Source: Bacteroidia bacterium
GTDB lineage: Bacteria > Bacteroidota > Bacteroidia > Flavobacteriales > Flavobacteriaceae
NCBI GenBank assembly: GCA_030427985.1
Contig: JAUIBH010000003.1
Span: 16,689-80,688, forward strand
Direction: 5' to 3'
DNA: 64,000 nt
The position numbers and the translations under genes are program-made. Below are positions 1 through 64,000 of the stretch, piece by piece. A model generated the notes under the pieces. It was not told the DNA's origin and did no database searches. It worked only from the letters and a program-made list of their open reading frames with translations. The stretch's first letter is position 1, and the number at the start of each line of letters is the position of its first letter.

Positions 1-1660
1 GTCGCAACACAATATTGGAAATGGCATACACATCCACGGGTGCTTTGGAAAGTTCAAGGTCTTGGTTTCTCAGTTTTGAAAAATCAAGGATATCGTTTAC
101 CAAATGGGAAAGACGTCTGCCACTATTGGCAATCATTTCTAAATTCTCAAGAGCTTCGCTTGGTAATTTTCCCGCCACGCCATCCTGCAAGGACTCCGTT
201 AGCCCAACAATGCCCACCAAAGGTGTACGCAGTTCGTGGGAGGTATTGGCAAGGAATTCATCTTTGAGTTTGTCAATTTTTTGGAGTTCGGCGACTCGTT
301 GCTTTTCAAGCTCTGTACGTTTTCGCTCTTCCAAAACGGCCCTTTGCTTCTCTTCTTCGGCTTGCTTGGCACGTTGTCCTTGTTTGTATCGATTAAAGGC
401 AAACCATAGAAAGAGTAGGGCAGCAGCGGAAATGCCAATAATGATGTTCCGTAGGGTCTTTTGCTGATTCAGTTTTAGGGTATTGATTTCAGCATCTTTT
501 TGGAGTGAGGCTATGGCATCCTGTTTCTTTTCAGTATCAAACCGGACTTGGAGCTCTTCAATTTGTTTGGACTTCTCTACATTGAAAAGACTATCCTTTA
601 TGGAAATAAACTGGTTCTTAAAAGCCAGAGCTTTTTCAAAATTGCCCGTACCCTCATAAATGGAGGAAAGGATTTTATAATTCTCCTGAAGCTGCTCCAG
701 TGCCCCAATTTCCTTTGCAATGGCAATCGCAGAATTGATATTCTGCTCAGCTTGGGCATAATTTCCCATTTCAAAATAAATGGCTCCTATTTGGGTATAA
801 CTCATGGATAGCTCCAAGCGCTGTCCCAACTTTTCCCGAAGTGACAATGCTTTTTTGTGGTAATCCAAAGCTTGTGGGTATAGCTTTTTATGCCCGTAGA
901 CTTTTCCCAAGGCCTCATAATCAAAAGCGATGCCCCATTCACTATGGGTCTCTTGGTCCAAGAGTAGTGCATCGTTAAAGTATTGAAGGGCAAGGTCATA
1001 ATTGTTTCGCAACAAGTGGGTATCTCCAATATTGAAAAGGCAATTGGCTATTTCGGTTTTATCACCCAAGTCTTGGAAGATGCTCAAAGCCTTTTGGTAG
1101 CTCTCCATGGCTTGGTCTATTTTTCCTGTCTTCTTCAAAATCTCACCCAGGGCATTCAGGGTAGTGGCAATGCTGAACGGGTCTTCATGTTCTTCGTAGA
1201 TTTTGAGGATGTCATAATAGATTTTCAGACTCTCATCATAATTCCCCAAATTGTCAAGAATAATGGCCTTTTGGTACAATCCATTGGCCATGGCAAACGG
1301 CTCTTTTTTAGTTTGTTCAAAATTCAGATATGCATCAATATAGGTCAGGGCCTTGCTGTAATTGCCGCGCTGTCTTTCAAGGACTGTGTATTGGTAATCC
1401 GCCATGGAAAGCCCCCAAGGTATATTGGCTTTTTTACTGATGGATTGAAAGCTATCTATGTGTTTTTTGGCCAATTCTGCATTGCCACGATTATTTAAAT
1501 ATTCCCAAGAAATATCTTTTAGTATACGTATTCGAAGTGAATCCGATTTTACAGTTGAATAGATTTCCTGAAGACTATCAATACGGCTCGTTTGCCCTTG
1601 CAATGTGTTCACAACAATGCATAGAAAGATCACTATGGAGGCTGACCGTTTGATGGATAT
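1..1660 (-). CDS. TPR-containing sensor histidine kinase (HisKA), 3' part cut by window edge
   Basis: Minus-strand reading gives a signal-peptide-like N-terminus, TPR-like repeats, a TM segment and '...KLKDEFLANTSHELRTPLVGIVGL...' (HisKA H-box). It is open at the left edge, so absent from the ORF track. Start uncertain (GTG at 1631-1633 or non-canonical ATA at 1658-1660). Confidence 0.85.
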   Translation of the reverse strand, partial: MSIKRSASIVIFLCIVVNTLQGQTSRIDSLQEIYSTVKSDSLRIRILKDISWEYLNNRGNAELAKKHIDSFQSISKKANIPWGLSMADYQYTVLERQRGNYSKALTYIDAYLNFEQTKKEPFAMANGLYQKAIILDNLGNYDESLKIYYDILKIYEEHEDPFSIATTLNALGEILKKTGKIDQAMESYQKALSIFQDLGDKTEIANCLFNIGDTHLLRNNYDLALQYFNDALLLDQETHSEWGIAFDYEALGKVYGHKKLYPQALDYHKKALSLREKLGQRLELSMSYTQIGAIYFEMGNYAQAEQNINSAIAIAKEIGALEQLQENYKILSSIYEGTGNFEKALAFKNQFISIKDSLFNVEKSKQIEELQVRFDTEKKQDAIASLQKDAEINTLKLNQQKTLRNIIIGISAAALLFLWFAFNRYKQGQRAKQAEEEKQRAVLEERKRTELEKQRVAELQKIDKLKDEFLANTSHELRTPLVGIVGLTESLQDGVAGKLPSEALENLEMIANSGRRLSHLVNDILDFSKLRNQDLELSKAPVDVYAISNIVLR

Positions 1661-1711
1661 GGTTTTAGGTTGATGTACAGTAAGTTAAATGTAGTGCATT
1701 AAAGCGTTCCC

Positions 1712-1742
1712 CACAAAAAAATAAACCCGCCTGAGCGGGTTT
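1712..1742 (-). terminator. Rho-independent terminator downstream of DoxX gene
   Basis: Minus strand AAACCCGC-TCAG-GCGGGTTT followed by a T-rich tract. Confidence 0.75.
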
Positions 1743-1771
1743 GCTTAAGATATTTTTGTAGTTAAATTTGG

Positions 1772-2194
1772 TTATTGCTGCATTTTCAGATAATAGTCCA
1801 CCGAATGTTTTCCAGACCCATAAAGGACAAAGAAGATACAGGCAAAAAATACAATCAAGGCCGTGATAAGATTGGACAGGTGCATTACGCCCAAAAAATT
1901 GGTCAAAATAGCACCCAACAAAATGGGCAGCTGTGCAAAGACGGCCCATCGGGTAAGTAAACCCACCACAATCAGAAATCCGCCTACAAAATGAGCAGGA
2001 GCCACATAGTGCAGAATAATCATGCCGCCCGGCATTTCTTGAAAGGGCCTCACCATCTCTGACATTTGTTCATAATTGGTCATGAACTCAATGCCTTTGA
2101 TAAAAAGGAACACCCCAAGAGCAACCCGTAAAAGATCCAAAGGATAATAAGTGTGGGCATTGGCCCATTTGTTCAAGTTTTTAACTGTTCCCAT
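1772..2194 (-). CDS. DoxX family membrane protein
   Basis: 140 aa, four hydrophobic segments, DoxX-like pattern (LRVALGVFLFIKGIEF, APAHFVGGFLIVVGLLTRWA). Confidence 0.75.
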   Translation of the reverse strand: MGTVKNLNKWANAHTYYPLDLLRVALGVFLFIKGIEFMTNYEQMSEMVRPFQEMPGGMIILHYVAPAHFVGGFLIVVGLLTRWAVFAQLPILLGAILTNFLGVMHLSNLITALIVFFACIFFVLYGSGKHSVDYYLKMQQ

Positions 2195-2337
2195 GGTTTT
2201 TGAATTTAAAATTCACACTATAATATACTCATTTTTAGTTAAGTATGAAAATAGCGACCATCAAAAAAGAACAGTCTGTAATGCAGTCAGTCATTTTTGG
2301 GCTTACGGATGCCAAGCTTCCCACTTTAGGGATGCAG

Positions 2338-2817
2338 TTAAGCGGGGGAGAGAACCAATTCCATCTGAATATCACTGCGCTCATAAGGGGAAGTTGCGCC
2401 AACAACCTCTCTAAAACCTAATTTTTGATAAAGATGTAAGGCAGGTTTTAAAATTCGGTTGCTCTCCAAATACAATTTTTTGGCGCCCATAGCTTTGGCT
2501 TTTTCCACCATGTGCTGACCCAAAAGTTTGCCAATTCCTCTTCCTTGGACTTTGGGAGAAACGCCCATTTTGGCCAATTCAAAATCATATGCTTCATGAA
2601 CACTGGGAATTAGGGCACATACACCAACGGGCGTGGAGTTTAGTAAGGCCACAGCAATGTAACCACCTTTATCCAGAATGTACTCCTTGGGATGGTTCAA
2701 GGAAACCCGATCCATTTCTTCCATTTTAAAGTATTTTACAATCCATTCTTCATTAAGTGACCTAAAGTCAGCAGCATACGTATCAGAATAGGGAACTATG
2801 ACTATTGGGTTATCCAT
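2338..2817 (-). CDS. GNAT family N-acetyltransferase
   Basis: 159 aa with acetyl-CoA binding motif VSPKVQGRGIGKLLGQHMVEKAKAMGAKKLYLESN. Confidence 0.85.
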   Translation of the reverse strand: MDNPIVIVPYSDTYAADFRSLNEEWIVKYFKMEEMDRVSLNHPKEYILDKGGYIAVALLNSTPVGVCALIPSVHEAYDFELAKMGVSPKVQGRGIGKLLGQHMVEKAKAMGAKKLYLESNRILKPALHLYQKLGFREVVGATSPYERSDIQMELVLSPA

Positions 2818-3113
2818 GGGAAAAGCATTTGAATCAAGAATAGCACAAAATTAGTCGGATTGAATAAAAAAGATAACAGGTAACTCGCTCTTTTCTAGCG
2901 AAAACACCCAATTTTTTTTGGTTAATTACGTTAACTTAAAAAGTGGGCTGGTTTTTCAACGAAAAAATTAGCTCTTTAACGAGAAAATACTTAAGATTGT
3001 ACAGTATTTAAGTAATAAAACTCTTACAAGTTCCCAAATCTTGCTAATGAGACCAAATCAAAAATACCTGTCTAACCCCAGCAGGCCAGTTAACCTACAA
3101 ATTCCAATCGGCT

Positions 3114-4886
3114 ATGGATATAAAACTACCTTTATTTTCCAAATACATAACCTTGTTCTCATTTGAACGGGTTTTTTATTTGGTTTTATGTTGCTTTTTA
3201 CTGGGCCCAGTGGTTCATTCCCAGGACAGTAATCCCTATGTTACGTACAATGTTCCGTTTCAAAATTTGCTGAAATTTAACCGATTTTTGATCAACCCTA
3301 CCTTTTCTTCGGTCAGGGAAGACAAATCGTATGTGAATTTATTCCATAGAAGTCAGAGCGCAGATTTTGACAACAACAGTCAGAATTATTTTTTGAGCTA
3401 CAGTGGCCAGATAAACGATAAGATAGGTTTAGGATTTAGTCTGTACAATCAGCAAGATGGGGTAATCTCAAACCTAGGGGTAATGGCCAATTATGCACAC
3501 GGTATTCAATTGGGGAGGGAGAGCAGTCTCACCTTTGGGGTCAATATTCCCTATTATGTGAGTGGATTTGACCCTGATAGAGCGGTAGCGATGGAGGAGG
3601 ACCCTGTACTCAATGATACCCCCAAGAACTCTATTATTTCATTTCAACCTGGGCTGAACCTTTCTGTTGGTAAGTTTGATTTTGGCGTGTTTGCCCATAA
3701 CTTATTGGATTATAATATGAGTTCTGGAAAATCTTTGACAGACCTGAACCAAAAAACATTCTCCGGACACATTCAATTTGCCCAAGAATTTAAAAATGGT
3801 TCCGGAATTTTTGAAGATGGCCGGTTGTTGCCCTTGGCCCGAGTACGATTGGAGGGTGAAGAGGATCCCATTTTTGGTGGCGGTATCATTTTGGATCTCC
3901 CCAAGTTGGGCTGGATTCAAGGCGGATACGATCAGTTTTACGGAGCTTCGGCTGGTACAGGTTTCAATCTTAACCGCAGACTATCTTTTGGATACAACTT
4001 TGAGAAAAACCTGAATAACGACTTCATAAACTTGGGAGTAACGCACGAAATATCAATCGCTTATTCCTTTGTCCCCATGATGGCCAAGAATATTATGGTG
4101 AACAATGAGGATGACCCTAAAGCTCCAAAACCCATTGAGGGTGGGCTGGTGGCAGACACCAAAAAGGAAAAGAAAGAGAAAAAGGGCAAGTTGGATGTTG
4201 ATACTACTTTGCGCCCGACCAATAAAGAGGATTTGGCGTTTTGGGAAGAGCAAATCGCAATTCTAAAAGCCCAACAAGAAGATAGCCACGCTGTAATTGA
4301 CGAATTGCTTTTTAAAATGGACTCGATGGAGCAGAGTCGCCAAAAGGAGCTTGAAAAGCGATTTGAAATGGTGATGCGGATGGTAAAACGCCAAACGGAT
4401 GACAAACACCCTGATGTTGAAGCCAAAGCAGAGGAATTGTATTTTGCCAACAGTGAAGATTTGGACTCCGTTTACAATTCCATTGAAAAGAAACGCTTAG
4501 CGGATAACTCAACCGTTACCAAAAAAGAGGTTCCAGAGAAAAAAGGAACATTCAATGGTGGAGCCTACAAACCCATTGAAAAATTCATCAGTTTAGATGG
4601 AGTGGGAAAGGGGCATTACATTGTGGCCAATGTATTTAAAAATGAAAATTACCTTAAAAGTTTCATGGCCAAACTCAAGGCGCAGGGGCTAAATCCGCAG
4701 TATTTTAAAAACCCTGAGAACGGTCTCAATTATGTCTACTTGGCCAAGTACGATGAAAATACAGAGGCGTATGCCGCTTATCAATCCAAAATGAAAGGGG
4801 AATACAAAGATGAAATCTGGATCATGCATGTGGACAATCCCCGATATTCCAATTGGGCGGATGCCATTTTCCAAGATATTGAATAG
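3114..4886 (+). CDS. PorP/SprF family type IX secretion membrane protein with C-terminal SPOR-like region
   Basis: 590 aa. N-terminal beta-barrel typical of PorP/SprF (NRFLINPTFSSVREDKSYVNLFHRSQ), coiled/charged linker, C-terminal SPOR-like segment (GKGHYIVANVFKNENYLKSFMAKLKAQGLNPQYF). Confidence 0.8.
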   Translation: MDIKLPLFSKYITLFSFERVFYLVLCCFLLGPVVHSQDSNPYVTYNVPFQNLLKFNRFLINPTFSSVREDKSYVNLFHRSQSADFDNNSQNYFLSYSGQINDKIGLGFSLYNQQDGVISNLGVMANYAHGIQLGRESSLTFGVNIPYYVSGFDPDRAVAMEEDPVLNDTPKNSIISFQPGLNLSVGKFDFGVFAHNLLDYNMSSGKSLTDLNQKTFSGHIQFAQEFKNGSGIFEDGRLLPLARVRLEGEEDPIFGGGIILDLPKLGWIQGGYDQFYGASAGTGFNLNRRLSFGYNFEKNLNNDFINLGVTHEISIAYSFVPMMAKNIMVNNEDDPKAPKPIEGGLVADTKKEKKEKKGKLDVDTTLRPTNKEDLAFWEEQIAILKAQQEDSHAVIDELLFKMDSMEQSRQKELEKRFEMVMRMVKRQTDDKHPDVEAKAEELYFANSEDLDSVYNSIEKKRLADNSTVTKKEVPEKKGTFNGGAYKPIEKFISLDGVGKGHYIVANVFKNENYLKSFMAKLKAQGLNPQYFKNPENGLNYVYLAKYDENTEAYAAYQSKMKGEYKDEIWIMHVDNPRYSNWADAIFQDIE

Positions 4887-4892
4887 GGTAAC

Positions 4893-5501
4893 CTACGGTT
4901 TTCTGTTCCTCATTTCTGAAGCAATAGCCTTGCTGTTGGCATCACGTTCTTCAAGCGCTGAAATGATGTTGGCGTGGTCCTCAGTCCGGGTTTGGGAAAG
5001 CTTATAAGTGGCCTGAATGTTACTGATTTCAATCTGAAATCCTACAACGCCTTTCACCTGTCGCAATGTTTTGGGCGACATATTTTTGAGCGAAATAGGG
5101 TGTTTTGAACCCTGTTCATACTTATCTACCAATTTGTGCATGGAAGCTAGGGTTTCTTCCTCCGACAAGACTTTTAATGTGCCATACACATGCACCGCAA
5201 TGTAGTTCCAGGTTGGAACCTCCTCTTCCTTATACCACGAAGATGAAATATAGCTGTGCGGCCCATTGAAGATGCAGAGCACTTCTTGATTTTCTGAAAA
5301 GTGTTTCCATTGGGGATTTGCCTTGGCAATGTGCCCCACAAGAATGTCTTTTCCATCATTGGTTTTGTCCAATTCCAAAGGAATATGGGTGGCCCAGGGC
5401 TTATTGTCCACTGTATTTATTAAGATTCCAAAACTGTTGTTGACCAAGAATTCCTTTATTTCGGCAAGGTTTTCATTCTTGTAGTGCTGGGGAATGTACA
5501 T
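4893..5501 (-). CDS. FMN-binding negative transcriptional regulator (PaiB-like)
   Basis: 202 aa, MYIPQHYKNENLAEIKEFLVNNSFGILI...HIPLEL and PTWNYIAVHVYG motifs typical of the PaiB family. Confidence 0.85.
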   Translation of the reverse strand: MYIPQHYKNENLAEIKEFLVNNSFGILINTVDNKPWATHIPLELDKTNDGKDILVGHIAKANPQWKHFSENQEVLCIFNGPHSYISSSWYKEEEVPTWNYIAVHVYGTLKVLSEEETLASMHKLVDKYEQGSKHPISLKNMSPKTLRQVKGVVGFQIEISNIQATYKLSQTRTEDHANIISALEERDANSKAIASEMRNRKP

Positions 5502-5526
5502 AAATGAGTTGGATACTGTAAATTAA

Positions 5527-6522
5527 TTATTGGTGATGGTTTGCATAGTGTTCTTGGATGAGGTCCCTTCCAAAATCACCATCAAAATCGCGCCAAACAC
5601 TGTGAATATGATTGGCATTGTTCTGGGAATTATCAAATTCAATTAAAAAGGTTTTTCCTTGAATGCTGTAATAGTGAGGTTTGCCCAAAGTGGTGGCTCC
5701 AGCCCAAGCAAAATGAATGTCTTGTTTTTCTTCGGATTCCAATTTTGTCATTCGGGCTTTGGCAATTTCATCCGGTACTGCGGAAATGTATTCATGGATG
5801 AGTTCTAGTAAAGCCTCTTGCTGTGATTTGCTCAATTCTGGTAAAGAGATGCCCTTGGGGCTGTCCGGGGATACTCGTACAGAATTCTTGGTCAAGATGT
5901 CCCATGGTGCTTTTTCATCAAAAATGGCCTTTGTCTTTTGTTCCGAAGATAGCGAGTTGATGAGCTGCAACCCCAAATTTTCCTCCATGGCCAAGGTATG
6001 CTCCCCTTTTCTTGGGCCAGATTGAACAATGGCGGGATTGGCACCAAAAAATCGAGGTGTGAAAGATACTTCATCGTCAACACTGGTGAAGCTTAACAGG
6101 ATGTGATGTCCTTCAAAAGTCCAGCTCCAAATCTTATCTTTTGCTGGGTCGCCATATATTGAAATGTGATATTTGTTGATATCGCGCATATGGGTGTCCC
6201 CTGTTTCTTCGGCCAATACGTTTTCCAAACTCATGATGTCCATGGTTTTATTGTACCCAGATTTGCTCAGATGATGCTGAAGCATTTTATGGAACAATTC
6301 TTTCTGTTTAGCATTCAATTCCCCCATTTGAATCCCTGTTCTTGGCCACATGGTAGCTGGGAAATAATGCCAGGTTTCCCGGGATACATCATCAAATTGC
6401 AATTGGGTCTTGCTCAGTTGGGCATCATTTAGTGCGTTCAGGAAATCCAAGACCGGGTCTGTGGCATACGATTGCAAGGAAAACAAGAACAGAAAGATCA
6501 GAAATGGAATATTTTTTTTCAT
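5527..6522 (-). CDS. DUF3500 domain-containing secreted protein
   Basis: 331 aa, signal peptide; 'WSWTFEGHHILLSFT' and 'GPRKGEHTLAMEENLGLQLINSL' resemble DUF3500 proteins. Confidence 0.75.
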   Translation of the reverse strand: MKKNIPFLIFLFLFSLQSYATDPVLDFLNALNDAQLSKTQLQFDDVSRETWHYFPATMWPRTGIQMGELNAKQKELFHKMLQHHLSKSGYNKTMDIMSLENVLAEETGDTHMRDINKYHISIYGDPAKDKIWSWTFEGHHILLSFTSVDDEVSFTPRFFGANPAIVQSGPRKGEHTLAMEENLGLQLINSLSSEQKTKAIFDEKAPWDILTKNSVRVSPDSPKGISLPELSKSQQEALLELIHEYISAVPDEIAKARMTKLESEEKQDIHFAWAGATTLGKPHYYSIQGKTFLIEFDNSQNNANHIHSVWRDFDGDFGRDLIQEHYANHHQ

Positions 6523-6624
6523 GGCTATATAGCAATCAAGCCATTACTGCTTGATTTTATGGATATTAATTGATTAAAGATAGGGTAAATTGATTTCAAA
6601 GGTTGATGAATCAAAAAATATCAC

Positions 6625-6653
6625 AATAAAAAAGCGGGACGTTTGTCCCGCTT
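6625..6653 (-). terminator. Rho-independent terminator
   Basis: Minus strand AAGCGGGAC-AAAC-GTCCCGCTT followed by T-run, just after the 6680..7585 gene. Confidence 0.8.
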
Positions 6654-6679
6654 CTTATTATATAGCATATGAATAAAGC

Positions 6680-7585
6680 CTAATTGCTTTCTTCCATTTC
6701 TTCTTCAACCACTTCAGCTTCCAACTGAAAATCTTGTACAGTTTTGTTGGCCGCCACAATATTGACTTCCAAGGTATCGCTATTCACATAGCCTGTCAAA
6801 GAAGCAAAAGCCTTGTAGGTACCAGCTTCAAGACCCATGATGGCATAATTTCCATCAATATTGGTTGCGCCAGAGGTGATAGGCTCATCATTGGCATCCA
6901 ATATGGAAATTTGGGCGGCATCCAATACAACGGTTTCTTCCCCATCCATAGTGGTTACTGTTCCGCTTAAGGTTCCTGCTGTTGAAAGGTTTGACGCTTT
7001 GATCACAGGTTTAAAGTTGAACCCATTGATACCATCCACTGAGTTAAGGTTTCCTTTGGCCACAAAGGAACGGCTTACATCAAAATCCAACAATAAATCG
7101 CTAGATAGACCTCCTGCAACGGTCAAACCTGGTTCAATAAATACTTTGATGCCAGTCTGTGCTCCGCTGGGAACATTCAAATCAAAAGTACGTTCATCGG
7201 TTAGGACGACATTTACACCTTTTACGTGTACCCGCACCAAATCATAAGTACCTACAGGGATTTCCACATCGGCCAACTCCTCGGTAACACCATTGGTAAG
7301 GTCTAAAAGGTTCACGGATATTTCCTCTTCCATTAAGGTAACAAAAGAAGATCCTTCCGTATCATCATCCATTTCATCATCATCGCCATCTTTTAATCGC
7401 GCATCTACTTTAAAGACAGTAACATTGGCTTCAGCGACCATATCAAATGGAAAGGGGGCATCTGTAAGTTGAACGGTAATTCTTCCGGTGGTGTCACCAG
7501 GATTTCCGTTGTTTTCATCTTCAGAACAGCCAATGAATGCGAATAAAGCAAGGCTTACTGCATAAAAAAAGATTTTAGTTCTCAT
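6680..7585 (-). CDS. DUF4382 domain-containing lipoprotein with carboxypeptidase-regulatory-like domain
   Basis: 301 aa, lipobox (LALFAFIGC), 'GRITVQLTDAPFPFDMVAEANVTVFKVDAR' typical of DUF4382, C-terminal Ig-like fold segment. Confidence 0.8.
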   Translation of the reverse strand: MRTKIFFYAVSLALFAFIGCSEDENNGNPGDTTGRITVQLTDAPFPFDMVAEANVTVFKVDARLKDGDDDEMDDDTEGSSFVTLMEEEISVNLLDLTNGVTEELADVEIPVGTYDLVRVHVKGVNVVLTDERTFDLNVPSGAQTGIKVFIEPGLTVAGGLSSDLLLDFDVSRSFVAKGNLNSVDGINGFNFKPVIKASNLSTAGTLSGTVTTMDGEETVVLDAAQISILDANDEPITSGATNIDGNYAIMGLEAGTYKAFASLTGYVNSDTLEVNIVAANKTVQDFQLEAEVVEEEMEESN

Positions 7586-7716
7586 AAATCGGGGTTTTAT
7601 TTATTAATAGTAACTTAACTAATTACGCAGAAAACCCCGACTAAAGATTGATAGCCCCTTTGTTTTTCGATGAACTACATGTTTCTTTTAGTTTTTTGTA
7701 ACTAAAATCTTACGGA

Positions 7717-8478
7717 TTATTGGTCTCCACGAGGCGCAACTTCACCACTGGAACCACTGAGGTCTTTTCTGAAAATCCACAATTCACCCAAATCTCCATT
7801 GGTGGCAGCATCTACATCTTTGAGAAAGCTTGCAAAGCTTCCGGCTCCATGAACTTCTTCATACCATTGTGGAAATTTGTCCTCTTGCCCCATCCATGAA
7901 GATGAATCAAAAAAATCAACCCAGACAAAATCCTTCCCTTCCATATTGGGCAATTCGTTGTAGTAAGCGCCCCATTGTTGGTCAGGGTCCTTGGTCTTGA
8001 AAACTTTGTAGACCTTGTCTAAAATGGAGTTAAACTCCATTTGTTTGAATCTTTTGATGTCCACCATAAAAATGGAAAGGTTTTTTAGGTTGAAATCCTT
8101 TGAAAAATTGGAATGGGCCAAGTCATTTTTCCAATAATTGGTCTCCATTTCAGGCAAAGCATTTGCAGCCACATTGTTGTTCCAGTCCGCGGTATGTACA
8201 TCATCATAGTTGCTCACATCGTCAAGGGCTGTCCATGCAGTGGGCCCCATGCTCCAAATATATTTTCCGGAGTTTTTGCCACTGGCCACCCAAAAAACAC
8301 TTACGGTACCCGCACCGTTGGCGTGATATTTTTTGTTGTGGGCAGCCAAGCCTGCTTCAAAAGCACCAATTTTTTCAGGATGTGGGGTCATCATTATGTT
8401 CATGAAAATTGGACCTTGCATCTCTTGTGCCATTGCAATAAGAGGCACCATTGTTAGGATTACTAGTAATCGTTTCAT
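7717..8478 (-). CDS. Hypothetical secreted protein
   Basis: 253 aa, signal peptide MKRLLVILTMVPLIAMAQ; no family recognised with certainty. Confidence 0.6.
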   Translation of the reverse strand: MKRLLVILTMVPLIAMAQEMQGPIFMNIMMTPHPEKIGAFEAGLAAHNKKYHANGAGTVSVFWVASGKNSGKYIWSMGPTAWTALDDVSNYDDVHTADWNNNVAANALPEMETNYWKNDLAHSNFSKDFNLKNLSIFMVDIKRFKQMEFNSILDKVYKVFKTKDPDQQWGAYYNELPNMEGKDFVWVDFFDSSSWMGQEDKFPQWYEEVHGAGSFASFLKDVDAATNGDLGELWIFRKDLSGSSGEVAPRGDQ

Positions 8479-8499
8479 TTTGTTGTTGTTTAGTTTTAG

Positions 8500-9027
8500 T
8501 TATTCCGTTTGTTCTTCATCCATCATTTTGGCTTCGGCTTCTATCTTTTGAAGCTCTAAAATAATTTCAGTGGGATCCCAATACCCGTGTTCCCTTACTA
8601 TTTTGCCATCCACAAATTGAAAGGTCAAATGCACGGGTACCTCAAATTCTTTTCCGTTGGCTGCCAAGGAACCTTTCCAGGTCAACCAACAGTTTACCCA
8701 GGTCTCACCCTCGTCTGTAACCACCATTTCATATTCTTGGTGATTGTCTCCAAACCCTCGGGAAGTATACTCACTGTCCGCTTCTTTGTGATAAGCAATT
8801 GCCTCAGAAGAGGACAAGGGGTTGTCCTTGGTATTGTAATAGGTCTTTGAGGTGTCTGCAAACATGCTGGTGTCGTAATTTTTAGTATCGTAATTGGAAA
8901 TCACTTTTTTGACAATGTCGATTTCCGGGGAATTTTGGGTGTAGCGTACCGGACCTTGCTGGCAGGCATTAAAAATCAGCGCCAAAACGGCGCATAGCGA
9001 AAAGGTTTTCATTGATAGTGCTCTCAT
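8500..9027 (-). CDS. SnoaL/NTF2-like lipoprotein
   Basis: 175 aa, lipobox (LALIFNAC), NTF2-like C-terminus (VPVHLTFQFVDGKIVREHGYWDPTEI). Confidence 0.65.
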   Translation of the reverse strand: MRALSMKTFSLCAVLALIFNACQQGPVRYTQNSPEIDIVKKVISNYDTKNYDTSMFADTSKTYYNTKDNPLSSSEAIAYHKEADSEYTSRGFGDNHQEYEMVVTDEGETWVNCWLTWKGSLAANGKEFEVPVHLTFQFVDGKIVREHGYWDPTEIILELQKIEAEAKMMDEEQTE

Positions 9028-9434
9028 AATGTTGCTATTTAGGTTGATGTGTTACGAATCTGCAATCTAGGTTGGACAAAAGACCACTGTACTCCAAGAC
9101 TTAAGAATAAGATTGATGCTTGCTCTTGAGTCTTGCTATTTGGCTCTAGAATCTATTCGATTTGGGAAACAACTTGCCTAATTTTCAACATCGTGAATCA
9201 AGTCCCGCGCAAGTGAAAGATCTACTTTAGGTATGGGGAACTAAAAAATAAGGAGCAGGTAACGGACATGCCGTTATCGTTATTTAAATATACTAAAAAA
9301 ATGTTAACAAAATTCAATTGTATTGAATTTCACTGGATTCAAATAATTTAAAATCAATTATTTAGCCTTTTTCTTACAAATATCCAGTTTCATCCATGCA
9401 AATCTATTTTACCAGCTTTGGGGTGATGACAATT

Positions 9435-9467
9435 AAAGAAAAAGCCCAGATGAGTTCATCTGGGCTT
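9435..9467 (-). terminator. Rho-independent terminator
   Basis: Minus strand AAGCCCAGATGA-AC-TCATCTGGGCTT then TTTCTTT, directly after the DUF4249 gene. Confidence 0.85.
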
Positions 9468-9479
9468 GTTGGGAAGGAT

Positions 9480-10322
9480 TTATTCAAAAGTATAAGTAGT
9501 TTTTATAGCCTCTGTGACCCGGAAATACCCATAGGCAATGTTGTTTGGATTATCCGCATTCACACAATTGCCTACTAAAGGCACTGGAGTTGGACTAAAG
9601 GGGTTTCCTGAGTTTTCATACTGTTCCACGAGTAGTCTCAAATAGTCATGATATTGTTTAGATATGCCGTAAAAAGCTATGTCTACCGTTTCTCCAGGTT
9701 GAAATTCTGTGATACCATCATCCTCGTCGGCTAATTTTTCATAGTAGATAGTGAATTCATTCCCATCAATAAACTCATCTTTGATGTAATATAGCTCTGG
9801 AAAGAGATTTGCCTCACTTTTAAAACGAAGAAAGTAATAGTTTTCAATGTTTGCAGGATCCTGAAAAGTCACGTTCACCTCCAAGGCATCTTCATCTTCT
9901 CCATCTTCGATGGATTGGTAGACATCCACAATATCACTCGCACCAACCAGGGTCTCGGTGGCCGAATATCGTTCATCGTTATAAATGACTTCCAATGTGT
10001 AGGTGTTTCCTATCACTGGAATAAAACTGGAGGTCGTGTATTCGCCATTATTTTGATCCTCAAAAACAAATTCAGCCCCTGAATCTTCATTGGTGACCCT
10101 TACCGATGCTCCGAGAACAGGAGCAATTTTTTGTTCAGCAAAATAAGGGGTTGAAGTGCTCAATAAAATGGTCTGGTCACTCCCTGTAGTACCTCTTTCC
10201 CAATCCAGCGAAGCTTCAATGGTAAGTCTCGGTGGAGCTTCTGGCACATCAACTTCAACAACATCGGTGCAAGAAACGCCGATAAGTAAAAAACAGAAAT
10301 AAAATATGTGAAATGGTTTCAT
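9480..10322 (-). CDS. DUF4249 domain-containing lipoprotein
   Basis: 280 aa, lipobox (LLIGVSC), 'TDVVEVDVPEAPPRLTIEASLDW' typical of DUF4249; follows a TonB-dependent receptor. Confidence 0.85.
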   Translation of the reverse strand: MKPFHIFYFCFLLIGVSCTDVVEVDVPEAPPRLTIEASLDWERGTTGSDQTILLSTSTPYFAEQKIAPVLGASVRVTNEDSGAEFVFEDQNNGEYTTSSFIPVIGNTYTLEVIYNDERYSATETLVGASDIVDVYQSIEDGEDEDALEVNVTFQDPANIENYYFLRFKSEANLFPELYYIKDEFIDGNEFTIYYEKLADEDDGITEFQPGETVDIAFYGISKQYHDYLRLLVEQYENSGNPFSPTPVPLVGNCVNADNPNNIAYGYFRVTEAIKTTYTFE

Positions 10323-10326
10323 CAGT

Positions 10327-12726
10327 TTAGAATTTAAAATTATAGGTTACAGAAGGCACAATGCCAAAAATGGCGGTTCGGGTGGCCTCGTTGGCCCCGG
10401 TCTCCAAATTTTGACCAAAGGAGATGGAGGCCGCATTTTTCCGATTGAATACGTTGTAGATGCCAAAGACCCATTCGCCCTTCCATTTTTTATCGGGTCT
10501 TCGGTTGGGACGATAGGTAGCAGAGACATCCAAGCGGTAGTAAGCGGGCAATCGGTCTGCGTTGCGCTGTGAATAACTGGCAATGGAAACGCCTTCGTAT
10601 TGATACTGTCCATTGGGGTAGGTGACGGGGCGTCCAGTTTGATAAATGGCATTGGCCCCAAAACTCCATTTGTCATTTAACTGATAAGCTCCAGTGAGGG
10701 AGATGTCGTGAGTACGATCATAAGGCGTACTGTACCATTCGCCATTGTTGATCCCTGGGCCACCTGCATTGCCCCCAGGAGTGCGCTGCTCAGATTTGGC
10801 CAGGGTATAGGCCACCCAGCCCGTAAATGCTCCTTCATTTTTGCGTAGCAACACTTCGAGACCATAGGCACGGGATTCACCGGAGAGTACTTCCCGTTCA
10901 ATGGTGTTATTGCCGATCAGGTCAGAGCCGTCAATGTAATCAATCCGATTGTCCACGGTTTTGTAGAAGGTTTCCACTTCCATGGAATACATTTTGTCCT
11001 TGAAGTTTCTGAAATATCCTAAAGCAAACTGATCGGAAAGTTGTGGTTTGATGTATTTGCCACTGGGTGTCCAAACATCAATAGGCGTTACCGCTGAAGT
11101 GTTGGACAGCAAATGAATGTATTGGGCCGCTCTGGAATACCCCGCTTTTACCGAAGAGACCTCGTTGAGTTGATAGGCCAAGGATACTCGGGGCTCAAAA
11201 TTGCTGAACGTTTCAATGCTCTCACTTTTTGAATATATAGTCTCGCCAATGGGATCCTGCCGCTCGTAAATGCGCAGAGTACTGTTGTACACCAACGGAC
11301 GGTCATTCGCATAGTCATTCAAAGGTTGTCCCCCCATCCGGTTAAAATGACTGAACCGAATCCCATATTGAGCTGTTAGGTCATCGGTTAGTTTATGTTC
11401 TGCATTAATATAAACAGCACTTTCCAGGGCTCTTTTCTTGTCTAACTGCAATTCATTGATGGCAGAAGTTGGACTTGTGGGCTTTATCTGTCCTGGATCA
11501 AATACATACTTTATGGTACTTGCTCCAAAATCCAATTTAAAGGCATCATTGAAATAATACTTTAGATCGTACTTAATATTATAGTTTTGGATCGAGGAAA
11601 CCCAATCAAACTCAAAATCGTTGATGTTGAGTTCGTAATCGTAATTGCTATAGATTAAGGAAAGGTTAGAAAAGAGCCTGTCATTGAAAATATGGTTCCA
11701 ACGAAGGTTTCCAGATGCGTTTCCATAACTGCTACTAAAAGAGCCGCCTATATCAAAGAGGTCGCGTCCAAAATATCCAGATAAATACAGACGATTGTTT
11801 TTGTTGAGGTTATAGTTGGTCTTCAGGTTGAGATCATAAAAACTGGCACTGTTGTCCTCGCCAGCCAGTTTTAGGAAGAGATGGGCATAGGAACCTCTAC
11901 CTGCCACCAAAAAAGAACCGCGGTCATTGAACATAGGTCCTTCCAGGGCCAATCGGCTGGATATGGCGCCAATGCCTCCGGTCATCTCAAAGTTTTTACT
12001 GTTTCCGTCCTTTTGGCGAACATCCAAGACTGAGGATACGCGGCCTCCAAATCTGGCAGGAATACCGCCTTTGTATAATTTTAGGTCCTTGACCGCATCC
12101 GCATTGAATACTGAGAAGAAACCCAATAGGTGGGAGGTGTTGTAAATAATGGCCTCATCCAGTAACACCAAGTTTTGGTCCACTGCGCCGCCACGCACAT
12201 GAAAGCCGCTGGAGCCTTCCCCGTTGCTGGTAACCCCGGGAAGAATCTGCAACGACTTAATGATATCTACTTCACCTAAAACCACGGGCATTTGTTTCAC
12301 CGTTTTAATGTTGAGTTTGGAAACACTCATCTCAGGTTTGCGGAGTACGGCGCGTTCAGGCTCTTCGGCAGTGACTTCAACCTCATCCAATTGCGTGGAA
12401 AATTCCACCAGTTCCATATTCAAGGTGATATTTTTATCTAAAACCACTTGCTTGCTGACTTCATTAAAGCCCATATACGAAAAAATGAGGGTATAAGAAC
12501 CTGGAGGGGCACTGATTGAATAGAAGCCATACTCATTGGTAATAGCACCAATGTCTGTTCCTTTTAAAAAAATGGAAGTACCAAAAAGGGTTTCCCCATT
12601 GCTTTGGTCGGTTACTTTTCCACTGATGGTAAAATTGTTTTGGGCTTGCACTAACGATGAGCCCAATACAAGGGACAGGGCCAAGCACCAATAGGCTGGC
12701 CCGTTCCTTTTTTTGTTTTGTTTCAT
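10327..12726 (-). CDS. TonB-dependent receptor with N-terminal carboxypeptidase-like domain
   Basis: 799 aa; CarboxypepD-reg-like region (ISGKVTDQSNGETLFGTSIFLKGTDIGAITNEYGFYSI), plug (VLGEVDIIKSLQILPGV) and outer-membrane barrel. Confidence 0.95.
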   Translation of the reverse strand: MKQNKKRNGPAYWCLALSLVLGSSLVQAQNNFTISGKVTDQSNGETLFGTSIFLKGTDIGAITNEYGFYSISAPPGSYTLIFSYMGFNEVSKQVVLDKNITLNMELVEFSTQLDEVEVTAEEPERAVLRKPEMSVSKLNIKTVKQMPVVLGEVDIIKSLQILPGVTSNGEGSSGFHVRGGAVDQNLVLLDEAIIYNTSHLLGFFSVFNADAVKDLKLYKGGIPARFGGRVSSVLDVRQKDGNSKNFEMTGGIGAISSRLALEGPMFNDRGSFLVAGRGSYAHLFLKLAGEDNSASFYDLNLKTNYNLNKNNRLYLSGYFGRDLFDIGGSFSSSYGNASGNLRWNHIFNDRLFSNLSLIYSNYDYELNINDFEFDWVSSIQNYNIKYDLKYYFNDAFKLDFGASTIKYVFDPGQIKPTSPTSAINELQLDKKRALESAVYINAEHKLTDDLTAQYGIRFSHFNRMGGQPLNDYANDRPLVYNSTLRIYERQDPIGETIYSKSESIETFSNFEPRVSLAYQLNEVSSVKAGYSRAAQYIHLLSNTSAVTPIDVWTPSGKYIKPQLSDQFALGYFRNFKDKMYSMEVETFYKTVDNRIDYIDGSDLIGNNTIEREVLSGESRAYGLEVLLRKNEGAFTGWVAYTLAKSEQRTPGGNAGGPGINNGEWYSTPYDRTHDISLTGAYQLNDKWSFGANAIYQTGRPVTYPNGQYQYEGVSIASYSQRNADRLPAYYRLDVSATYRPNRRPDKKWKGEWVFGIYNVFNRKNAASISFGQNLETGANEATRTAIFGIVPSVTYNFKF

Positions 12727-12934
12727 TTAATGATTTGAATTAAGAATTACGATTCGTTTTTTGATGTCTTCGCTTTAATGACATTTCAAAAAAGCAAAGG
12801 TTGCATGGGAATGAAAAAAAGAAGTTAACACGGAACGTGAGGTATTCGTTTGGGCAGAGACGTTGTTCGTCTAAGTTTCAAAGGGGAGACCAAAAAGATT
12901 GCCTAAATTCACTTCATCACATAATTGCAAAACA

Positions 12935-14044
12935 ATGAATAAATTCCTTTTGGCGATGGCCGTGGTGCTGTCCTTGACCGCTTGTACAGAAAAAAACAAA
13001 ATTCCGGTTTACGCTTGGATTGGAGGTCCAGGAGAAGCCACCGACCAAGAATTGGCGACCCAATTTTCAGATTTGAAAGAGAAGGGTGTGGATGGACTGA
13101 TGTACAATGGCGGACATGACCCCCAGACCTATAAACGCGTCGGGAAATTGGTAAAAGAGGCGGGAATGGAGTTCCATACTTGGATTCCCACCATGGTACA
13201 GGGCGAAAATCCAAAGTTGAAAAAGGAATGGTACGCCATCAATGGAAAAGGAGAGTCGGCTTTTGATAAGCCTGCCTATGTCCCGCATTATACATTTTTG
13301 TGTCCGAGTAAGGAAGGGGTCTATAACTTTTTGGCCAATCTCTATGGGAGTGTGGCCGAAATAGAGGAAGTGGACGGCATTCATTTGGATTACATCCGCT
13401 TTCCCGATGTGATTTTGGCTAGAGGTCTATGGGACAAATATGGACTGGTGATGGATAGGGAATACCCCCAATTTGATTATTGCTATTGTGATGATTGCAC
13501 ATCGGCCTTTAAAGAAAAAACAGGAATTGACATCAAAGAAATGGAAGACCCTGCCCAAGTGGCGGAATGGAAACAATTCCGATATGATTTGATCACCAAT
13601 ATGGTAAACCGATTGGCAGATGAAGTCCATTCCAAAGGAAAAAAGATAAATGCAGCCGTTTTTCCAGGCCCATCCATAGCCAAAAAATTAGTGCGACAAG
13701 ATTGGGGCAAATGGAACTTGGATGCCATTTATCCCATGAACTACAATGATTTCTATTTGGAAGGCCCAGAATGGGTAGGGGAAATGGTGAATGAAGAAGT
13801 GGCCACGGCAAAAAACAATGCTCCAGTGTATAGCGGATTGTTCATTTGTCCGAGACCTGAGAAAAAAGGAAGTGAAAAAGACCCGGAAAACCATGGCTTG
13901 CTTCCCGAAGAAATAGGAGAGGCCATTCAGAGCTCCATGGAGAATGGCGCAACAGGGATTTGCCTGTTCACCCCAGGAAGAATGACCGAAGCCCATTGGA
14001 AAGCCTTTGACGAGGCCATTCATAAAGAGTACAGTGTAAAGTAG
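12935..14044 (+). CDS. Putative glycoside-hydrolase-like (TIM-barrel) lipoprotein
   Basis: Lipoprotein signal (MNKFLLAMAVVLSLTAC); barrel-like motifs 'VDGLMYNGGHDP', 'EVDGIHLDYIRFPD', 'WNLDAIYPMNYND'. ATG at 12935 preferred to the upstream TTG at 12899. Confidence 0.65.
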   Translation: MNKFLLAMAVVLSLTACTEKNKIPVYAWIGGPGEATDQELATQFSDLKEKGVDGLMYNGGHDPQTYKRVGKLVKEAGMEFHTWIPTMVQGENPKLKKEWYAINGKGESAFDKPAYVPHYTFLCPSKEGVYNFLANLYGSVAEIEEVDGIHLDYIRFPDVILARGLWDKYGLVMDREYPQFDYCYCDDCTSAFKEKTGIDIKEMEDPAQVAEWKQFRYDLITNMVNRLADEVHSKGKKINAAVFPGPSIAKKLVRQDWGKWNLDAIYPMNYNDFYLEGPEWVGEMVNEEVATAKNNAPVYSGLFICPRPEKKGSEKDPENHGLLPEEIGEAIQSSMENGATGICLFTPGRMTEAHWKAFDEAIHKEYSVK

Positions 14045-14065
14045 TTGTTTAATCATTAAGTGTTT

Positions 14066-14097
14066 GCCCTGCAATCGATTGGTTGTGGGGCTTTTTT
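14066..14097 (+). terminator. Rho-independent terminator
   Basis: GCCCTGCAA...TTGTGGGGC stem (9 bp with two wobbles) followed by TTTTTT. Confidence 0.7.
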
Positions 14098-14118
14098 CTG
14101 CAACAGTTCATCCAGCCA

Positions 14119-14158
14119 AAACAACAATTCGGTAATTCTTTCTTTCCAAAACCTTTCA
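14119..14158 (+). promoter_or_regulatory. Putative regulatory motif shared with 15722..15761
   Basis: AAACAACAATTCG and CCTTTCA blocks with identical 33-bp start-to-start spacing to the region upstream of 15808. Confidence 0.45.
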
Positions 14159-14207
14159 TTCTTGACATTTTTGATTCATCAATCAGAGAATCATCGGTCA
14201 AGACCAT

Positions 14208-14258
14208 AAAAAGGGCGTGGAAACTTTTTGCTAATTTTAGCAGGCATGCGCCCTTTTT
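14208..14258 (+). promoter_or_regulatory. Nested terminator-like hairpin in kinase leader (candidate attenuator)
   Basis: Outer stem AAAAAGGGCG/CGCCCTTTTT (10 bp), inner GCTAA-TT-TTAGC, trailing T-run; 33 nt upstream of the 14291 ORF. Confidence 0.45.
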
Positions 14259-14290
14259 TATATGAAGGGGAAGTATAAATAGCATCTGGA

Positions 14291-15634
14291 ATGGAAAAGG
14301 CAATCAAATATATAGGCAAACTATTATCTATTGCGATACTGGTGGGCCTTGTAATAGCAACCATCTTTATAGGGTTGGAAGCACTTACCGGTGGGGATGT
14401 GGCCTTTAATGCCGAAATGATGCGTGAGGTGGGGTATTACATTTTTTATTCCATTGTACTGACTTTCCTCAATAGTTTCTATTATGATTATGTGAACCAT
14501 AAAGTTGTATGGAAACGATATGCCAAATACCGTTTGGCCATAAGCGCCCTTGGAGGCGTCCTTGTTACCATGATCGGCATTTTGTGGATCAGGATGGTGC
14601 TTGGCTTGGGTTTTGAAGGAAAGGACTGGGAAGCCTTTATTGCAAGTGAAGAACCTGCATTTTATGTTGTGGCCCTTCTGATTACCATGGTGGTCTCGGT
14701 GTTTTTCCATGCGGTATATTTCTATAAAAATTGGCAAGAAAAACGGGTAAAGGAGCAAAAAATCATTGCAGGCACAGCTTCTGCGCGCTTTGATGCTCTC
14801 AAGAACCAATTGGATCCCCATTTTTTGTTCAATAGCCTGAATGTACTCACCAGTCTCATTGAGGAAGACCCGGACCAGGCCCAACGATTCACTACCTCCC
14901 TGTCCAAAGTGTATCGGTATGTGTTGGAACAGAAAAACAAGGATTTGGTCACCGTCGATGAAGAACTCAATTTTGCTAGAACCTATGTCCGGCTTCTAAA
15001 AATGCGGTTTGAAGACAGTATCGTTTTTGAAATTCCCGAAAAGTGCACCATTCCCGATGCCAAAATTGTTCCGCTTTCATTGCAATTGCTACTGGAAAAT
15101 GCGGTAAAGCATAACGTGGTAACTACATCCAAACCATTGCATATCAAGGTTTTTGAGCAAAACGGGATGTTGGTTGTGAGCAATAACCTCCAAGAAAAAC
15201 AAGTAGTAAAGAAGAGCAGCGGTGTGGGGCTGCAGAACATCAAACAGCGCTACAATATTTTAACGGACCGTGAGGTAACCATAACAAAAAATACCTTGGA
15301 TTTTAGTGTTTCCTTGCCCATGCTCACACAGCAAGTGTCCTCCGCAGAGACCCAGCAGAGTTATATTGAGGAAAAAAGATACGCTAAGGCCAAAGAACAC
15401 GTGAAGGCCATCAAGGATTTCTACAGTAATCTAATCGCGTATTGTATTGTGATTCCGTTTTTATGGTGGATCAACTTTCGGACAACCGATTTTCTTTGGG
15501 CCTTCTTCCCAACCATAGGCTGGGGTTTTGGGGTTTTGGCACATGGCATGGAAGCTTTTGGCTATAATCCATTGTGGGGCAAACGCTGGCAAGAGCGAAA
15601 GATTCGGGAACTCATGGACAGTGAGGATTTTTGA
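14291..15634 (+). CDS. LytS-type sensor histidine kinase with fused C-terminal 2TM domain
   Basis: 447 aa; TM N-terminus, His_kinase region 'LKNQLDPHFLFNSLNVLTSLIEEDP', HATPase 'LQLLLENAVKHN', C-terminal 2TM module ending 'GKRWQERKIRELMDSEDF'. Confidence 0.9.
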   Translation: MEKAIKYIGKLLSIAILVGLVIATIFIGLEALTGGDVAFNAEMMREVGYYIFYSIVLTFLNSFYYDYVNHKVVWKRYAKYRLAISALGGVLVTMIGILWIRMVLGLGFEGKDWEAFIASEEPAFYVVALLITMVVSVFFHAVYFYKNWQEKRVKEQKIIAGTASARFDALKNQLDPHFLFNSLNVLTSLIEEDPDQAQRFTTSLSKVYRYVLEQKNKDLVTVDEELNFARTYVRLLKMRFEDSIVFEIPEKCTIPDAKIVPLSLQLLLENAVKHNVVTTSKPLHIKVFEQNGMLVVSNNLQEKQVVKKSSGVGLQNIKQRYNILTDREVTITKNTLDFSVSLPMLTQQVSSAETQQSYIEEKRYAKAKEHVKAIKDFYSNLIAYCIVIPFLWWINFRTTDFLWAFFPTIGWGFGVLAHGMEAFGYNPLWGKRWQERKIRELMDSEDF

Positions 15635-15721
15635 TTTTTTCAGACAAGAGACAAGAGCGTTGGATCTCACCTTTAACCTTTTAACCCTTAACCCATAGCC
15701 CCTCCACAATTCATCCCTAAA

Positions 15722-15761
15722 AAACAACAATTCGCGAAACTACTTTTTCCTACGCCTTTCA
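15722..15761 (+). promoter_or_regulatory. Putative regulatory motif, second copy
   Basis: Same AAACAACAATTCG -N20- CCTTTCA arrangement as 14119..14158; 47 bp upstream of the first small 2TM gene. Confidence 0.45.
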
Positions 15762-15807
15762 GTATCCCGAATTTTGAGGTGTAATCAAAAAAACAAAATC
15801 ATTCATT

Positions 15808-16086
15808 ATGGAAAACTTAGACGAATATAAATACCTTAGAGCAAAAGGAAAGGTAGAAAAAATCAAATCCTTTTATTCGAGCCTATTGGCTTATTGTGTC
15901 GTAATTCCAATTTTAGCGTATTTGAATTACAAAACCACTAGCTTCCCATGGGTAGTTTTCCCTGCGGTGGGCTGGGGCATTGGGCTTACGCTTCTGTGGA
16001 TGTGTGCCAATGGCTACAATCCCATTTTGGGAAAAGATTGGGAGGAGCGCAAGATTCAAGAGCTTATGAAAGATAAAGATTTTTAA
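15808..16086 (+). CDS. 2TM domain-containing protein
   Basis: 92 aa; YLRAKGKVEKIKSFYSSLLAYCVVIPIL...GKDWEERKIQELM. Confidence 0.9.
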   Translation: MENLDEYKYLRAKGKVEKIKSFYSSLLAYCVVIPILAYLNYKTTSFPWVVFPAVGWGIGLTLLWMCANGYNPILGKDWEERKIQELMKDKDF

Positions 16087-16124
16087 CAATGCCTATATTT
16101 AGGTGACCATCTAAAGCAGGACAA

Positions 16125-16427
16125 ATGGAAAATTTAGATAAAGAAAGTAAGTACATGAGGGCAAAAGAACGGGTGGATGAACTTAAAAAGTTCTATGCCA
16201 ACCTGTGGTCCTACATATTGGTCATTTCGGTATTGGCCTTGATCAATTACCTGACCAACAGGTTTAGCTATATGTGGTTTTTATGGGCCGCATTCGGTTG
16301 GGGCATTGGAGTGTTCTTTCATGCTGTGGGTACTTTCAACTTGAACCCTTTTTTTGGGAAAGGTTGGGAAGAAAGAAAGATAAAAGAGTATATGAAAGAA
16401 GATGAAAAAACAAAAAAATGGAGATGA
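16125..16427 (+). CDS. 2TM domain-containing protein
   Basis: 100 aa; YMRAKERVDELKKFYANLWSYILVISVLAL...GKGWEERKIKEYM. Confidence 0.9.
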   Translation: MENLDKESKYMRAKERVDELKKFYANLWSYILVISVLALINYLTNRFSYMWFLWAAFGWGIGVFFHAVGTFNLNPFFGKGWEERKIKEYMKEDEKTKKWR

Positions 16428-16735
16428 TCATGGATGATATGGAAAAAGATAAATACAAGAGAGCTAAAAAGCGCGTGGAGGAAATGAAGGGGTTTTATAT
16501 CCACATGTCCATCTACATTGTGATCAATGCATTTATCCTCGTAAACATCTATATGCATTCGGATAATTTTTGGCAATGGCCGCATTTCATCACTTTGTTT
16601 GCCTGGGGTATTGGCTTAACCATGCACGGGGCCAAGGTATTTGGATTCTGTTTACTATTTGGAAAAAACTGGGAAGAGCGGCAAATCCAAAAGTATATCG
16701 ATAAAGACAAGAAAGACGCGGATAAATACGTGTAG
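16418..16735 (+). CDS. 2TM domain-containing protein
   Basis: 105 aa; YKRAKKRVEEMKGFYIHMSIYIVINAFIL...GKNWEERQIQKYI; 10-nt overlap with the preceding gene. Confidence 0.9.
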   Translation: MEMIMDDMEKDKYKRAKKRVEEMKGFYIHMSIYIVINAFILVNIYMHSDNFWQWPHFITLFAWGIGLTMHGAKVFGFCLLFGKNWEERQIQKYIDKDKKDADKYV

Positions 16736-16744
16736 CAATTCAAT

Positions 16745-17080
16745 ATGGAGAACCTGAAAAACAATACATATAACAAGGCTACCAAACGGGTCAAAGAATT
16801 GAAGGATTTTTACCGACACCTAAAAATCTTTGTGGTGATCAATGCCATTTTGTACCTATTTAAAAGTGGGGTGTTGCAGCCATTTCTTCCAGAAGGGCTT
16901 TCTTTGGAGACCTACTACTTTAATTGGGTGGATGCCCATCTGATTGTTTGGATTTTGATATTGGCGGTCCATACGGCATACCTTTTTCGATATAAACTGA
17001 CTTTCTTGAAGAAGTGGGAGGAACGACAAATTCAAAAGTATATGGATAAAGAAGAGAGCGAAACCAAGAAGTATCGGTAA
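16745..17080 (+). CDS. 2TM domain-containing protein
   Basis: 111 aa; YNKATKRVKELKDFYRHLKIFVVINAILY...KKWEERQIQKYM. Confidence 0.88.
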   Translation: MENLKNNTYNKATKRVKELKDFYRHLKIFVVINAILYLFKSGVLQPFLPEGLSLETYYFNWVDAHLIVWILILAVHTAYLFRYKLTFLKKWEERQIQKYMDKEESETKKYR

Positions 17081-17111
17081 AAATGTATTACCATAAACAA
17101 CCAAAACAACT

Positions 17112-17867
17112 ATGAACGTAATCATCATTGAAGATGAAAAACCTGCCGCAAGACGTTTAAGTCGTTTGTTGGCCGAACAGGATGTGGAGGTATCCACTAT
17201 GTTGCACTCCGTAGATGAATCCATTGAGTGGTTCCAGAACAACCCCCAGCCTGATCTTATTTTTTTGGACATTCAATTATCCGATGGTCTGTCCTTCGAA
17301 ATTTTTGATGCTGTCGATGTAAAAAGCGCTATCATTTTCACCACTGCTTTTGATGAATATGCACTCCAAGCATTCAAGCTAAATAGTATTGATTATTTAC
17401 TCAAACCCATCGATGATGAAGACCTGGAAAAGGCCGTGAAAAAGTACCAGAATTTCAAACCCGAAAACCGAAAAATTTCAGTGGATTTCAACGATATCAA
17501 AAAGCTCTTGGTGGACCCTTTGGATCGTGAATATAAAAAGCGATTTACGGTGAAAGTGGGACAACATTTAAAAATTGTAAATGCCGATGATGTGGAATGT
17601 TTTTATTCCGAAAACAAGGGAACCTACGCGGCAACTTCTGACGGTAGAAATTATCTTTTGGACACCACCTTGGAACAGTTGGAGGAGGAGCTGTCCCCTA
17701 AAATATTTTTTAGGATCAGCCGAAAATTTTACGTGAACGTTTCTCATATAAACGACATCATTTCATACACCAATTCTAGGCTTCAAATTAAAATGAACCG
17801 CTTTAATGAGCAAGAAATCATTGTGAGCAGGGAGCGGGTCAAAGACTTTAAGTTATGGTTAGAATAA
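17112..17867 (+). CDS. LytTR-family response regulator
   Basis: 251 aa; receiver (IIIEDEKPAARRLSRLL, DLIFLDIQLSDG) plus LytTR DNA-binding domain (YSENKGTYAATSDGRNYLLDTTLEQLEEEL...FFRISRKFYVN). Confidence 0.95.
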   Translation: MNVIIIEDEKPAARRLSRLLAEQDVEVSTMLHSVDESIEWFQNNPQPDLIFLDIQLSDGLSFEIFDAVDVKSAIIFTTAFDEYALQAFKLNSIDYLLKPIDDEDLEKAVKKYQNFKPENRKISVDFNDIKKLLVDPLDREYKKRFTVKVGQHLKIVNADDVECFYSENKGTYAATSDGRNYLLDTTLEQLEEELSPKIFFRISRKFYVNVSHINDIISYTNSRLQIKMNRFNEQEIIVSRERVKDFKLWLE

Positions 17868-17915
17868 AATCATTTAATAACCTGAAAATCAGAATTTTAT
17901 TTAAAATAAAAATTC

Positions 17916-17945
17916 ACTATAAATTTTTCTTATAGTAGCTTTTTT
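17916..17945 (+). terminator. Putative terminator after LytTR gene
   Basis: ACTATAA...TTATAGT stem (7 bp) followed by AGCTTTTTT. Confidence 0.4.
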
Positions 17946-17957
17946 GACCTAAAAAGG

Positions 17958-19148
17958 CTAATCTTCATCAATGCGGTTTTCATCAAAAGCGGATGGGAGT
18001 AATTTAGGGATCAACTTGATGAAAATGGGCAATAAAACAGCTCCACCAGGTAACATGAAAATGGCCAAAGAAGGAATACTTTTAAAGATATCCACCAACT
18101 GATTTTGAACTTTTTTCTTCTCCTCCGCACTCAAATCCTTAACAGTTGACTTGGATAAAAGAGTCAAAAGTTCCTTACTTTCCATGAGTTCTTTTTTGAG
18201 CCTTTTGCTATTTCTGAGAATTAATTTGCTTACATTTTTAGACATTCCGTCATAGAATTGAACCGCTAAATTTTTGTCGTTCAAGTAGGCAATTTTGTCC
18301 TTGTTGGCATCAAAAAATTTCTTCACAAAATTCAGTTCAGATTGCACTTCATTTTCGGACATTCCCAAGTCCTTACCAAGACCAAAAATGTAGTCAGATT
18401 CTGTGTAGTCCAAAGACTTGTCTTCCCAGATGGTCAAACAGGCTATATCTAAAAAATAATCCTTCTCAATTTTGGTGAAATTCTTGCTGAACAGATCACG
18501 ATAAGAACCATCAAATTTTGCTTTATCCAAATCGACATAGGTCAGAGAAGAGGCCAAAAGTTGTATTAGTTTGGCATCATTTTCATGGGTCTCTTTAGAG
18601 TTTAGGGCATGATATGCAATGTTTATGGTTACGTATTCCAACAATTGGGCATGCTCCATCATTGGTATTTTCCCTTGCAAATAGACCCTAAAAATCAAAA
18701 TATCCACATATAATAGTGAGTTGGTCAAACTATTTCCAAAAGCGCGATTAAATGCATTTCCACCTAAATAAATCCGCGAGTCAATCAGTTTTTCCAACTG
18801 CGATTCCGTTTTGGACCCACTCAAAATTTTATTCAAAAAAGAAATTCGGCCCACCTCCAAGGCTTGGTAGTACTCAAAAATGGTATTGACAAAATCAGGA
18901 AAATCAGAATCTTTCTTTTCAAATTGAAAGGTGAAATAGAGCGCGGTGAGTAAATTGATCTTGGCAATTTCATCCTCACTAAGGGTATGCTCCACTTCAA
19001 TAAAAGGGGGTATATCCAAGTGTACACCATATACAAAACCATTCCTTTTAAGTTCTTGGTACAAGCTCTCAAAATCAGAATAAATTTCGGTTTCCTTATC
19101 AACAAGGTGCCCAAACTTGTTGATCCATCCAGAAGCTGAAGGGTTCAT
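17958..19148 (-). CDS. LETM1-related protein
   Basis: 396 aa; C-terminal 'VDIFKSIPSLAIFMLPGGAVLLPIFIKLIPKLLPSAFDENR' resembles LETM1-like domain. Confidence 0.7.
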   Translation of the reverse strand: MNPSASGWINKFGHLVDKETEIYSDFESLYQELKRNGFVYGVHLDIPPFIEVEHTLSEDEIAKINLLTALYFTFQFEKKDSDFPDFVNTIFEYYQALEVGRISFLNKILSGSKTESQLEKLIDSRIYLGGNAFNRAFGNSLTNSLLYVDILIFRVYLQGKIPMMEHAQLLEYVTINIAYHALNSKETHENDAKLIQLLASSLTYVDLDKAKFDGSYRDLFSKNFTKIEKDYFLDIACLTIWEDKSLDYTESDYIFGLGKDLGMSENEVQSELNFVKKFFDANKDKIAYLNDKNLAVQFYDGMSKNVSKLILRNSKRLKKELMESKELLTLLSKSTVKDLSAEEKKKVQNQLVDIFKSIPSLAIFMLPGGAVLLPIFIKLIPKLLPSAFDENRIDED

Positions 19149-19316
19149 TGCGTCCTATTTGCAGGCTAAAGTAAAGCAAATTATGGGACTTTTTAAGAAC
19201 CATTGGCAAATGCCGCATTATCATTTCATTAAGGTTTTTTTAACAATTTAAAACCAAACCACCTCTTCAAAGGTTCCGTAGGTAGGGGTGTAGGAAACAT
19301 ATAAAAACAGTTAACA

Positions 19317-20009
19317 ATGAAAAAAACAACAAAAATTGCAATGGGATTGGGCGTATTGACTCTCCTGACCATTGCATTGGTATCAGCAGATCACATTGAT
19401 GCACCCTCGGCAGCAGGGTCAACGGCGGACATAGCCGATTTTTATGCCTTTGAGCCCAGTGAAGGCTCAGACAATACGGTATTTGTGGTGGATGTACAAT
19501 CTGATGTGCTTCCAGAATTGGCCTATGGCTCTTTCGATGAGGATGTATTGACAGAAATCAATATTGATTTGGATGGAGATTTAGTAGAAGACCAAGTAAT
19601 TCAGGCTATCGCAAGAGATGGTAGAATGTACTTTTTTGGACCGACCAGTCCCGATCAAACTGGATTGAACAGTCAGGTGCTTGTAGATTATCCCTTGGGG
19701 GATGTTGAGATTTCAGCAGCAACTCCAATGGTGGAGACCACATCGGATGGAGTATCCTTGTTTGCAGGTCCTAGACAAGATCCCTTCTTTTTCGATTTCT
19801 TCCAGTTCAATGCTGTAATCTCTCCTGAAACGGATTCAGCTCCTGGCGGATTTCTCCCACCTGAAGAAGCAGCCGACACTTTTGATGGAGCAAACACCTT
19901 GTCCATCATTGTAGAAATTCCCAATAGTATGTTGGGAGCGCCAACGGCTACAAACGCCTTGGGACTTACAGTGTACAAAACTTGGGTAACAACAAATAGA
20001 AAACAATAG
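19317..20009 (+). CDS. DUF4331-like protein, N-terminal half (secreted)
   Basis: 230 aa; signal peptide, 'SADHIDAPSAAGSTADIADFYAFEP' (DUF4331 N-terminal signature), ends 'LTVYKTWVTTNRKQ'. Confidence 0.8.
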   Translation: MKKTTKIAMGLGVLTLLTIALVSADHIDAPSAAGSTADIADFYAFEPSEGSDNTVFVVDVQSDVLPELAYGSFDEDVLTEINIDLDGDLVEDQVIQAIARDGRMYFFGPTSPDQTGLNSQVLVDYPLGDVEISAATPMVETTSDGVSLFAGPRQDPFFFDFFQFNAVISPETDSAPGGFLPPEEAADTFDGANTLSIIVEIPNSMLGAPTATNALGLTVYKTWVTTNRKQ

Positions 20010-20029
20010 AACCTTAAAAAAATAAGAAC

Positions 20030-20773
20030 ATGAGACTAAAACATATAACATATTTAATGGCCCTGATGCTAACCTTAGGTTTGGCAACAGCATGTAGTAA
20101 TGACGATGAATCTCCAGACTATAGCGGTATGAATGATGACATGATGATGGACGATGACATGATGATGGATGACGATGACATGATGGGAACCGATTTTACA
20201 GGAACCTATGCCCAGGTTGATCATTTAGGTCGTCCCGGAATCAATACAACCCTTAGCTTTGACATGGAGGGAGAACCCAGCGTGAAAGATGCGCACAACA
20301 CTACTATTCCATCTGAAATGGGAACTACTTTCCAAGTAGGTTTTCAGGCTAGATTGGAACAATATCATGATGTGTACGCTCTTAAATTAGGCCTTGATCC
20401 TGCAGATGTGGACTATGAGAACAACATTTTAGGACTGGATGCAGCAACACTTACTACGGTGTTGGCTGCAGATGTCTTGGAAGTGGCCCCAGATTTACCC
20501 ACTACATATTTTGACCCGGGCACGGATTTTGACAACGACGGCAGAATATTGGTGCCAGATGGTGATGAAGTGGCCCTTACGGGCAGACATCCCAATGATG
20601 ATATTATCGACGTTTCACTCATTTTGTTCTTCGGCGGGGCGGAGGGTGACCGTTTTAGTGGTCAGGATTTAGATGACGACGGAATGGCGGATTTGCCAAG
20701 GCTCACCTCAGATGGGGTTGGACTTACAGCAAATATATCAACAACTTTCCCTTATTTGGGAGATCCTGAGTAA
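20030..20773 (+). CDS. DUF4331-like lipoprotein, C-terminal half
   Basis: 247 aa; lipobox (LGLATAC), Asp/Met-rich linker, 'YAQVDHLGRPGINTTLSF' as in the second half of DUF4331 proteins. Confidence 0.75.
   Translation: MRLKHITYLMALMLTLGLATACSNDDESPDYSGMNDDMMMDDDMMMDDDDMMGTDFTGTYAQVDHLGRPGINTTLSFDMEGEPSVKDAHNTTIPSEMGTTFQVGFQARLEQYHDVYALKLGLDPADVDYENNILGLDAATLTTVLAADVLEVAPDLPTTYFDPGTDFDNDGRILVPDGDEVALTGRHPNDDIIDVSLILFFGGAEGDRFSGQDLDDDGMADLPRLTSDGVGLTANISTTFPYLGDPE
20135..20185 (+). repeat. In-frame tandem repeat encoding Asp/Met-rich linker
   Basis: GATGACATGATGATGGAC / GATGACATGATGATGGAT / GACGATGACATGATG (18-bp units). Confidence 0.8.
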
Positions 20774-20790
20774 TTGCTATGAAAAGGAGC

Positions 20791-20820
20791 GGGGAGAGGC
20801 TCGTCCTCTCCCTTTTTTTA
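20791..20820 (+). terminator. Rho-independent terminator
   Basis: GGGAGAGG-CTCGT-CCTCTCCC followed by TTTTTTT. Confidence 0.85.
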
Positions 20821-20839
20821 AACAACAACACACACAATT

Positions 20840-22126
20840 ATGGACACACTGAAATTAAAATATATATCCCTTTTTTTGATAACAATGGTTTTGCTTTCCT
20901 GCAAACAGGAATCAGGCTTCAAAACCCAAAAGGGAGATTATGACCGTTATCTAGCTGCAGAACCGACAAAGACCACCTCAAAGTATTTTGAGCTTTGGGA
21001 CAACAAGATAAAATCGGATAGTTTGCAATTGCTGAGTTTGGGCAATGTGGCCGGCGAATACAATAGGTTTTTCCAAGGTACTGGGGATATCAAATATTTA
21101 AAAATGGCCGAACAATCGCTACAAAAAGCGGTTGAGATTGCAGCTGTGGGCAAGGCAGGTTATTATAGGGCTCTGGCTAGAAATTATATTTCCCAACATC
21201 GGTTTAAGGAAGCCTTGCAACTGGCCCAAAAAGCAAGAAAAATGGGAAGTGGTGTTAATGACACCCAAGCTCTACTATTTGATGTGCATATGGAATTGGG
21301 TAACTATGACAAGGCCAATACATATCTGGACAGCATCAGCAATATGTCAGATTTTGGATATTTAATCCGCTTGGCTAAATGGAACGACCATAAAGGTGAT
21401 TTGGATACCGCTATCCGATTTATGGAAAAAGCCGCCCAAAAGGCGGAATCGTCCAAAAATAGAAGTATGCTCTTGTGGTCCTACACCAACTTGGCTGATT
21501 TCTACGGCCATGCGGGACGTATCGAGGATTCATACCAAATGTATTTGCGTGCCTTGCGATTGGATCCACAAAATGCCTATGCCAAAAAAGGGATTGCTTG
21601 GATTGTATATTCCCATGAGCGCAATGGAAAAGAAGCCTTACGTATTTTGGATTCCATCCTTACCAAACACCAATCTCCCGAGTATTATCTATTAAAAGCA
21701 GAAATTGCGGAATTCATGGGTAATGAAGTGCTTAAGCTTGAGGCCTTGGACAACTACTATAAAAAAGTTCAGCATACCGACTACGGAGATATGTACAATG
21801 CATACAATGTAGATTTTTATATCGACATGAATGTGGAGGAAAAAGCGATGAAATTGGCACAAAAGGAGGTTCAAAATCGACCTACACCGGAATCTTATAG
21901 CCTATTGGCCTATAGTTACTTCACAAAAGGGGAAAAAGAAAAAGCACTCGAGATTGTAGAAACACATATTGTTGGAAAAACTTTTGAACCAGGGATACTT
22001 TCCAGAGCGGCCGAAATCTATAAAGCCAACGGGAGTCATGGCAAAGTAAAGGAGTTGAAGCAGGAATTGGTTGGTGCTATCTATGAACTAGGGCCGGTTA
22101 TGGAATCTCAAATTTTGAGCCTATAA
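20840..22126 (+). CDS. Tetratricopeptide repeat lipoprotein
   Basis: 428 aa; lipobox (LLSC), multiple TPR-like units (AEQSLQKAVEIAAVGKAGYYRALARNYISQHRFKEALQLAQKA). Confidence 0.85.
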   Translation: MDTLKLKYISLFLITMVLLSCKQESGFKTQKGDYDRYLAAEPTKTTSKYFELWDNKIKSDSLQLLSLGNVAGEYNRFFQGTGDIKYLKMAEQSLQKAVEIAAVGKAGYYRALARNYISQHRFKEALQLAQKARKMGSGVNDTQALLFDVHMELGNYDKANTYLDSISNMSDFGYLIRLAKWNDHKGDLDTAIRFMEKAAQKAESSKNRSMLLWSYTNLADFYGHAGRIEDSYQMYLRALRLDPQNAYAKKGIAWIVYSHERNGKEALRILDSILTKHQSPEYYLLKAEIAEFMGNEVLKLEALDNYYKKVQHTDYGDMYNAYNVDFYIDMNVEEKAMKLAQKEVQNRPTPESYSLLAYSYFTKGEKEKALEIVETHIVGKTFEPGILSRAAEIYKANGSHGKVKELKQELVGAIYELGPVMESQILSL

Positions 22127-22191
22127 AGCCAAACGACATGGATGTTGAAAACAAAGCGGTGGTTTATGCTATTGCTTGGTTGTTGTTTTGG

Positions 22192-22217
22192 ATACGTCAT
22201 GGGAAACCATGGCGTAT
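22192..22217 (+). terminator. Hairpin between convergent TPR and mscS genes
   Basis: ATACGTCATGG-GAAA-CCATGGCGTAT, 11-bp stem with one wobble; weak T-rich tail. Confidence 0.5.
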
Positions 22218-22222
22218 TTCAT

Positions 22223-22768
22223 TTAATCCTCGAAGTCATTTTCAGTAGTTTCTTCATCCTCATCCTCGTGCTTTAGAATTTCAATGCCTTTTTGAATGAC
22301 TAAATTGGTGGGAATGGTAATCCTACGACCATCATCCGTCCGCATAAAAAGATAAAAACCACTAATGTCCTCCACCTTGCCCGTCCAGTCAAAATCCTTG
22401 TCCTGAACCCTAATACGATCTCCCAAGCGTAAGGGGTGGTTAAAAAACAAAATCACACTTGCCGTTAAATTGGAAAGAATGGACCATTGTGCTACAAATC
22501 CAATGCCCAAAATGGCAAGGACCGAGGATAAAAAAAGGGAAAAGTCTTCCAAGTTAACGCCCCAAATCAGAGAAACACCAACAAATGCAAGTATATAGAA
22601 CAAAAGATTACTCAGGTAAAAAATTATCTTTCTACTGTTCATGTCTATGGAACTGGTCTTGCCAAATCTTCGTATGGCCCTTTTGGTTAGCGAATTCAAC
22701 GCAATAATGACTACCAATAAAATTATGGTAACCAAAATTTCAGTTTTAAAGGACATTGGATCTAACAT
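22223..22768 (-). CDS. Small-conductance mechanosensitive channel (MscS family)
   Basis: 181 aa; TM segments and MscS beta-domain 'SVILFFNHPLRLGDRIRVQDKDFDWTGKVEDISGFYLFMRTDDGRRITIPTNLV'. Confidence 0.9.
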   Translation of the reverse strand: MLDPMSFKTEILVTIILLVVIIALNSLTKRAIRRFGKTSSIDMNSRKIIFYLSNLLFYILAFVGVSLIWGVNLEDFSLFLSSVLAILGIGFVAQWSILSNLTASVILFFNHPLRLGDRIRVQDKDFDWTGKVEDISGFYLFMRTDDGRRITIPTNLVIQKGIEILKHEDEDEETTENDFED

Positions 22769-22837
22769 GGGTATTACTTGGTAAATTTGAATTAACTTAT
22801 ACTCTAAACTACAAAGAACGGATTTACTTTTACTAAA

Positions 22838-23818
22838 ATGACAACAGATTTCGAAAATAATACATGGGTCATCAACTACTCTCTCGACAACTATTACAAT
22901 AAGAAATTTTCTTTGGCCGATGACAGTGCGCTTTCCAAAAAAGACAAGACCATTACATGGGTCAATACCTATGGCCTCAATTATATGGATGAGTTCAGGG
23001 CGATGGTTATCGATAACGATTTGGACGATTTTTTACTTCGATTATTCGCCAATCAAAATTTGGGCAACAAGGTCATAGAATTGGAGGAACAGCTCTTTAT
23101 TGCTGTTCGCATTTTAAAAACCGAGAACCATAATTTGGAGTCTGAACAAATGTTCTTCGTGGTGGGCAAGGATTTTATTTGGTGCATACAAGAAAAATGG
23201 GGCGATCATTTTGATTGGATTCGCAACCGTATTTTTGATAATAAGGGTATCATCCGAAAAAAGCGGGCCGATTATTTACTCTACTTCATTTTAGAAACCA
23301 TAATTTCCAATTACAAGGAGAAATACGAAGAAATTGTGTTAATGGAGAATATGCTAGACAGGGCAACCAAGTTGGAACCTACCCCAGAGTTTATGTTTGA
23401 AGTGGAACAGAACAAAGCCACAATTCACCAATTTAAAAAAGCGTCACATGGACTTCGAGACATTGCAGTGCGCTTGGAACGCGTGGAGGTAAAAGGGTTT
23501 CAAACCAAATATTTTAGTGAAATTAGGGAGCAAGTCAATGGACTTACCAACGACATTGATTCGGATATTCAAGAATTGGAAAGCCAGATAAATCTCTTTT
23601 TCAGTATTCAGGGACATCGTTTGAACGAGGTAATGAAGACCCTCACTATCTTTTCCGTAATCTTTATCCCCTTAACGTTTTTGGCTGGAATTTATGGGAT
23701 GAATTTTGAAAATATACCTGAGCTAAATTGGCATTATGGCTATTTTATTCTTTTGGGACTGATGTTGGTCGTCACTTTGATTTCCATTATTATTTTCAAA
23801 CGGAAAAAGTGGTTTTAA
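22838..23818 (+). CDS. CorA-family magnesium/divalent cation transporter
   Basis: 326 aa; C-terminal TM pair with GMN motif (AGIYGMNFENIPELNWHYGYF). Confidence 0.9.
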   Translation: MTTDFENNTWVINYSLDNYYNKKFSLADDSALSKKDKTITWVNTYGLNYMDEFRAMVIDNDLDDFLLRLFANQNLGNKVIELEEQLFIAVRILKTENHNLESEQMFFVVGKDFIWCIQEKWGDHFDWIRNRIFDNKGIIRKKRADYLLYFILETIISNYKEKYEEIVLMENMLDRATKLEPTPEFMFEVEQNKATIHQFKKASHGLRDIAVRLERVEVKGFQTKYFSEIREQVNGLTNDIDSDIQELESQINLFFSIQGHRLNEVMKTLTIFSVIFIPLTFLAGIYGMNFENIPELNWHYGYFILLGLMLVVTLISIIIFKRKKWF

Positions 23819-24811
23819 CTATTGCAGAAGTAGGCGAAATCCATATACCTGAAGATCTTCTTGTTTAAAATCCAAATCTTCTGAACGGACAAATCCGAGT
23901 TTTTCATACATCTTCCAAGCCACTTTCATGTAAGCGGTGCTGTGGATGATCACTTGTGCATGACCTGCTTTTCTGGCCCTTTCAATACAGGCAACGCTCA
24001 AGGCCTTACCTATTCCCAACCCCCTTGCGGATGGATCAACCGCCAACAACCGAAAGCCGGAAGCATTTTTCTCTTGTGTAACGGTGCCCCCTGCGCCATA
24101 CTGTTGTATGTCACCAAAATAAAGTACAGCACCAAGAATTTTTCCATCATCCGATATGGCCATCAAGAGCTCTACCTCTGGTTTTTGGGTGAAATCGCCT
24201 ATATTGGCCAAGGTTTGGTAGTATTTAGGCTGTTCATCTGCCTTGGGAAACCCTTCAAGTCCTGAGTATACATCTACCATGAGTTTTCCAATGGCCTTAA
24301 AATCGGTAGGTCTTGCATTCTGAATGGTGTAAGCTTTTTGGCCAAAGCGTTTTTGGTAGCGCTCCTTAAATCCCAATGCATCAAAATCTTGTTCCAACTT
24401 ATTTAAGTTTTTAAGAAATGCATCGCTTACAAATTCTTTTAAAACCTCTTGAATCCGATTCCACTCTTTTTCAAAAACCGGCAGTGCTTCTATTCCTTTT
24501 TCGGAGAGTTGAATAAAGGTCTTCCGGCCATCACTGGGGTCTTTGGAACTTTCAAGGTAACCTTGAGCTTTCATTTTTCGGGTAATCTTGATCATGGCAG
24601 GGTGGGAAAATCCCAGGGCACTTGCAATTTCTGTTACGGTAAGCTTTCCTGTTTCCTTCAACAATAAAAAAATAACATGCCAATTGGGTTCGATACCTAA
24701 ATCTAAGCCTGAATAATGCTCTAAAGTACTGGAAGCAATCTTTTCATTGAGTCTTTTGATTCGGGCCGTAAACCCCAAATGCCCTAATTCTTGTAAAAAA
24801 TCGGTTTTCAT
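23819..24811 (-). CDS. Bifunctional MarR-type HTH regulator / GNAT acetyltransferase
   Basis: 330 aa; N-terminal MarR wHTH (LTVTEIASALGFSHPAMIKITRKMKAQGYLESSKDPSDGRKTFIQLS), C-terminal GNAT (LAVDPSARGLGIGKALSVACIERARKAG). Confidence 0.92.
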   Translation of the reverse strand: MKTDFLQELGHLGFTARIKRLNEKIASSTLEHYSGLDLGIEPNWHVIFLLLKETGKLTVTEIASALGFSHPAMIKITRKMKAQGYLESSKDPSDGRKTFIQLSEKGIEALPVFEKEWNRIQEVLKEFVSDAFLKNLNKLEQDFDALGFKERYQKRFGQKAYTIQNARPTDFKAIGKLMVDVYSGLEGFPKADEQPKYYQTLANIGDFTQKPEVELLMAISDDGKILGAVLYFGDIQQYGAGGTVTQEKNASGFRLLAVDPSARGLGIGKALSVACIERARKAGHAQVIIHSTAYMKVAWKMYEKLGFVRSEDLDFKQEDLQVYGFRLLLQ

Positions 24812-24818
24812 ATACTAT

Positions 24819-24860
24819 GTAACTAGTTACGCAAATATATGAAAATACGTAATCAGTTAC
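24819..24860. promoter_or_regulatory. Two MarR-type operator palindromes
   Basis: GTAACTAGTTAC (24819-24830) and GTAATCAGTTAC (24849-24860), centres 30 bp apart, just upstream of the MarR-GNAT start at 24811. Confidence 0.6.
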
Positions 24861-24885
24861 ATAAAATTACATTCAAAAAGTTGGA

Positions 24886-25680
24886 TTAAGCGCCAACGGC
24901 ACCTAAGGTGTACAATTGCTCCAGGGTAGGGGTCTCACTACCACCTATGGGCTCCAAGGTGATACCGAACGCTTCAGATGCATTTGGATTTTCAAGCGTG
25001 AACAATTTGGTGTTATCTGATGCCAGATCATCCAACAATCCAATACTAGTCGGAGTCAATGGGTCCAATTTCAAAGACCAGACTTGATAGGTAAATCCAG
25101 GTGGCGGATCGGGAAGTCCTTGGGCATCTATAATAACTTTTTGTTCTTCTTGGTTCCAATACGCCTTGGCGTATGAATCTGGGGAAACAGCCTGCCCCCC
25201 CAAAGCTATTACGGTAACATTTTTATCGCGCAGTTCTTCTAATAAGCTTTCTTTGTCGGCAACCTCTTCGCGGGTTGTGGAAATGATTTCTTCTAGATTT
25301 TCTTTTTCTTGATTACTGATTTCTATCTCAGATTTTAAGTTCGTGTTCTGGAAGTACATCCAAAGGGTACCCGCTGCAAATAGTATAGCTGCCGCCCAAC
25401 CTAAATAACTGCCCCAAGGTGTTTTCTTTTCAGATGATGCAGGCATAAAGGGAATCACATCGTCCAACTCAGCCCTTAGTTTTGCAAAACCATCTTCGGG
25501 CATTTTTGGTGAGGTGGTACGGGTAAGCTCCATCATGGCCGCTTCAATGGCTTCAATTTCCTTTTTTATTTCAGGATATTGAATGGCATAGTGTTGCACC
25601 TCCAAGTTTTGCTCAGGTGTCAATGCTCCCGCCACGTAGAGTTCCAAAATTCCGGATGCTATGTATTTTTCAACTTCCAT
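24886..25680 (-). CDS. Anti-sigma factor (RskA-like)
   Basis: 264 aa; 'ILELYVAGALTPEQNLEVQHYAIQYPEIKKEIEAIE', single TM, C-terminal anti-sigma-K-like 'DPPPGFTYQVWSLK'; adjacent to sigma factor gene. Confidence 0.88.
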   Translation of the reverse strand: MEVEKYIASGILELYVAGALTPEQNLEVQHYAIQYPEIKKEIEAIEAAMMELTRTTSPKMPEDGFAKLRAELDDVIPFMPASSEKKTPWGSYLGWAAAILFAAGTLWMYFQNTNLKSEIEISNQEKENLEEIISTTREEVADKESLLEELRDKNVTVIALGGQAVSPDSYAKAYWNQEEQKVIIDAQGLPDPPPGFTYQVWSLKLDPLTPTSIGLLDDLASDNTKLFTLENPNASEAFGITLEPIGGSETPTLEQLYTLGAVGA

Positions 25681-25683
25681 TTG

Positions 25684-26211
25684 TTATGCCATGTTTTTCC
25701 GAATTGCGGAAATACAGCTTCGTATTCGTGTTTTAATAGTGCCAATGGGTGTTTTAAGTTCCTTGGCCGCTTCTTTTTGGGTATACCCCTTAAAATAAAG
25801 CATATCAATTAAAAGGATACACTTGTCCTTTAGCCCCTTAAGCAAGGACTGTAGCCCAATAGTATCAATTTTTCCATTTAGGTCTTCACTATTTTCATAA
25901 ATACCTACGAGAGAATCCACAGGTAGGTTTTTCTTTTGGTTTTTATGGCTTTTTGAGCGCAGTTCATCGATTGCAGTGTTTCGTGCAATATTCAATATCC
26001 AAGTAAAAAATCGGCCTTTGGATGCATCATACTGATCAGACTTGTCCCAAATCTTCATAAATACATCCTGACAAAGTTCTTGGGAACGCTCTGGGTCTTT
26101 AAGGATGACATTGATAACCCCACAAATATTCTCCGCATACATATTGTACAACGTCTCAAACGCGACCTTATCCTTCTTTTGAAATTGTTGTATGAGGTTA
26201 TCTAGATGCAT
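25684..26211 (-). CDS. ECF-type RNA polymerase sigma factor
   Basis: Sigma-70 region 2 (ELCQDVFMKIWDKSDQYDASKGRFFTWILNIARNTAIDELRS) and region 4 (GYTQKEAAKELKTPIGTIKTRIRS). ATG at 26211 preferred; the ORF extends to 26268. Confidence 0.93.
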   Translation of the reverse strand: MHLDNLIQQFQKKDKVAFETLYNMYAENICGVINVILKDPERSQELCQDVFMKIWDKSDQYDASKGRFFTWILNIARNTAIDELRSKSHKNQKKNLPVDSLVGIYENSEDLNGKIDTIGLQSLLKGLKDKCILLIDMLYFKGYTQKEAAKELKTPIGTIKTRIRSCISAIRKNMA

Positions 26212-26292
26212 AGCAATTGCGCTAAAGATATGAAAAATAGAGTTGGTTCCTAACCTAGGAAAGAACAAAGGTAGATACCAATCTTACGGGAT

Positions 26293-27600
26293 TTATTGTG
26301 GGTTTTTAGCCTTAATACTGGCGATGGCCATAAAGGTCAAGAAGGACAGTCCCAACCAGCCAACCAATCGATACGACCCAAACGTTGAAAAGAAAAAACT
26401 GAAAATGGGTGGAGCCAAGGCACTCGCCAAAACCAAAAAACTCATCACCTTACCGGTAATGGCCCCCAGGTGGTCGCGACCGTAGAAACGTGGCCAAGCA
26501 ATGGCATTCAACACAGCAAAAAAGCCACCCATGGTTCCAAAACCTGCAATCAAAAAAGGAATTCCGAAGGGATAGGCCAAAAAGAGGAATCCCGTTGCGG
26601 CCAAAATACCGCCACCCAACATTAAATAGAGATACAATTTTAAAGGAAGACTGTCACTCAACCAATTGAACACGGTTGATACCGTAACGGCAACCACCGA
26701 GCCGGGCAAGAAAATAGCAATAGCGTCTTCTTTGGGAAACCCTTCACTCGCAAAAATAGAGATGACATGAAAGGTCAATCCAGTGATAAAAAAACTGTTG
26801 AAGGCCAACATAAAAGCATACATCCAAAAGGCACGGGTAGCCATAGCCTCTTTGAGGTTGAATTGCTGATATCCAATTTGAGGTGTTTTGTCATCGGTTT
26901 CCGCTCCATTTTTATAACCATCGGGAACAAGTCCATGTTCCTCGGGTTTGTTTTTGTAAAAGAGAAATACCAAAATACTGAAAATGAACAAGCCCAATGC
27001 CAAGTACCGCCAGGCGTTCTGCCAGCCATTACCATCTATCAAGGCACTGACCCAGAGTGGAGAAGATGAAAAGCCAAAGGAAAGGGCGACACTACTGAAC
27101 ATATTTACCTTTCCGCGGTTTTTATCGAACCAAATCATGATCATGTTTCGGGAAGCCATGGTCAAAATGCCTTGACCCGTAAAACGTAGCAGAAAAAAGA
27201 GCGTAGTGATCAATACAAAAGGAATAATCCAAGTTTCTTGATTCAACAGCTGCTGGATAAATTCACTCATTTGGACGGACCATGAGCATAACAGAAGGGT
27301 GATGGCCAAAACTAATGTGGCAAAAAAGGCCACATAACGGGCGCCATAACGATCGAACCAAACCCCACCGCGACTAATAAACAAAGAGCTCATAATGGTC
27401 CCAATCATGTAAGCATTACTGAATTGGTTTCGACTCAACCCCAAAGCATCTTTTACAGGATCGGTAAATACGGATACACCAATGGTTTGCCCAGGAATAC
27501 TGCAATACACACCCAGGGTGCCCATGAGCAGGATAACGTACCCATAGAAAAAAGGACTCTTGGCAGGGTTGATGGTAAAGGTATTCTGGACTTTGGACAT
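26293..27600 (-). CDS. MFS transporter
   Basis: 435 aa, about 12 TM segments, MFS pattern (SRGGVWFDRYGARYVAFFATLVLAIT). Confidence 0.9.
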   Translation of the reverse strand: MSKVQNTFTINPAKSPFFYGYVILLMGTLGVYCSIPGQTIGVSVFTDPVKDALGLSRNQFSNAYMIGTIMSSLFISRGGVWFDRYGARYVAFFATLVLAITLLLCSWSVQMSEFIQQLLNQETWIIPFVLITTLFFLLRFTGQGILTMASRNMIMIWFDKNRGKVNMFSSVALSFGFSSSPLWVSALIDGNGWQNAWRYLALGLFIFSILVFLFYKNKPEEHGLVPDGYKNGAETDDKTPQIGYQQFNLKEAMATRAFWMYAFMLAFNSFFITGLTFHVISIFASEGFPKEDAIAIFLPGSVVAVTVSTVFNWLSDSLPLKLYLYLMLGGGILAATGFLFLAYPFGIPFLIAGFGTMGGFFAVLNAIAWPRFYGRDHLGAITGKVMSFLVLASALAPPIFSFFFSTFGSYRLVGWLGLSFLTFMAIASIKAKNPQ

Positions 27601-27662
27601 GGTCGGTTGTCAGCTGACAAAAGTAGTGGTTTTGTCAACAAGAAAAACCAAAGCAATCGAGA

Positions 27663-27983
27663 TTATCCAATATTGATTCCTTTCAGAACCAATTCTTTCC
27701 ACTGGGGATGTCTTTTTAGATAAAGCGCCACAAAAGGGCAGAGGGGGATAAGGGTCCAATCTTGGGTTTTGATGTGTTCCAAAGTTTGCTTGATTAATTC
27801 GGAACCAATGCCTTTGCCTTCATAAGAACTGGGAACCTCTGTATGGGTAAGGTAAATTTTTTCCTTGGCCTTTATGTATTCGATTTTTGCGATGGCATTG
27901 CCCAAATCAAATTGAAATTGCTTGGCTTCAACATTATCAACGAGCTTATATTCCTTTTCCATGGGACTAGCCATTGTTTTCAA
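27663..27983 (-). CDS. YjdJ-like small GNAT acetyltransferase
   Basis: 106 aa; 'THTEVPSSYEGKGIGSELIKQTLEHIKTQDWTLIPLCPFVALYLKRHPQW'. Confidence 0.88.
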   Translation of the reverse strand: MKTMASPMEKEYKLVDNVEAKQFQFDLGNAIAKIEYIKAKEKIYLTHTEVPSSYEGKGIGSELIKQTLEHIKTQDWTLIPLCPFVALYLKRHPQWKELVLKGINIG

Positions 27984-28182
27984 TATAGCTCAATGCCCCA
28001 GAGGGACATTTGGAAACTTGGGTTTTTAATTCTTGGGTTGTTGCATTTTCAACTTTGATCCAAGGCCGTTCCTTTGGGTTATATACTTTCGGCAACATCT
28101 TGACACAAATTCCAGCATGTTGGCAAAGTTCAGATTTCCAAACTACTGTAATCTCACCGTTGGAATATGTTTTTTCACTCAT
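27967..28182 (-). CDS. YjdI-like (4Fe-4S) mono-cluster protein
   Basis: 71 aa; 'WKSELCQHAGICVKMLPKVYNPKERPWI...VSKCPSGALSY'; overlaps the YjdJ-like gene, as in the E. coli yjdI/yjdJ pairing. Confidence 0.85.
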   Translation of the reverse strand: MSEKTYSNGEITVVWKSELCQHAGICVKMLPKVYNPKERPWIKVENATTQELKTQVSKCPSGALSYIENNG

Positions 28183-28209
28183 CGTAGTTTTTTTGAGGTA
28201 ATCAAAATA

Positions 28210-28235
28210 GAAAAAAGCTGCCCAACTGGGCAGCT
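28210..28235 (-). terminator. Rho-independent terminator
   Basis: Minus strand AGCTGCCCAGTTGGGCAGCT followed by T-run, downstream of the SOD gene. Confidence 0.85.
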
Positions 28236-28248
28236 CCTTAGTACTTTT

Positions 28249-28836
28249 TTATTGGATAATACCGGTACATGAAATCCGTGCACCAGCCGCTCCACTGGGC
28301 TGCGATGTGAAATCATCAACACCTTGGTGAACAATCACGGCTTTGCCTAGAATATTTTTGGCCTCATCATCACAGCCAATGCACCATTCATCCGTTTCAA
28401 ACTCAACAGTGGCATTTCCTTCGGCATCGGCAGTAAAATTACCAATATCGCCTTTATGGTATCCTTCTTCGGCGCCCCATTGGCCATGAGGTTGGAATGT
28501 TGGATTCCAATGTCCGCCAGTAGAGGTTCCATCGGCCGCGGAACAATCCGCTTTTTCGTGAAGGTGGATAGCATGCTCGCCTTCAGAAAGACCCGAAAAA
28601 ATAGCTTTCATGGCTACTTTCCCGTTCCCGGTAAAGGTGACCTCTCCGCTCACGCCACTATCGCTTTTGGGTTCCATTTTGAAGGTAATGACCGTTGGTT
28701 CCACTTTTTCAGCCATTTGGTCAACTGCTTCCTCTATCTCTTCGGAGGTTTCCTCCGCTTCTTTTTTTGCTTGCTTGCAGCTAAAGGCCATAACTAAAAT
28801 CAACCCTAGTGCAAGTGCCTGTAATTTTTTCATCAT
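28249..28836 (-). CDS. Cu/Zn superoxide dismutase family lipoprotein
   Basis: Lipobox (LVMAFSC), 'GEHAIHLHEKADCSAADGTSTGGHWNPTFQPHGQW', 'GKAVIVHQGVDDF...GAAGARISCTGII'. ATG at 28836 preferred. Confidence 0.92.
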   Translation of the reverse strand: MMKKLQALALGLILVMAFSCKQAKKEAEETSEEIEEAVDQMAEKVEPTVITFKMEPKSDSGVSGEVTFTGNGKVAMKAIFSGLSEGEHAIHLHEKADCSAADGTSTGGHWNPTFQPHGQWGAEEGYHKGDIGNFTADAEGNATVEFETDEWCIGCDDEAKNILGKAVIVHQGVDDFTSQPSGAAGARISCTGIIQ

Positions 28837-28997
28837 AAGTATTTTTAGGTTTAAATCTAAGGTACTTAATATTTGGGGTGATGTCAACAATTTAGCCTGT
28901 CAATCCAATTTTTTGATTTTAATTTAAGATAATACGAATTTTCCAGTTGAAGCGTTAGTAATATGTATGAACAACTATATCGCTAAACCTTAAGAAA

Positions 28998-29204
28998 TTG
29001 ACGCATTTAGCTTCCAACTATATCAACTTCATAATTTATTGCAAAAAGAGAAAATCTTTTTGTAAAGGGTATCGGCGTTTGAAGCAAAATAAACTGAAAG
29101 GCTATATCAACCAAAAAGACTATGTAAAATCCTTACGTAGAATCTATAACGCTACGATTGAACTGGAGCTAGACTATTTTGATATCCGGCACATGCGCCT
29201 TTAA
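28998..29204 (+). CDS. Hypothetical small basic protein (uncertain)
   Basis: 68 aa ORF with TTG start in an otherwise unexplained gap; no family recognised. Confidence 0.25.
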   Translation: MTHLASNYINFIIYCKKRKSFCKGYRRLKQNKLKGYINQKDYVKSLRRIYNATIELELDYFDIRHMRL

Positions 29205-29207
29205 GGG

Positions 29208-29921
29208 CTAGTCTCCATCCTCACGCTCCTTTTTAAAAAGCCCCCTTAAATCTGGATTGTAAAAGAACCCAATTTGTAATCGATCATAGACCGCATTGGC
29301 AAATTGATTTCGCAAATATCCCAACTGAACGCTGCTATTTTTGCTGATATGAGCCCCAACGGCACCATAAAGTCGATTTTGACCAAATAGGTCATCTTGC
29401 AGATTGATGAACAACTCGTCATAAAAGTTTAAGAAAAATGTTTCGGTCAAGGGTAGGGTCATCTGAATACGGTAACGTGCTCGATGTTGGGTATCGGTGG
29501 CATCCCCAAAATCGAGAAAACGCTGTTCCAATCGATACCGGTGTTCAAAGAGAAACTCCCAGACTTTGTTTTTTAATATAAATTGTTCAAAGATTCGGTG
29601 TTCCTTACTATTGGTTTCATTAGGAAACTCTTCAAACGTTCCATCGGTTGAAATAAAACCATACCCTCCAGTAGCTATGGCATTGGGGTTGATGTGGTAA
29701 TTAAGCCCAGTCCGTAACAAAAGCTGATTGAAATTATTGGTGGTCTCATAAAACCGAAATTGCGCCTCAGTATGGATACTGAACCGTTCCGCTATTTTAT
29801 TGGTTCCAAAATACATATACCACGCACCGAGTTTGTCTTCTCCGGTTTCTTGGGCATTCACAATAGTAAGAGTAGTCAAGGCGACCAGCAAGGCCGATAA
29901 TCTTCTCAAATGCTTCGTCAT
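29208..29921 (-). CDS. DUF2490 domain-containing outer membrane protein
   Basis: 237 aa; 'KLGAWYMYFGTNKIAERFSIHTEAQFRFYETTNNFNQLLLRTGLNYHI' typical of DUF2490. Confidence 0.85.
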   Translation of the reverse strand: MTKHLRRLSALLVALTTLTIVNAQETGEDKLGAWYMYFGTNKIAERFSIHTEAQFRFYETTNNFNQLLLRTGLNYHINPNAIATGGYGFISTDGTFEEFPNETNSKEHRIFEQFILKNKVWEFLFEHRYRLEQRFLDFGDATDTQHRARYRIQMTLPLTETFFLNFYDELFINLQDDLFGQNRLYGAVGAHISKNSSVQLGYLRNQFANAVYDRLQIGFFYNPDLRGLFKKEREDGD

Positions 29922-32900
29922 TAATCTAAACTAAAGGTTTCGGTTTCTTTGAAGGGAGACAAATCCAACGATTCTATGGATTCCCGATACGGTTTCCATT
30001 TCTCGTTAAAGAATGCATTGGTTTTGCCCAAAGCGGTTTTTAATTCTTCTTCCGCAAATTGTACTAATCGAGTTTCGGTTTCCGTAATTCCAGTTTTTCT
30101 TGAATTCACATAAGATTCCGCTGTAAATAAGCGCAATACTACCGAAGGCTCAGGGTTTCGTGTAATGCCTTGGCGTTTGTCTTCTTTACCAAGATAGAGG
30201 GCAATTACGGAATCAATTTGTTTGGTAATGGTCTTGGAAGCCTCAATTTGGTCCTTGAATTTTTCTTTGTCCAAGTCTTTGAGTTCTTTTTGATACTTTT
30301 CAGCCAAATTTTTGCTTTCTACCAATTGTTTTACGGCATCCGCAGCGGTCTGGGTGTGTTTTTCGAGCTTTTTACCCAAGGCATAGACTTCATTGATGGA
30401 TGCCATGGAAGTGTTCAATCTGGGGTCGGTTTTTACGGTTACCGAAGTAGAATCTGAAGCTTCACCATAGTTGACCTTTACTTTGTAAGTCCCAGGTTTT
30501 ACATTGATTCCACCAGATTCCGTTGTATTTTTTGAAATGGTTCGGGACGGCGAGTCGGGCCCTTTTTCATCCAAATTCCAGTAAATCCTGTGAAAACCTG
30601 CTTTTTCAGGGGCCTTGTATTTTAGGGTGCGTATCAATCTGTCGCCATCGTAAAATTCAAAGAAGATGGAATCTTTGGTTTTTTCCTTGGATTTTTCTTC
30701 CGTTTTGGAGGCTTCTTCACCTTCCTCTTTCTTCTCAGATTCCTTATCTTTTTTATTTCCTTCTTTTAAATAGTAGGTAATCATAGCGCCAGAGTCCCTA
30801 TTTTCCCCATTGTAGAGGGCGTCACCACCAAAACGACTTCCGGTAGGTTGCTGGTAGGCGGCCAAATAGGCATCTGGGCTTTTGAAAAGTGCCACCTCTT
30901 TTTGTAGAGTGGACATGTTCCCTGCTAATTCCCGAAGCGGACGAATATCATCCAACACCCAAGCTGCCCTTCCGAAGGTTCCAATGACCAAATCCTGCTC
31001 TCTGGGGTGGATCACCAAATCTTTTGTGGATACCGTTGGGAAGTCTTTGTTCCATTTTTGCCAATTATTTCCAGCATCCAAAGAAATATAGAGACCATCA
31101 TCGGTGCCCAAGAACATCAAATTTGGATTTTCTGGGTCTTCTATGATGGATAAGGTATAGCTTTCCACATCATTTTGGTCCACAATACGGGTCCATGTTT
31201 TTCCATAATCCTTGGTTCTGTATGCATAAGGCGTATAATTGAATCTTCGATAATCGTTGGCAATCAAAAGTGCTTCCCCTTTATTGTTTTGTGAAGCTTT
31301 GATCTGGGGAATCCAACTGCCTTTTGGCAAACCTTTGATGTTGTTGGTAACCTCCGTCCATGAAGCACCACTGTTTTGGGTGAAATGAACCCGGCCATCA
31401 TCGGTACCTACCCATAACATGTCCTTTTCTACAGGAGACGGTTCAATGACAATGATGGTGGTATGGTTTTCAGCTCCCGTGGCATCCATGGTAAGACCAC
31501 CGCTTTCACTTTGTTTTTGTTTTTCAGGGTCATTGGTGGTCAAATCGGGCGAAATCACTTCCCATGTCAAACCTTTATCGGTTGATTTATGTACAAACTG
31601 ACTTCCAAAATAGACCGTACTGTTATCAAAAGGGTCCTGGCCAATCGCCGCGTTCCAGTTGAAACGGAGCTGGGTATCCGGGTCTGGTGGTGTGGGCCGC
31701 ACCGTATAGTTGTTTCCAGTGATCCAATCATAACGACTCACGTATCCTTGTTGGCTCATGGCGTAGCCATATTGACTATTATCTTTATCTGGGACGACAT
31801 CAAACCCATCTCCAAAGGCAATTTCCTGCCAATAACTATTGCGGATGCCTTGCTCTTTCCAGACATAAGCAGGTCCCCGCCAAGAACCATTGTCCTGCAT
31901 TCCACCATACACATTGTACGGAAACTCGTTGTCTGTACTGATGTGATAAAACTGGGCCACAGGTAAATTCCCAATAAAACGCCATGTTTTGCCACCATTT
32001 TTGGTGATATTCAACCCGCCGTCATTACCATCCATCATAAATTGACCATTTTCTGGGTGAATCCACCACGCATGGTGGTCTGGGTGGACCCCATTACTCA
32101 CATTGTATGCGGGCATCAATTGGGTGAAGTTTTTGCCTCCATCTTCAGAGACATTGATATAGGTGAAAACCGAATACACCCTGTTCTCATTCTGGGGATC
32201 TACATAAATTTCAGAATAATAGAAAGGACGGTTGCCTATATCGTTTTTGTCGTTGATTTTCTCCCATTTAAATCCACCGTCGATGGATTTATAGAGGGCA
32301 TTCTTCTTTGCTTCCACCAAAGCGTAGACAATGTTAGGCTTGTTTCGGGCAATGGCCACACCAATTCGTCCCAACTCACCTTTGGGCAATCCATCTTCCT
32401 CGGTAATTTCTTTCCAAGTAACACCGGCATCATGGGTCATGTACAATCCGCTGCCATCCCCACCTGATTTAAAGAACCAAGGTTCGCGTTTATGTTCCCA
32501 CATAGCGGCAATCAATTTATTGGGATTGGTGGGGTCCATGACCAAATCGGCCACTCCAGTTTTATTGTTGACGAACAATACCTTTTCCCAGGTTTTACCG
32601 CCATCGGTAGTTTTAAAGACACCGCGTTCTGGGTGCTCGCCCCAAGGGGAACCAATGGCTCCAACGTAAACAATATCAGGGTTGGTTGGGTCAATAATGA
32701 CGCGATGGATGTGCCGGGTTTTTTCCAATCCCATGGATTTCCAACTTTTACCTCCATCCAAGGATTTGTAGACGCCGTAGCCTCCGTTAAGACTGTTTCT
32801 GGGATTTCCTTCACCCGTACCCACCCAAATAATAGAGGGGTTGGATTGCTGAATGGCCACGGCTCCAATAGATGCCGTGACTTGATCATCAAAAACTGGC

Positions 32901-33127
32901 TCCCATTTGATGCCACCAGAGGTAGATTTCCATAAACCACCAGAAGCGGTGCCAACGTACATCACATCAGGATTGGAATGCAGCACGTCAATGGCGGTAA
33001 CCCTACCGCTCATTCCAGCGGGACCGATGTTTCTGGGTTTTACATCTTGGAGCAAGTCCATTGAAAATTCTTGGGAAAATAGGGACACGGATGCGAGAAG
33101 CATCAAGAGGTAAAGAGGCTTTTTCAT
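29921..33127 (-). CDS. BNR/sialidase-like (VPS10-type) beta-propeller secreted protein
   Basis: 1068 aa; repeated Asp-box-like motifs (SLDGGKSWKSM, TTDGGKTWEKV, SIDGGFKWEKI), 'NIGPAGMSGRVTAIDV' start typical of this family. Confidence 0.9.
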   Translation of the reverse strand: MKKPLYLLMLLASVSLFSQEFSMDLLQDVKPRNIGPAGMSGRVTAIDVLHSNPDVMYVGTASGGLWKSTSGGIKWEPVFDDQVTASIGAVAIQQSNPSIIWVGTGEGNPRNSLNGGYGVYKSLDGGKSWKSMGLEKTRHIHRVIIDPTNPDIVYVGAIGSPWGEHPERGVFKTTDGGKTWEKVLFVNNKTGVADLVMDPTNPNKLIAAMWEHKREPWFFKSGGDGSGLYMTHDAGVTWKEITEEDGLPKGELGRIGVAIARNKPNIVYALVEAKKNALYKSIDGGFKWEKINDKNDIGNRPFYYSEIYVDPQNENRVYSVFTYINVSEDGGKNFTQLMPAYNVSNGVHPDHHAWWIHPENGQFMMDGNDGGLNITKNGGKTWRFIGNLPVAQFYHISTDNEFPYNVYGGMQDNGSWRGPAYVWKEQGIRNSYWQEIAFGDGFDVVPDKDNSQYGYAMSQQGYVSRYDWITGNNYTVRPTPPDPDTQLRFNWNAAIGQDPFDNSTVYFGSQFVHKSTDKGLTWEVISPDLTTNDPEKQKQSESGGLTMDATGAENHTTIIVIEPSPVEKDMLWVGTDDGRVHFTQNSGASWTEVTNNIKGLPKGSWIPQIKASQNNKGEALLIANDYRRFNYTPYAYRTKDYGKTWTRIVDQNDVESYTLSIIEDPENPNLMFLGTDDGLYISLDAGNNWQKWNKDFPTVSTKDLVIHPREQDLVIGTFGRAAWVLDDIRPLRELAGNMSTLQKEVALFKSPDAYLAAYQQPTGSRFGGDALYNGENRDSGAMITYYLKEGNKKDKESEKKEEGEEASKTEEKSKEKTKDSIFFEFYDGDRLIRTLKYKAPEKAGFHRIYWNLDEKGPDSPSRTISKNTTESGGINVKPGTYKVKVNYGEASDSTSVTVKTDPRLNTSMASINEVYALGKKLEKHTQTAADAVKQLVESKNLAEKYQKELKDLDKEKFKDQIEASKTITKQIDSVIALYLGKEDKRQGITRNPEPSVVLRLFTAESYVNSRKTGITETETRLVQFAEEELKTALGKTNAFFNEKWKPYRESIESLDLSPFKETETFSLD

Positions 33128-33200
33128 TTTTGAGTCAATTAGTCGGCTAAAGATACCAAAAACCCCAAGTGGATTTCTTAAAAGGATGTTAACTAAAGTG

Positions 33201-34487
33201 CTATTCGTCCTTATAGATTACCCCATCTTTCATGACAAATTTTACCTGTCGCATTTGCGTAATGTTCTCGATAGGATTTCCCTCCACAGCAATGATATCG
33301 GCTAAATATTCCGGTTGAATTTTTCCCAAATCATCCAGATGAAATATTCGGGCATTTACCGAAGTCGCCGATTGTAAAACATTTAGCGGTTGCATGCCAT
33401 AATCCACCATAAGTTCCATCTCCCTATAGTTTTCACCATGTGGGAAGACCCCAACGTCGCCTCCAAAAACAATATCCACTCCAGACTCCAGAGCCAACTT
33501 GAACGATTTCTTCTTCTTGACGATTCTATCGGTATCAGGTTCTTCGCCCTTTTGCCAGCCTTTATATTGCTCTGTGGCATCTCCTGCAGCAAGGGTGGGG
33601 CAGAGGGCCACATTGTGTTCTTTCATTAGGCTAAAAATTTCCAAAGTACCACCATCACCGTGCTCAATCGTTTCCACGCCACCTAACGTGGCACGTTTCA
33701 TACCCTCTGGGGTACTGGCGTGTGCTACCACATATTTTCCAGCCGTTGTAGCGGTAGCAACCATGGCATCAATTTCTTCTTGTAAAAAGGTAGCTTGGGA
33801 AGGTTCATCCTTTCCCCAGCGGTAGTCGGCATAAATTTTTATGAGATTGGCGCCACCTCCCATTTGGTTTCGAACTTCCTTTATAGCCTCAGCCTCGCCA
33901 CTCACAGGGACAGCGCCAAGCGGTACGGTAACACCTTCATGAAAACCTTTTGGGCCATAAGCGCCTGTGGCCACAATGGCGGGCCCTGCAATCAACAATC
34001 GGGGACCAGGGATAATCCCGTCATCAATGGTTTTCTTAACATATACATCGGTATAGCCGGCGCCTTCTGAGCCTAAATCTCGCATGGTGGTCACCCCGGC
34101 CATCAGCGATTTGTTGACATGAACCGTTGCCCGAACAGCCCTTTCGGCAGCGGATTCTTTTAGAACTTGATCGTTCCATTCCGTTTCATTGTACGGATGC
34201 AATAGAATATGGGAATGTCCTTCAATAATGCCCGGCATCAAGGTTTTACCTTTTAATTCTTTTCGTTGATAGGAGTTGGCGCGTTGCAGTCCAGATTCGG
34301 GACCAGCATAGACAATTTTATTTTCATTTACGGCCACCACCCAGCCCGAATGCATTTCCTCGCCATCAAAAACACGGTCGGGAATCAATAAGTGTTGGGA
34401 ATGAACGGGGAAAGCGCAAAAAAGTATCAGGATAAAACCCCAATAGTTGATTTGATTCAGTTTTTTAGAAATAGCTAGGTTTGACAT
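33201..34487 (-). CDS. Amidohydrolase family protein
   Basis: 428 aa; 'LMPGIIEGHSHILL', 'VVAHASTPEGMKRA...GVETIEHG', 'VFGGDVGVFPHG'. Confidence 0.92.
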   Translation of the reverse strand: MSNLAISKKLNQINYWGFILILFCAFPVHSQHLLIPDRVFDGEEMHSGWVVAVNENKIVYAGPESGLQRANSYQRKELKGKTLMPGIIEGHSHILLHPYNETEWNDQVLKESAAERAVRATVHVNKSLMAGVTTMRDLGSEGAGYTDVYVKKTIDDGIIPGPRLLIAGPAIVATGAYGPKGFHEGVTVPLGAVPVSGEAEAIKEVRNQMGGGANLIKIYADYRWGKDEPSQATFLQEEIDAMVATATTAGKYVVAHASTPEGMKRATLGGVETIEHGDGGTLEIFSLMKEHNVALCPTLAAGDATEQYKGWQKGEEPDTDRIVKKKKSFKLALESGVDIVFGGDVGVFPHGENYREMELMVDYGMQPLNVLQSATSVNARIFHLDDLGKIQPEYLADIIAVEGNPIENITQMRQVKFVMKDGVIYKDE

Positions 34488-34497
34488 AGTTTGATTT

Positions 34498-35919
34498 TTA
34501 TTCCATTACAGCACTATCGAGTAGTTCTTTGAGTTGTTTTTTGCTGAACACTTGGGTGCCTTTGATGACCATGTTGATGTTCTGTGTTTCCGAAATATTT
34601 TCCAATGGATTGTCATCCAAAAGCACTAAATCAGAAACTTTTCCTTTGGAAATAGTTCCATAAGAATCGGATTTGTTTAAAAATTGAGCACCATTATAGG
34701 CGGAAGTCCGCAAGGCGTCCAAAGGGGGAATACCAGCATCCACCATAGCTTTGAGTTCGCTGTGCAACGAAATTCCAGGGTAAATATAGGAGTTGGAAGC
34801 CCCACAATCCGAGCCAGCCAAAAGGTTTACATCAGCAGTATTCAACGATTTAACCAATTGACCAAAAAAGGAATCCAATGCCTTTCTATTCTTTCTGGCT
34901 TCTTCAGATGACCGAAGCGCACTTTGGATTCTTCTTTGGTAACTTGCTATAATTCCCTGTCCCATATATTTTAAATATATGTCATTGGAATGGTCCACCT
35001 CGTCCATATAGCTCAAGGTATTCCCAACATGAAGGGTTGGAACCACATAAACATCATTTTGTTTTAATTTTTGAAAGGTACTTTGGGCGGTGCTGTCCGT
35101 ATAACCTTCAACCAATGAAGGCATTGCATCCCAAAAGCCCATTTGTCCACTTTTTACTTTATTGGTAACTTCAACTTCATTGCTGGCACATCCTTTCAAT
35201 ACATAATATAAATGTTCGATGGCATCCATTCCGGCATCTACGGTTTCATCCAAAGTAACTGTAAAGGGCATGTGCCCAGAAACAATAAGTCCTCTTTTTT
35301 CGGTCTCTTCAATGGTTTTAAGGTACAGCTCACCCGAAAATTGGCTATCGTACAACTTTACAAAATCAACATTCAATGCTTGAAGTGAATCCAAAGCCAC
35401 AGGAATATCGGCCCCATTTTCTACAACAAGAGACCCGGCCCAAGTTGAGTTTGGGCCGTCAATCTTTGGACCTGCAGTGAATATGGTTGGCCCAACCAAG
35501 TCTTCATTGGTAATCTGTTTTTTCCACTCCATGACCGAGGTGGTTAAATCACCCCCCGCATCCCTTACTGTGGTAATGCCATTGGCAATAAAGAGTTTTA
35601 AGAAGTTTTTATTATTGGCAATCAACGAGTCACTGCCCCTTAAATGAATGTGGTTGTCCCAAAAACCGGGCAGAAGGTATTTTCCGGTGGCGTCAATCAA
35701 CGAATCTGCTTTGAATGTGCTTTCAACATCGGTATCCTCCACGGATTGGATTTCTCCTTTGGAGATATAGATATTTTTTTCAGAAACCTCCCCAGATTCA
35801 AGGTCAATGACATGGGCATTTAGAATGGCTAAATCAGCAGGTAGTGTTTCTTTTTCCTGACAAGCAGCTAATAGTATTAAAATAAGGAGGAGTGGTAATC
35901 TGTTGAGGTTTTTTTTCAT
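34498..35919 (-). CDS. Amidohydrolase family lipoprotein
   Basis: 473 aa; lipobox (LLAAC), 'LLPGFWDNHIHLRG', 'IVSGHMPFTVTLDETVDAGMDAIEHLY', 'LLAGSDCGA'. Confidence 0.92.
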   Translation of the reverse strand: MKKNLNRLPLLLILILLAACQEKETLPADLAILNAHVIDLESGEVSEKNIYISKGEIQSVEDTDVESTFKADSLIDATGKYLLPGFWDNHIHLRGSDSLIANNKNFLKLFIANGITTVRDAGGDLTTSVMEWKKQITNEDLVGPTIFTAGPKIDGPNSTWAGSLVVENGADIPVALDSLQALNVDFVKLYDSQFSGELYLKTIEETEKRGLIVSGHMPFTVTLDETVDAGMDAIEHLYYVLKGCASNEVEVTNKVKSGQMGFWDAMPSLVEGYTDSTAQSTFQKLKQNDVYVVPTLHVGNTLSYMDEVDHSNDIYLKYMGQGIIASYQRRIQSALRSSEEARKNRKALDSFFGQLVKSLNTADVNLLAGSDCGASNSYIYPGISLHSELKAMVDAGIPPLDALRTSAYNGAQFLNKSDSYGTISKGKVSDLVLLDDNPLENISETQNINMVIKGTQVFSKKQLKELLDSAVME

Positions 35920-36180
35920 TTTGGTGGTGGTTTTTAGACTTGTACTGATAAAGCTACGATTTCTTGTATTCTTTTCGGTTGATTTTGCCTTTGTTTGACG
36001 TGAAACAGTAGTATGGAATTCTATGTTGTTAACCCTACGAATCTTAAAAATTCCTTAAAAGGTTGTTTAGAATATATCATCTATAGGTTTAATTGTTAAA
36101 TACTTGAGCAAGATTTAAAATGTGAATTTGGCACAGTGCTTCAGTTATATGTATTTTTAGCTGCACTTAAATTAACTTTA

Positions 36181-39100
36181 ATGAGAAATTTATTGGTATT
36201 GACCGCTGCGGTACTTGCATTGGGCCTGGCAAGCTGCAGTAAAAAAAGAAGTGGCTCTCCAAAAGTGTTGGTTTTTTCAAAAACTGCGGGTTATGTCCAC
36301 GCTTCCATTCCTGCAGGGGCGGCAGCTATTCAAAAATTAGGTTCTGAAAACGGTTTTGAGGTGGATACCACTTCCAACGCTGATTTTTTTACCGATGATC
36401 AACTTAAAGAATATTCCGCAATTGTTTTTTTAAGCACTACCGGGAATGTTCTGGATTATAGACAGGAAGCTGCTTTTGAACGTTATATCCAATCTGGAGG
36501 TGGTTTTGTAGGCATCCATGCGGCCACTGACACCGAATATGACTGGGGTTGGTACACAAAACTGGTCGGCGCACAATTCCTAAATCACCCAAGAGGTACG
36601 CCAGAAGCAGATTTCATTATAAAGGATAAGAATCACCCATCCACAGAATTTTTTACAGACAGCATTTGGCACAGAACAGATGAACTGTACAATTTTAAAA
36701 ACCTAAACGATGATGTAAATGTTCTGGTTACCGTTGACGAGTCTACCTATGAAGGAGGTCAAAATGGAGATCATCACCCTATGGCTTGGTACCATGACTT
36801 TGATGGCGGTAGAGCCTTTTATACTGCTGGCGGGCATACCGACGAGAATTTTTCAGAAGAGTTGTTTTTAAAGCATCTTTTGGGTGGAATCAACTATGCC
36901 ATTGGTGAAAACTTGGAACTGGATTATACCAAGGCAAAATCCCAAACACCGCCAGAAGCCGACCGCTTCAGCAAGGTGGTTTTATCTAAGGGGCAATTTT
37001 TTGAGCCTACAGAAATGACTGTACTGCCCAACAATGATGTATTGATTGCCCAGCGTAGGGGAGAAATTTTGTTGTTCTCCGATGCGACCCAAGAGTTGAG
37101 CCAAGTGGCCTTTTTGGATGTGTACTATACCACCTTGGAGGCCCAAGGAGTAAATGCGGAGGAAGGCTTATTAGGATTGCAAAAAGACCCCAATTATGCA
37201 GAAAACCACTGGATTTATGTGTATTATTCTCCAACTGGGGATGATTGGATAAACAGACTCTCAAGATTCAAATATGAAGATGGTGTTTTTGATATGGATT
37301 CAGAACAAATCATCCTAGAGGTAGACAGTCAACGAGAAATTTGTTGCCATACTGGAGGCTCCATTGCTTTTGGTCCCGATAACCTTTTGTATCTATCCAC
37401 AGGGGATAATTCCACACCCTTTAATGAGCGCGGTGTAAAATATGCAAACAACGGATATGCACCTTTAAATGATTTACCCGGAAAAGAGCAGTACGATGCG
37501 AGACGCTCTTCAGGAAACACCAACGATCTTCGAGGTAAAATACTTAGAATTAAAGTCAACGAAGATGGCAGTTATGATATACCTGAAGGGAACCTTTTCC
37601 CTGTAGGCAGTGAAAAAACGCGCCCTGAAATATATACCATGGGCCACCGGAATCCATATAGGATTTCTGTGGATATAAAACGTGGCTACTTGTATTGGGG
37701 CGATATAGGCCCGGATGCCCGTGCAGACAGTCTGCAAACCCGTGGTCCGCGTGGTTATGATGAAATGAATCAAGCCCGTGAAGCCGGAAATTATGGATGG
37801 CCTATGTTTATCGGAAACAATTTTGCCTACAAAAAATACGACTATGCCACAGGTGAGTCTGGTAGAACTTTTAATCCAGAAAAACCCATAAACGATTCCA
37901 AGAACAATACAGGGTTACAGGAATTGCCACCTGCCAAACCCGCATATGCCTACTACCACTATGGAGATACCCAGGAGTTCCCAGAATTTGGTACCGGAGG
38001 CAGAAATGCAATGGCAGGCCCTACATATTGGTCTGATTTGTATCCAAATGGTGGTGGATTGCCGGCCTATTATGACGGCAAAGTAATTATTTATGATTGG
38101 GTGCGGAACTGGATGAAAGTTGTACACCTTTTTGAGGACGGCTCCATAAACAAAATGGAACCTTTCGCTTCGGATATAGAACTTAGTAACCTGATAGATA
38201 TGGAAATGGGTCCCGATGGACGAGTTTACCTATTGGAATATGGAAGTGGCTGGTTCTCGGCAAACCCAGATAGTGGGTTGGGTTATATTGAATTTAACGG
38301 AGGAAACCGTCCGCCTGTTATTGATAGTCTTACAGTAAACCATGATAATGGGTCACTTCCACTTTCGGTAACTGCAACTGTTGCAGCCCGTGATCGGGAA
38401 GGTGACACTATGAGCTACCTTTGGGATTTGGGTGATGGAACAACCCAAGAAACCACGGAACCAACGCTGACCTATACCTATAGCGAGGCAGGTTCGTACA
38501 AATTGAATGTTACTGCAAAAGATTCAGAGGGTGAAGCAGTTTCAAGTTCGGACCAGACCATTGTTGCAGGTAACGAGCGCCCAGTGGTAACTATTGATTT
38601 GCAGCAAGAAAACACTTCATTTTACGTACCGGGACAACCCATTAATTATACCGTTTCGGTTACAGATGCTGATGGTGAGGTGAATGAGGACAATGTGTAT
38701 GTTTCGGTTGAATACCGTTCTGGAATGGACGAAGTGGACATGAATTTAGGCCACCAACAAGTATCTGGTGCCGTGATGGGCAAGGCACTTACCCAAAGTT
38801 TGGATTGTAAATCGTGTCATAAAGAAAAAGAAGCGTCCATTGGTCCAAATTACCTTGAGGTTTCCGAAAAGTATAAGACCCAGCGTGGATCTACCAATTA
38901 TCTAATGGCGAAAATTATTGGAGGAGGCTCTGGTGTTTGGGGGGAAGTTGTAATGCCTGCTCATCCCAACGTGACCCAATTGGAGGCCAGACAGATTACA
39001 CAATACATCCAATCGTTGACAGGTGGAGCCAATAAGAAACCATCACTTCCATTGGAAGGATCCATTAAACCTGAGGCAAAAGAAAATAGCGAAGTGTTAT

Positions 39101-39570
39101 TGTTGACTGCAAGTTATACGGATCAAGGAACTGAAAAAGCTTTGCCCTTAACGGGTTCAGATGCCGTTGTTTTGGTACATAATGCCGTGAGTTTCCCTGA
39201 GGGTACACCAACAGATGGTATGCAGGCCTTATCTTTTGGTGGAAGAAACATGCAATTATTGAATTCGGCCAGTGGATGGTTGAAAATGGAGGATGTGGAC
39301 TTATCTGAGGTGAGTGGTGTAACGGCAATTATTGGTTGGCGAACTCCTCCTAATATACCGTACACTTTGGAACTTCGTTTAGGAGCTCCCGATGGTAAAG
39401 TGTTAGGAACCGGAAAATTGAATCCGAGTGACCTTTCTGGTCAAAGTGGTGCTATTTCCATACCGATAGAAAAAACTGCAGGTGTTCAAGAAGAACTGTA
39501 TTTAACCTATAAGGCAGAAGGAGAAAAGCCAAGTATTTTTACTGTGACACAACTGATGTTCAACTTTTAG
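36181..39570 (+). CDS. Multidomain lipoprotein: ThuA, glucose/sorbosone dehydrogenase, PKD, cytochrome c and C-terminal CBM-like region
   Basis: About 1129 aa; lipobox (LGLASC), ThuA (VLVFSKTAGYVHASIPAG...HAATDTEYDWGWY), sugar dehydrogenase (LRGKILRIKVNEDGSYDIPEGN), PKD (YLWDLGDGTTQETTEPTLTYTYSEAGSY), haem motif CKSCH. Confidence 0.93.
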   Translation: MRNLLVLTAAVLALGLASCSKKRSGSPKVLVFSKTAGYVHASIPAGAAAIQKLGSENGFEVDTTSNADFFTDDQLKEYSAIVFLSTTGNVLDYRQEAAFERYIQSGGGFVGIHAATDTEYDWGWYTKLVGAQFLNHPRGTPEADFIIKDKNHPSTEFFTDSIWHRTDELYNFKNLNDDVNVLVTVDESTYEGGQNGDHHPMAWYHDFDGGRAFYTAGGHTDENFSEELFLKHLLGGINYAIGENLELDYTKAKSQTPPEADRFSKVVLSKGQFFEPTEMTVLPNNDVLIAQRRGEILLFSDATQELSQVAFLDVYYTTLEAQGVNAEEGLLGLQKDPNYAENHWIYVYYSPTGDDWINRLSRFKYEDGVFDMDSEQIILEVDSQREICCHTGGSIAFGPDNLLYLSTGDNSTPFNERGVKYANNGYAPLNDLPGKEQYDARRSSGNTNDLRGKILRIKVNEDGSYDIPEGNLFPVGSEKTRPEIYTMGHRNPYRISVDIKRGYLYWGDIGPDARADSLQTRGPRGYDEMNQAREAGNYGWPMFIGNNFAYKKYDYATGESGRTFNPEKPINDSKNNTGLQELPPAKPAYAYYHYGDTQEFPEFGTGGRNAMAGPTYWSDLYPNGGGLPAYYDGKVIIYDWVRNWMKVVHLFEDGSINKMEPFASDIELSNLIDMEMGPDGRVYLLEYGSGWFSANPDSGLGYIEFNGGNRPPVIDSLTVNHDNGSLPLSVTATVAARDREGDTMSYLWDLGDGTTQETTEPTLTYTYSEAGSYKLNVTAKDSEGEAVSSSDQTIVAGNERPVVTIDLQQENTSFYVPGQPINYTVSVTDADGEVNEDNVYVSVEYRSGMDEVDMNLGHQQVSGAVMGKALTQSLDCKSCHKEKEASIGPNYLEVSEKYKTQRGSTNYLMAKIIGGGSGVWGEVVMPAHPNVTQLEARQITQYIQSLTGGANKKPSLPLEGSIKPEAKENSEVLLLTASYTDQGTEKALPLTGSDAVVLVHNAVSFPEGTPTDGMQALSFGGRNMQLLNSASGWLKMEDVDLSEVSGVTAIIGWRTPPNIPYTLELRLGAPDGKVLGTGKLNPSDLSGQSGAISIPIEKTAGVQEELYLTYKAEGEKPSIFTVTQLMFNF

Positions 39571-39592
39571 TTAAACAACAAGTAAGTATTAT

Positions 39593-39626
39593 AAAAAGGC
39601 CCCCGCTAAAAGTGGAGGCCTTTTTT
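39593..39626 (+). terminator. Rho-independent terminator
   Basis: AAAAAGGCC...GGCCTTTTTT hairpin 20 nt after the ThuA-family gene. Confidence 0.75.
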
Positions 39627-39639
39627 ATAAAGCAAGGAT

Positions 39640-39829
39640 TACATCTGTTCGATTTCTTTAATGGTCTACAAATGAAGATCTCCTGAAAATCGATTGTCGT
39701 TTTATTTTACAAAATCAACATTCAATGCTTGGAGTGAATCCAAGGCAATGGGAATGGTTTCTTTATTTTGACATGCGGTCAGGATGAAAAGGAAAGCAGG
39801 GAACGTTACTTTGTTAAGGAGTTTCTCAT
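39640..39829 (-). pseudogene. Decayed amidohydrolase fragment with internal deletion
   Basis: Minus strand reads KLLNKVTFPAFLFILTACQNKETIP-IALDSLQALNVDFVK*NDNRFSGDLHL*TIKEIEQ, matching two separated parts of the 34498..35919 protein, with two in-frame stops. Confidence 0.75.
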
Positions 39830-40401
39830 CTTTGGTTTCGGTATTTTATATTTTTGGACGCTAAGGTCACGATTTCGTGAATTCGTTTTTGTCGGGTTTC
39901 TTCCCGTTTGGCCTGATTGAGCCAATAGAGATAGCTTTTTCGTTGACTATGGGTGAAATTCTCAAAATTCTCAAAAGCGTTTTTATTCGCTTTCAATGCT
40001 TTTTGAAGTTCTTTTGGGACAACTCCGTTTTCCACATCGTCCAAAGCCTCCCATGAACCGTTCTTTTTGGCGACATTTATGGCCTCTAGGCCACTTTTAT
40101 GCATTAATCCATTGGATTTCAAATCTTTGATATGGTCTTTGTTGACCTTGCTCCAAACACTTTTAGATTTTCTGGGGCAAAAATATTGTCGTCGTTTGCC
40201 ATTGCCCAAGCTTTTTACCGTACTATCTATCCAGCCGAAACAAAGAGCCACGCGAACAGCTTCTTCCCATCGCATACTTTCTTTGTGATGCTCCACTTTA
40301 TAAAAAATAAGATGAATCCCGGTAGAAGTATCGTGGTTTTCATGGAGCCATGTGCGCCATTCGGCATCATTTTTAAAGTAATGTTCGGGAAGATGGTCCA
40401 C
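39826..40401 (-). CDS. YdeI/OmpD-associated family protein
   Basis: 191 aa; 'WRTWLHENHDTSTGIHLIFYKVEHHKESMRWEEAVRVALCFGWIDS' and 'FENFTHSQRKSYLYWLNQAKREETRQKRI'. Confidence 0.9.
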   Translation of the reverse strand: MDHLPEHYFKNDAEWRTWLHENHDTSTGIHLIFYKVEHHKESMRWEEAVRVALCFGWIDSTVKSLGNGKRRQYFCPRKSKSVWSKVNKDHIKDLKSNGLMHKSGLEAINVAKKNGSWEALDDVENGVVPKELQKALKANKNAFENFENFTHSQRKSYLYWLNQAKREETRQKRIHEIVTLASKNIKYRNQR

Positions 40402-40404
40402 AAA

Positions 40405-42018
40405 TCAGATTTTTTTGGTTTCTATGTAGAAGTTCTTGTCAAAAACTACTTTGCCACCATTCAATTTTTCGGTTTTCCATTCCGAGCTGGGAAAAAGCCA
40501 ATGTTCCTTTTCATCAAGAAAGATCCTAATAGGCATATCAAAATCCTCCACAATATCCACATAACGATACGTTATGGAATCCCCTTCAAGTTTGTACTCC
40601 AATTTGGGAATCATGGTAGTACGCAAATATTGGTTAAAGAAAGCAGATAGGTCCTTTCCCGTTTTTTCACTGAGATAATCCTCTATCTGCTTTGTGGTTA
40701 CGGTTTGGTGGTAGAAATCGGCATTCAACCCCCTAAGGATTTTTCGCCAAAGGTCATCATCTTCGATAAGTTGGCGTAAGGTGTGCAACATATTGGCACC
40801 CTTGTAGTACATATCCCCAGAACCACTGGTGTTGACATCATACGGACCAATAATGGGAACATCATTTTGGATATTGGATTTGGTACCGACCACGTATTCA
40901 GAAGAAGCTTTGGTTCCAAAATGATAATCCAAATAGAGGTTTTCAGAATAGGCCGTAAACCCTTCATGAACCCACATATCGGCAATATCTTTATAGGTGA
41001 TGTTGTTGGCAAACCACTCGTGACCCGCTTCATGGATGATGATAAAGTCAAACTGTAGTCCCCAGCCCGAGGCGGATAAATCCCTGCCCAAATATCCATT
41101 GGCGTATTGGTTTCCATAGGTGACGGAACTTTGGTGTTCCATCCCCAAATAGGGGACCTCCACAAGTTTAAACCCATCTTCATAAAAAGGGTAGGGGCCA
41201 AACCAGTACTCAAAGGCTTGGAGCATCATGGGTACTTGTATAAACTGTTCTTTGGCTTTTTCCAAATTTTCGGGAAGGACATAATAATCCAAATCCAATG
41301 TCCCTTTTTCACCTTCATATTTTTCACCAAAGTGCACATAATTACCAATGTTCACATTTACCCCATAATTATTGATGGGATTGGCAACAAACCAATGATA
41401 AGTCTTGTAATCCCCGTTCTCATCCACACCCTCCAATTTTCCGTTGGAAACATCCATCAAATCTTTGGGGACGGTAACATGGATACGCATGCTGTCTACC
41501 TCGTCATACATGTGGTCTTTGTTGGGCCACCAAACACTGGCACCCAACCCTTGGCAGGATGTTGCCACAAATGGATTGCCTTCCGAATCGGTTTTCCAAG
41601 AGAAACCACCATCCCAAGGTGCCCTAACTGCTTTTCTGGGATTTCCAGAATATTCAATTTTGATTTCGTTGAACGCTCCAGGCACTTGTTTTTTCTTCAA
41701 CTTGATAAAATGGGCTGCACCTTCGGAGGTAAACTTCAGTTTTTTTCCATCTTGGCTCACTGATGCAATTTGCATAGGTTCCTGCAAATCAATTTGAAGC
41801 ATATTCGATGCTTCCAAAACCTTATAGCGAACCACATTATGACCCGAAATAAACTCTTTTTCGGGTTCCACTTTAACATGGAGGTCGTAATAGTTCAAAT
41901 CCCACCATTCACGTTCCGGGGTGATACTGCCCCTTAAACTATCTTGACGGGTAAAGTTTTGGGCGGACATTGAACATAAGCCAAGCACCAGTGTAACTAG
42001 GGTAAATTGTTTTTTCAT
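40405..42018 (-). CDS. M1 family metallopeptidase
   Basis: 537 aa; HExxH motif (IIIHEAGHEWFANNI...HEGFTAYSENL) and 'GMEHQSSVTYGN'. Confidence 0.95.
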   Translation of the reverse strand: MKKQFTLVTLVLGLCSMSAQNFTRQDSLRGSITPEREWWDLNYYDLHVKVEPEKEFISGHNVVRYKVLEASNMLQIDLQEPMQIASVSQDGKKLKFTSEGAAHFIKLKKKQVPGAFNEIKIEYSGNPRKAVRAPWDGGFSWKTDSEGNPFVATSCQGLGASVWWPNKDHMYDEVDSMRIHVTVPKDLMDVSNGKLEGVDENGDYKTYHWFVANPINNYGVNVNIGNYVHFGEKYEGEKGTLDLDYYVLPENLEKAKEQFIQVPMMLQAFEYWFGPYPFYEDGFKLVEVPYLGMEHQSSVTYGNQYANGYLGRDLSASGWGLQFDFIIIHEAGHEWFANNITYKDIADMWVHEGFTAYSENLYLDYHFGTKASSEYVVGTKSNIQNDVPIIGPYDVNTSGSGDMYYKGANMLHTLRQLIEDDDLWRKILRGLNADFYHQTVTTKQIEDYLSEKTGKDLSAFFNQYLRTTMIPKLEYKLEGDSITYRYVDIVEDFDMPIRIFLDEKEHWLFPSSEWKTEKLNGGKVVFDKNFYIETKKI

Positions 42019-42032
42019 ATGTAATCAAAAAG

Positions 42033-42058
42033 ACTTCTCGACTGCGCTCGAAGTGACA
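42033..42058. repeat. Putative REP-like palindromic intergenic element
   Basis: ACTTCTCGACTGCGCTCGAAGTGACA: GC-rich imperfect palindrome in the gap between 40405..42018 and 42061..43395; resembles intergenic repeats of flavobacteria. Confidence 0.5.
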
Positions 42059-42060
42059 AA

Positions 42061-43395
42061 TTATCTAAAAACTTTGTTCGGGAAAACCACAGGACTTTCA
42101 TGGCCATCCTTGCCAACAGCAGCTACCCCAAAGAAATAGTTATCTATGACGATGCCTTTTAAGGTATGTTCGGTTATGTTGCCAACATATCTGAAATTGT
42201 CCCAAGTGGGAGAAGTGGTGTCCCTCCAATAAATTTTGTAACCCACGGCACCATCCACTTTACTCCATTTGAGCTTGGCGTAGGGTTCCACAACACCGCC
42301 TATTTCCACAGTTTTGGGGGCAGGTGGCCCCCAGGCTATGGAAGCCAGATTAATAGCGTTTACAGATGTCAGTTTTTTGGCATATTCAAAATTTACATGC
42401 TCCAACACATCACCATAGGCAATACCGTCTTCTACCCGAATATCTTGATGTTGTTGCGTATAGTTTTCATGCGCCTCCATGATTCGGATGCCGGCAAAAC
42501 CTGCATCATTAAAGGGTCTGTGATGTCCACCGCGTCCAAACCGGTCCAAACGATAAATGAGCATAGGGTTCATTTCAGGCATGTAGGTCTTGGTGGTTTT
42601 GTAAACATAGCGTGCCAATTGACGAGAAATGCCATCGACTTCACCGCCATAAAAACGACGGGCATTACGCTCTTCTTCGGTTTCGGTTGGAGGAACAGGT
42701 TCTGAGAAAATTCGGAAATCACGGTTACTTACAATCCCGTCAACCCCAGTAATGTTTCCAATCATATCGTTGTTCAGAATTCCAACAATGTCCCAATTGT
42801 TTTCTTTGGCATACGCGGCCAATCCTTTACCTCCGTAAAGTCCTTGTTCTTCCCCGGAAAGTCCAACAAAGATGATGCTGCTTTCAAAATTGTATTTGGA
42901 TAGTACTCGGGCGGCCTCAATGGTTCCGGCCATGCCACTGGCATTATCATTGGCGCCGGGAGAATCCGAGGTGAAGTTGTTAGGGTCACTCACTCGAGAA
43001 TCAATGTCTCCGCTCATAATGATAAACCGATTCGGGTATTTGGTGCCACGTTTAATGGCCACCACATTTACCACCCAAACATCCTTTACAATTCGGTCGT
43101 TATCGCCTTTTTTGATCAAATCTTTCTGGTAGAAAACCTCCAAGCAATCATTGCAAGCTGCTGAAATGGTTTCAAATTCCGATTTTATCCAACGCCGCGC
43201 TGCGCCAATACCCCGCGTCTGGGAAACTGTATCGCTTAAAGTGTGCCTAGTTCCAAAACTGACCAGTTTGGTCACATCTTTTTCAATACGTTCCGCAGAA
43301 ACGGAATTGATGATATCGTACAAACGAGTATCGGTTTGCGCTTGGAGCATGGGAATGCTCAAAAGGGTAAATAAGAGGATGTAAAATTTCTTCAT
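42061..43395 (-). CDS. M28 family metallopeptidase
   Basis: 444 aa; zinc-site motifs 'DSPGANDNASGMAGTIEAARVL', 'VGLSGEEQGLYGGKGLA', 'GRGGHHRPFNDAGFAGIRI'. Confidence 0.93.
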   Translation of the reverse strand: MKKFYILLFTLLSIPMLQAQTDTRLYDIINSVSAERIEKDVTKLVSFGTRHTLSDTVSQTRGIGAARRWIKSEFETISAACNDCLEVFYQKDLIKKGDNDRIVKDVWVVNVVAIKRGTKYPNRFIIMSGDIDSRVSDPNNFTSDSPGANDNASGMAGTIEAARVLSKYNFESSIIFVGLSGEEQGLYGGKGLAAYAKENNWDIVGILNNDMIGNITGVDGIVSNRDFRIFSEPVPPTETEEERNARRFYGGEVDGISRQLARYVYKTTKTYMPEMNPMLIYRLDRFGRGGHHRPFNDAGFAGIRIMEAHENYTQQHQDIRVEDGIAYGDVLEHVNFEYAKKLTSVNAINLASIAWGPPAPKTVEIGGVVEPYAKLKWSKVDGAVGYKIYWRDTTSPTWDNFRYVGNITEHTLKGIVIDNYFFGVAAVGKDGHESPVVFPNKVFR

Positions 43396-43406
43396 GGGGT
43401 ACTATA

Positions 43407-43910
43407 TTAATTTCCGATGAGTTCAATGAACAGTCCATCTGGATCTTGAATCAATATAAAGTTTCTGCCATCACCCAATTGTATGGGAGTATCTCCCAAG
43501 GTTTCAATGTTGTTTTCCTTGATGCGCTGCAACACAGCTTCGGTGGATTTAAGGTATATGGTGATATAGCGAAGCCCATTTTTATCTTGAATCACCTCGC
43601 CGGCTTCCTCCTTGGGATTGCCAAAGGATGCCAATTTGAATTCGGTGGAGTGGGGGTCATCCACGAGTTTTAGAATTTTGACATCATATGCACTACCTCC
43701 AGTCAGACCAGATCTTTTTCCGAAAGATTCATCAACGGTGAACCCTCCGGTTTCAACCATGCCTATAACATTGGTGTAGAAATCGTAAGAAGCGTCCATG
43801 TCCGATGCAATCATGGCCATGGAAATGGAAGGGTTTTCAACTTGGTTTTGAGCTTGACAAAAGCTTAATGCCAGCAGTAAAAAAATAGGGGTGATCAGAA
43901 GACGTTTCAT
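43407..43910 (-). CDS. VOC family (glyoxalase-like) secreted protein
   Basis: Signal peptide MKRLLITPIFLLLALSFCQA; 'DMDASYDFYTNVIGMVETG' and 'ILIQDPDGLFIELIG'. ATG at 43910 preferred over 43940. Confidence 0.88.
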   Translation of the reverse strand: MKRLLITPIFLLLALSFCQAQNQVENPSISMAMIASDMDASYDFYTNVIGMVETGGFTVDESFGKRSGLTGGSAYDVKILKLVDDPHSTEFKLASFGNPKEEAGEVIQDKNGLRYITIYLKSTEAVLQRIKENNIETLGDTPIQLGDGRNFILIQDPDGLFIELIGN

Positions 43911-43997
43911 TTTCTTATATGTTGAATTGTTAAATCGCATGAAAGTAGCAAAAAAGGGCCAAAGTAAAAACCCAATAGGTTGAATTGGACACCGAAT

Positions 43998-45182
43998 TCA
44001 ATCCACAAAGGTTACCCTCACTATTTTACCGTTTTCCACTTCATAAATAGCTACAGCACTAATTTTTTCACCATTTACAGTCACGTATTCTTCATCAATA
44101 ACCTTATTGCCAATGACAATCCTATTTTTGATTTCACAATACAAATCTGGAGTGCTTTTAAAAAAGGCATTGTAGCTTTCCCTCATTTTAGCTTTACCCT
44201 CCATAGTAAGCGTGTTGGGGAAGTCATATAATTTGATGTTATCCGCATAGGTATCCATAAATGCATCAATATCCCGCGCATTGTAGGCTTCAAGCTGTTT
44301 TTGTACAATAACCCGTGGCGATTCTTCGGCTACAAAGGCCAATCGGGTTCTGGAAGAGTTGACGGCAATTCGGGTAATATTATTGATTTCCTCTTGTTGA
44401 AAACGGATAATTGGGTCCCACGCCACCTCAGTCCGTGTGTCATACGTTAAAATGGATTTTTCTGAGCCTGTTACCAGCGTATTTTTGTCTAACCAACAAA
44501 CATCTTCCTCATTTTTATAAGTTTCGGTTATTTTTTTGGTGACTCCGGTTATAGGATTCAAGGATTTGATTTCCCAAGAGCTGTTTTCCTTGCTGATATA
44601 ACTGATCAAATCTGTTCCAGGAATTTTGTGAAGCGACCTTCCCACATTTCTTTGTGAGGTGTAATGGCCCTTTTCTTTTAAATTGATTACGACCAAATCC
44701 ATTCGGCTTCCGACCAAGACCGTCGAAACCAAAATATGGTCATTGAACCAAACGTGGTATCCAATTTTAAGATCTGAAATAGGGGCAGACTTTCCTGTTT
44801 TCAAGTCATATTGATATAAACGTTGTAACCCGTCCAAATCTAACCGAATAGCGGAAATGGCATTCTTTCCTGGAATTTTAAGGGGTGAATATTCACTTCC
44901 GATGGGGGTGTTGGTCACCCATGATGTGGTGCTGCCTTCATTGATGTTGAGCCGCAAGATGTCGGTCTGATCTTCTCGTGTGGAGGAAAATAGCACGGTA
45001 TCATCATCCCAAAATGAGGGTTGGTTGTCATACCCTTCATTGTTGGAGATGTTTTTTGGGTTGGATAAAATTGGATTTCCATGGTTTAGGCTAAGGTCAA
45101 AAAGATAGACCTCGGTATTTGCCTGCCCATTCATATGGAATGCTGTGAGCAGGCACAGGATCATAATTAGCCTAGATGTCAT
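43998..45182 (-). CDS. TolB-like beta-propeller protein with C-terminal NTF2/SnoaL-like domain
   Basis: 394 aa; propeller-like N-terminus (NNEGYDNQPSFWDDDTVLFSSTREDQTDI), C-terminal 'QLEAYNARDIDAFMDTYADNIKLYDFPNTLTMEGKAKMRE'. Confidence 0.75.
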   Translation of the reverse strand: MTSRLIMILCLLTAFHMNGQANTEVYLFDLSLNHGNPILSNPKNISNNEGYDNQPSFWDDDTVLFSSTREDQTDILRLNINEGSTTSWVTNTPIGSEYSPLKIPGKNAISAIRLDLDGLQRLYQYDLKTGKSAPISDLKIGYHVWFNDHILVSTVLVGSRMDLVVINLKEKGHYTSQRNVGRSLHKIPGTDLISYISKENSSWEIKSLNPITGVTKKITETYKNEEDVCWLDKNTLVTGSEKSILTYDTRTEVAWDPIIRFQQEEINNITRIAVNSSRTRLAFVAEESPRVIVQKQLEAYNARDIDAFMDTYADNIKLYDFPNTLTMEGKAKMRESYNAFFKSTPDLYCEIKNRIVIGNKVIDEEYVTVNGEKISAVAIYEVENGKIVRVTFVD

Positions 45183-47389
45183 GGTTTTGCAAACTGTTTT
45201 AAAAGTTCCCTTACCCGCTTGGTGTTTTCAACATGGTACTTTGCTTGGGTTTTTTTCAATCCAACTTTTACCGTAATGGCGGAGTCAGGAAGATCTTGAA
45301 ACATGAATTCATCGGTCCAGTCATCTCCAATGGCAAACACAAAATCGTAATCATCTTCATTTAGCATTCGCGTAGCGGCCCGTCCTTTGTTTACATTACT
45401 GCTCTTTACCTCCATGACCTTGTTTCCATTGAGCACGCTAATATCATCATTGCCGATCAAACTTGTCAACACGGTGTTCAATTCTGTGGCTCTTTTATCC
45501 CCAAAATCGGGATCGGTGTTTCTGTAATGCCACGCCAGGGAATAATTTTTTTCCTCAATAAAGGAGCCTGGGGTACGATCTACAAAAGATTCCAAAACTG
45601 GACGTATTTTTTCCATCCATTCTCCCTTTACTTTTTCAAGCATCTTAAAATCCTGGCCATTTTTTGATATCCACACGCCATGCTCTACAATCATGTTGTA
45701 TTTTTTGGGAAGAAACCATCGGCCAAAGGTCTGCTTATCCCTACCGCTAATTAAAAATAAAGTGGTGTTTTCCTGATTGTTCAGTTGGTCCAAAAGTTCA
45801 TACAACTCCTCATCAGGAGAAGCTTTTTGAGGGTCTTTGTGGAATCCGGACAGGGTACCGTCATAATCTAAGAACAGGAGCCGTTTAGAAGCATCGGCAT
45901 ATCTTTTGGTAATCTTTTTTAGGCGATCTTCTGTAATTTTTTGGGATATAAAGGCATGGCCCAGCTCCCTTTTTTGGTTCAGGGAGTTCATAAATTCGTT
46001 GGCCCAAACCTCAACGTTGTAGCGTTCTAAACGATTTTGCAGGAAGGTGTTTCGAGATATTTGCTCTTCCACGGGCATGTTGATGGCCTGTTTTAAGGTA
46101 TCGGCCTGTTGTTCAAAATTATTGGGATTGATCAAAAGGGCTTCGTTCATCTCATACGCAGAACCTGCCATTTCGCTTAAGATGAGGACTCCAGTCTTGT
46201 CTGTTCGTGTGGCGATGTACTCTTTGGCCACCAAATTCATTCCATCACGTAGTGGTGTCAGCCAGGCAATATCACTAAAAGTGTACAGGTCGATGAGATT
46301 TTCAAACGGTAGGGAGCGGTAAAAATACCAAATTGGTGTCCAGTTTACCGTTGAGAGTTCGCCGTTGATTCGCCCTACCAACTCGTCAATTTCCTTTTTC
46401 AACAATTGGTATTGGGGAACATTGGACCGTGATGGTACGGCAAGAATGATCAAGCGCACCTTTTCCTTATATTCAGGATATTTGTTCAGAAAATACTCAA
46501 AGGCATTGAGCCGTTTGGCAATACCCTTACTGTAATCAAGTCGATCTATGGAAAGAATCAACTTTGTGTCCGGTGCTGAGGCTTTATGACTGTCCAATCG
46601 TTTTTGCAGGTCGCTTTCATCGCCCTGCTTGTTTTGGTCATGGTGCATTGCAGCCTCCTTGAATTTTTTATAGTCGATTCCCATAGGGAACGAATCTACC
46701 TTAATGACCCTATTGTCCATAAAAATCTCATTGAAACTCACCTCAAGCCCCAAAAGCCTTCGAACTGAACTCAAAAAATGCCTTTCGTAATCATAGGTAT
46801 GAAAACCGATGAGGTCCGAACCCAACAATCCTTCCAAAATTTCTTCCCGCCAAGGAATGGTCCTAAAAATTTCATAAGAAGGAAACGGAATGTGCAAAAA
46901 GAATCCAATAGTGGTATTGGGACGTTTTTCCCGTACCATTTGTGGTACCAACATCAATTGGTAGTCGTGTACCCAAATGGTATCATCTTCACCCGAATTT
47001 TCAATAATAGCATCAGCAAATTTTTGATTTACAGACTTGTAGGTGTTCCAAAAGTCGAGCTCAAACTCTGAGTATTCCAAAAAATAATGAAAAAGGGGCC
47101 AAACGGTTCTGTTGCTGAAACCGTAATAGAAGCCATCGATTTCTTGGGCATTTAGCCCTACTTTGGAGCAGCCATTTTTTTTAAGGGCCTCGTCAATGTC
47201 ATCCTCAAGCTCCGGAGGAATATCTTCATCGGTAAGTCCAGACCATCCAATCCATAAACTTTCACCGCCACTGTGTACAGATTTCATGCCTGTGGCCAGA
47301 CCGCCAACACTTGGCACTGCATCAATGCTTCCATTATTAATTTGTAATTGAACGGGTAGTCGATTTGAGATTATGATAGTTTTGCCCAT
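45179..47389 (-). CDS. Bifunctional trehalose-6-phosphate synthase/phosphatase (OtsA-OtsB fusion)
   Basis: 736 aa; GT20 domain (WVHDYQLMLVPQMVREKRP, LRDGMNLVAKEYIA) plus HAD phosphatase (LLFLDYDGTLSGF, FAIGDDWTDEFMF). Confidence 0.96.
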   Translation of the reverse strand: MGKTIIISNRLPVQLQINNGSIDAVPSVGGLATGMKSVHSGGESLWIGWSGLTDEDIPPELEDDIDEALKKNGCSKVGLNAQEIDGFYYGFSNRTVWPLFHYFLEYSEFELDFWNTYKSVNQKFADAIIENSGEDDTIWVHDYQLMLVPQMVREKRPNTTIGFFLHIPFPSYEIFRTIPWREEILEGLLGSDLIGFHTYDYERHFLSSVRRLLGLEVSFNEIFMDNRVIKVDSFPMGIDYKKFKEAAMHHDQNKQGDESDLQKRLDSHKASAPDTKLILSIDRLDYSKGIAKRLNAFEYFLNKYPEYKEKVRLIILAVPSRSNVPQYQLLKKEIDELVGRINGELSTVNWTPIWYFYRSLPFENLIDLYTFSDIAWLTPLRDGMNLVAKEYIATRTDKTGVLILSEMAGSAYEMNEALLINPNNFEQQADTLKQAINMPVEEQISRNTFLQNRLERYNVEVWANEFMNSLNQKRELGHAFISQKITEDRLKKITKRYADASKRLLFLDYDGTLSGFHKDPQKASPDEELYELLDQLNNQENTTLFLISGRDKQTFGRWFLPKKYNMIVEHGVWISKNGQDFKMLEKVKGEWMEKIRPVLESFVDRTPGSFIEEKNYSLAWHYRNTDPDFGDKRATELNTVLTSLIGNDDISVLNGNKVMEVKSSNVNKGRAATRMLNEDDYDFVFAIGDDWTDEFMFQDLPDSAITVKVGLKKTQAKYHVENTKRVRELLKQFAKP

Positions 47390-47492
47390 AAAAGGATGCT
47401 TTTTGTCAGTTTTTAATTTTTTGTTTCTTTAAATTTCGGGAAATTCGAGCGCAAAACCAATTCATACTAACCCTTTTGAGGATAATTTATCT

Positions 47493-49295
47493 ATGGACAA
47501 CCTGAATTACGGAATTATTGGAAATTGTAGAACGGCTGCTTTGATTTCAGAAGCAGGTTCATTGGACTGGTGCTGCCTGCCCCAATTTGACTCTACCTCT
47601 GTCTTTGCAAAGATATTGGATGATGAAAAAGGAGGTAGTTTTGGGTTTAAATTGGATGAAGGATACAGCGTTCACCAAAAGTATCATCCCAACACCGCCA
47701 TATTGGTCACTCGTTTTTCCAACGCTGAAGATATCTTTGAAGTGCATGATTTTATGCCCCGGCACCACAAGCTCAACAATGGAAAGTACAATGCTCCACC
47801 AGAAATTGTACGGTACATTAAATATGTTTCTGGAGAACCAAAATTTAGGGTACAGTACGATCCCAAACTTGAGTACGGACTTGGACAGACCAAGCATTAT
47901 ATAAAAAAGGATTTTATTGCAAGTCTTACCCGAAAGCAGAAATATGACACGCTGTTTTTGTACACCTCTTTTGATAAAAATGCCGTTTTGGACGGGAGTG
48001 AGATAACCTTGAACCAAGATGGTTATTTCTTGATTTGCTACAATGAAAAAATCCTAAAAGCAACAACGGATAAGATGGCCTTGGAACTGGAACGGACCAA
48101 GGTGTATTGGCTGGATTGGGCGGACAAGACCCCAAACTACCATAAATTTGGGCCGCAGATCATTAGGAGCGCCATTACATTAAAGCTATTGACCTTTGAT
48201 AAAACAGGGGCTGTTTTGGCCGCAGCCACTACCTCTTTGCCGGAAACTATTGGCGAAGTTCGTAATTGGGATTATCGCTTTTGTTGGATCAGGGATGCCT
48301 CCATGGTCATCAAGGTGGTTTCTGAGCTGGGGCACAAGAATTCAGCGAAGCGGTATTTGCAGTTTATTATTGATTTGATGCCCGATAAGGATGAAAAACT
48401 CCAGATTATGTACGGTATCAACAAGGAAAAGACGCTTACCGAGAAAACTTTGGACCATTTGGATGGGTACAAAGGTTCCAAACCTGTCCGCATTGGAAAT
48501 GCTGCGTACAAACAACGGCAAAATGACATTTATGGCATTTTAATGGATGTGATTTATGAGCAGTTGATGAAATTTAGCAACGATATTGAAAATGGGGAAG
48601 AGCTTTGGAGCATTACCAAAGGTATTGTTTGGATTGTAAGCAAACACTGGCAAGAACCGGATAAAGGGATTTGGGAATTCCGCGGTGAAGACAAGCATTT
48701 TACCTTCTCCAAGGTGCTGTGTTGGGTAGCTTTGGATAGAGCCATAAAAGTGGCCAAAATTTTTGGGAAGACCCATAAGATTGAAAAATGGACCGCACTG
48801 GAACAGGAAATTAAGGAGGATATCCATAATAATGCTTGGAACAGTGATATCAATGCGTTTGTGCAGTGTTACGGTTCCCGTCATTTGGATGCTTCTGTGT
48901 TGTTGATGGAATCCTACGGATTCATTCACGCTAGAGACCCAAAATTTGTAAATACAGTACGAGCCATTGAGGAAGGATTGAGCAATGATGGGTTGTTGTA
49001 CCGCTATAAAAATGAGGATGATTTTGGACTTCCTTCATCGTCTTTTACCATTTGTACCTTTTGGTTCATCAACAGTCTCTTTAAAATTGGAGAGGAAGAG
49101 AAAGCCTTAGAGCATTTTGAACGTTTGTTGAGCTACAGTAATCATTTGGGACTTTTTAGTGAGGACATTGATTTTAAGACCAAACGCTTGTTGGGGAACT
49201 TCCCACAAGCCTATTCGCACTTGGCATTAATTGAGTGTGCCATAAACTTTGCTAGAAAGCGAAAGGAAGAACGTATCTTAGAATCCATTAGTTAA
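47493..49295 (+). CDS. Glycoside hydrolase family 15 protein
   Basis: 600 aa; 'YGIIGNCRTAALISEAGSLDWCCLPQFDSTSVFAKILDD', 'WDYRFCWIRDASMVI', 'NFPQAYSHLALI'. Confidence 0.94.
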   Translation: MDNLNYGIIGNCRTAALISEAGSLDWCCLPQFDSTSVFAKILDDEKGGSFGFKLDEGYSVHQKYHPNTAILVTRFSNAEDIFEVHDFMPRHHKLNNGKYNAPPEIVRYIKYVSGEPKFRVQYDPKLEYGLGQTKHYIKKDFIASLTRKQKYDTLFLYTSFDKNAVLDGSEITLNQDGYFLICYNEKILKATTDKMALELERTKVYWLDWADKTPNYHKFGPQIIRSAITLKLLTFDKTGAVLAAATTSLPETIGEVRNWDYRFCWIRDASMVIKVVSELGHKNSAKRYLQFIIDLMPDKDEKLQIMYGINKEKTLTEKTLDHLDGYKGSKPVRIGNAAYKQRQNDIYGILMDVIYEQLMKFSNDIENGEELWSITKGIVWIVSKHWQEPDKGIWEFRGEDKHFTFSKVLCWVALDRAIKVAKIFGKTHKIEKWTALEQEIKEDIHNNAWNSDINAFVQCYGSRHLDASVLLMESYGFIHARDPKFVNTVRAIEEGLSNDGLLYRYKNEDDFGLPSSSFTICTFWFINSLFKIGEEEKALEHFERLLSYSNHLGLFSEDIDFKTKRLLGNFPQAYSHLALIECAINFARKRKEERILESIS

Positions 49296-49319
49296 AAAAA
49301 ACGCCCCAATTTTGGGGCG
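49294..49319 (-). terminator. Rho-independent terminator (minus-oriented; convergent genes)
   Basis: CGCCCCAA-TT-TTGGGGCG with A-run on the 5' side (T-run on minus). Confidence 0.8.
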
Positions 49320-49354
49320 CTTCTCAAATCAGCTTTGTTTCAGCGTTATTTGAA

Positions 49355-51160
49355 TTAGTCGAAGGTATACCCGTTATCTGCGGCTACTTTATCCGCAATT
49401 TGGGTGCGGAGTGCTACAACATTGGGTTGATTTGTATATTTCGTGAAACGTTTTAGCCCCATCAGCATCATGCGTTGTTCATCGCCTTCGGTGAAGGAAA
49501 CAATCGCTTCTTTCCCCTTTTGGTTTACAATATCCACAGCTCTGTACAAGTAAAGCTTGGCCATGGCAATCTGTGTCGCTTGTGCCTCTTCACCAAATCG
49601 TTTAGCGTTTTTCTCGGCACGAAGGATGGTGGATTCTGCCAGATACACCTGAATCAATATATCTGCCGCTGACATTAATAGCATCTGATGCTCTTCCAAG
49701 TCAGGTCCGTATTTTTGAACCGCTTTCCCTGCGATCATCAAAAATACTTTTTTCAAGCGGGCCACCATATCTTTTTCCTCAGAAAGCAAAGCTGAGAAAT
49801 CAGGAGTATCAAAAGAAGGAATACCCATCAGTTCCTCACCAACAGCTGTAGCAGGGCCTAATAAATCCACATGGCCTTTCATGGCCTTTTTCACCAACAT
49901 GCCCACAGACAACATTCTGTTGATTTCGTTGGTTCCTTCATAAATTCTTGAAATACGGGCATCACGCCAAGCAGATTCCATAGGAGTATCGGCACTAAAG
50001 CCCATTCCGCCAAAAATTTGGATACCCTCGTCTGTGGTGTGCTGTACATGCTCGGAAACGGCCACTTTCAAGATGGAACATTCAATGGCATATTCCTCAA
50101 CACCTTTTAACTCTGCTTCTTGGTGGGAGTTACCACTGGCTTCTCGAATAGCGATTCTGTCCTCGATATTTTTCGCAGCACGGTAACACGCAGATTCATC
50201 CACATAAGCGTTGGTGGCCATATCCGCAATTTTTGCTTTGATGGCCCCAAAATTCATAATCGGTGTTTTAAACTGTACCCGTTCATTGGCATATTTGCTG
50301 GCTTCATTCAGAACACGTCTTTGAGCCTCTAAACAGGCAGCCGCTAATTTTATTCTACCAATATTTAGGGCGTTCATAGCAATTTTAAACCCATTACCTC
50401 TTTCCGATAACATATTTTCTATGGGAACTTTGGTCTCATTGAAGAATACTTGTCGGGTAGAGGAGGAGTGAATACCTAATTTTTTCTCTTCATCTCCAAA
50501 GGAAATGCCGTTTTCTGGGTCATTCTCCACAATAAAACCGGTGATGTACTTATCATCCTCAATTCGGGCGAACACAATGAACATATTGCAGAATCCAGCG
50601 TTTGAAATCCACATTTTCTGTCCCGTGATGCTATAGTATTTTCCATCTTCGGATAAAACTGCTTTGGTCTTTCCTGAATTGGCATCGGAACCAGCTCCGG
50701 GTTCCGTTAAACAATAGGCCCCAAACCATTCACCTGAAGCCAATTTGGGCACATATTTCTGTTTTTGCTCTTCGGTTCCATATAAGGTAATCGGCATCGT
50801 CCCGATTCCTGTGTGCGCCCCAAAAGCCGTACTGAACGAACCAGTTGCTCCTGAGATATAATCACACACCAGCATGGTAGAGACAAAGCCCATTCCCATA
50901 CCGCCATACGCTTCAGGAACAGCGACACTCAAAAGCCCCAGTTCACCTGCTTTCCGCATGCATTCTTCGGTATAGGCATAGTCTTTTTTCTCAAAACGTT
51001 CCCAGTGGGCCCAAAGCTCACGATCTACAAATTCCTTGGTACTTTCGCGCATCATTTTTTGCTCTTCATTGAGGTCCTCCAGGGTGAATACGTCTTCACA
51101 CTTGGTTTCCTTGACCAAAAATTGGCCGCCTCGTAATATTTCTTTTTCTGCTGTTTCCAT
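49355..51160 (-). CDS. Acyl-CoA dehydrogenase family protein
   Basis: 601 aa; 'YCLTEPGAGSDANSGKTKA', 'GIQIFGGMGFSADTPMESAWRDARISRIYEGTNEINRM'. Confidence 0.96.
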   Translation of the reverse strand: METAEKEILRGGQFLVKETKCEDVFTLEDLNEEQKMMRESTKEFVDRELWAHWERFEKKDYAYTEECMRKAGELGLLSVAVPEAYGGMGMGFVSTMLVCDYISGATGSFSTAFGAHTGIGTMPITLYGTEEQKQKYVPKLASGEWFGAYCLTEPGAGSDANSGKTKAVLSEDGKYYSITGQKMWISNAGFCNMFIVFARIEDDKYITGFIVENDPENGISFGDEEKKLGIHSSSTRQVFFNETKVPIENMLSERGNGFKIAMNALNIGRIKLAAACLEAQRRVLNEASKYANERVQFKTPIMNFGAIKAKIADMATNAYVDESACYRAAKNIEDRIAIREASGNSHQEAELKGVEEYAIECSILKVAVSEHVQHTTDEGIQIFGGMGFSADTPMESAWRDARISRIYEGTNEINRMLSVGMLVKKAMKGHVDLLGPATAVGEELMGIPSFDTPDFSALLSEEKDMVARLKKVFLMIAGKAVQKYGPDLEEHQMLLMSAADILIQVYLAESTILRAEKNAKRFGEEAQATQIAMAKLYLYRAVDIVNQKGKEAIVSFTEGDEQRMMLMGLKRFTKYTNQPNVVALRTQIADKVAADNGYTFD

Positions 51161-51172
51161 TTTTATTAAGAT

Positions 51173-51199
51173 TTAAGAAGATAGAAAATAGAGGAAAGA
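51173..51199. repeat. 3'-side arm of imperfect inverted repeat enclosing IVP gene 1
   Basis: TTAAGAAGATAGAAAATAGAGGAAAGA on +; pairs with 51576..51603 (7 bp + 16 of 18 bp). Confidence 0.75.
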
Positions 51200-51200
51200 C

Positions 51201-51554
51201 TTATTTCAAACCGTTTTGAAACCCCATAGTCATTTTTTGCCATTCTTCTAATTTATCTTCAAGGATATTTAAAGTTTTAGGATTAATATAATTTCGATGT
51301 TTTGCAATTAGCAGTTGTGTTCCGAGTTCAAAGGATGACCCTAAAGCCACATCTATAAAATGCTTAAAGGATTTATCCGTTCTTGAAGATCCTTCAGCAA
51401 TATTGCTCGGCATTGAAATTGAACATCTGCTTATTTGTGAGCTTAGATCATATCGTTCATGTTTCGGAAAATTAATGAGCAAATCAGAAATGTCATTTGC
51501 AATCTCTAATCCGAGCGACCAAATTTTCAACCTTTTATAGTTGTGCCTTTTCAT
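51201..51554 (-). CDS. Four-helix-bundle protein (S23 / 23S rRNA intervening-sequence protein family)
   Basis: 117 aa; 'RLKIWSLGLEIANDISDLLINFPKHERYDLSSQISRCSISMPSNIAEGSSR' typical of the S23/IVP family. Confidence 0.92.
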   Translation of the reverse strand: MKRHNYKRLKIWSLGLEIANDISDLLINFPKHERYDLSSQISRCSISMPSNIAEGSSRTDKSFKHFIDVALGSSFELGTQLLIAKHRNYINPKTLNILEDKLEEWQKMTMGFQNGLK

Positions 51555-51575
51555 CGGGCTGTCTTTTTTCTCTAC

Positions 51576-51603
51576 TCTTTCCTCTCTATTCTAAAGTTCT
51601 TAA
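51576..51603. repeat. 5'-side arm of imperfect inverted repeat enclosing IVP gene 1
   Basis: TCTTTCCTCTCTATTCTAAAGTTCTTAA on +; overlaps the thiolase stop codon. Confidence 0.75.
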
Positions 51604-52793
51604 GATAGAAACTCGTATATCCCCGCTGCGCCTTGTCCTGTACCCACGCACATGGTTACCATCCCGTATTTTCCTTTCATATCGCGTTTGCGCATTTCAT
51701 CAAAGAGCTGAACGGACAATTTCGCTCCGGTACAACCCAACGGATGCCCCAATGCAATGGCCCCACCATTTACATTCACGATTTCTGGGTCCAAGCCCAA
51801 TTCACGGATAACGGCCAAGGATTGGGAAGCAAAGGCTTCGTTCAATTCGATGAGTTCCACATCATTTTGTTGTAATCCAGCTTGTTTTAAGGCTTTTGGA
51901 ATGGCTTTTACAGGGCCAATTCCCATGATTCGTGGTTCAACGCCTGCTGCCGCATAGTTCACCAAACGGGCAATGGGTTCCAGATTCAATTCTTTCACCA
52001 TTTCTTCACTCATGACCATGACAAAAGCGGCACCATCACTCATTTGCGAGGAATTTCCTGCCGTAACGCTGCCTCCAGCGGCAAAAACAGGTCGCAACTT
52101 GTTCAATGTAGGAATGTTAGTGTCTTTTCGAGGCCCCTCATCCTTGTTTACGGTGTAGTTCTTGGTTTCTTTATTGCCAGCTTCGTTCACAAAAGTGTGC
52201 TCCACCTCAATAGGAACAATTTGGTCTTGGAACCGATTTTCTTCTTGGGCCTTTAATGCTTTCATGTGGGAATTGTAGGCAAATACATCTTGATCTTCGC
52301 GTGAAACCTTAAATTGTTTTGCTACGGCTTCGGCTGTAAGTCCCATACCCCAATAGTAATCTTCATGTCCCTCCTTGGCGGTGGCATAATCTGGGGTAGG
52401 TTTGTAACCACCCATGGGAATGTAGCTCATACTTTCCGCACCTCCAGCAATGATACAATCCGCCATTCCAGATTGAATTTTCGCAGTTGCAATGCCAATG
52501 GTTTCCAATCCCGAGGCACAATACCGGTTGACGGTCACGCCAGGAACATCTTCGATATCCAATCCCATTAAGGAGATGAGTCGGGCCATATTTAAACCTT
52601 GCTCGGCTTCTGGCATGGCGTTGCCCACAATGACATCATCGATACGTTTTTTATCGAGTTGGGGCAATTCCTTCATCATGTATTCGATGGTCTCCGCGGC
52701 CAGTTCATCCGGTCTTTTGAATCGGAACAAACCTCGTGGTGCCTTACCCACTGCGGTTCTGTATGCTTTTACGATATATGCTGTTTTGTTCAT
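51600..52793 (-). CDS. Acetyl-CoA C-acyltransferase (thiolase)
   Basis: 397 aa; 'VNRYCASGLETIGIATAKI', 'NVNGGAIALGHPLGCTGAK', 'YGMVTMCVGTGQGAAGIYE'. Confidence 0.96.
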   Translation of the reverse strand: MNKTAYIVKAYRTAVGKAPRGLFRFKRPDELAAETIEYMMKELPQLDKKRIDDVIVGNAMPEAEQGLNMARLISLMGLDIEDVPGVTVNRYCASGLETIGIATAKIQSGMADCIIAGGAESMSYIPMGGYKPTPDYATAKEGHEDYYWGMGLTAEAVAKQFKVSREDQDVFAYNSHMKALKAQEENRFQDQIVPIEVEHTFVNEAGNKETKNYTVNKDEGPRKDTNIPTLNKLRPVFAAGGSVTAGNSSQMSDGAAFVMVMSEEMVKELNLEPIARLVNYAAAGVEPRIMGIGPVKAIPKALKQAGLQQNDVELIELNEAFASQSLAVIRELGLDPEIVNVNGGAIALGHPLGCTGAKLSVQLFDEMRKRDMKGKYGMVTMCVGTGQGAAGIYEFLS

Positions 52794-52806
52794 ATTTTAT
52801 AAATTA

Positions 52807-52842
52807 TTTGGAATCTAGAATCTAGAAGACTGGAGTTTAGAC
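52807..52842. repeat. 3'-side arm of imperfect inverted repeat enclosing IVP gene 2
   Basis: TTTGGAATCTAGAATCTAGAAGACTGGAGTTTAGAC on +; pairs with 53204..53232. Confidence 0.75.
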
Positions 52843-53201
52843 TAATCTTTCAGATTGTCAATAAACTTGCCCAACATTTTTTGAATTTGTAGTATTTTAT
52901 TTTCCAATTCTTTGAAATCGTTTTTATTTAAATATCCTTCGTTAAAAGAAACTATTAATTGAGTTTCCCATTCGAAGGCTGAACCGAGACTATTTTCTAA
53001 AAACTTTTTAAAGTGTCTGTCAGTACTTTTGCTGGAACCTTCCGAAATATTTGAAGGTATGGATACAGCACACCTGTTCATTTGACTTACAAGATTGAAC
53101 CGTTCAAAATCCGGAAAAGTTCTTGTTAATTTATAGCTGTCTTTCACAAATGCAATACCATCTTGCCAAACCTTTAATTTTTTAAAATTGTGTCTTGCCA
53201 T
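52842..53201 (-). CDS. Four-helix-bundle protein (S23 / 23S rRNA intervening-sequence protein family)
   Basis: 119 aa; 'KLKVWQDGIAFVKDSYKLTRTFPDFERFNLVSQMNRCAVSIPSNISEGSSK'. Confidence 0.92.
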   Translation of the reverse strand: MARHNFKKLKVWQDGIAFVKDSYKLTRTFPDFERFNLVSQMNRCAVSIPSNISEGSSKSTDRHFKKFLENSLGSAFEWETQLIVSFNEGYLNKNDFKELENKILQIQKMLGKFIDNLKD

Positions 53202-53203
53202 TT

Positions 53204-53232
53204 GTCTAATTTCTAGGTTCTAGCTGTCCAAA
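53204..53232. repeat. 5'-side arm of imperfect inverted repeat enclosing IVP gene 2
   Basis: GTCTAATTTCTAGGTTCTAGCTGTCCAAA on +. Confidence 0.75.
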
Positions 53233-53234
53233 AT

Positions 53235-55640
53235 CTAATTTCTTAGCGGTTTCCCAGTTTTCAACATGTGCTGGATGCGCTCCAAAGTCTTCCGTTCTGT
53301 ACATAGCGAAAGGAATGCTTCCCGCTCTAAATCCAACAAGTATTGTTCGCTTACATAATTGGCTTCGGATAAATCACCTCCGGCCATTACATAGGCCAGT
53401 TTGTCGGCAATTTTCTTGTCGTGCTCTGAAATATAGTGTCCAGCTTCCATGGAATCGGTTCCTACTAAGAACATTCCAAGTGCCTGTTTACCCAAAACCT
53501 TCACATCTTTTCGTGGTATTGGTTTGGTGTATCCTGCTTCCGCCAATAATTTGGCATACGCCTTGGCGGTAGCAATTTGTCGGTCTTTGTTCACGACCAC
53601 CACATCTTTTCCTTTTTGCAGGATGCCCAAATCAAAGGCTTCATAAGCGGATGTGGACACTTTGGCCATACCGATGGTCAAGAAGTACTCCTGCAACACA
53701 TTCAATTCGACATCATTTTTTTGGAAGGTATCTGATGCACGAAGCGTCATTTCCTTGGAACCACCACCACCGGGAATGACCCCAACGCCAAATTCCACCA
53801 ATCCAATGTAGGTTTCTGCGGCTGCGACCACTTTGTCGGCATGCATGGAAAGCTCACAACCACCTCCCAAACACATGCCATGTGGGGCTGAAACCGCTGG
53901 GATGGATGAGTAGCGCATCCGCATCATGGTATCTTGAAAGTATTTGATGGCCATGTTCAACTCATCGTATTCTTGTTCCACCGCCATCATGAAAATCATT
54001 CCGATGTTAGCACCAACAGAAAAGTTGGCTGCTTGGTTTCCAACCACCAATCCTTGAAAATCCTTTTCGGCCAGGTCAACTGCTTTGTTCAATCCGGCCA
54101 ACACATCACCGCCAATGGTGTTCATTTTGGATTGGAATTCACAGTTCAATATGCCATCACCCAAATCCTCGATGACCACACCGCTGTTTTTGAACACTTC
54201 ATTGGACTTTCTAATGTTGTCCAAAATGATGAAGGCATCCTGACCCGGAACTTTTTCCATGGCCTTTTTTGGTATATCATAAAAGTAAGTGGCACCGTCT
54301 TTTACGGTGTAGAAGGAATCAACTCCTGCCGCCTTCATTTCCGAAATCCAAGGGGCAGCTTCCAAACCTTCGGCCTTAATGAATTCCAAACCTTTGTCCA
54401 GTCCGACAGCATCCCAAATCTGGAATGGACCATGCTCCCAGCCGAATCCAGCTTTCATGGCGTCATCAATCTTGTAAAGTTCGTCCGTGACTTCTGGAAT
54501 ACGATGGGTGACGTAAGCAAACAGCGCCCCGAAACTTTTTCGATAAAATTCTCCCGCCTTATCTTTTCCACCCACCAAGATAGGAAATCTATCGATGACC
54601 TTATCAATAGTCTTGGTAAGCTCCAATGTGGCGAATTTTGCACTCTTTTTGGCTCGATAATCCATCGAGTCCAAATCCAACGTGAGGATTTCGCTCTTAC
54701 CATCATCGCCCTTAACTTTTTTATAGAAACCTTGTCCGGTTTTGCTTCCCAACCATTTGTTTTCCATCATGGTATTGATGAAATCGGGCAGTTGGAATAG
54801 TTCATGGCGCTCATCATCCTTACAGTTTTCACTGATACCGTTGGCCACATGCACCAAAGTGTCCAATCCAACCACATCAACGGTACGGAAGGTGGCGGAT
54901 TTTGGTCGGCCAATTACTGGCCCCGTAAGCTTGTCAACCTCTTCTACCGTCATGTCCATTTCTTTTACGGCATGGAACAAACTCTGAATGCTAAAAATCC
55001 CGATACGGTTACCAATAAAGGCAGGGGTATCTTTGGCCACCACCGAAGTTTTACCTAAATATTGTTCACCGTAGCTGTTCAAAAATTCCAACACTTCCGG
55101 GGAAGTTTCAGGTCCGGGGATGATTTCAAAGAGTTTCAGATACCGAGGCGGGTTAAAGAAGTGGGTTCCGCAGAAATGTTCCTTGAAATCCTGACTTCTG
55201 CCTTCACTCATGAACTTAATGGGGATGCCCGAAGTATTGGAAGTGATGAGCGTACCCGGAGTTCTATATTTTTCCAAGTTTTCAAAAACTTGTTTTTTGA
55301 TGTCCAACCGCTCCACGACCACCTCAATAATCCAATCCACTTTGGAGACTTTGGAAATATCATCCTCCAAATTTCCGGTTGTGATTCGGTTTGCAAATTT
55401 TTGATGGTAAATGGGGGAGGGTTTTGATTTTAATGCTGCGGCCAACGCATCGTTCACCAATCGGTTGCGAACCACTTTATCCTCCAAGGTCAGCCCCTTG
55501 GACTTTTCCTTTTCGGTGAGTTCCCTCGGTACAATATCCAGCAATAAAACCTCGACACCGATATTGGCAAAATGGCAGGCAATGCCACTTCCCATGATAC
55601 CAGAACCGATAACGGCAACTTTGTTGATATGCCTTTTCAT
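53235..55640 (-). CDS. 3-hydroxyacyl-CoA dehydrogenase/enoyl-CoA hydratase family protein
   Basis: 801 aa; N-terminal NAD-binding 'VAVIGSGIMGSGIACHFANIGVEVLLLDI', C-terminal crotonase 'APHGMCLGGGCELSMHADKVVAAAETYIGLVEFGVGVIPGGGGSKEM'. Confidence 0.96.
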   Translation of the reverse strand: MKRHINKVAVIGSGIMGSGIACHFANIGVEVLLLDIVPRELTEKEKSKGLTLEDKVVRNRLVNDALAAALKSKPSPIYHQKFANRITTGNLEDDISKVSKVDWIIEVVVERLDIKKQVFENLEKYRTPGTLITSNTSGIPIKFMSEGRSQDFKEHFCGTHFFNPPRYLKLFEIIPGPETSPEVLEFLNSYGEQYLGKTSVVAKDTPAFIGNRIGIFSIQSLFHAVKEMDMTVEEVDKLTGPVIGRPKSATFRTVDVVGLDTLVHVANGISENCKDDERHELFQLPDFINTMMENKWLGSKTGQGFYKKVKGDDGKSEILTLDLDSMDYRAKKSAKFATLELTKTIDKVIDRFPILVGGKDKAGEFYRKSFGALFAYVTHRIPEVTDELYKIDDAMKAGFGWEHGPFQIWDAVGLDKGLEFIKAEGLEAAPWISEMKAAGVDSFYTVKDGATYFYDIPKKAMEKVPGQDAFIILDNIRKSNEVFKNSGVVIEDLGDGILNCEFQSKMNTIGGDVLAGLNKAVDLAEKDFQGLVVGNQAANFSVGANIGMIFMMAVEQEYDELNMAIKYFQDTMMRMRYSSIPAVSAPHGMCLGGGCELSMHADKVVAAAETYIGLVEFGVGVIPGGGGSKEMTLRASDTFQKNDVELNVLQEYFLTIGMAKVSTSAYEAFDLGILQKGKDVVVVNKDRQIATAKAYAKLLAEAGYTKPIPRKDVKVLGKQALGMFLVGTDSMEAGHYISEHDKKIADKLAYVMAGGDLSEANYVSEQYLLDLEREAFLSLCTERKTLERIQHMLKTGKPLRN

Positions 55641-55655
55641 TGATGTATGTTTGTT

Positions 55656-56102
55656 TTAATTAGTCGTTTTTATGTATATTTTTTTATCTGAAATCAATTT
55701 GTTGATGATATCCACAGTTTTGAAGAAACCTTCAAGATTTTCTTCGGATATGTTGTCCTTGACCACTTCATTAAAACGGAGTACAACATCCTTGGATTCT
55801 TTTCTTTTTTCAAGCCCCAATGCAGTAAGGTGAATCAATACCCCTCTGCCATCATTTGGATTTGGCTTTCGTTGTATAAAGCCTCTTTGCTCAATATTTT
55901 TTAAGATCCTGGATAAGCTTGTAGATTCCATTCCCATTTTGGGTCCCAATGCGGTACTCGGCGTACCTTGTTTTGGGTCGATGCTCAAGAGCGTAAAGCC
56001 AATGGCCATGGTAATCCCATAATTCTTGGCCTCTTCATTGTACATTTTACTGACGGCTTGCCACGTGGCTCTCAATGCATAGTCAATGGTCAAATCTTTC
56101 AT
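55656..56102 (-). CDS. MarR family transcriptional regulator
   Basis: 148 aa; wHTH 'KMGMESTSLSRILKNIEQRGFIQRKPNPNDGRGVLIHLTALG'. Confidence 0.93.
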   Translation of the reverse strand: MKDLTIDYALRATWQAVSKMYNEEAKNYGITMAIGFTLLSIDPKQGTPSTALGPKMGMESTSLSRILKNIEQRGFIQRKPNPNDGRGVLIHLTALGLEKRKESKDVVLRFNEVVKDNISEENLEGFFKTVDIINKLISDKKIYIKTTN

Positions 56103-56133
56103 AGAACAGGTTTGGTGTTCTCAAATATATGAA

Positions 56134-56159
56134 AATTTATTATGCGTGCATAATAAATT
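56134..56159. promoter_or_regulatory. MarR operator palindrome
   Basis: AATTTATTATGC-GT-GCATAATAAATT: 12-bp perfect half-sites, 32 bp upstream of the MarR start. Confidence 0.7.
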
Positions 56160-56343
56160 ATATATAAATAATCAGATGGGAAGAAGACCATTTTTTTTAT
56201 TTCTGAATTTTCACTCGAAGGGTTTTATCAGCTTTTTTTGGAATGAACACCAACCGTCAAATTGAATAAGGCATCCATAAGATGACATATATAAATATGT
56301 GCGATGGGTTATACATTGCATTATTTAGCTAAAGACCATAAAA

Positions 56344-57861
56344 ATGAAAAAATCATTCGACATACAGATTCAGGAGTCGTTGAAACTTGCTAAAGAAGGA
56401 AAGTTTCAGGAAGCTTTTTCAATGATGGATAAAATCTTTGCCAATCACTTTGATGAACTGGACAATTGTAATAAAAACACCTTTATTCTATATAACAATT
56501 ACCTGATAGTTTGTGCTAAGGTAAAAGAACATAAAAAAGGCCTAGCATTATTCGAGAGCATAAAAAAAATTGCTTGGAAGAATAACGCAATATTTCATTC
56601 GGTTAGTCTGCTATTTGTGGCTATCGGAGATTTCGATAATGCACTGAAACAGATTAAAAACTGCTATTTATATGATAATAGTACTTACTGGAAAACCCAC
56701 GCCTCAAAAGATCCCGATCTAAATGTTCTTGCTAATCAAGAAGACTTTCGGAAACTGGCTAAAGCGCCATATTCCAGGAATTATAATGGAGCGAAATTAA
56801 AAGACCTTATAATCAGTTCAGTTGAACAAACCGAATGCCCAAGAAGGCATGAAATATGTGTTTTATCCGGCCAAAAGATTGGAAAGGGGGATAAGGTTTT
56901 GAAAATAGAATGGCTTTTTGGCGGTACATGCTATGCCCTACAAGGGTATCTGGAGAAATCTGAACTTTATGATAATTATAAAAACAAATTCTTAGAAAAT
57001 AAATATGATATTAAAGAATTTGATATAAACGGAGTTGTTTATCATCCAAAATTTAAAGCGTTAATAAGGGATTTTGATTTGGACAAAGCCCTTCATCTGA
57101 TCTTTTATGATCCTCCCATTAAACAAACACCATTTTGGCACCATAGTGGCGGGCAGTCACCAGGTGTTGAATTTGCTATGAATCTTCAAAAAATGCCCAA
57201 TACAATTGAGCATTGGGGGTATCAAGAAGTTGTTTTTATGATTTCAATTTTATTTAAAATCGGTCATAAAGCGGATATTTTAAAAAGGATGATTGATTTT
57301 CCAAAACATGCTGTTCTATTACTGGCGATGGCCAATGATTTAAGATTTCAAGAAAAAGCAGCAGCTATTTTGGACTTACCAAAGCTGCCCGATATTTTTG
57401 ATCTGTTTAGGGAGAAGAAGAAATTTAGTCTGGAGGATATGCTCGAGATTATAAAATTTGGGAAAGAAAATCCTGTTTTTTTAGAGCTATTGGGAAAATG
57501 TCTAAACCAGTATCAAACACATTACTTGAATTTTTTCAGACTTAATTCCGAGTTCTCAAAATTTGAGGGTAAAAACCCACAACTCTGTTATTTCTTCATT
57601 TCCAAACCGGATAAGCATTTATTTTTATATAACCTATTGACAAAAAAAGAATTCCCTGTTGATCAAAATAGTTCCCTTACTTACATGAAAGCCTTTTATT
57701 TTAGATCAGCTATTTTTTATGTTCTTTTCCAATACCCGGAGAGGGTTGATTCTTGGCTTGACTATATGCAACAAGAAGTGCGCTATTTTCCTTCAGGAAG
57801 CCCTCAAGGATATATCAATGATACTAAAAGAATGGTAAATAAATTCTTGAAAAAATTTTAA
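56344..57861 (+). CDS. Hypothetical protein
   Basis: 505 aa intact ORF with AT-rich codon usage; TPR-like N-terminus (IQESLKLAKEGKFQEAFSMMDKI); no family recognised. Confidence 0.75.
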   Translation: MKKSFDIQIQESLKLAKEGKFQEAFSMMDKIFANHFDELDNCNKNTFILYNNYLIVCAKVKEHKKGLALFESIKKIAWKNNAIFHSVSLLFVAIGDFDNALKQIKNCYLYDNSTYWKTHASKDPDLNVLANQEDFRKLAKAPYSRNYNGAKLKDLIISSVEQTECPRRHEICVLSGQKIGKGDKVLKIEWLFGGTCYALQGYLEKSELYDNYKNKFLENKYDIKEFDINGVVYHPKFKALIRDFDLDKALHLIFYDPPIKQTPFWHHSGGQSPGVEFAMNLQKMPNTIEHWGYQEVVFMISILFKIGHKADILKRMIDFPKHAVLLLAMANDLRFQEKAAAILDLPKLPDIFDLFREKKKFSLEDMLEIIKFGKENPVFLELLGKCLNQYQTHYLNFFRLNSEFSKFEGKNPQLCYFFISKPDKHLFLYNLLTKKEFPVDQNSSLTYMKAFYFRSAIFYVLFQYPERVDSWLDYMQQEVRYFPSGSPQGYINDTKRMVNKFLKKF

Positions 57862-57890
57862 TAGGCATTCCTCTTTTTTGGAATTATTTG

Positions 57891-59660
57891 TCAATGCCCA
57901 TAAATATCATTATAGAGGCCTAAATATTTCTCCTTCACAATTTTGCGTTTTAGCTTCATGGTAGGGGTAAGGTGGCCTTCCTCAACGCTCCAAACATCTG
58001 GGGTCAACCGAAACTGCTTTACCTTCTCCCATTTGGCAAAATCTTCATTGGAGACATCCACCTCTTCTTGAAAACGGGCTATGACCTTTTCATTCGTGAC
58101 CAAATCAGAATTTTCACCAATAGCAACTTGGTGTCGCTTGGCCCACTCACGAACAAAGTCAAAATTAGGTTGAATCAGAGCAGCGGGCATTTTTTCACCT
58201 TCGCCCACAACCATAATCTGTTCTATAAAGCGGGATTCCTTAAATCGATTTTCCAACAATTGTGGAGCGACGTATTTACCACCAGAGGTTTTAAACATTT
58301 CTTTCTTACGATCCGTAATCTGTAAAAAGCCATCTTCATCAATCTCACCTATATCCCCCGTATGGAAGTAACCGTCCTGGAGTACCTCTGCTGTTTTTTC
58401 AGGGTCTTTGTAATAGCCCATCATTACATTGGGTCCCTTGCAAAGAATTTCACCGTCTTCGGCAATTTTTATTTCAACACCATCCATAATTCTTCCCACT
58501 TTGCCTATTTTCCAACCATGGTTTCGCATTTCACTTACCGAAATTCCAGGTGATGTCTCAGTGAGTCCATAGCACTCCATAATGGGCATATCAGCAGCGG
58601 CAAAAATATGTCCAAGTCTAGGCTGTAGTGCCGCACTACCAGAAGCCATCATTTCCAAATTGCCTCCAAGTGCTTCTTTCCATTTGCTGAATATCAATTT
58701 TCTAGCCAACTTTAGCTTCAGCTCATACCACCAACCATTTGCCTTGTAGGGCTCAAATTTGAATCCAAGTTCCACGGCCCAAAAGAAAAGTTTCTTTTTG
58801 AGTCCGGTCAGTGCCGTACCCTTGGCAATAATGGCATCGTATACCTTTTCCACCAATCTTGGTACCACCGTCATGCAAGCTGGCTTCACTTCTTTGACAT
58901 TTTCACTGATTTTGTCCAGTCCTTCCGCAAAATAGATTTCATAGCATAGATAAATGTATGCATACGAAAAGGTTCGTTCAAAAATATGGCAGAGGGGCAA
59001 AAAACTCAAAACGGGATCACCAGGTTCCAAGGGCAATCGGTTTTGGGCCGATAGTACATTTGAAACAATATTATTATGTGATAACATTACACCTTTGGGT
59101 TTTCCCGTTGTACCAGATGTATAAATTAGAGTGGCCAAATCACCAGGAGACACCCCTTCTTTTCGTTTCTCAACTTCTTCCTGGTTTGCGGCATCCGCTC
59201 CCAGTTCCAAAACCTCTGTCCAGCTCTTGCAATTGTCCAATTGATTAAAAGAATACACATCTTTTAAGGCCTTTACATTTTCGCTAATGGCCAAGACCTT
59301 TTGAAGAACTTCATCACAGGATACAAAGCAGTATTTGGCCTCAGAATGGTTTAATATATATTCATAATCCTCTTCGGCAATGGTAGGGTAAATGGGTACA
59401 TTTTGGGCGCCTACTTGGAGTATGCCTATATCGGAAATGCACCACTCGGTTCTATTGGTGGTAGAAATAAGGGCAATCTTGTCATTAGGTTTCACACCCA
59501 ATTTAAGAAGTCCTCTGCTAAATGCATTTGCCTTATCAATATATTCTTTTGTTGAGGTTGCTACCCATTGGCCGTTGTATTTGGTGACCAATGCTTTTTC
59601 GAGGGGGTGTTTTTCCATTTGGTAGTATGGAAAATCGAACAATCGGGTAACTGTTTGCAT
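57891..59660 (-). CDS. Long-chain fatty acid--CoA ligase (AMP-dependent synthetase)
   Basis: 589 aa; 'LIYTSGTTGKPKGVMLSHNNI', 'YGLTETSPGISVSEMRNH', 'GYFHTGDIGEIDEDGFLQITDRKKEMFKTSGGKYV'. Confidence 0.96.
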   Translation of the reverse strand: MQTVTRLFDFPYYQMEKHPLEKALVTKYNGQWVATSTKEYIDKANAFSRGLLKLGVKPNDKIALISTTNRTEWCISDIGILQVGAQNVPIYPTIAEEDYEYILNHSEAKYCFVSCDEVLQKVLAISENVKALKDVYSFNQLDNCKSWTEVLELGADAANQEEVEKRKEGVSPGDLATLIYTSGTTGKPKGVMLSHNNIVSNVLSAQNRLPLEPGDPVLSFLPLCHIFERTFSYAYIYLCYEIYFAEGLDKISENVKEVKPACMTVVPRLVEKVYDAIIAKGTALTGLKKKLFFWAVELGFKFEPYKANGWWYELKLKLARKLIFSKWKEALGGNLEMMASGSAALQPRLGHIFAAADMPIMECYGLTETSPGISVSEMRNHGWKIGKVGRIMDGVEIKIAEDGEILCKGPNVMMGYYKDPEKTAEVLQDGYFHTGDIGEIDEDGFLQITDRKKEMFKTSGGKYVAPQLLENRFKESRFIEQIMVVGEGEKMPAALIQPNFDFVREWAKRHQVAIGENSDLVTNEKVIARFQEEVDVSNEDFAKWEKVKQFRLTPDVWSVEEGHLTPTMKLKRKIVKEKYLGLYNDIYGH

Positions 59661-59751
59661 AGTAAGTTTCTATTAGGTAATTGCAAAATAGGGAAAGGAA
59701 ACGGTATTTTAAAACGAGTTATTCAAAAACAAGCTGAAATTCCTGCTAATT

Positions 59752-60207
59752 TTACACAAAATGTAATTTCATGCCCTCGTGGGAATCCGTAAATCCCAAA
59801 GATTTGTAGAAAGCCAGTGCATCTGGTCGTTTTTTGTCCGTGGTCAATTGTACTACATGGGCTCCCTTTTGTTTTGACCGATGAATGGCCCACTGAAATA
59901 ATTGTTTCCCAATTCCTTTACCGCGGTAGTCTTCCCGGATCCGAACTGCCTCTATTTGTGCCCGGATTCCGCCTTGATAGGTGAGATATTGAAGAAAGCT
60001 CAATTGAAGGGTTCCAATGACTTCACCGTTTTCATTTTCAATGACAACCAATTCTTGGTTGGGGTCATTAAAGATATTAACAAAGGCTTGGTAGTATGCA
60101 TCGGGAAGTGGGTCTTTATAATCTTCCCGAAGCTTCCCCAATTTATCATTGGCCAGCATTTGTACTATGGCAGGAACATCTTCTTTTTCTGCTTGCCTAA
60201 TCTTCAT
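59752..60207 (-). CDS. GNAT family N-acetyltransferase
   Basis: 151 aa; 'AVRIREDYRGKGIGKQLFQWAIHRSKQKGAHVVQLTTDKKRPDALAFYKSLGF'. Confidence 0.93.
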   Translation of the reverse strand: MKIRQAEKEDVPAIVQMLANDKLGKLREDYKDPLPDAYYQAFVNIFNDPNQELVVIENENGEVIGTLQLSFLQYLTYQGGIRAQIEAVRIREDYRGKGIGKQLFQWAIHRSKQKGAHVVQLTTDKKRPDALAFYKSLGFTDSHEGMKLHFV

Positions 60208-63200
60208 GGTTTACGTTTTCCACCCACTCTCTAGCATTTACAAAAGCTTGTAGCCAAGGCGAAACCACATCAGTTCTATCCTTCGGATAATGAGCCCAGT
60301 TCCATGGAAATGTGGACCGCTCAATGTGTGGCATGGTCACCAAGTGGCGTCCTGTTTTGTCGCAGAGCATGGCGGTGTTGTAATCACTCCCATTAGGATT
60401 GGCGGGATACCCCTCATACCCGTATTTGGCCACAATACCATATTCACTTTCAGCATGGGGCAGGCTAAATTTACCCTCACCATGTGAAATCCAAACGCCT
60501 AATGTCGTGCCCGCCATATTGGAGAGCATGACAGAGTTGTTTTCTTGAATTTTTACCGAAGTAAAACCACTTTCGTGCTTGTGCGATTCATTATAGGTCA
60601 TTCTGCCATGGGTCTCATGCTCTGGATTGATCAAATCCAATTCCATAAACAATTGGCACCCATTGCAAATACCGACGGATAACGTATTGGGGCGAGCAAA
60701 GAAATCTTTCAAAGCCTTATTGGCCTTTTCATTATATTTAAATGCTCCAGCCCAACCCTTGGCACTTCCCAGAACATCTGAATTGGAAAATCCACCCACA
60801 GCTCCGATAAACTGAATATCTTCCAAGGTTTCTCGTCCCGTGATAAGGTCGGTCATGTGGACATCTTTTACATCAAATCCAGCCAGGTACATGGCATTGG
60901 CCATTTCCCGCTCGGAATTACTTCCTTTTTCGCGAAGGATGGCAGCTTTGGGTCGATTTCCAGTGGGAATACTGGGCAACTTTCCAGTAAAATCTTTTGG
61001 AAATTCGTAGGTCAAAGCTTGATGCTTGTAATTGTCATAACGGTCTTTGGCAAGTCCATTGGCGGTTTGTTTATTGTCCAACAGATAAGAAGTTTTGAAC
61101 CACGTATCACGGAGTGATGTTATGTTCAGTCCAATCTCTACTCCATTATTTTTGATTGTCAGAGTACTTTCCGGAGTAACACTGCCTATCTTATGGAATT
61201 CAACACCAGCATCTTTCAAAACGTTTTCTGCGGAAGCATCTTTGGCTTGGAAAACAAGCCCAGCATTTTCTGAAAATAACAGTTTAATGCTGTCTGATTC
61301 TCCAATAGGGGTCAAATCCAGTTGGGCGCCGAGGTCATTATCTGCAAAACAAAGTTCCAATAAGGTAGTGATCAATCCGCCGGATGCTACATCGTGACCT
61401 GCCAAAATCTGGTCACTTTTAATTAATTCTTGAAGGGTATTGAAAACGGTCTTTACATAATCCGCATCCAAAACCGAAGGGGTTTCATCACCGATACCGT
61501 TCAAAATTTGGGCAAAGGAAGAACCACCCAATTTATGGCTATCCTTGGAGATATTTATATAGTAGATGTCGCCTCCATCTTTTTGAAGCACAGGTTCCAC
61601 CACCTTGGTGATGTCATCACAATGTGCTGCGGCAGAAACGATTACAGTTCCAGGAGACAACACCTCACCATCTTTATATTTTTGTTTCATGGAAAGCGAA
61701 TCCTTTCCAGTAGGCACATTGATGCCGAGTTCAATGACAAAATCCGACAAAGATTCCACGGCTTTGTACAAACGGGCATCCTCACCTTCATTGCGGCAGG
61801 GCCACATCCAGTTAGCGGAAAGGGAAACGGATTTTAGGCCATCCTTTAAGGGCGCCCAAACCATATTTGTTAGTGATTCCGCTACACTATTTCTGCTTCC
61901 CGCAACGGGGTCAATCAAAGAGGAAACGGGTGAATGTCCAATGGTAGTAGCAATACCTTCTTTCCCTTTAAAATCCAAGGCCATCACTCCGCAATTGTTC
62001 AAAGGCAGTTGCAAAGGGCCAACACACTGTTGCTTGGCAACGTGGCCGCCTACACAGCGGTCCACTTTATTGGTGAGCCAATCTTTACAGGCTACCGCTT
62101 CCAGTTGCAATACATGTTCCAAATATTCATGGAAATGCTCTAAGGAATAGGAGAGGGTTGGATAGTTTTGTTGTGCTGATTTGTCATCCATAATGGTCTT
62201 GGGTGAGCTTCCAAACATATCCGAAAGCTCCAAATCCATTGGCTTTTCACCGGATTCATGCGATTCAAAAGTGAAACGGAGGTCACCCGTAACCTCACCC
62301 ACATTGTACATGGGGGAGCGCTCACGAGCAGCTACGCGATCTAATAAATCCAAATCCTTTTCACCAATCACCAAGCCCATACGTTCTTGGGATTCGTTCC
62401 CGATCAATTCCTTTTTGGAAAGGGTAGGGTCGCCGACAGGCAATTTGTCGGTATCGATATTTCCTCCGGTTTCTTCCACCAATTCCGATAGACAGTTGAG
62501 GTGTCCACCGGCTCCATGATCATGGATGGAAACGATAGGGTTATCATGACTTTCCAACAATCCACGAACAGCATTTGAGGCTCTTTTTTGCATTTCAGGG
62601 TTGGAACGTTGTACGGCATTCAACTCGATGGCGGAGCTAAATTCACCCGTATCGGCACTGGAAACTGCTGCACCACCCATTCCAATGCGGTAATTATCAC
62701 CACCTAGAACGACTATTCTGTCTCCTTTTTTGGGCGTGTCCTTCAGCGCTTGGTTGGTTTTACCGTAACCAATACCTCCGGCCATCATAATCACCTTGTC
62801 GAAACCTAGTTTTCGAGCTTCCTCTTGATGTTCGAAGGTAAGCACGGAACCTGCAATAAGGGGTTGCCCGAATTTGTTTCCAAAATCGGATGCCCCATTG
62901 GAAGCCTTGATCAAAATATCCATGGGGGTTTGGTACAACCAATCTCTTTCTTTCATTCCTTTTTCCCAAGGCCGGTTTTCTTCCAAACGGGAATAGGAAG
63001 TCATGTAGACCGCAGTTCCTGCCAAGGGCAACGAGCCTTTTCCACCTGCCAAACGATCACGAATCTCGCCCCCGGAACCTGTTGCAGCTCCATTGAAAGG
63101 CTCCACCGTAGTTGGGAAGTTATGGGTTTCGGCTTTGAGGGATAAAACCGAATCAAATTCTTTTTCTTCGTAAAAATCAGGTTGATCGGCACTTTTTGGC

Positions 63201-63868
63201 GCGAATTGAATGGCTTTTGGCCCTTTAATAAAGGCCACATTGTCTTTATAGGCCGAAACAATATCGTTGGGATTCGCTTCGGAAGTTTTTTTAATCAATT
63301 TGAATAGGGAAGAGGGCATCTCTTTTCCGTCAATGACGAAGGTTCCGTTGAAAATTTTATGTCGGCAATGCTCAGAATTCACCTGACTGAACCCGAACAC
63401 TTCGGAATCGGTCAACTTGCGCCCTAATTTTTGGGCAAGTCCTTCCAAATAAGCCACTTCTTCATCACTTAAGGCCAAACCTTCTTTTTGGTTGTAGGCG
63501 GCAATGTCTTCAATCTCCAAAATGGGTTCAGGGACGATGTTGATGGTATAAATATCCTGCCCCAGTCCCTTGTATTTTTGGGAGAGCATGGGGTCGTATT
63601 CCGTAAAGTCTTCGGCAACGGCCTGGAATTCTTCTATCCGTATGATTCCTGTGACGCCCATGTTTTGGGTAATCTCGGTGGCGTTGGTACTCCAGGGAGT
63701 CACCATCGCGGCCCGGGGCCCAACAAAAAAGGCGTCCAGTGACGCCGCTTCTATCTTGGGTTGGTTGCCGAACAACCAGGTTAACTTTTCATTATCTTCC
63801 TTACTGATTTCCTGAATGGTCTGGACGGCAAAAACCTTGGTAGCCTTGTCCCCAAAAAAATGGATCAT
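60197..63868 (-). CDS. purL: Phosphoribosylformylglycinamidine synthase
   Basis: 1223 aa, single-chain FGAM synthase; 'SVLSLKAETHNFPTTVEPFNGAATGSGGEIRD', 'GHDVASGGLITTLLE', glutaminase 'FSNSDVLGSAKGWA' and 'SVGICNGCQLFMEL'. Confidence 0.97.
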   Translation of the reverse strand: MIHFFGDKATKVFAVQTIQEISKEDNEKLTWLFGNQPKIEAASLDAFFVGPRAAMVTPWSTNATEITQNMGVTGIIRIEEFQAVAEDFTEYDPMLSQKYKGLGQDIYTINIVPEPILEIEDIAAYNQKEGLALSDEEVAYLEGLAQKLGRKLTDSEVFGFSQVNSEHCRHKIFNGTFVIDGKEMPSSLFKLIKKTSEANPNDIVSAYKDNVAFIKGPKAIQFAPKSADQPDFYEEKEFDSVLSLKAETHNFPTTVEPFNGAATGSGGEIRDRLAGGKGSLPLAGTAVYMTSYSRLEENRPWEKGMKERDWLYQTPMDILIKASNGASDFGNKFGQPLIAGSVLTFEHQEEARKLGFDKVIMMAGGIGYGKTNQALKDTPKKGDRIVVLGGDNYRIGMGGAAVSSADTGEFSSAIELNAVQRSNPEMQKRASNAVRGLLESHDNPIVSIHDHGAGGHLNCLSELVEETGGNIDTDKLPVGDPTLSKKELIGNESQERMGLVIGEKDLDLLDRVAARERSPMYNVGEVTGDLRFTFESHESGEKPMDLELSDMFGSSPKTIMDDKSAQQNYPTLSYSLEHFHEYLEHVLQLEAVACKDWLTNKVDRCVGGHVAKQQCVGPLQLPLNNCGVMALDFKGKEGIATTIGHSPVSSLIDPVAGSRNSVAESLTNMVWAPLKDGLKSVSLSANWMWPCRNEGEDARLYKAVESLSDFVIELGINVPTGKDSLSMKQKYKDGEVLSPGTVIVSAAAHCDDITKVVEPVLQKDGGDIYYINISKDSHKLGGSSFAQILNGIGDETPSVLDADYVKTVFNTLQELIKSDQILAGHDVASGGLITTLLELCFADNDLGAQLDLTPIGESDSIKLLFSENAGLVFQAKDASAENVLKDAGVEFHKIGSVTPESTLTIKNNGVEIGLNITSLRDTWFKTSYLLDNKQTANGLAKDRYDNYKHQALTYEFPKDFTGKLPSIPTGNRPKAAILREKGSNSEREMANAMYLAGFDVKDVHMTDLITGRETLEDIQFIGAVGGFSNSDVLGSAKGWAGAFKYNEKANKALKDFFARPNTLSVGICNGCQLFMELDLINPEHETHGRMTYNESHKHESGFTSVKIQENNSVMLSNMAGTTLGVWISHGEGKFSLPHAESEYGIVAKYGYEGYPANPNGSDYNTAMLCDKTGRHLVTMPHIERSTFPWNWAHYPKDRTDVVSPWLQAFVNAREWVENVNHED

Positions 63869-64000
63869 ACAATCTGAGCGTTGAACGGTTTAAGAAAGTG
63901 CAAATTTACGATTTTGGGTTGGATTTTATGTTTTTGAATCAGCAGAGTTTTGAACCATACATGTTGATAGCAGTTTTATCAATTGAAAACCATCATAGAC

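What the first reader, a model, noticed from the sequence alone, without database searches (positions are those of the whole stretch)
51173..53232. Two intervening-sequence-like elements carrying S23/IVP proteins inside a beta-oxidation operon
Both junctions of hydroxyacyl-CoA dehydrogenase -> thiolase -> acyl-CoA dehydrogenase (minus strand) hold a small S23-family gene. Each gene is enclosed by its own long imperfect inverted repeat. The elements are nearly the same size (431 and 426 bp) and share the layout outer 6-7 bp stem, small internal loop, long inner stem, ORF in the loop. The two stems have unrelated primary sequences, and the proteins are clearly diverged. A recent duplication is therefore unlikely, and preserved pairing is the feature they share. 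Established knowledge: S23/IVP proteins were described from intervening sequences in 23S rRNA whose terminal stems are cut by RNase III. Inference: these could be mRNA intervening elements that are processed or excised, splitting or tuning the fad transcript.
Basis: partly seen in the sequence, partly recalled or inferred. Interest (0 to 1): 0.82.

Follow-up and report, generated by a model that had tools for sequence, protein, structure and literature searches.

The report
Intervening-sequence-like S23 elements in operons
Two small genes of the family found in the intervening sequences of bacterial ribosomal RNA sit between fat-degradation genes here, each enclosed by a hairpin built of 7-letter repeats; the same package recurs in operons across Bacteroidota and Cyanobacteria, has passed between species, and may explain the long-puzzling heptamer repeats of cyanobacterial genomes.

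Summary
In detail: two S23/IVP genes at both junctions of an HADH-thiolase-acyl-CoA-dehydrogenase operon, each inside its own imperfect inverted repeat of unrelated sequence. Related genomes show these are one kind of element, found 0-15 times per genome in the genus and in 153 of 198 sampled Bacteroidota genomes. Across 216 copies the arms are element-specific inverted repeats with a sharp 7-nt period; 95% lie co-directionally between genes. Cyanobacterial plasmid copies carry inverted heptamers of the type known as STRRs. An Azospirillum copy inside a 23S rRNA gene, and the published Coxiella 23S IVS, have heptamers there too. In 60 congeners both fad junctions are polymorphic (occupied, empty, or an ORF-less mini-hairpin), with non-orthologous S23 lineages at the same site. 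One lineage is far less diverged than the coding DNA touching it on both sides, so it moved laterally without its flanks. The ORF is under strong purifying selection (dN/dS 0.03-0.10 in most pairs). Best reading: IVS-type, homing-like S23 elements resident in mRNAs. RNase III processing is plausible but untested; tuning of fad expression is not supported. The link to heptamer repeats is the most interesting part.

The parts
52803..53232 (-). Element J1 (HADH/thiolase junction): S23 ORF plus heptamer-repeat arms
   Evidence: orthologous junction in 60 congeners occupied in 22, empty or stem-only in 37, unscored in 1
53203..53242 (-). 5' arm of J1 (TTTTGGACAGCTAGAACCTAGAAATTAGACA), ends 1 nt before the S23 start codon and reaches over the HADH stop codon
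   Evidence: duplex of 30 bp, z -3.8
52842..53201 (-). S23/IVP gene J1, 119 aa, four-helix bundle
   Evidence: PF05635 125 bits, TIGR02436 115 bits; AlphaFold pLDDT 93.9, Foldseek 2gsc TM 0.93 and Avd 4dwl TM 0.77
52800..52843 (-). 3' arm of J1 (TCTAAACTCCAGTCTTCTAGATTCTAGATTCCAAA), overlaps the S23 stop codon
   Evidence: period-7 array GAATCTA at 52811-52827
51173..51603 (-). Element J2 (thiolase/acyl-CoA dehydrogenase junction): S23 ORF plus arms
   Evidence: occupied in 27 of 60 congeners
51573..51613 (-). 5' arm of J2 (AGAATAGAGAGGAAAGAGTAGAG type), overlaps the thiolase stop codon
   Evidence: inverted-repeat core 51576-51593 with 51182-51199; duplex z -3.1
51201..51554 (-). S23/IVP gene J2, 117 aa
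   Evidence: PF05635 102 bits; J2 lineage E in congeners has dN/dS 0.03-0.08
51152..51202 (-). 3' arm of J2 (GTCTTTCCTCTATTTTCTATCTTCTTAAATCTT)
53235..55640 (-). Host gene: 3-hydroxyacyl-CoA dehydrogenase / enoyl-CoA hydratase
51600..52793 (-). Host gene: thiolase
49355..51160 (-). Host gene: acyl-CoA dehydrogenase

Best explanation
Both features are copies of one class of IVS-type element. A unit of about 430-465 nt consists of an S23/IVP gene (an Avd-like four-helix protein, usually basic) enclosed directly by two inverted arms made of imperfect 7-nt tandem repeats whose unit differs from element to element. In rRNA genes this unit is the classical S23-bearing intervening sequence. Here it lives in intergenic junctions of protein operons. 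It behaves like a homing element: it keeps to a particular junction, is gained and lost between species, is exchanged laterally without its flanks, and can shrink to an ORF-less heptamer mini-hairpin. SHOWN by sequence: the shared anatomy, the 7-nt period, own arms pairing better than swapped arms, arm sequence following the S23 protein lineage, strong purifying selection on the ORF, polymorphism, turnover and lateral exchange at the fad junctions, and co-directional placement in Bacteroidota. INFERRED: (i) the S23 protein recognises its own arms and is needed for maintenance or mobility, possibly with a host polymerase or reverse transcriptase; (ii) the transcribed arms form a stem of about 30 bp that RNase III cuts, so the mRNA is separated into cistrons with little harm because the junction is untranslated; (iii) most cyanobacterial-type STRR hairpins are S23-less derivatives.
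For: Anatomy: 216 S23 loci show autocorrelation 0.41/0.45 at lag 7 with harmonics at 14 and 21, baseline 0.30; 57-63% exceed the 95th percentile of ordinary genes in the window and in 400 kb of a congener. Arms: 46 of 93 non-redundant elements reach arm-alignment score 30 against 4.6 expected with swapped arms. Arms track the protein lineage at non-homologous loci for S23 identity of 50% or more (z 4.5 to 10.8); outer flanks do not. Placement: 201 of 211 have both neighbours co-directional, against 343 of 430 same-strand single adjacent pairs. Polymorphism and turnover. Lateral exchange: pS of J1 lineage A is 0.03-0.30 against 0.22-0.76 in the coding DNA on both sides. Selection: dN/dS 0.03-0.10 in most pairs. 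Mini-hairpins: z to -5.9, covariation score 0.318 against 0.150 +/- 0.027 shuffled, weaker in genomes with 0-2 S23 genes (p 0.001). Class identity: L310 lies in 23S rRNA with heptad-like arms; the Coxiella IVS has GACAGAT heptamers before the S23p ATG and RNase III cleavage there (PMC4990558). Cyanobacteria.
Against: No insertion event with a defined target-site duplication was seen, and the element has no transposase or nuclease gene. S23 lineages are mostly locked to one locus (22 loci need 34 changes on the protein tree, minimum 21), so free transposition is rare. About a quarter of the elements show neither clear heptads nor a strong duplex. Sense-strand wobble pairs are not enriched and the arms of full J2 elements show little covariation (1 of 14 pairs). 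Low pS could partly reflect constraint on synonymous sites, although J2 lineage E does not show it. Some cyanobacterial copies lie antisense to their operon.
Confidence: 0.66

Rival explanations
1. mRNA-processing regulator: the elements are kept because RNase III cleavage at their stems splits the fad transcript and sets the relative expression of HADH, thiolase and acyl-CoA dehydrogenase.
For: Stems of about 30 bp are good RNase III substrates in principle, and the Coxiella IVS is cut in the stem (PMC4990558). Fad junctions carry S23 genes in many Bacteroidota genera. The ORFs are under purifying selection. The stem-only J1 hairpins covary.
Against: Occupied in only 22 (J1) and 27 (J2) of 60 congeners, with unrelated S23 lineages. 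The same elements lie in many unrelated operons and on plasmids. No excess of sense-strand G.U. Selection acts on the protein, which a pure RNA regulator would not need.
Confidence: 0.15
2. Mutational by-product: S23 is an ordinary host gene in operons; the arms arise from polymerase slippage and template switching in AT-rich intergenic DNA and do nothing.
For: Template switching would make the arms agree without RNA-level selection, as the absence of a G.U excess allows. A polymerase-based origin of heptanucleotide repeats has been proposed (cited in PMC4679880). Orphan arrays exist away from S23 genes.
Against: Period 7 is specific to S23 flanks against flanks of other genes in the same genomes. 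Arm sequence follows the S23 lineage across loci at identities where neutral DNA is saturated. The element moves without its flanks. ORF-less hairpins are weaker in genomes with few S23 genes.
Confidence: 0.14
3. Small DNA transposon or MITE-like element mobilised in trans by an unidentified transposase, with S23 as a passenger or accessory protein.
For: Terminal inverted repeats, presence/absence polymorphism, ORF-less short derivatives, occasional antisense insertions.
Against: The inverted-repeat sequence differs for every lineage, which no transposase known to me tolerates; locus fidelity is strong; no target-site duplication was recognised.
Confidence: 0.08

Closest known systems
S23-bearing 23S rRNA intervening sequence (e.g. 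Coxiella burnetii, 428 nt; PMC4990558)
   Same: Size, S23 ORF in the loop, complementary borders, tandem heptamers directly upstream of the start codon, sporadic distribution between relatives
   Different: Here in intergenic junctions of protein operons, not in rRNA. The ORF is intact and under strong purifying selection, whereas the Coxiella ORF is described as decaying. Excision is untested.
Cyanobacterial short tandemly repeated repetitive (STRR) sequences, 7-bp repeats forming intergenic hairpins, function unknown (PMC2670836)
   Same: Heptanucleotide units, intergenic, hairpin-forming, inside operons (e.g. between hupS and hupL)
   Different: STRRs were described without a gene. Here the arms enclose an S23 gene, and S23 genes on cyanobacterial plasmids carry inverted heptamers of this type.
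TAACTGA heptamer direct repeats of Beggiatoaceae, Cyanobacteria and some Bacteroidetes (PMC4679880)
   Same: Heptamer arrays just upstream of start codons, horizontally patchy, no known mechanism
   Different: Mostly direct repeats of one unit; S23 genes are not mentioned in that paper; not tested here.
Avd, accessory variability determinant of diversity-generating retroelements
   Same: Same fold (TM 0.77 to 4dwl; matches to DGR RT complexes 8ub7 and others) and weak sequence similarity (phrog_3206)
   Different: Below the DivGenRetAVD cut-off (24 against 80 bits); no template/variable repeat described.
MITEs and REP-type repeats
   Same: Short intergenic inverted repeats, ORF-less derivatives
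   Different: Each lineage has its own arm sequence built of heptamers; the encoded protein is S23, not a transposase.

Membership tests
S23/IVP protein family (PF05635, TIGR02436) | Profile match above the curated cut-off | tested here: met
   102 and 125 bits against 33.8; 91 and 115 bits against 24
S23/IVP protein family (PF05635, TIGR02436) | Four-helix bundle fold | tested here: met
   AlphaFold pLDDT 93.9; 2gsc TM 0.93
S23/IVP protein family (PF05635, TIGR02436) | Homopentameric ring | not testable with these tools
   Five chains in 2gsc and 2rld; no assembly prediction was run
Classical rRNA intervening sequence | Inserted inside a 16S or 23S rRNA gene | tested here: not met
   Window copies lie between fad genes and Rfam finds no rRNA in L012; contrast L310, which lies in 23S rRNA. 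Hence IVS-like, not filed as an rRNA IVS.
Classical rRNA intervening sequence | Complementary terminal sequences enclosing an S23 ORF, about 430 nt | tested here: met
Classical rRNA intervening sequence | Heptamer repeats directly upstream of the S23 start codon (seen in Coxiella) | tested here: met
   PMC4990558
Classical rRNA intervening sequence | Excision by RNase III without ligation | not testable with these tools
   No RNA data
Cyanobacterial STRR | Intergenic 7-bp tandem repeats able to form a hairpin | tested here: met
   Imperfect heptads in window and congener arms; inverted heptamers around cyanobacterial S23 genes
DGR Avd | Match to DivGenRetAVD above cut-off | tested here: not met
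   24 bits against cut-off 80 for one copy; no listed match for the other
DGR Avd | Reverse transcriptase and template/variable repeats next to the gene | tested here: inconclusive
   Immediate neighbours are fad genes; the rest of the window was not searched for an RT
IS element or MITE | Own transposase, or conserved terminal inverted repeats shared by copies | tested here: not met
   Only the S23 ORF inside; arms differ between lineages
IS element or MITE | Target-site duplication | not tested
   Empty sites of congeners are too diverged for an exact empty-site comparison

The most novel reading that the evidence does not exclude
S23 proteins are lineage-specific readers, and perhaps writers, of heptanucleotide codes: each S23 protein binds the heptads of its own arms, and S23 with host factors creates, maintains and homes these elements. 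If so, the heptamer repeats of Cyanobacteria (STRRs) and Bacteroidota are the ends or S23-less derivatives of one cross-phylum class of IVS-type mobile element, of which the rRNA intervening sequences are a special case.
Probability: 0.33. Interest if true: 0.9.

Novelty: new variant of a known kind. Interest (0 to 1): 0.77.

Why it matters
S23/IVP proteins are common in Bacteroidota genomes (153 of 198 sampled) yet have no known function, and cyanobacterial heptamer repeats are described as of unknown function (PMC2670836). Finding S23 genes enclosed by inverted heptamers in two phyla, and in 23S rRNA copies, turns both puzzles into one that can be tested: does S23 bind heptads, and do heptads disappear without S23? 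It also has a practical side. S23 genes inside operons (cas10/S23/cmr3, cas6/S23/cas4, nrdB/S23/nrdA, fad) are likely passengers and should not be read as parts of those systems through gene neighbourhood.

Tried and rejected
(1) Whole-element MFE as evidence: weak, replaced by own-against-swapped arm tests. (2) A first periodicity control gave inflated lag-7 values because neighbouring genes' flanks contained the arms; repeated with genes more than 300 nt from S23 and with independent DNA. (3) Test for RNA-level selection by G.U against A.C mismatches: an apparent A.C excess is explained by base composition, so it gives no support for the RNA level and none for the opposite strand. (4) Covariation in J2 arms: almost none; in CAAGA-type mini-hairpins none; in GGAT-type J1 mini-hairpins clear. 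(5) A simple link between stem and protein at all identities: absent below 50% identity. (6) Phage carriage: no match in 50,697 phage records, 23 loci in viral contigs. (7) Defence association: no PADLOC match. (9) Shuffles of locus labels on the S23 tree were not run; only minimum changes are given.

Full report
WHAT IS THERE. The window holds a minus-strand operon HADH/ECH - thiolase - acyl-CoA dehydrogenase, with one S23/IVP gene at each junction. The proteins are 119 and 117 aa, 45% identical to each other, both basic (pI 9.2 and 9.3). Each gene is enclosed directly by arms that pair over about 30 bp: the 5' arm ends within 1-18 nt of the S23 start codon and the 3' arm overlaps or follows the S23 stop codon. 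Duplex z-scores are -3.8 and -3.1. Whole-element folds are only slightly better than shuffles.

ONE CLASS OF ELEMENT. The window's genome holds 11 such genes; 59 of 61 genomes of the genus have at least one, with 0-15 copies each, and 153 of 198 genomes sampled across the phylum hold at least one. I collected 216 copies with flanks. Their arms share no sequence between lineages but share a design. (a) A period of 7 nt: autocorrelation 0.41 (5' arm) and 0.45 (3' arm) at lag 7, with peaks at 14 and 21 and a baseline of 0.30; 57-63% of copies exceed the 95th percentile of ordinary genes in the window and in 400 kb of a congener. (b) Element-specific complementarity: with 93 non-redundant copies, 46 own pairs but only 4.6 swapped pairs reach alignment score 30 (energies). 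(c) Placement: 201 of 211 have both neighbours co-directional, against 80% same-strand for single adjacent control pairs. (d) Arm words follow the S23 protein lineage: pairs at non-homologous loci with 50-70% protein identity share more 5-mers than permuted pairs (z 4.5, 0 of 1000 permutations), pairs above 70% much more (z 10.8), while DNA 150-200 nt further out does not (z -0.3 and -0.4). Below 50% identity there is no link.

BEYOND BACTEROIDOTA. S23 genes on plasmids are mostly cyanobacterial. Many of them are enclosed by inverted heptamers of the STRR type: GGGAGTA/TACTCCC, GGGAACA/TGTTCCC, GGGTGTA/TACACCC, CAATTCG/CGAATTG, and others; lag-7 autocorrelation is 0.44/0.48. Gemmatirosa has CTCCTGC arrays. 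In Azospirillum lipoferum (L310) the S23 gene lies inside a 23S rRNA gene by Rfam, with heptad-like arms. The published Coxiella 23S IVS has two to three GACAGAT heptamers directly before the S23p start codon, variable between strains, with the RNase III site at the first repeat (PMC4990558). STRRs are described as 7-bp repeats forming intergenic hairpins of unknown function, for instance between hupS and hupL (PMC2670836); a related heptamer, TAACTGA, was reported without a mechanism (PMC4679880). I found no paper in the held library that links S23 genes to these repeats in general; subscription papers are mostly not in that library.

TURNOVER AT THE FAD JUNCTIONS. In 60 genomes of the genus (the window's own included) J1 is occupied in 22, empty or short in 37 and unscored in 1; J2 is occupied in 27, empty or short in 31, partial in 1 and unscored in 1. 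At least four S23 lineages (A-D) occur at J1 and five (E-I) at J2, scattered over the thiolase tree. Lineage A at J1 has synonymous divergence pS 0.03-0.30, while the last 100 codons of HADH and first 100 codons of thiolase, touching it on either side, have 0.27-0.76 and 0.22-0.76; e.g. L012/L013: 0.73 | 0.26 | 0.64. J2 lineage E does not show this, so S23 genes are not generally slow at synonymous sites. The element therefore most likely moved between species without its flanks. Across loci, S23 lineages are mostly tied to one junction; on the protein tree 22 loci need 34 changes (minimum 21), and the two fad junctions alone 8. Fad junctions carry S23 genes in many Bacteroidota genera, partly because the query came from them. 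This is homing-like behaviour: high fidelity to a site, repeated gain, loss and exchange, rare site change. The ORFs have dN/dS 0.03-0.10 in most pairs, so the protein matters.

STEM-ONLY DERIVATIVES. Many 'empty' J1 sites keep a hairpin of 47-83 nt with heptad arms and no ORF, with z down to -5.9. Eight of them covary: score 0.318 against 0.150 +/- 0.027 in shuffles (0 of 500) and at most 0.126 when slid. Hairpins are weaker in genomes with 0-2 S23 genes (mean z -0.61, n = 5) than with more (-2.61, n = 28; p = 0.001, not corrected for phylogeny), a lead that S23 acts in trans. In 265 kb of a Nostoc plasmid, period-7 arrays outnumber every other period from 4 to 13 (16 against at most 4). Four of the 16 flank S23 genes, and 8 of the other 12 have an inverted partner nearby.

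MECHANISM. The S23 fold is that of Avd, the RT-associated protein of diversity-generating retroelements (Foldseek 4dwl TM 0.77 and DGR RT complexes; phrog_3206), but it fails the Avd cut-off. I infer that S23 binds its own heptad arms and thereby maintains or mobilises the element. The transcribed arms would form an RNase III substrate as in the rRNA IVS; at an intergenic junction such a cut separates cistrons without destroying any of them, which would explain why these sites are tolerated. Neither step is shown. The sense-strand wobble test gives no support for RNA-level selection, so the arms could equally be DNA-level ends.

VERDICT. A real, widespread and under-recognised class; a new variant of the IVS kind, living in mRNAs, with a cross-phylum link to heptamer repeats. 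A function as a fad regulator is not supported.

Noticed in passing
L301 1492-1848; L304 1498-1866; L306 1507-1866: S23 genes sit inside CRISPR operons of cyanobacterial plasmids (cas10|S23|cmr3; cas6|S23|cas4). They look like passengers, a trap for guilt-by-association searches.
   Followed up: partly
L241 1501-1869; L242 1495-1875: S23 element inserted antisense between nrdB and nrdA of a Nostoc plasmid, and antisense between two secretion genes in Calothrix; placement is not always co-directional.
   Followed up: partly
L310 298-3342: 23S rRNA gene on an Azospirillum lipoferum plasmid interrupted by an S23 IVS with heptad-like arms; no features listed there in the PLSDB gene table.
   Followed up: partly
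L026 junction J2; L036 junction J2: Disrupted S23 ORFs whose arms are still recognisable, possibly decaying elements.
   Followed up: no
L034 junction J1: A different 178-aa ORF, not S23, occupies the HADH/thiolase junction in one congener.
   Followed up: no
L022, L025, L027, L030, L032, L035 junction J1: In these congeners no intergenic gap was measured between HADH and thiolase; whether the genes abut or overlap was not checked.
   Followed up: no
L077, L111, L073: S23 element between two methionine-synthase (metH) parts encoded as separate genes; possibly an insertion near a domain boundary.
   Followed up: no
window 20131-20190: Tandem repeat of period 21 (GATGACATGATGATGGATGAC); unrelated to the elements.
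   Followed up: no
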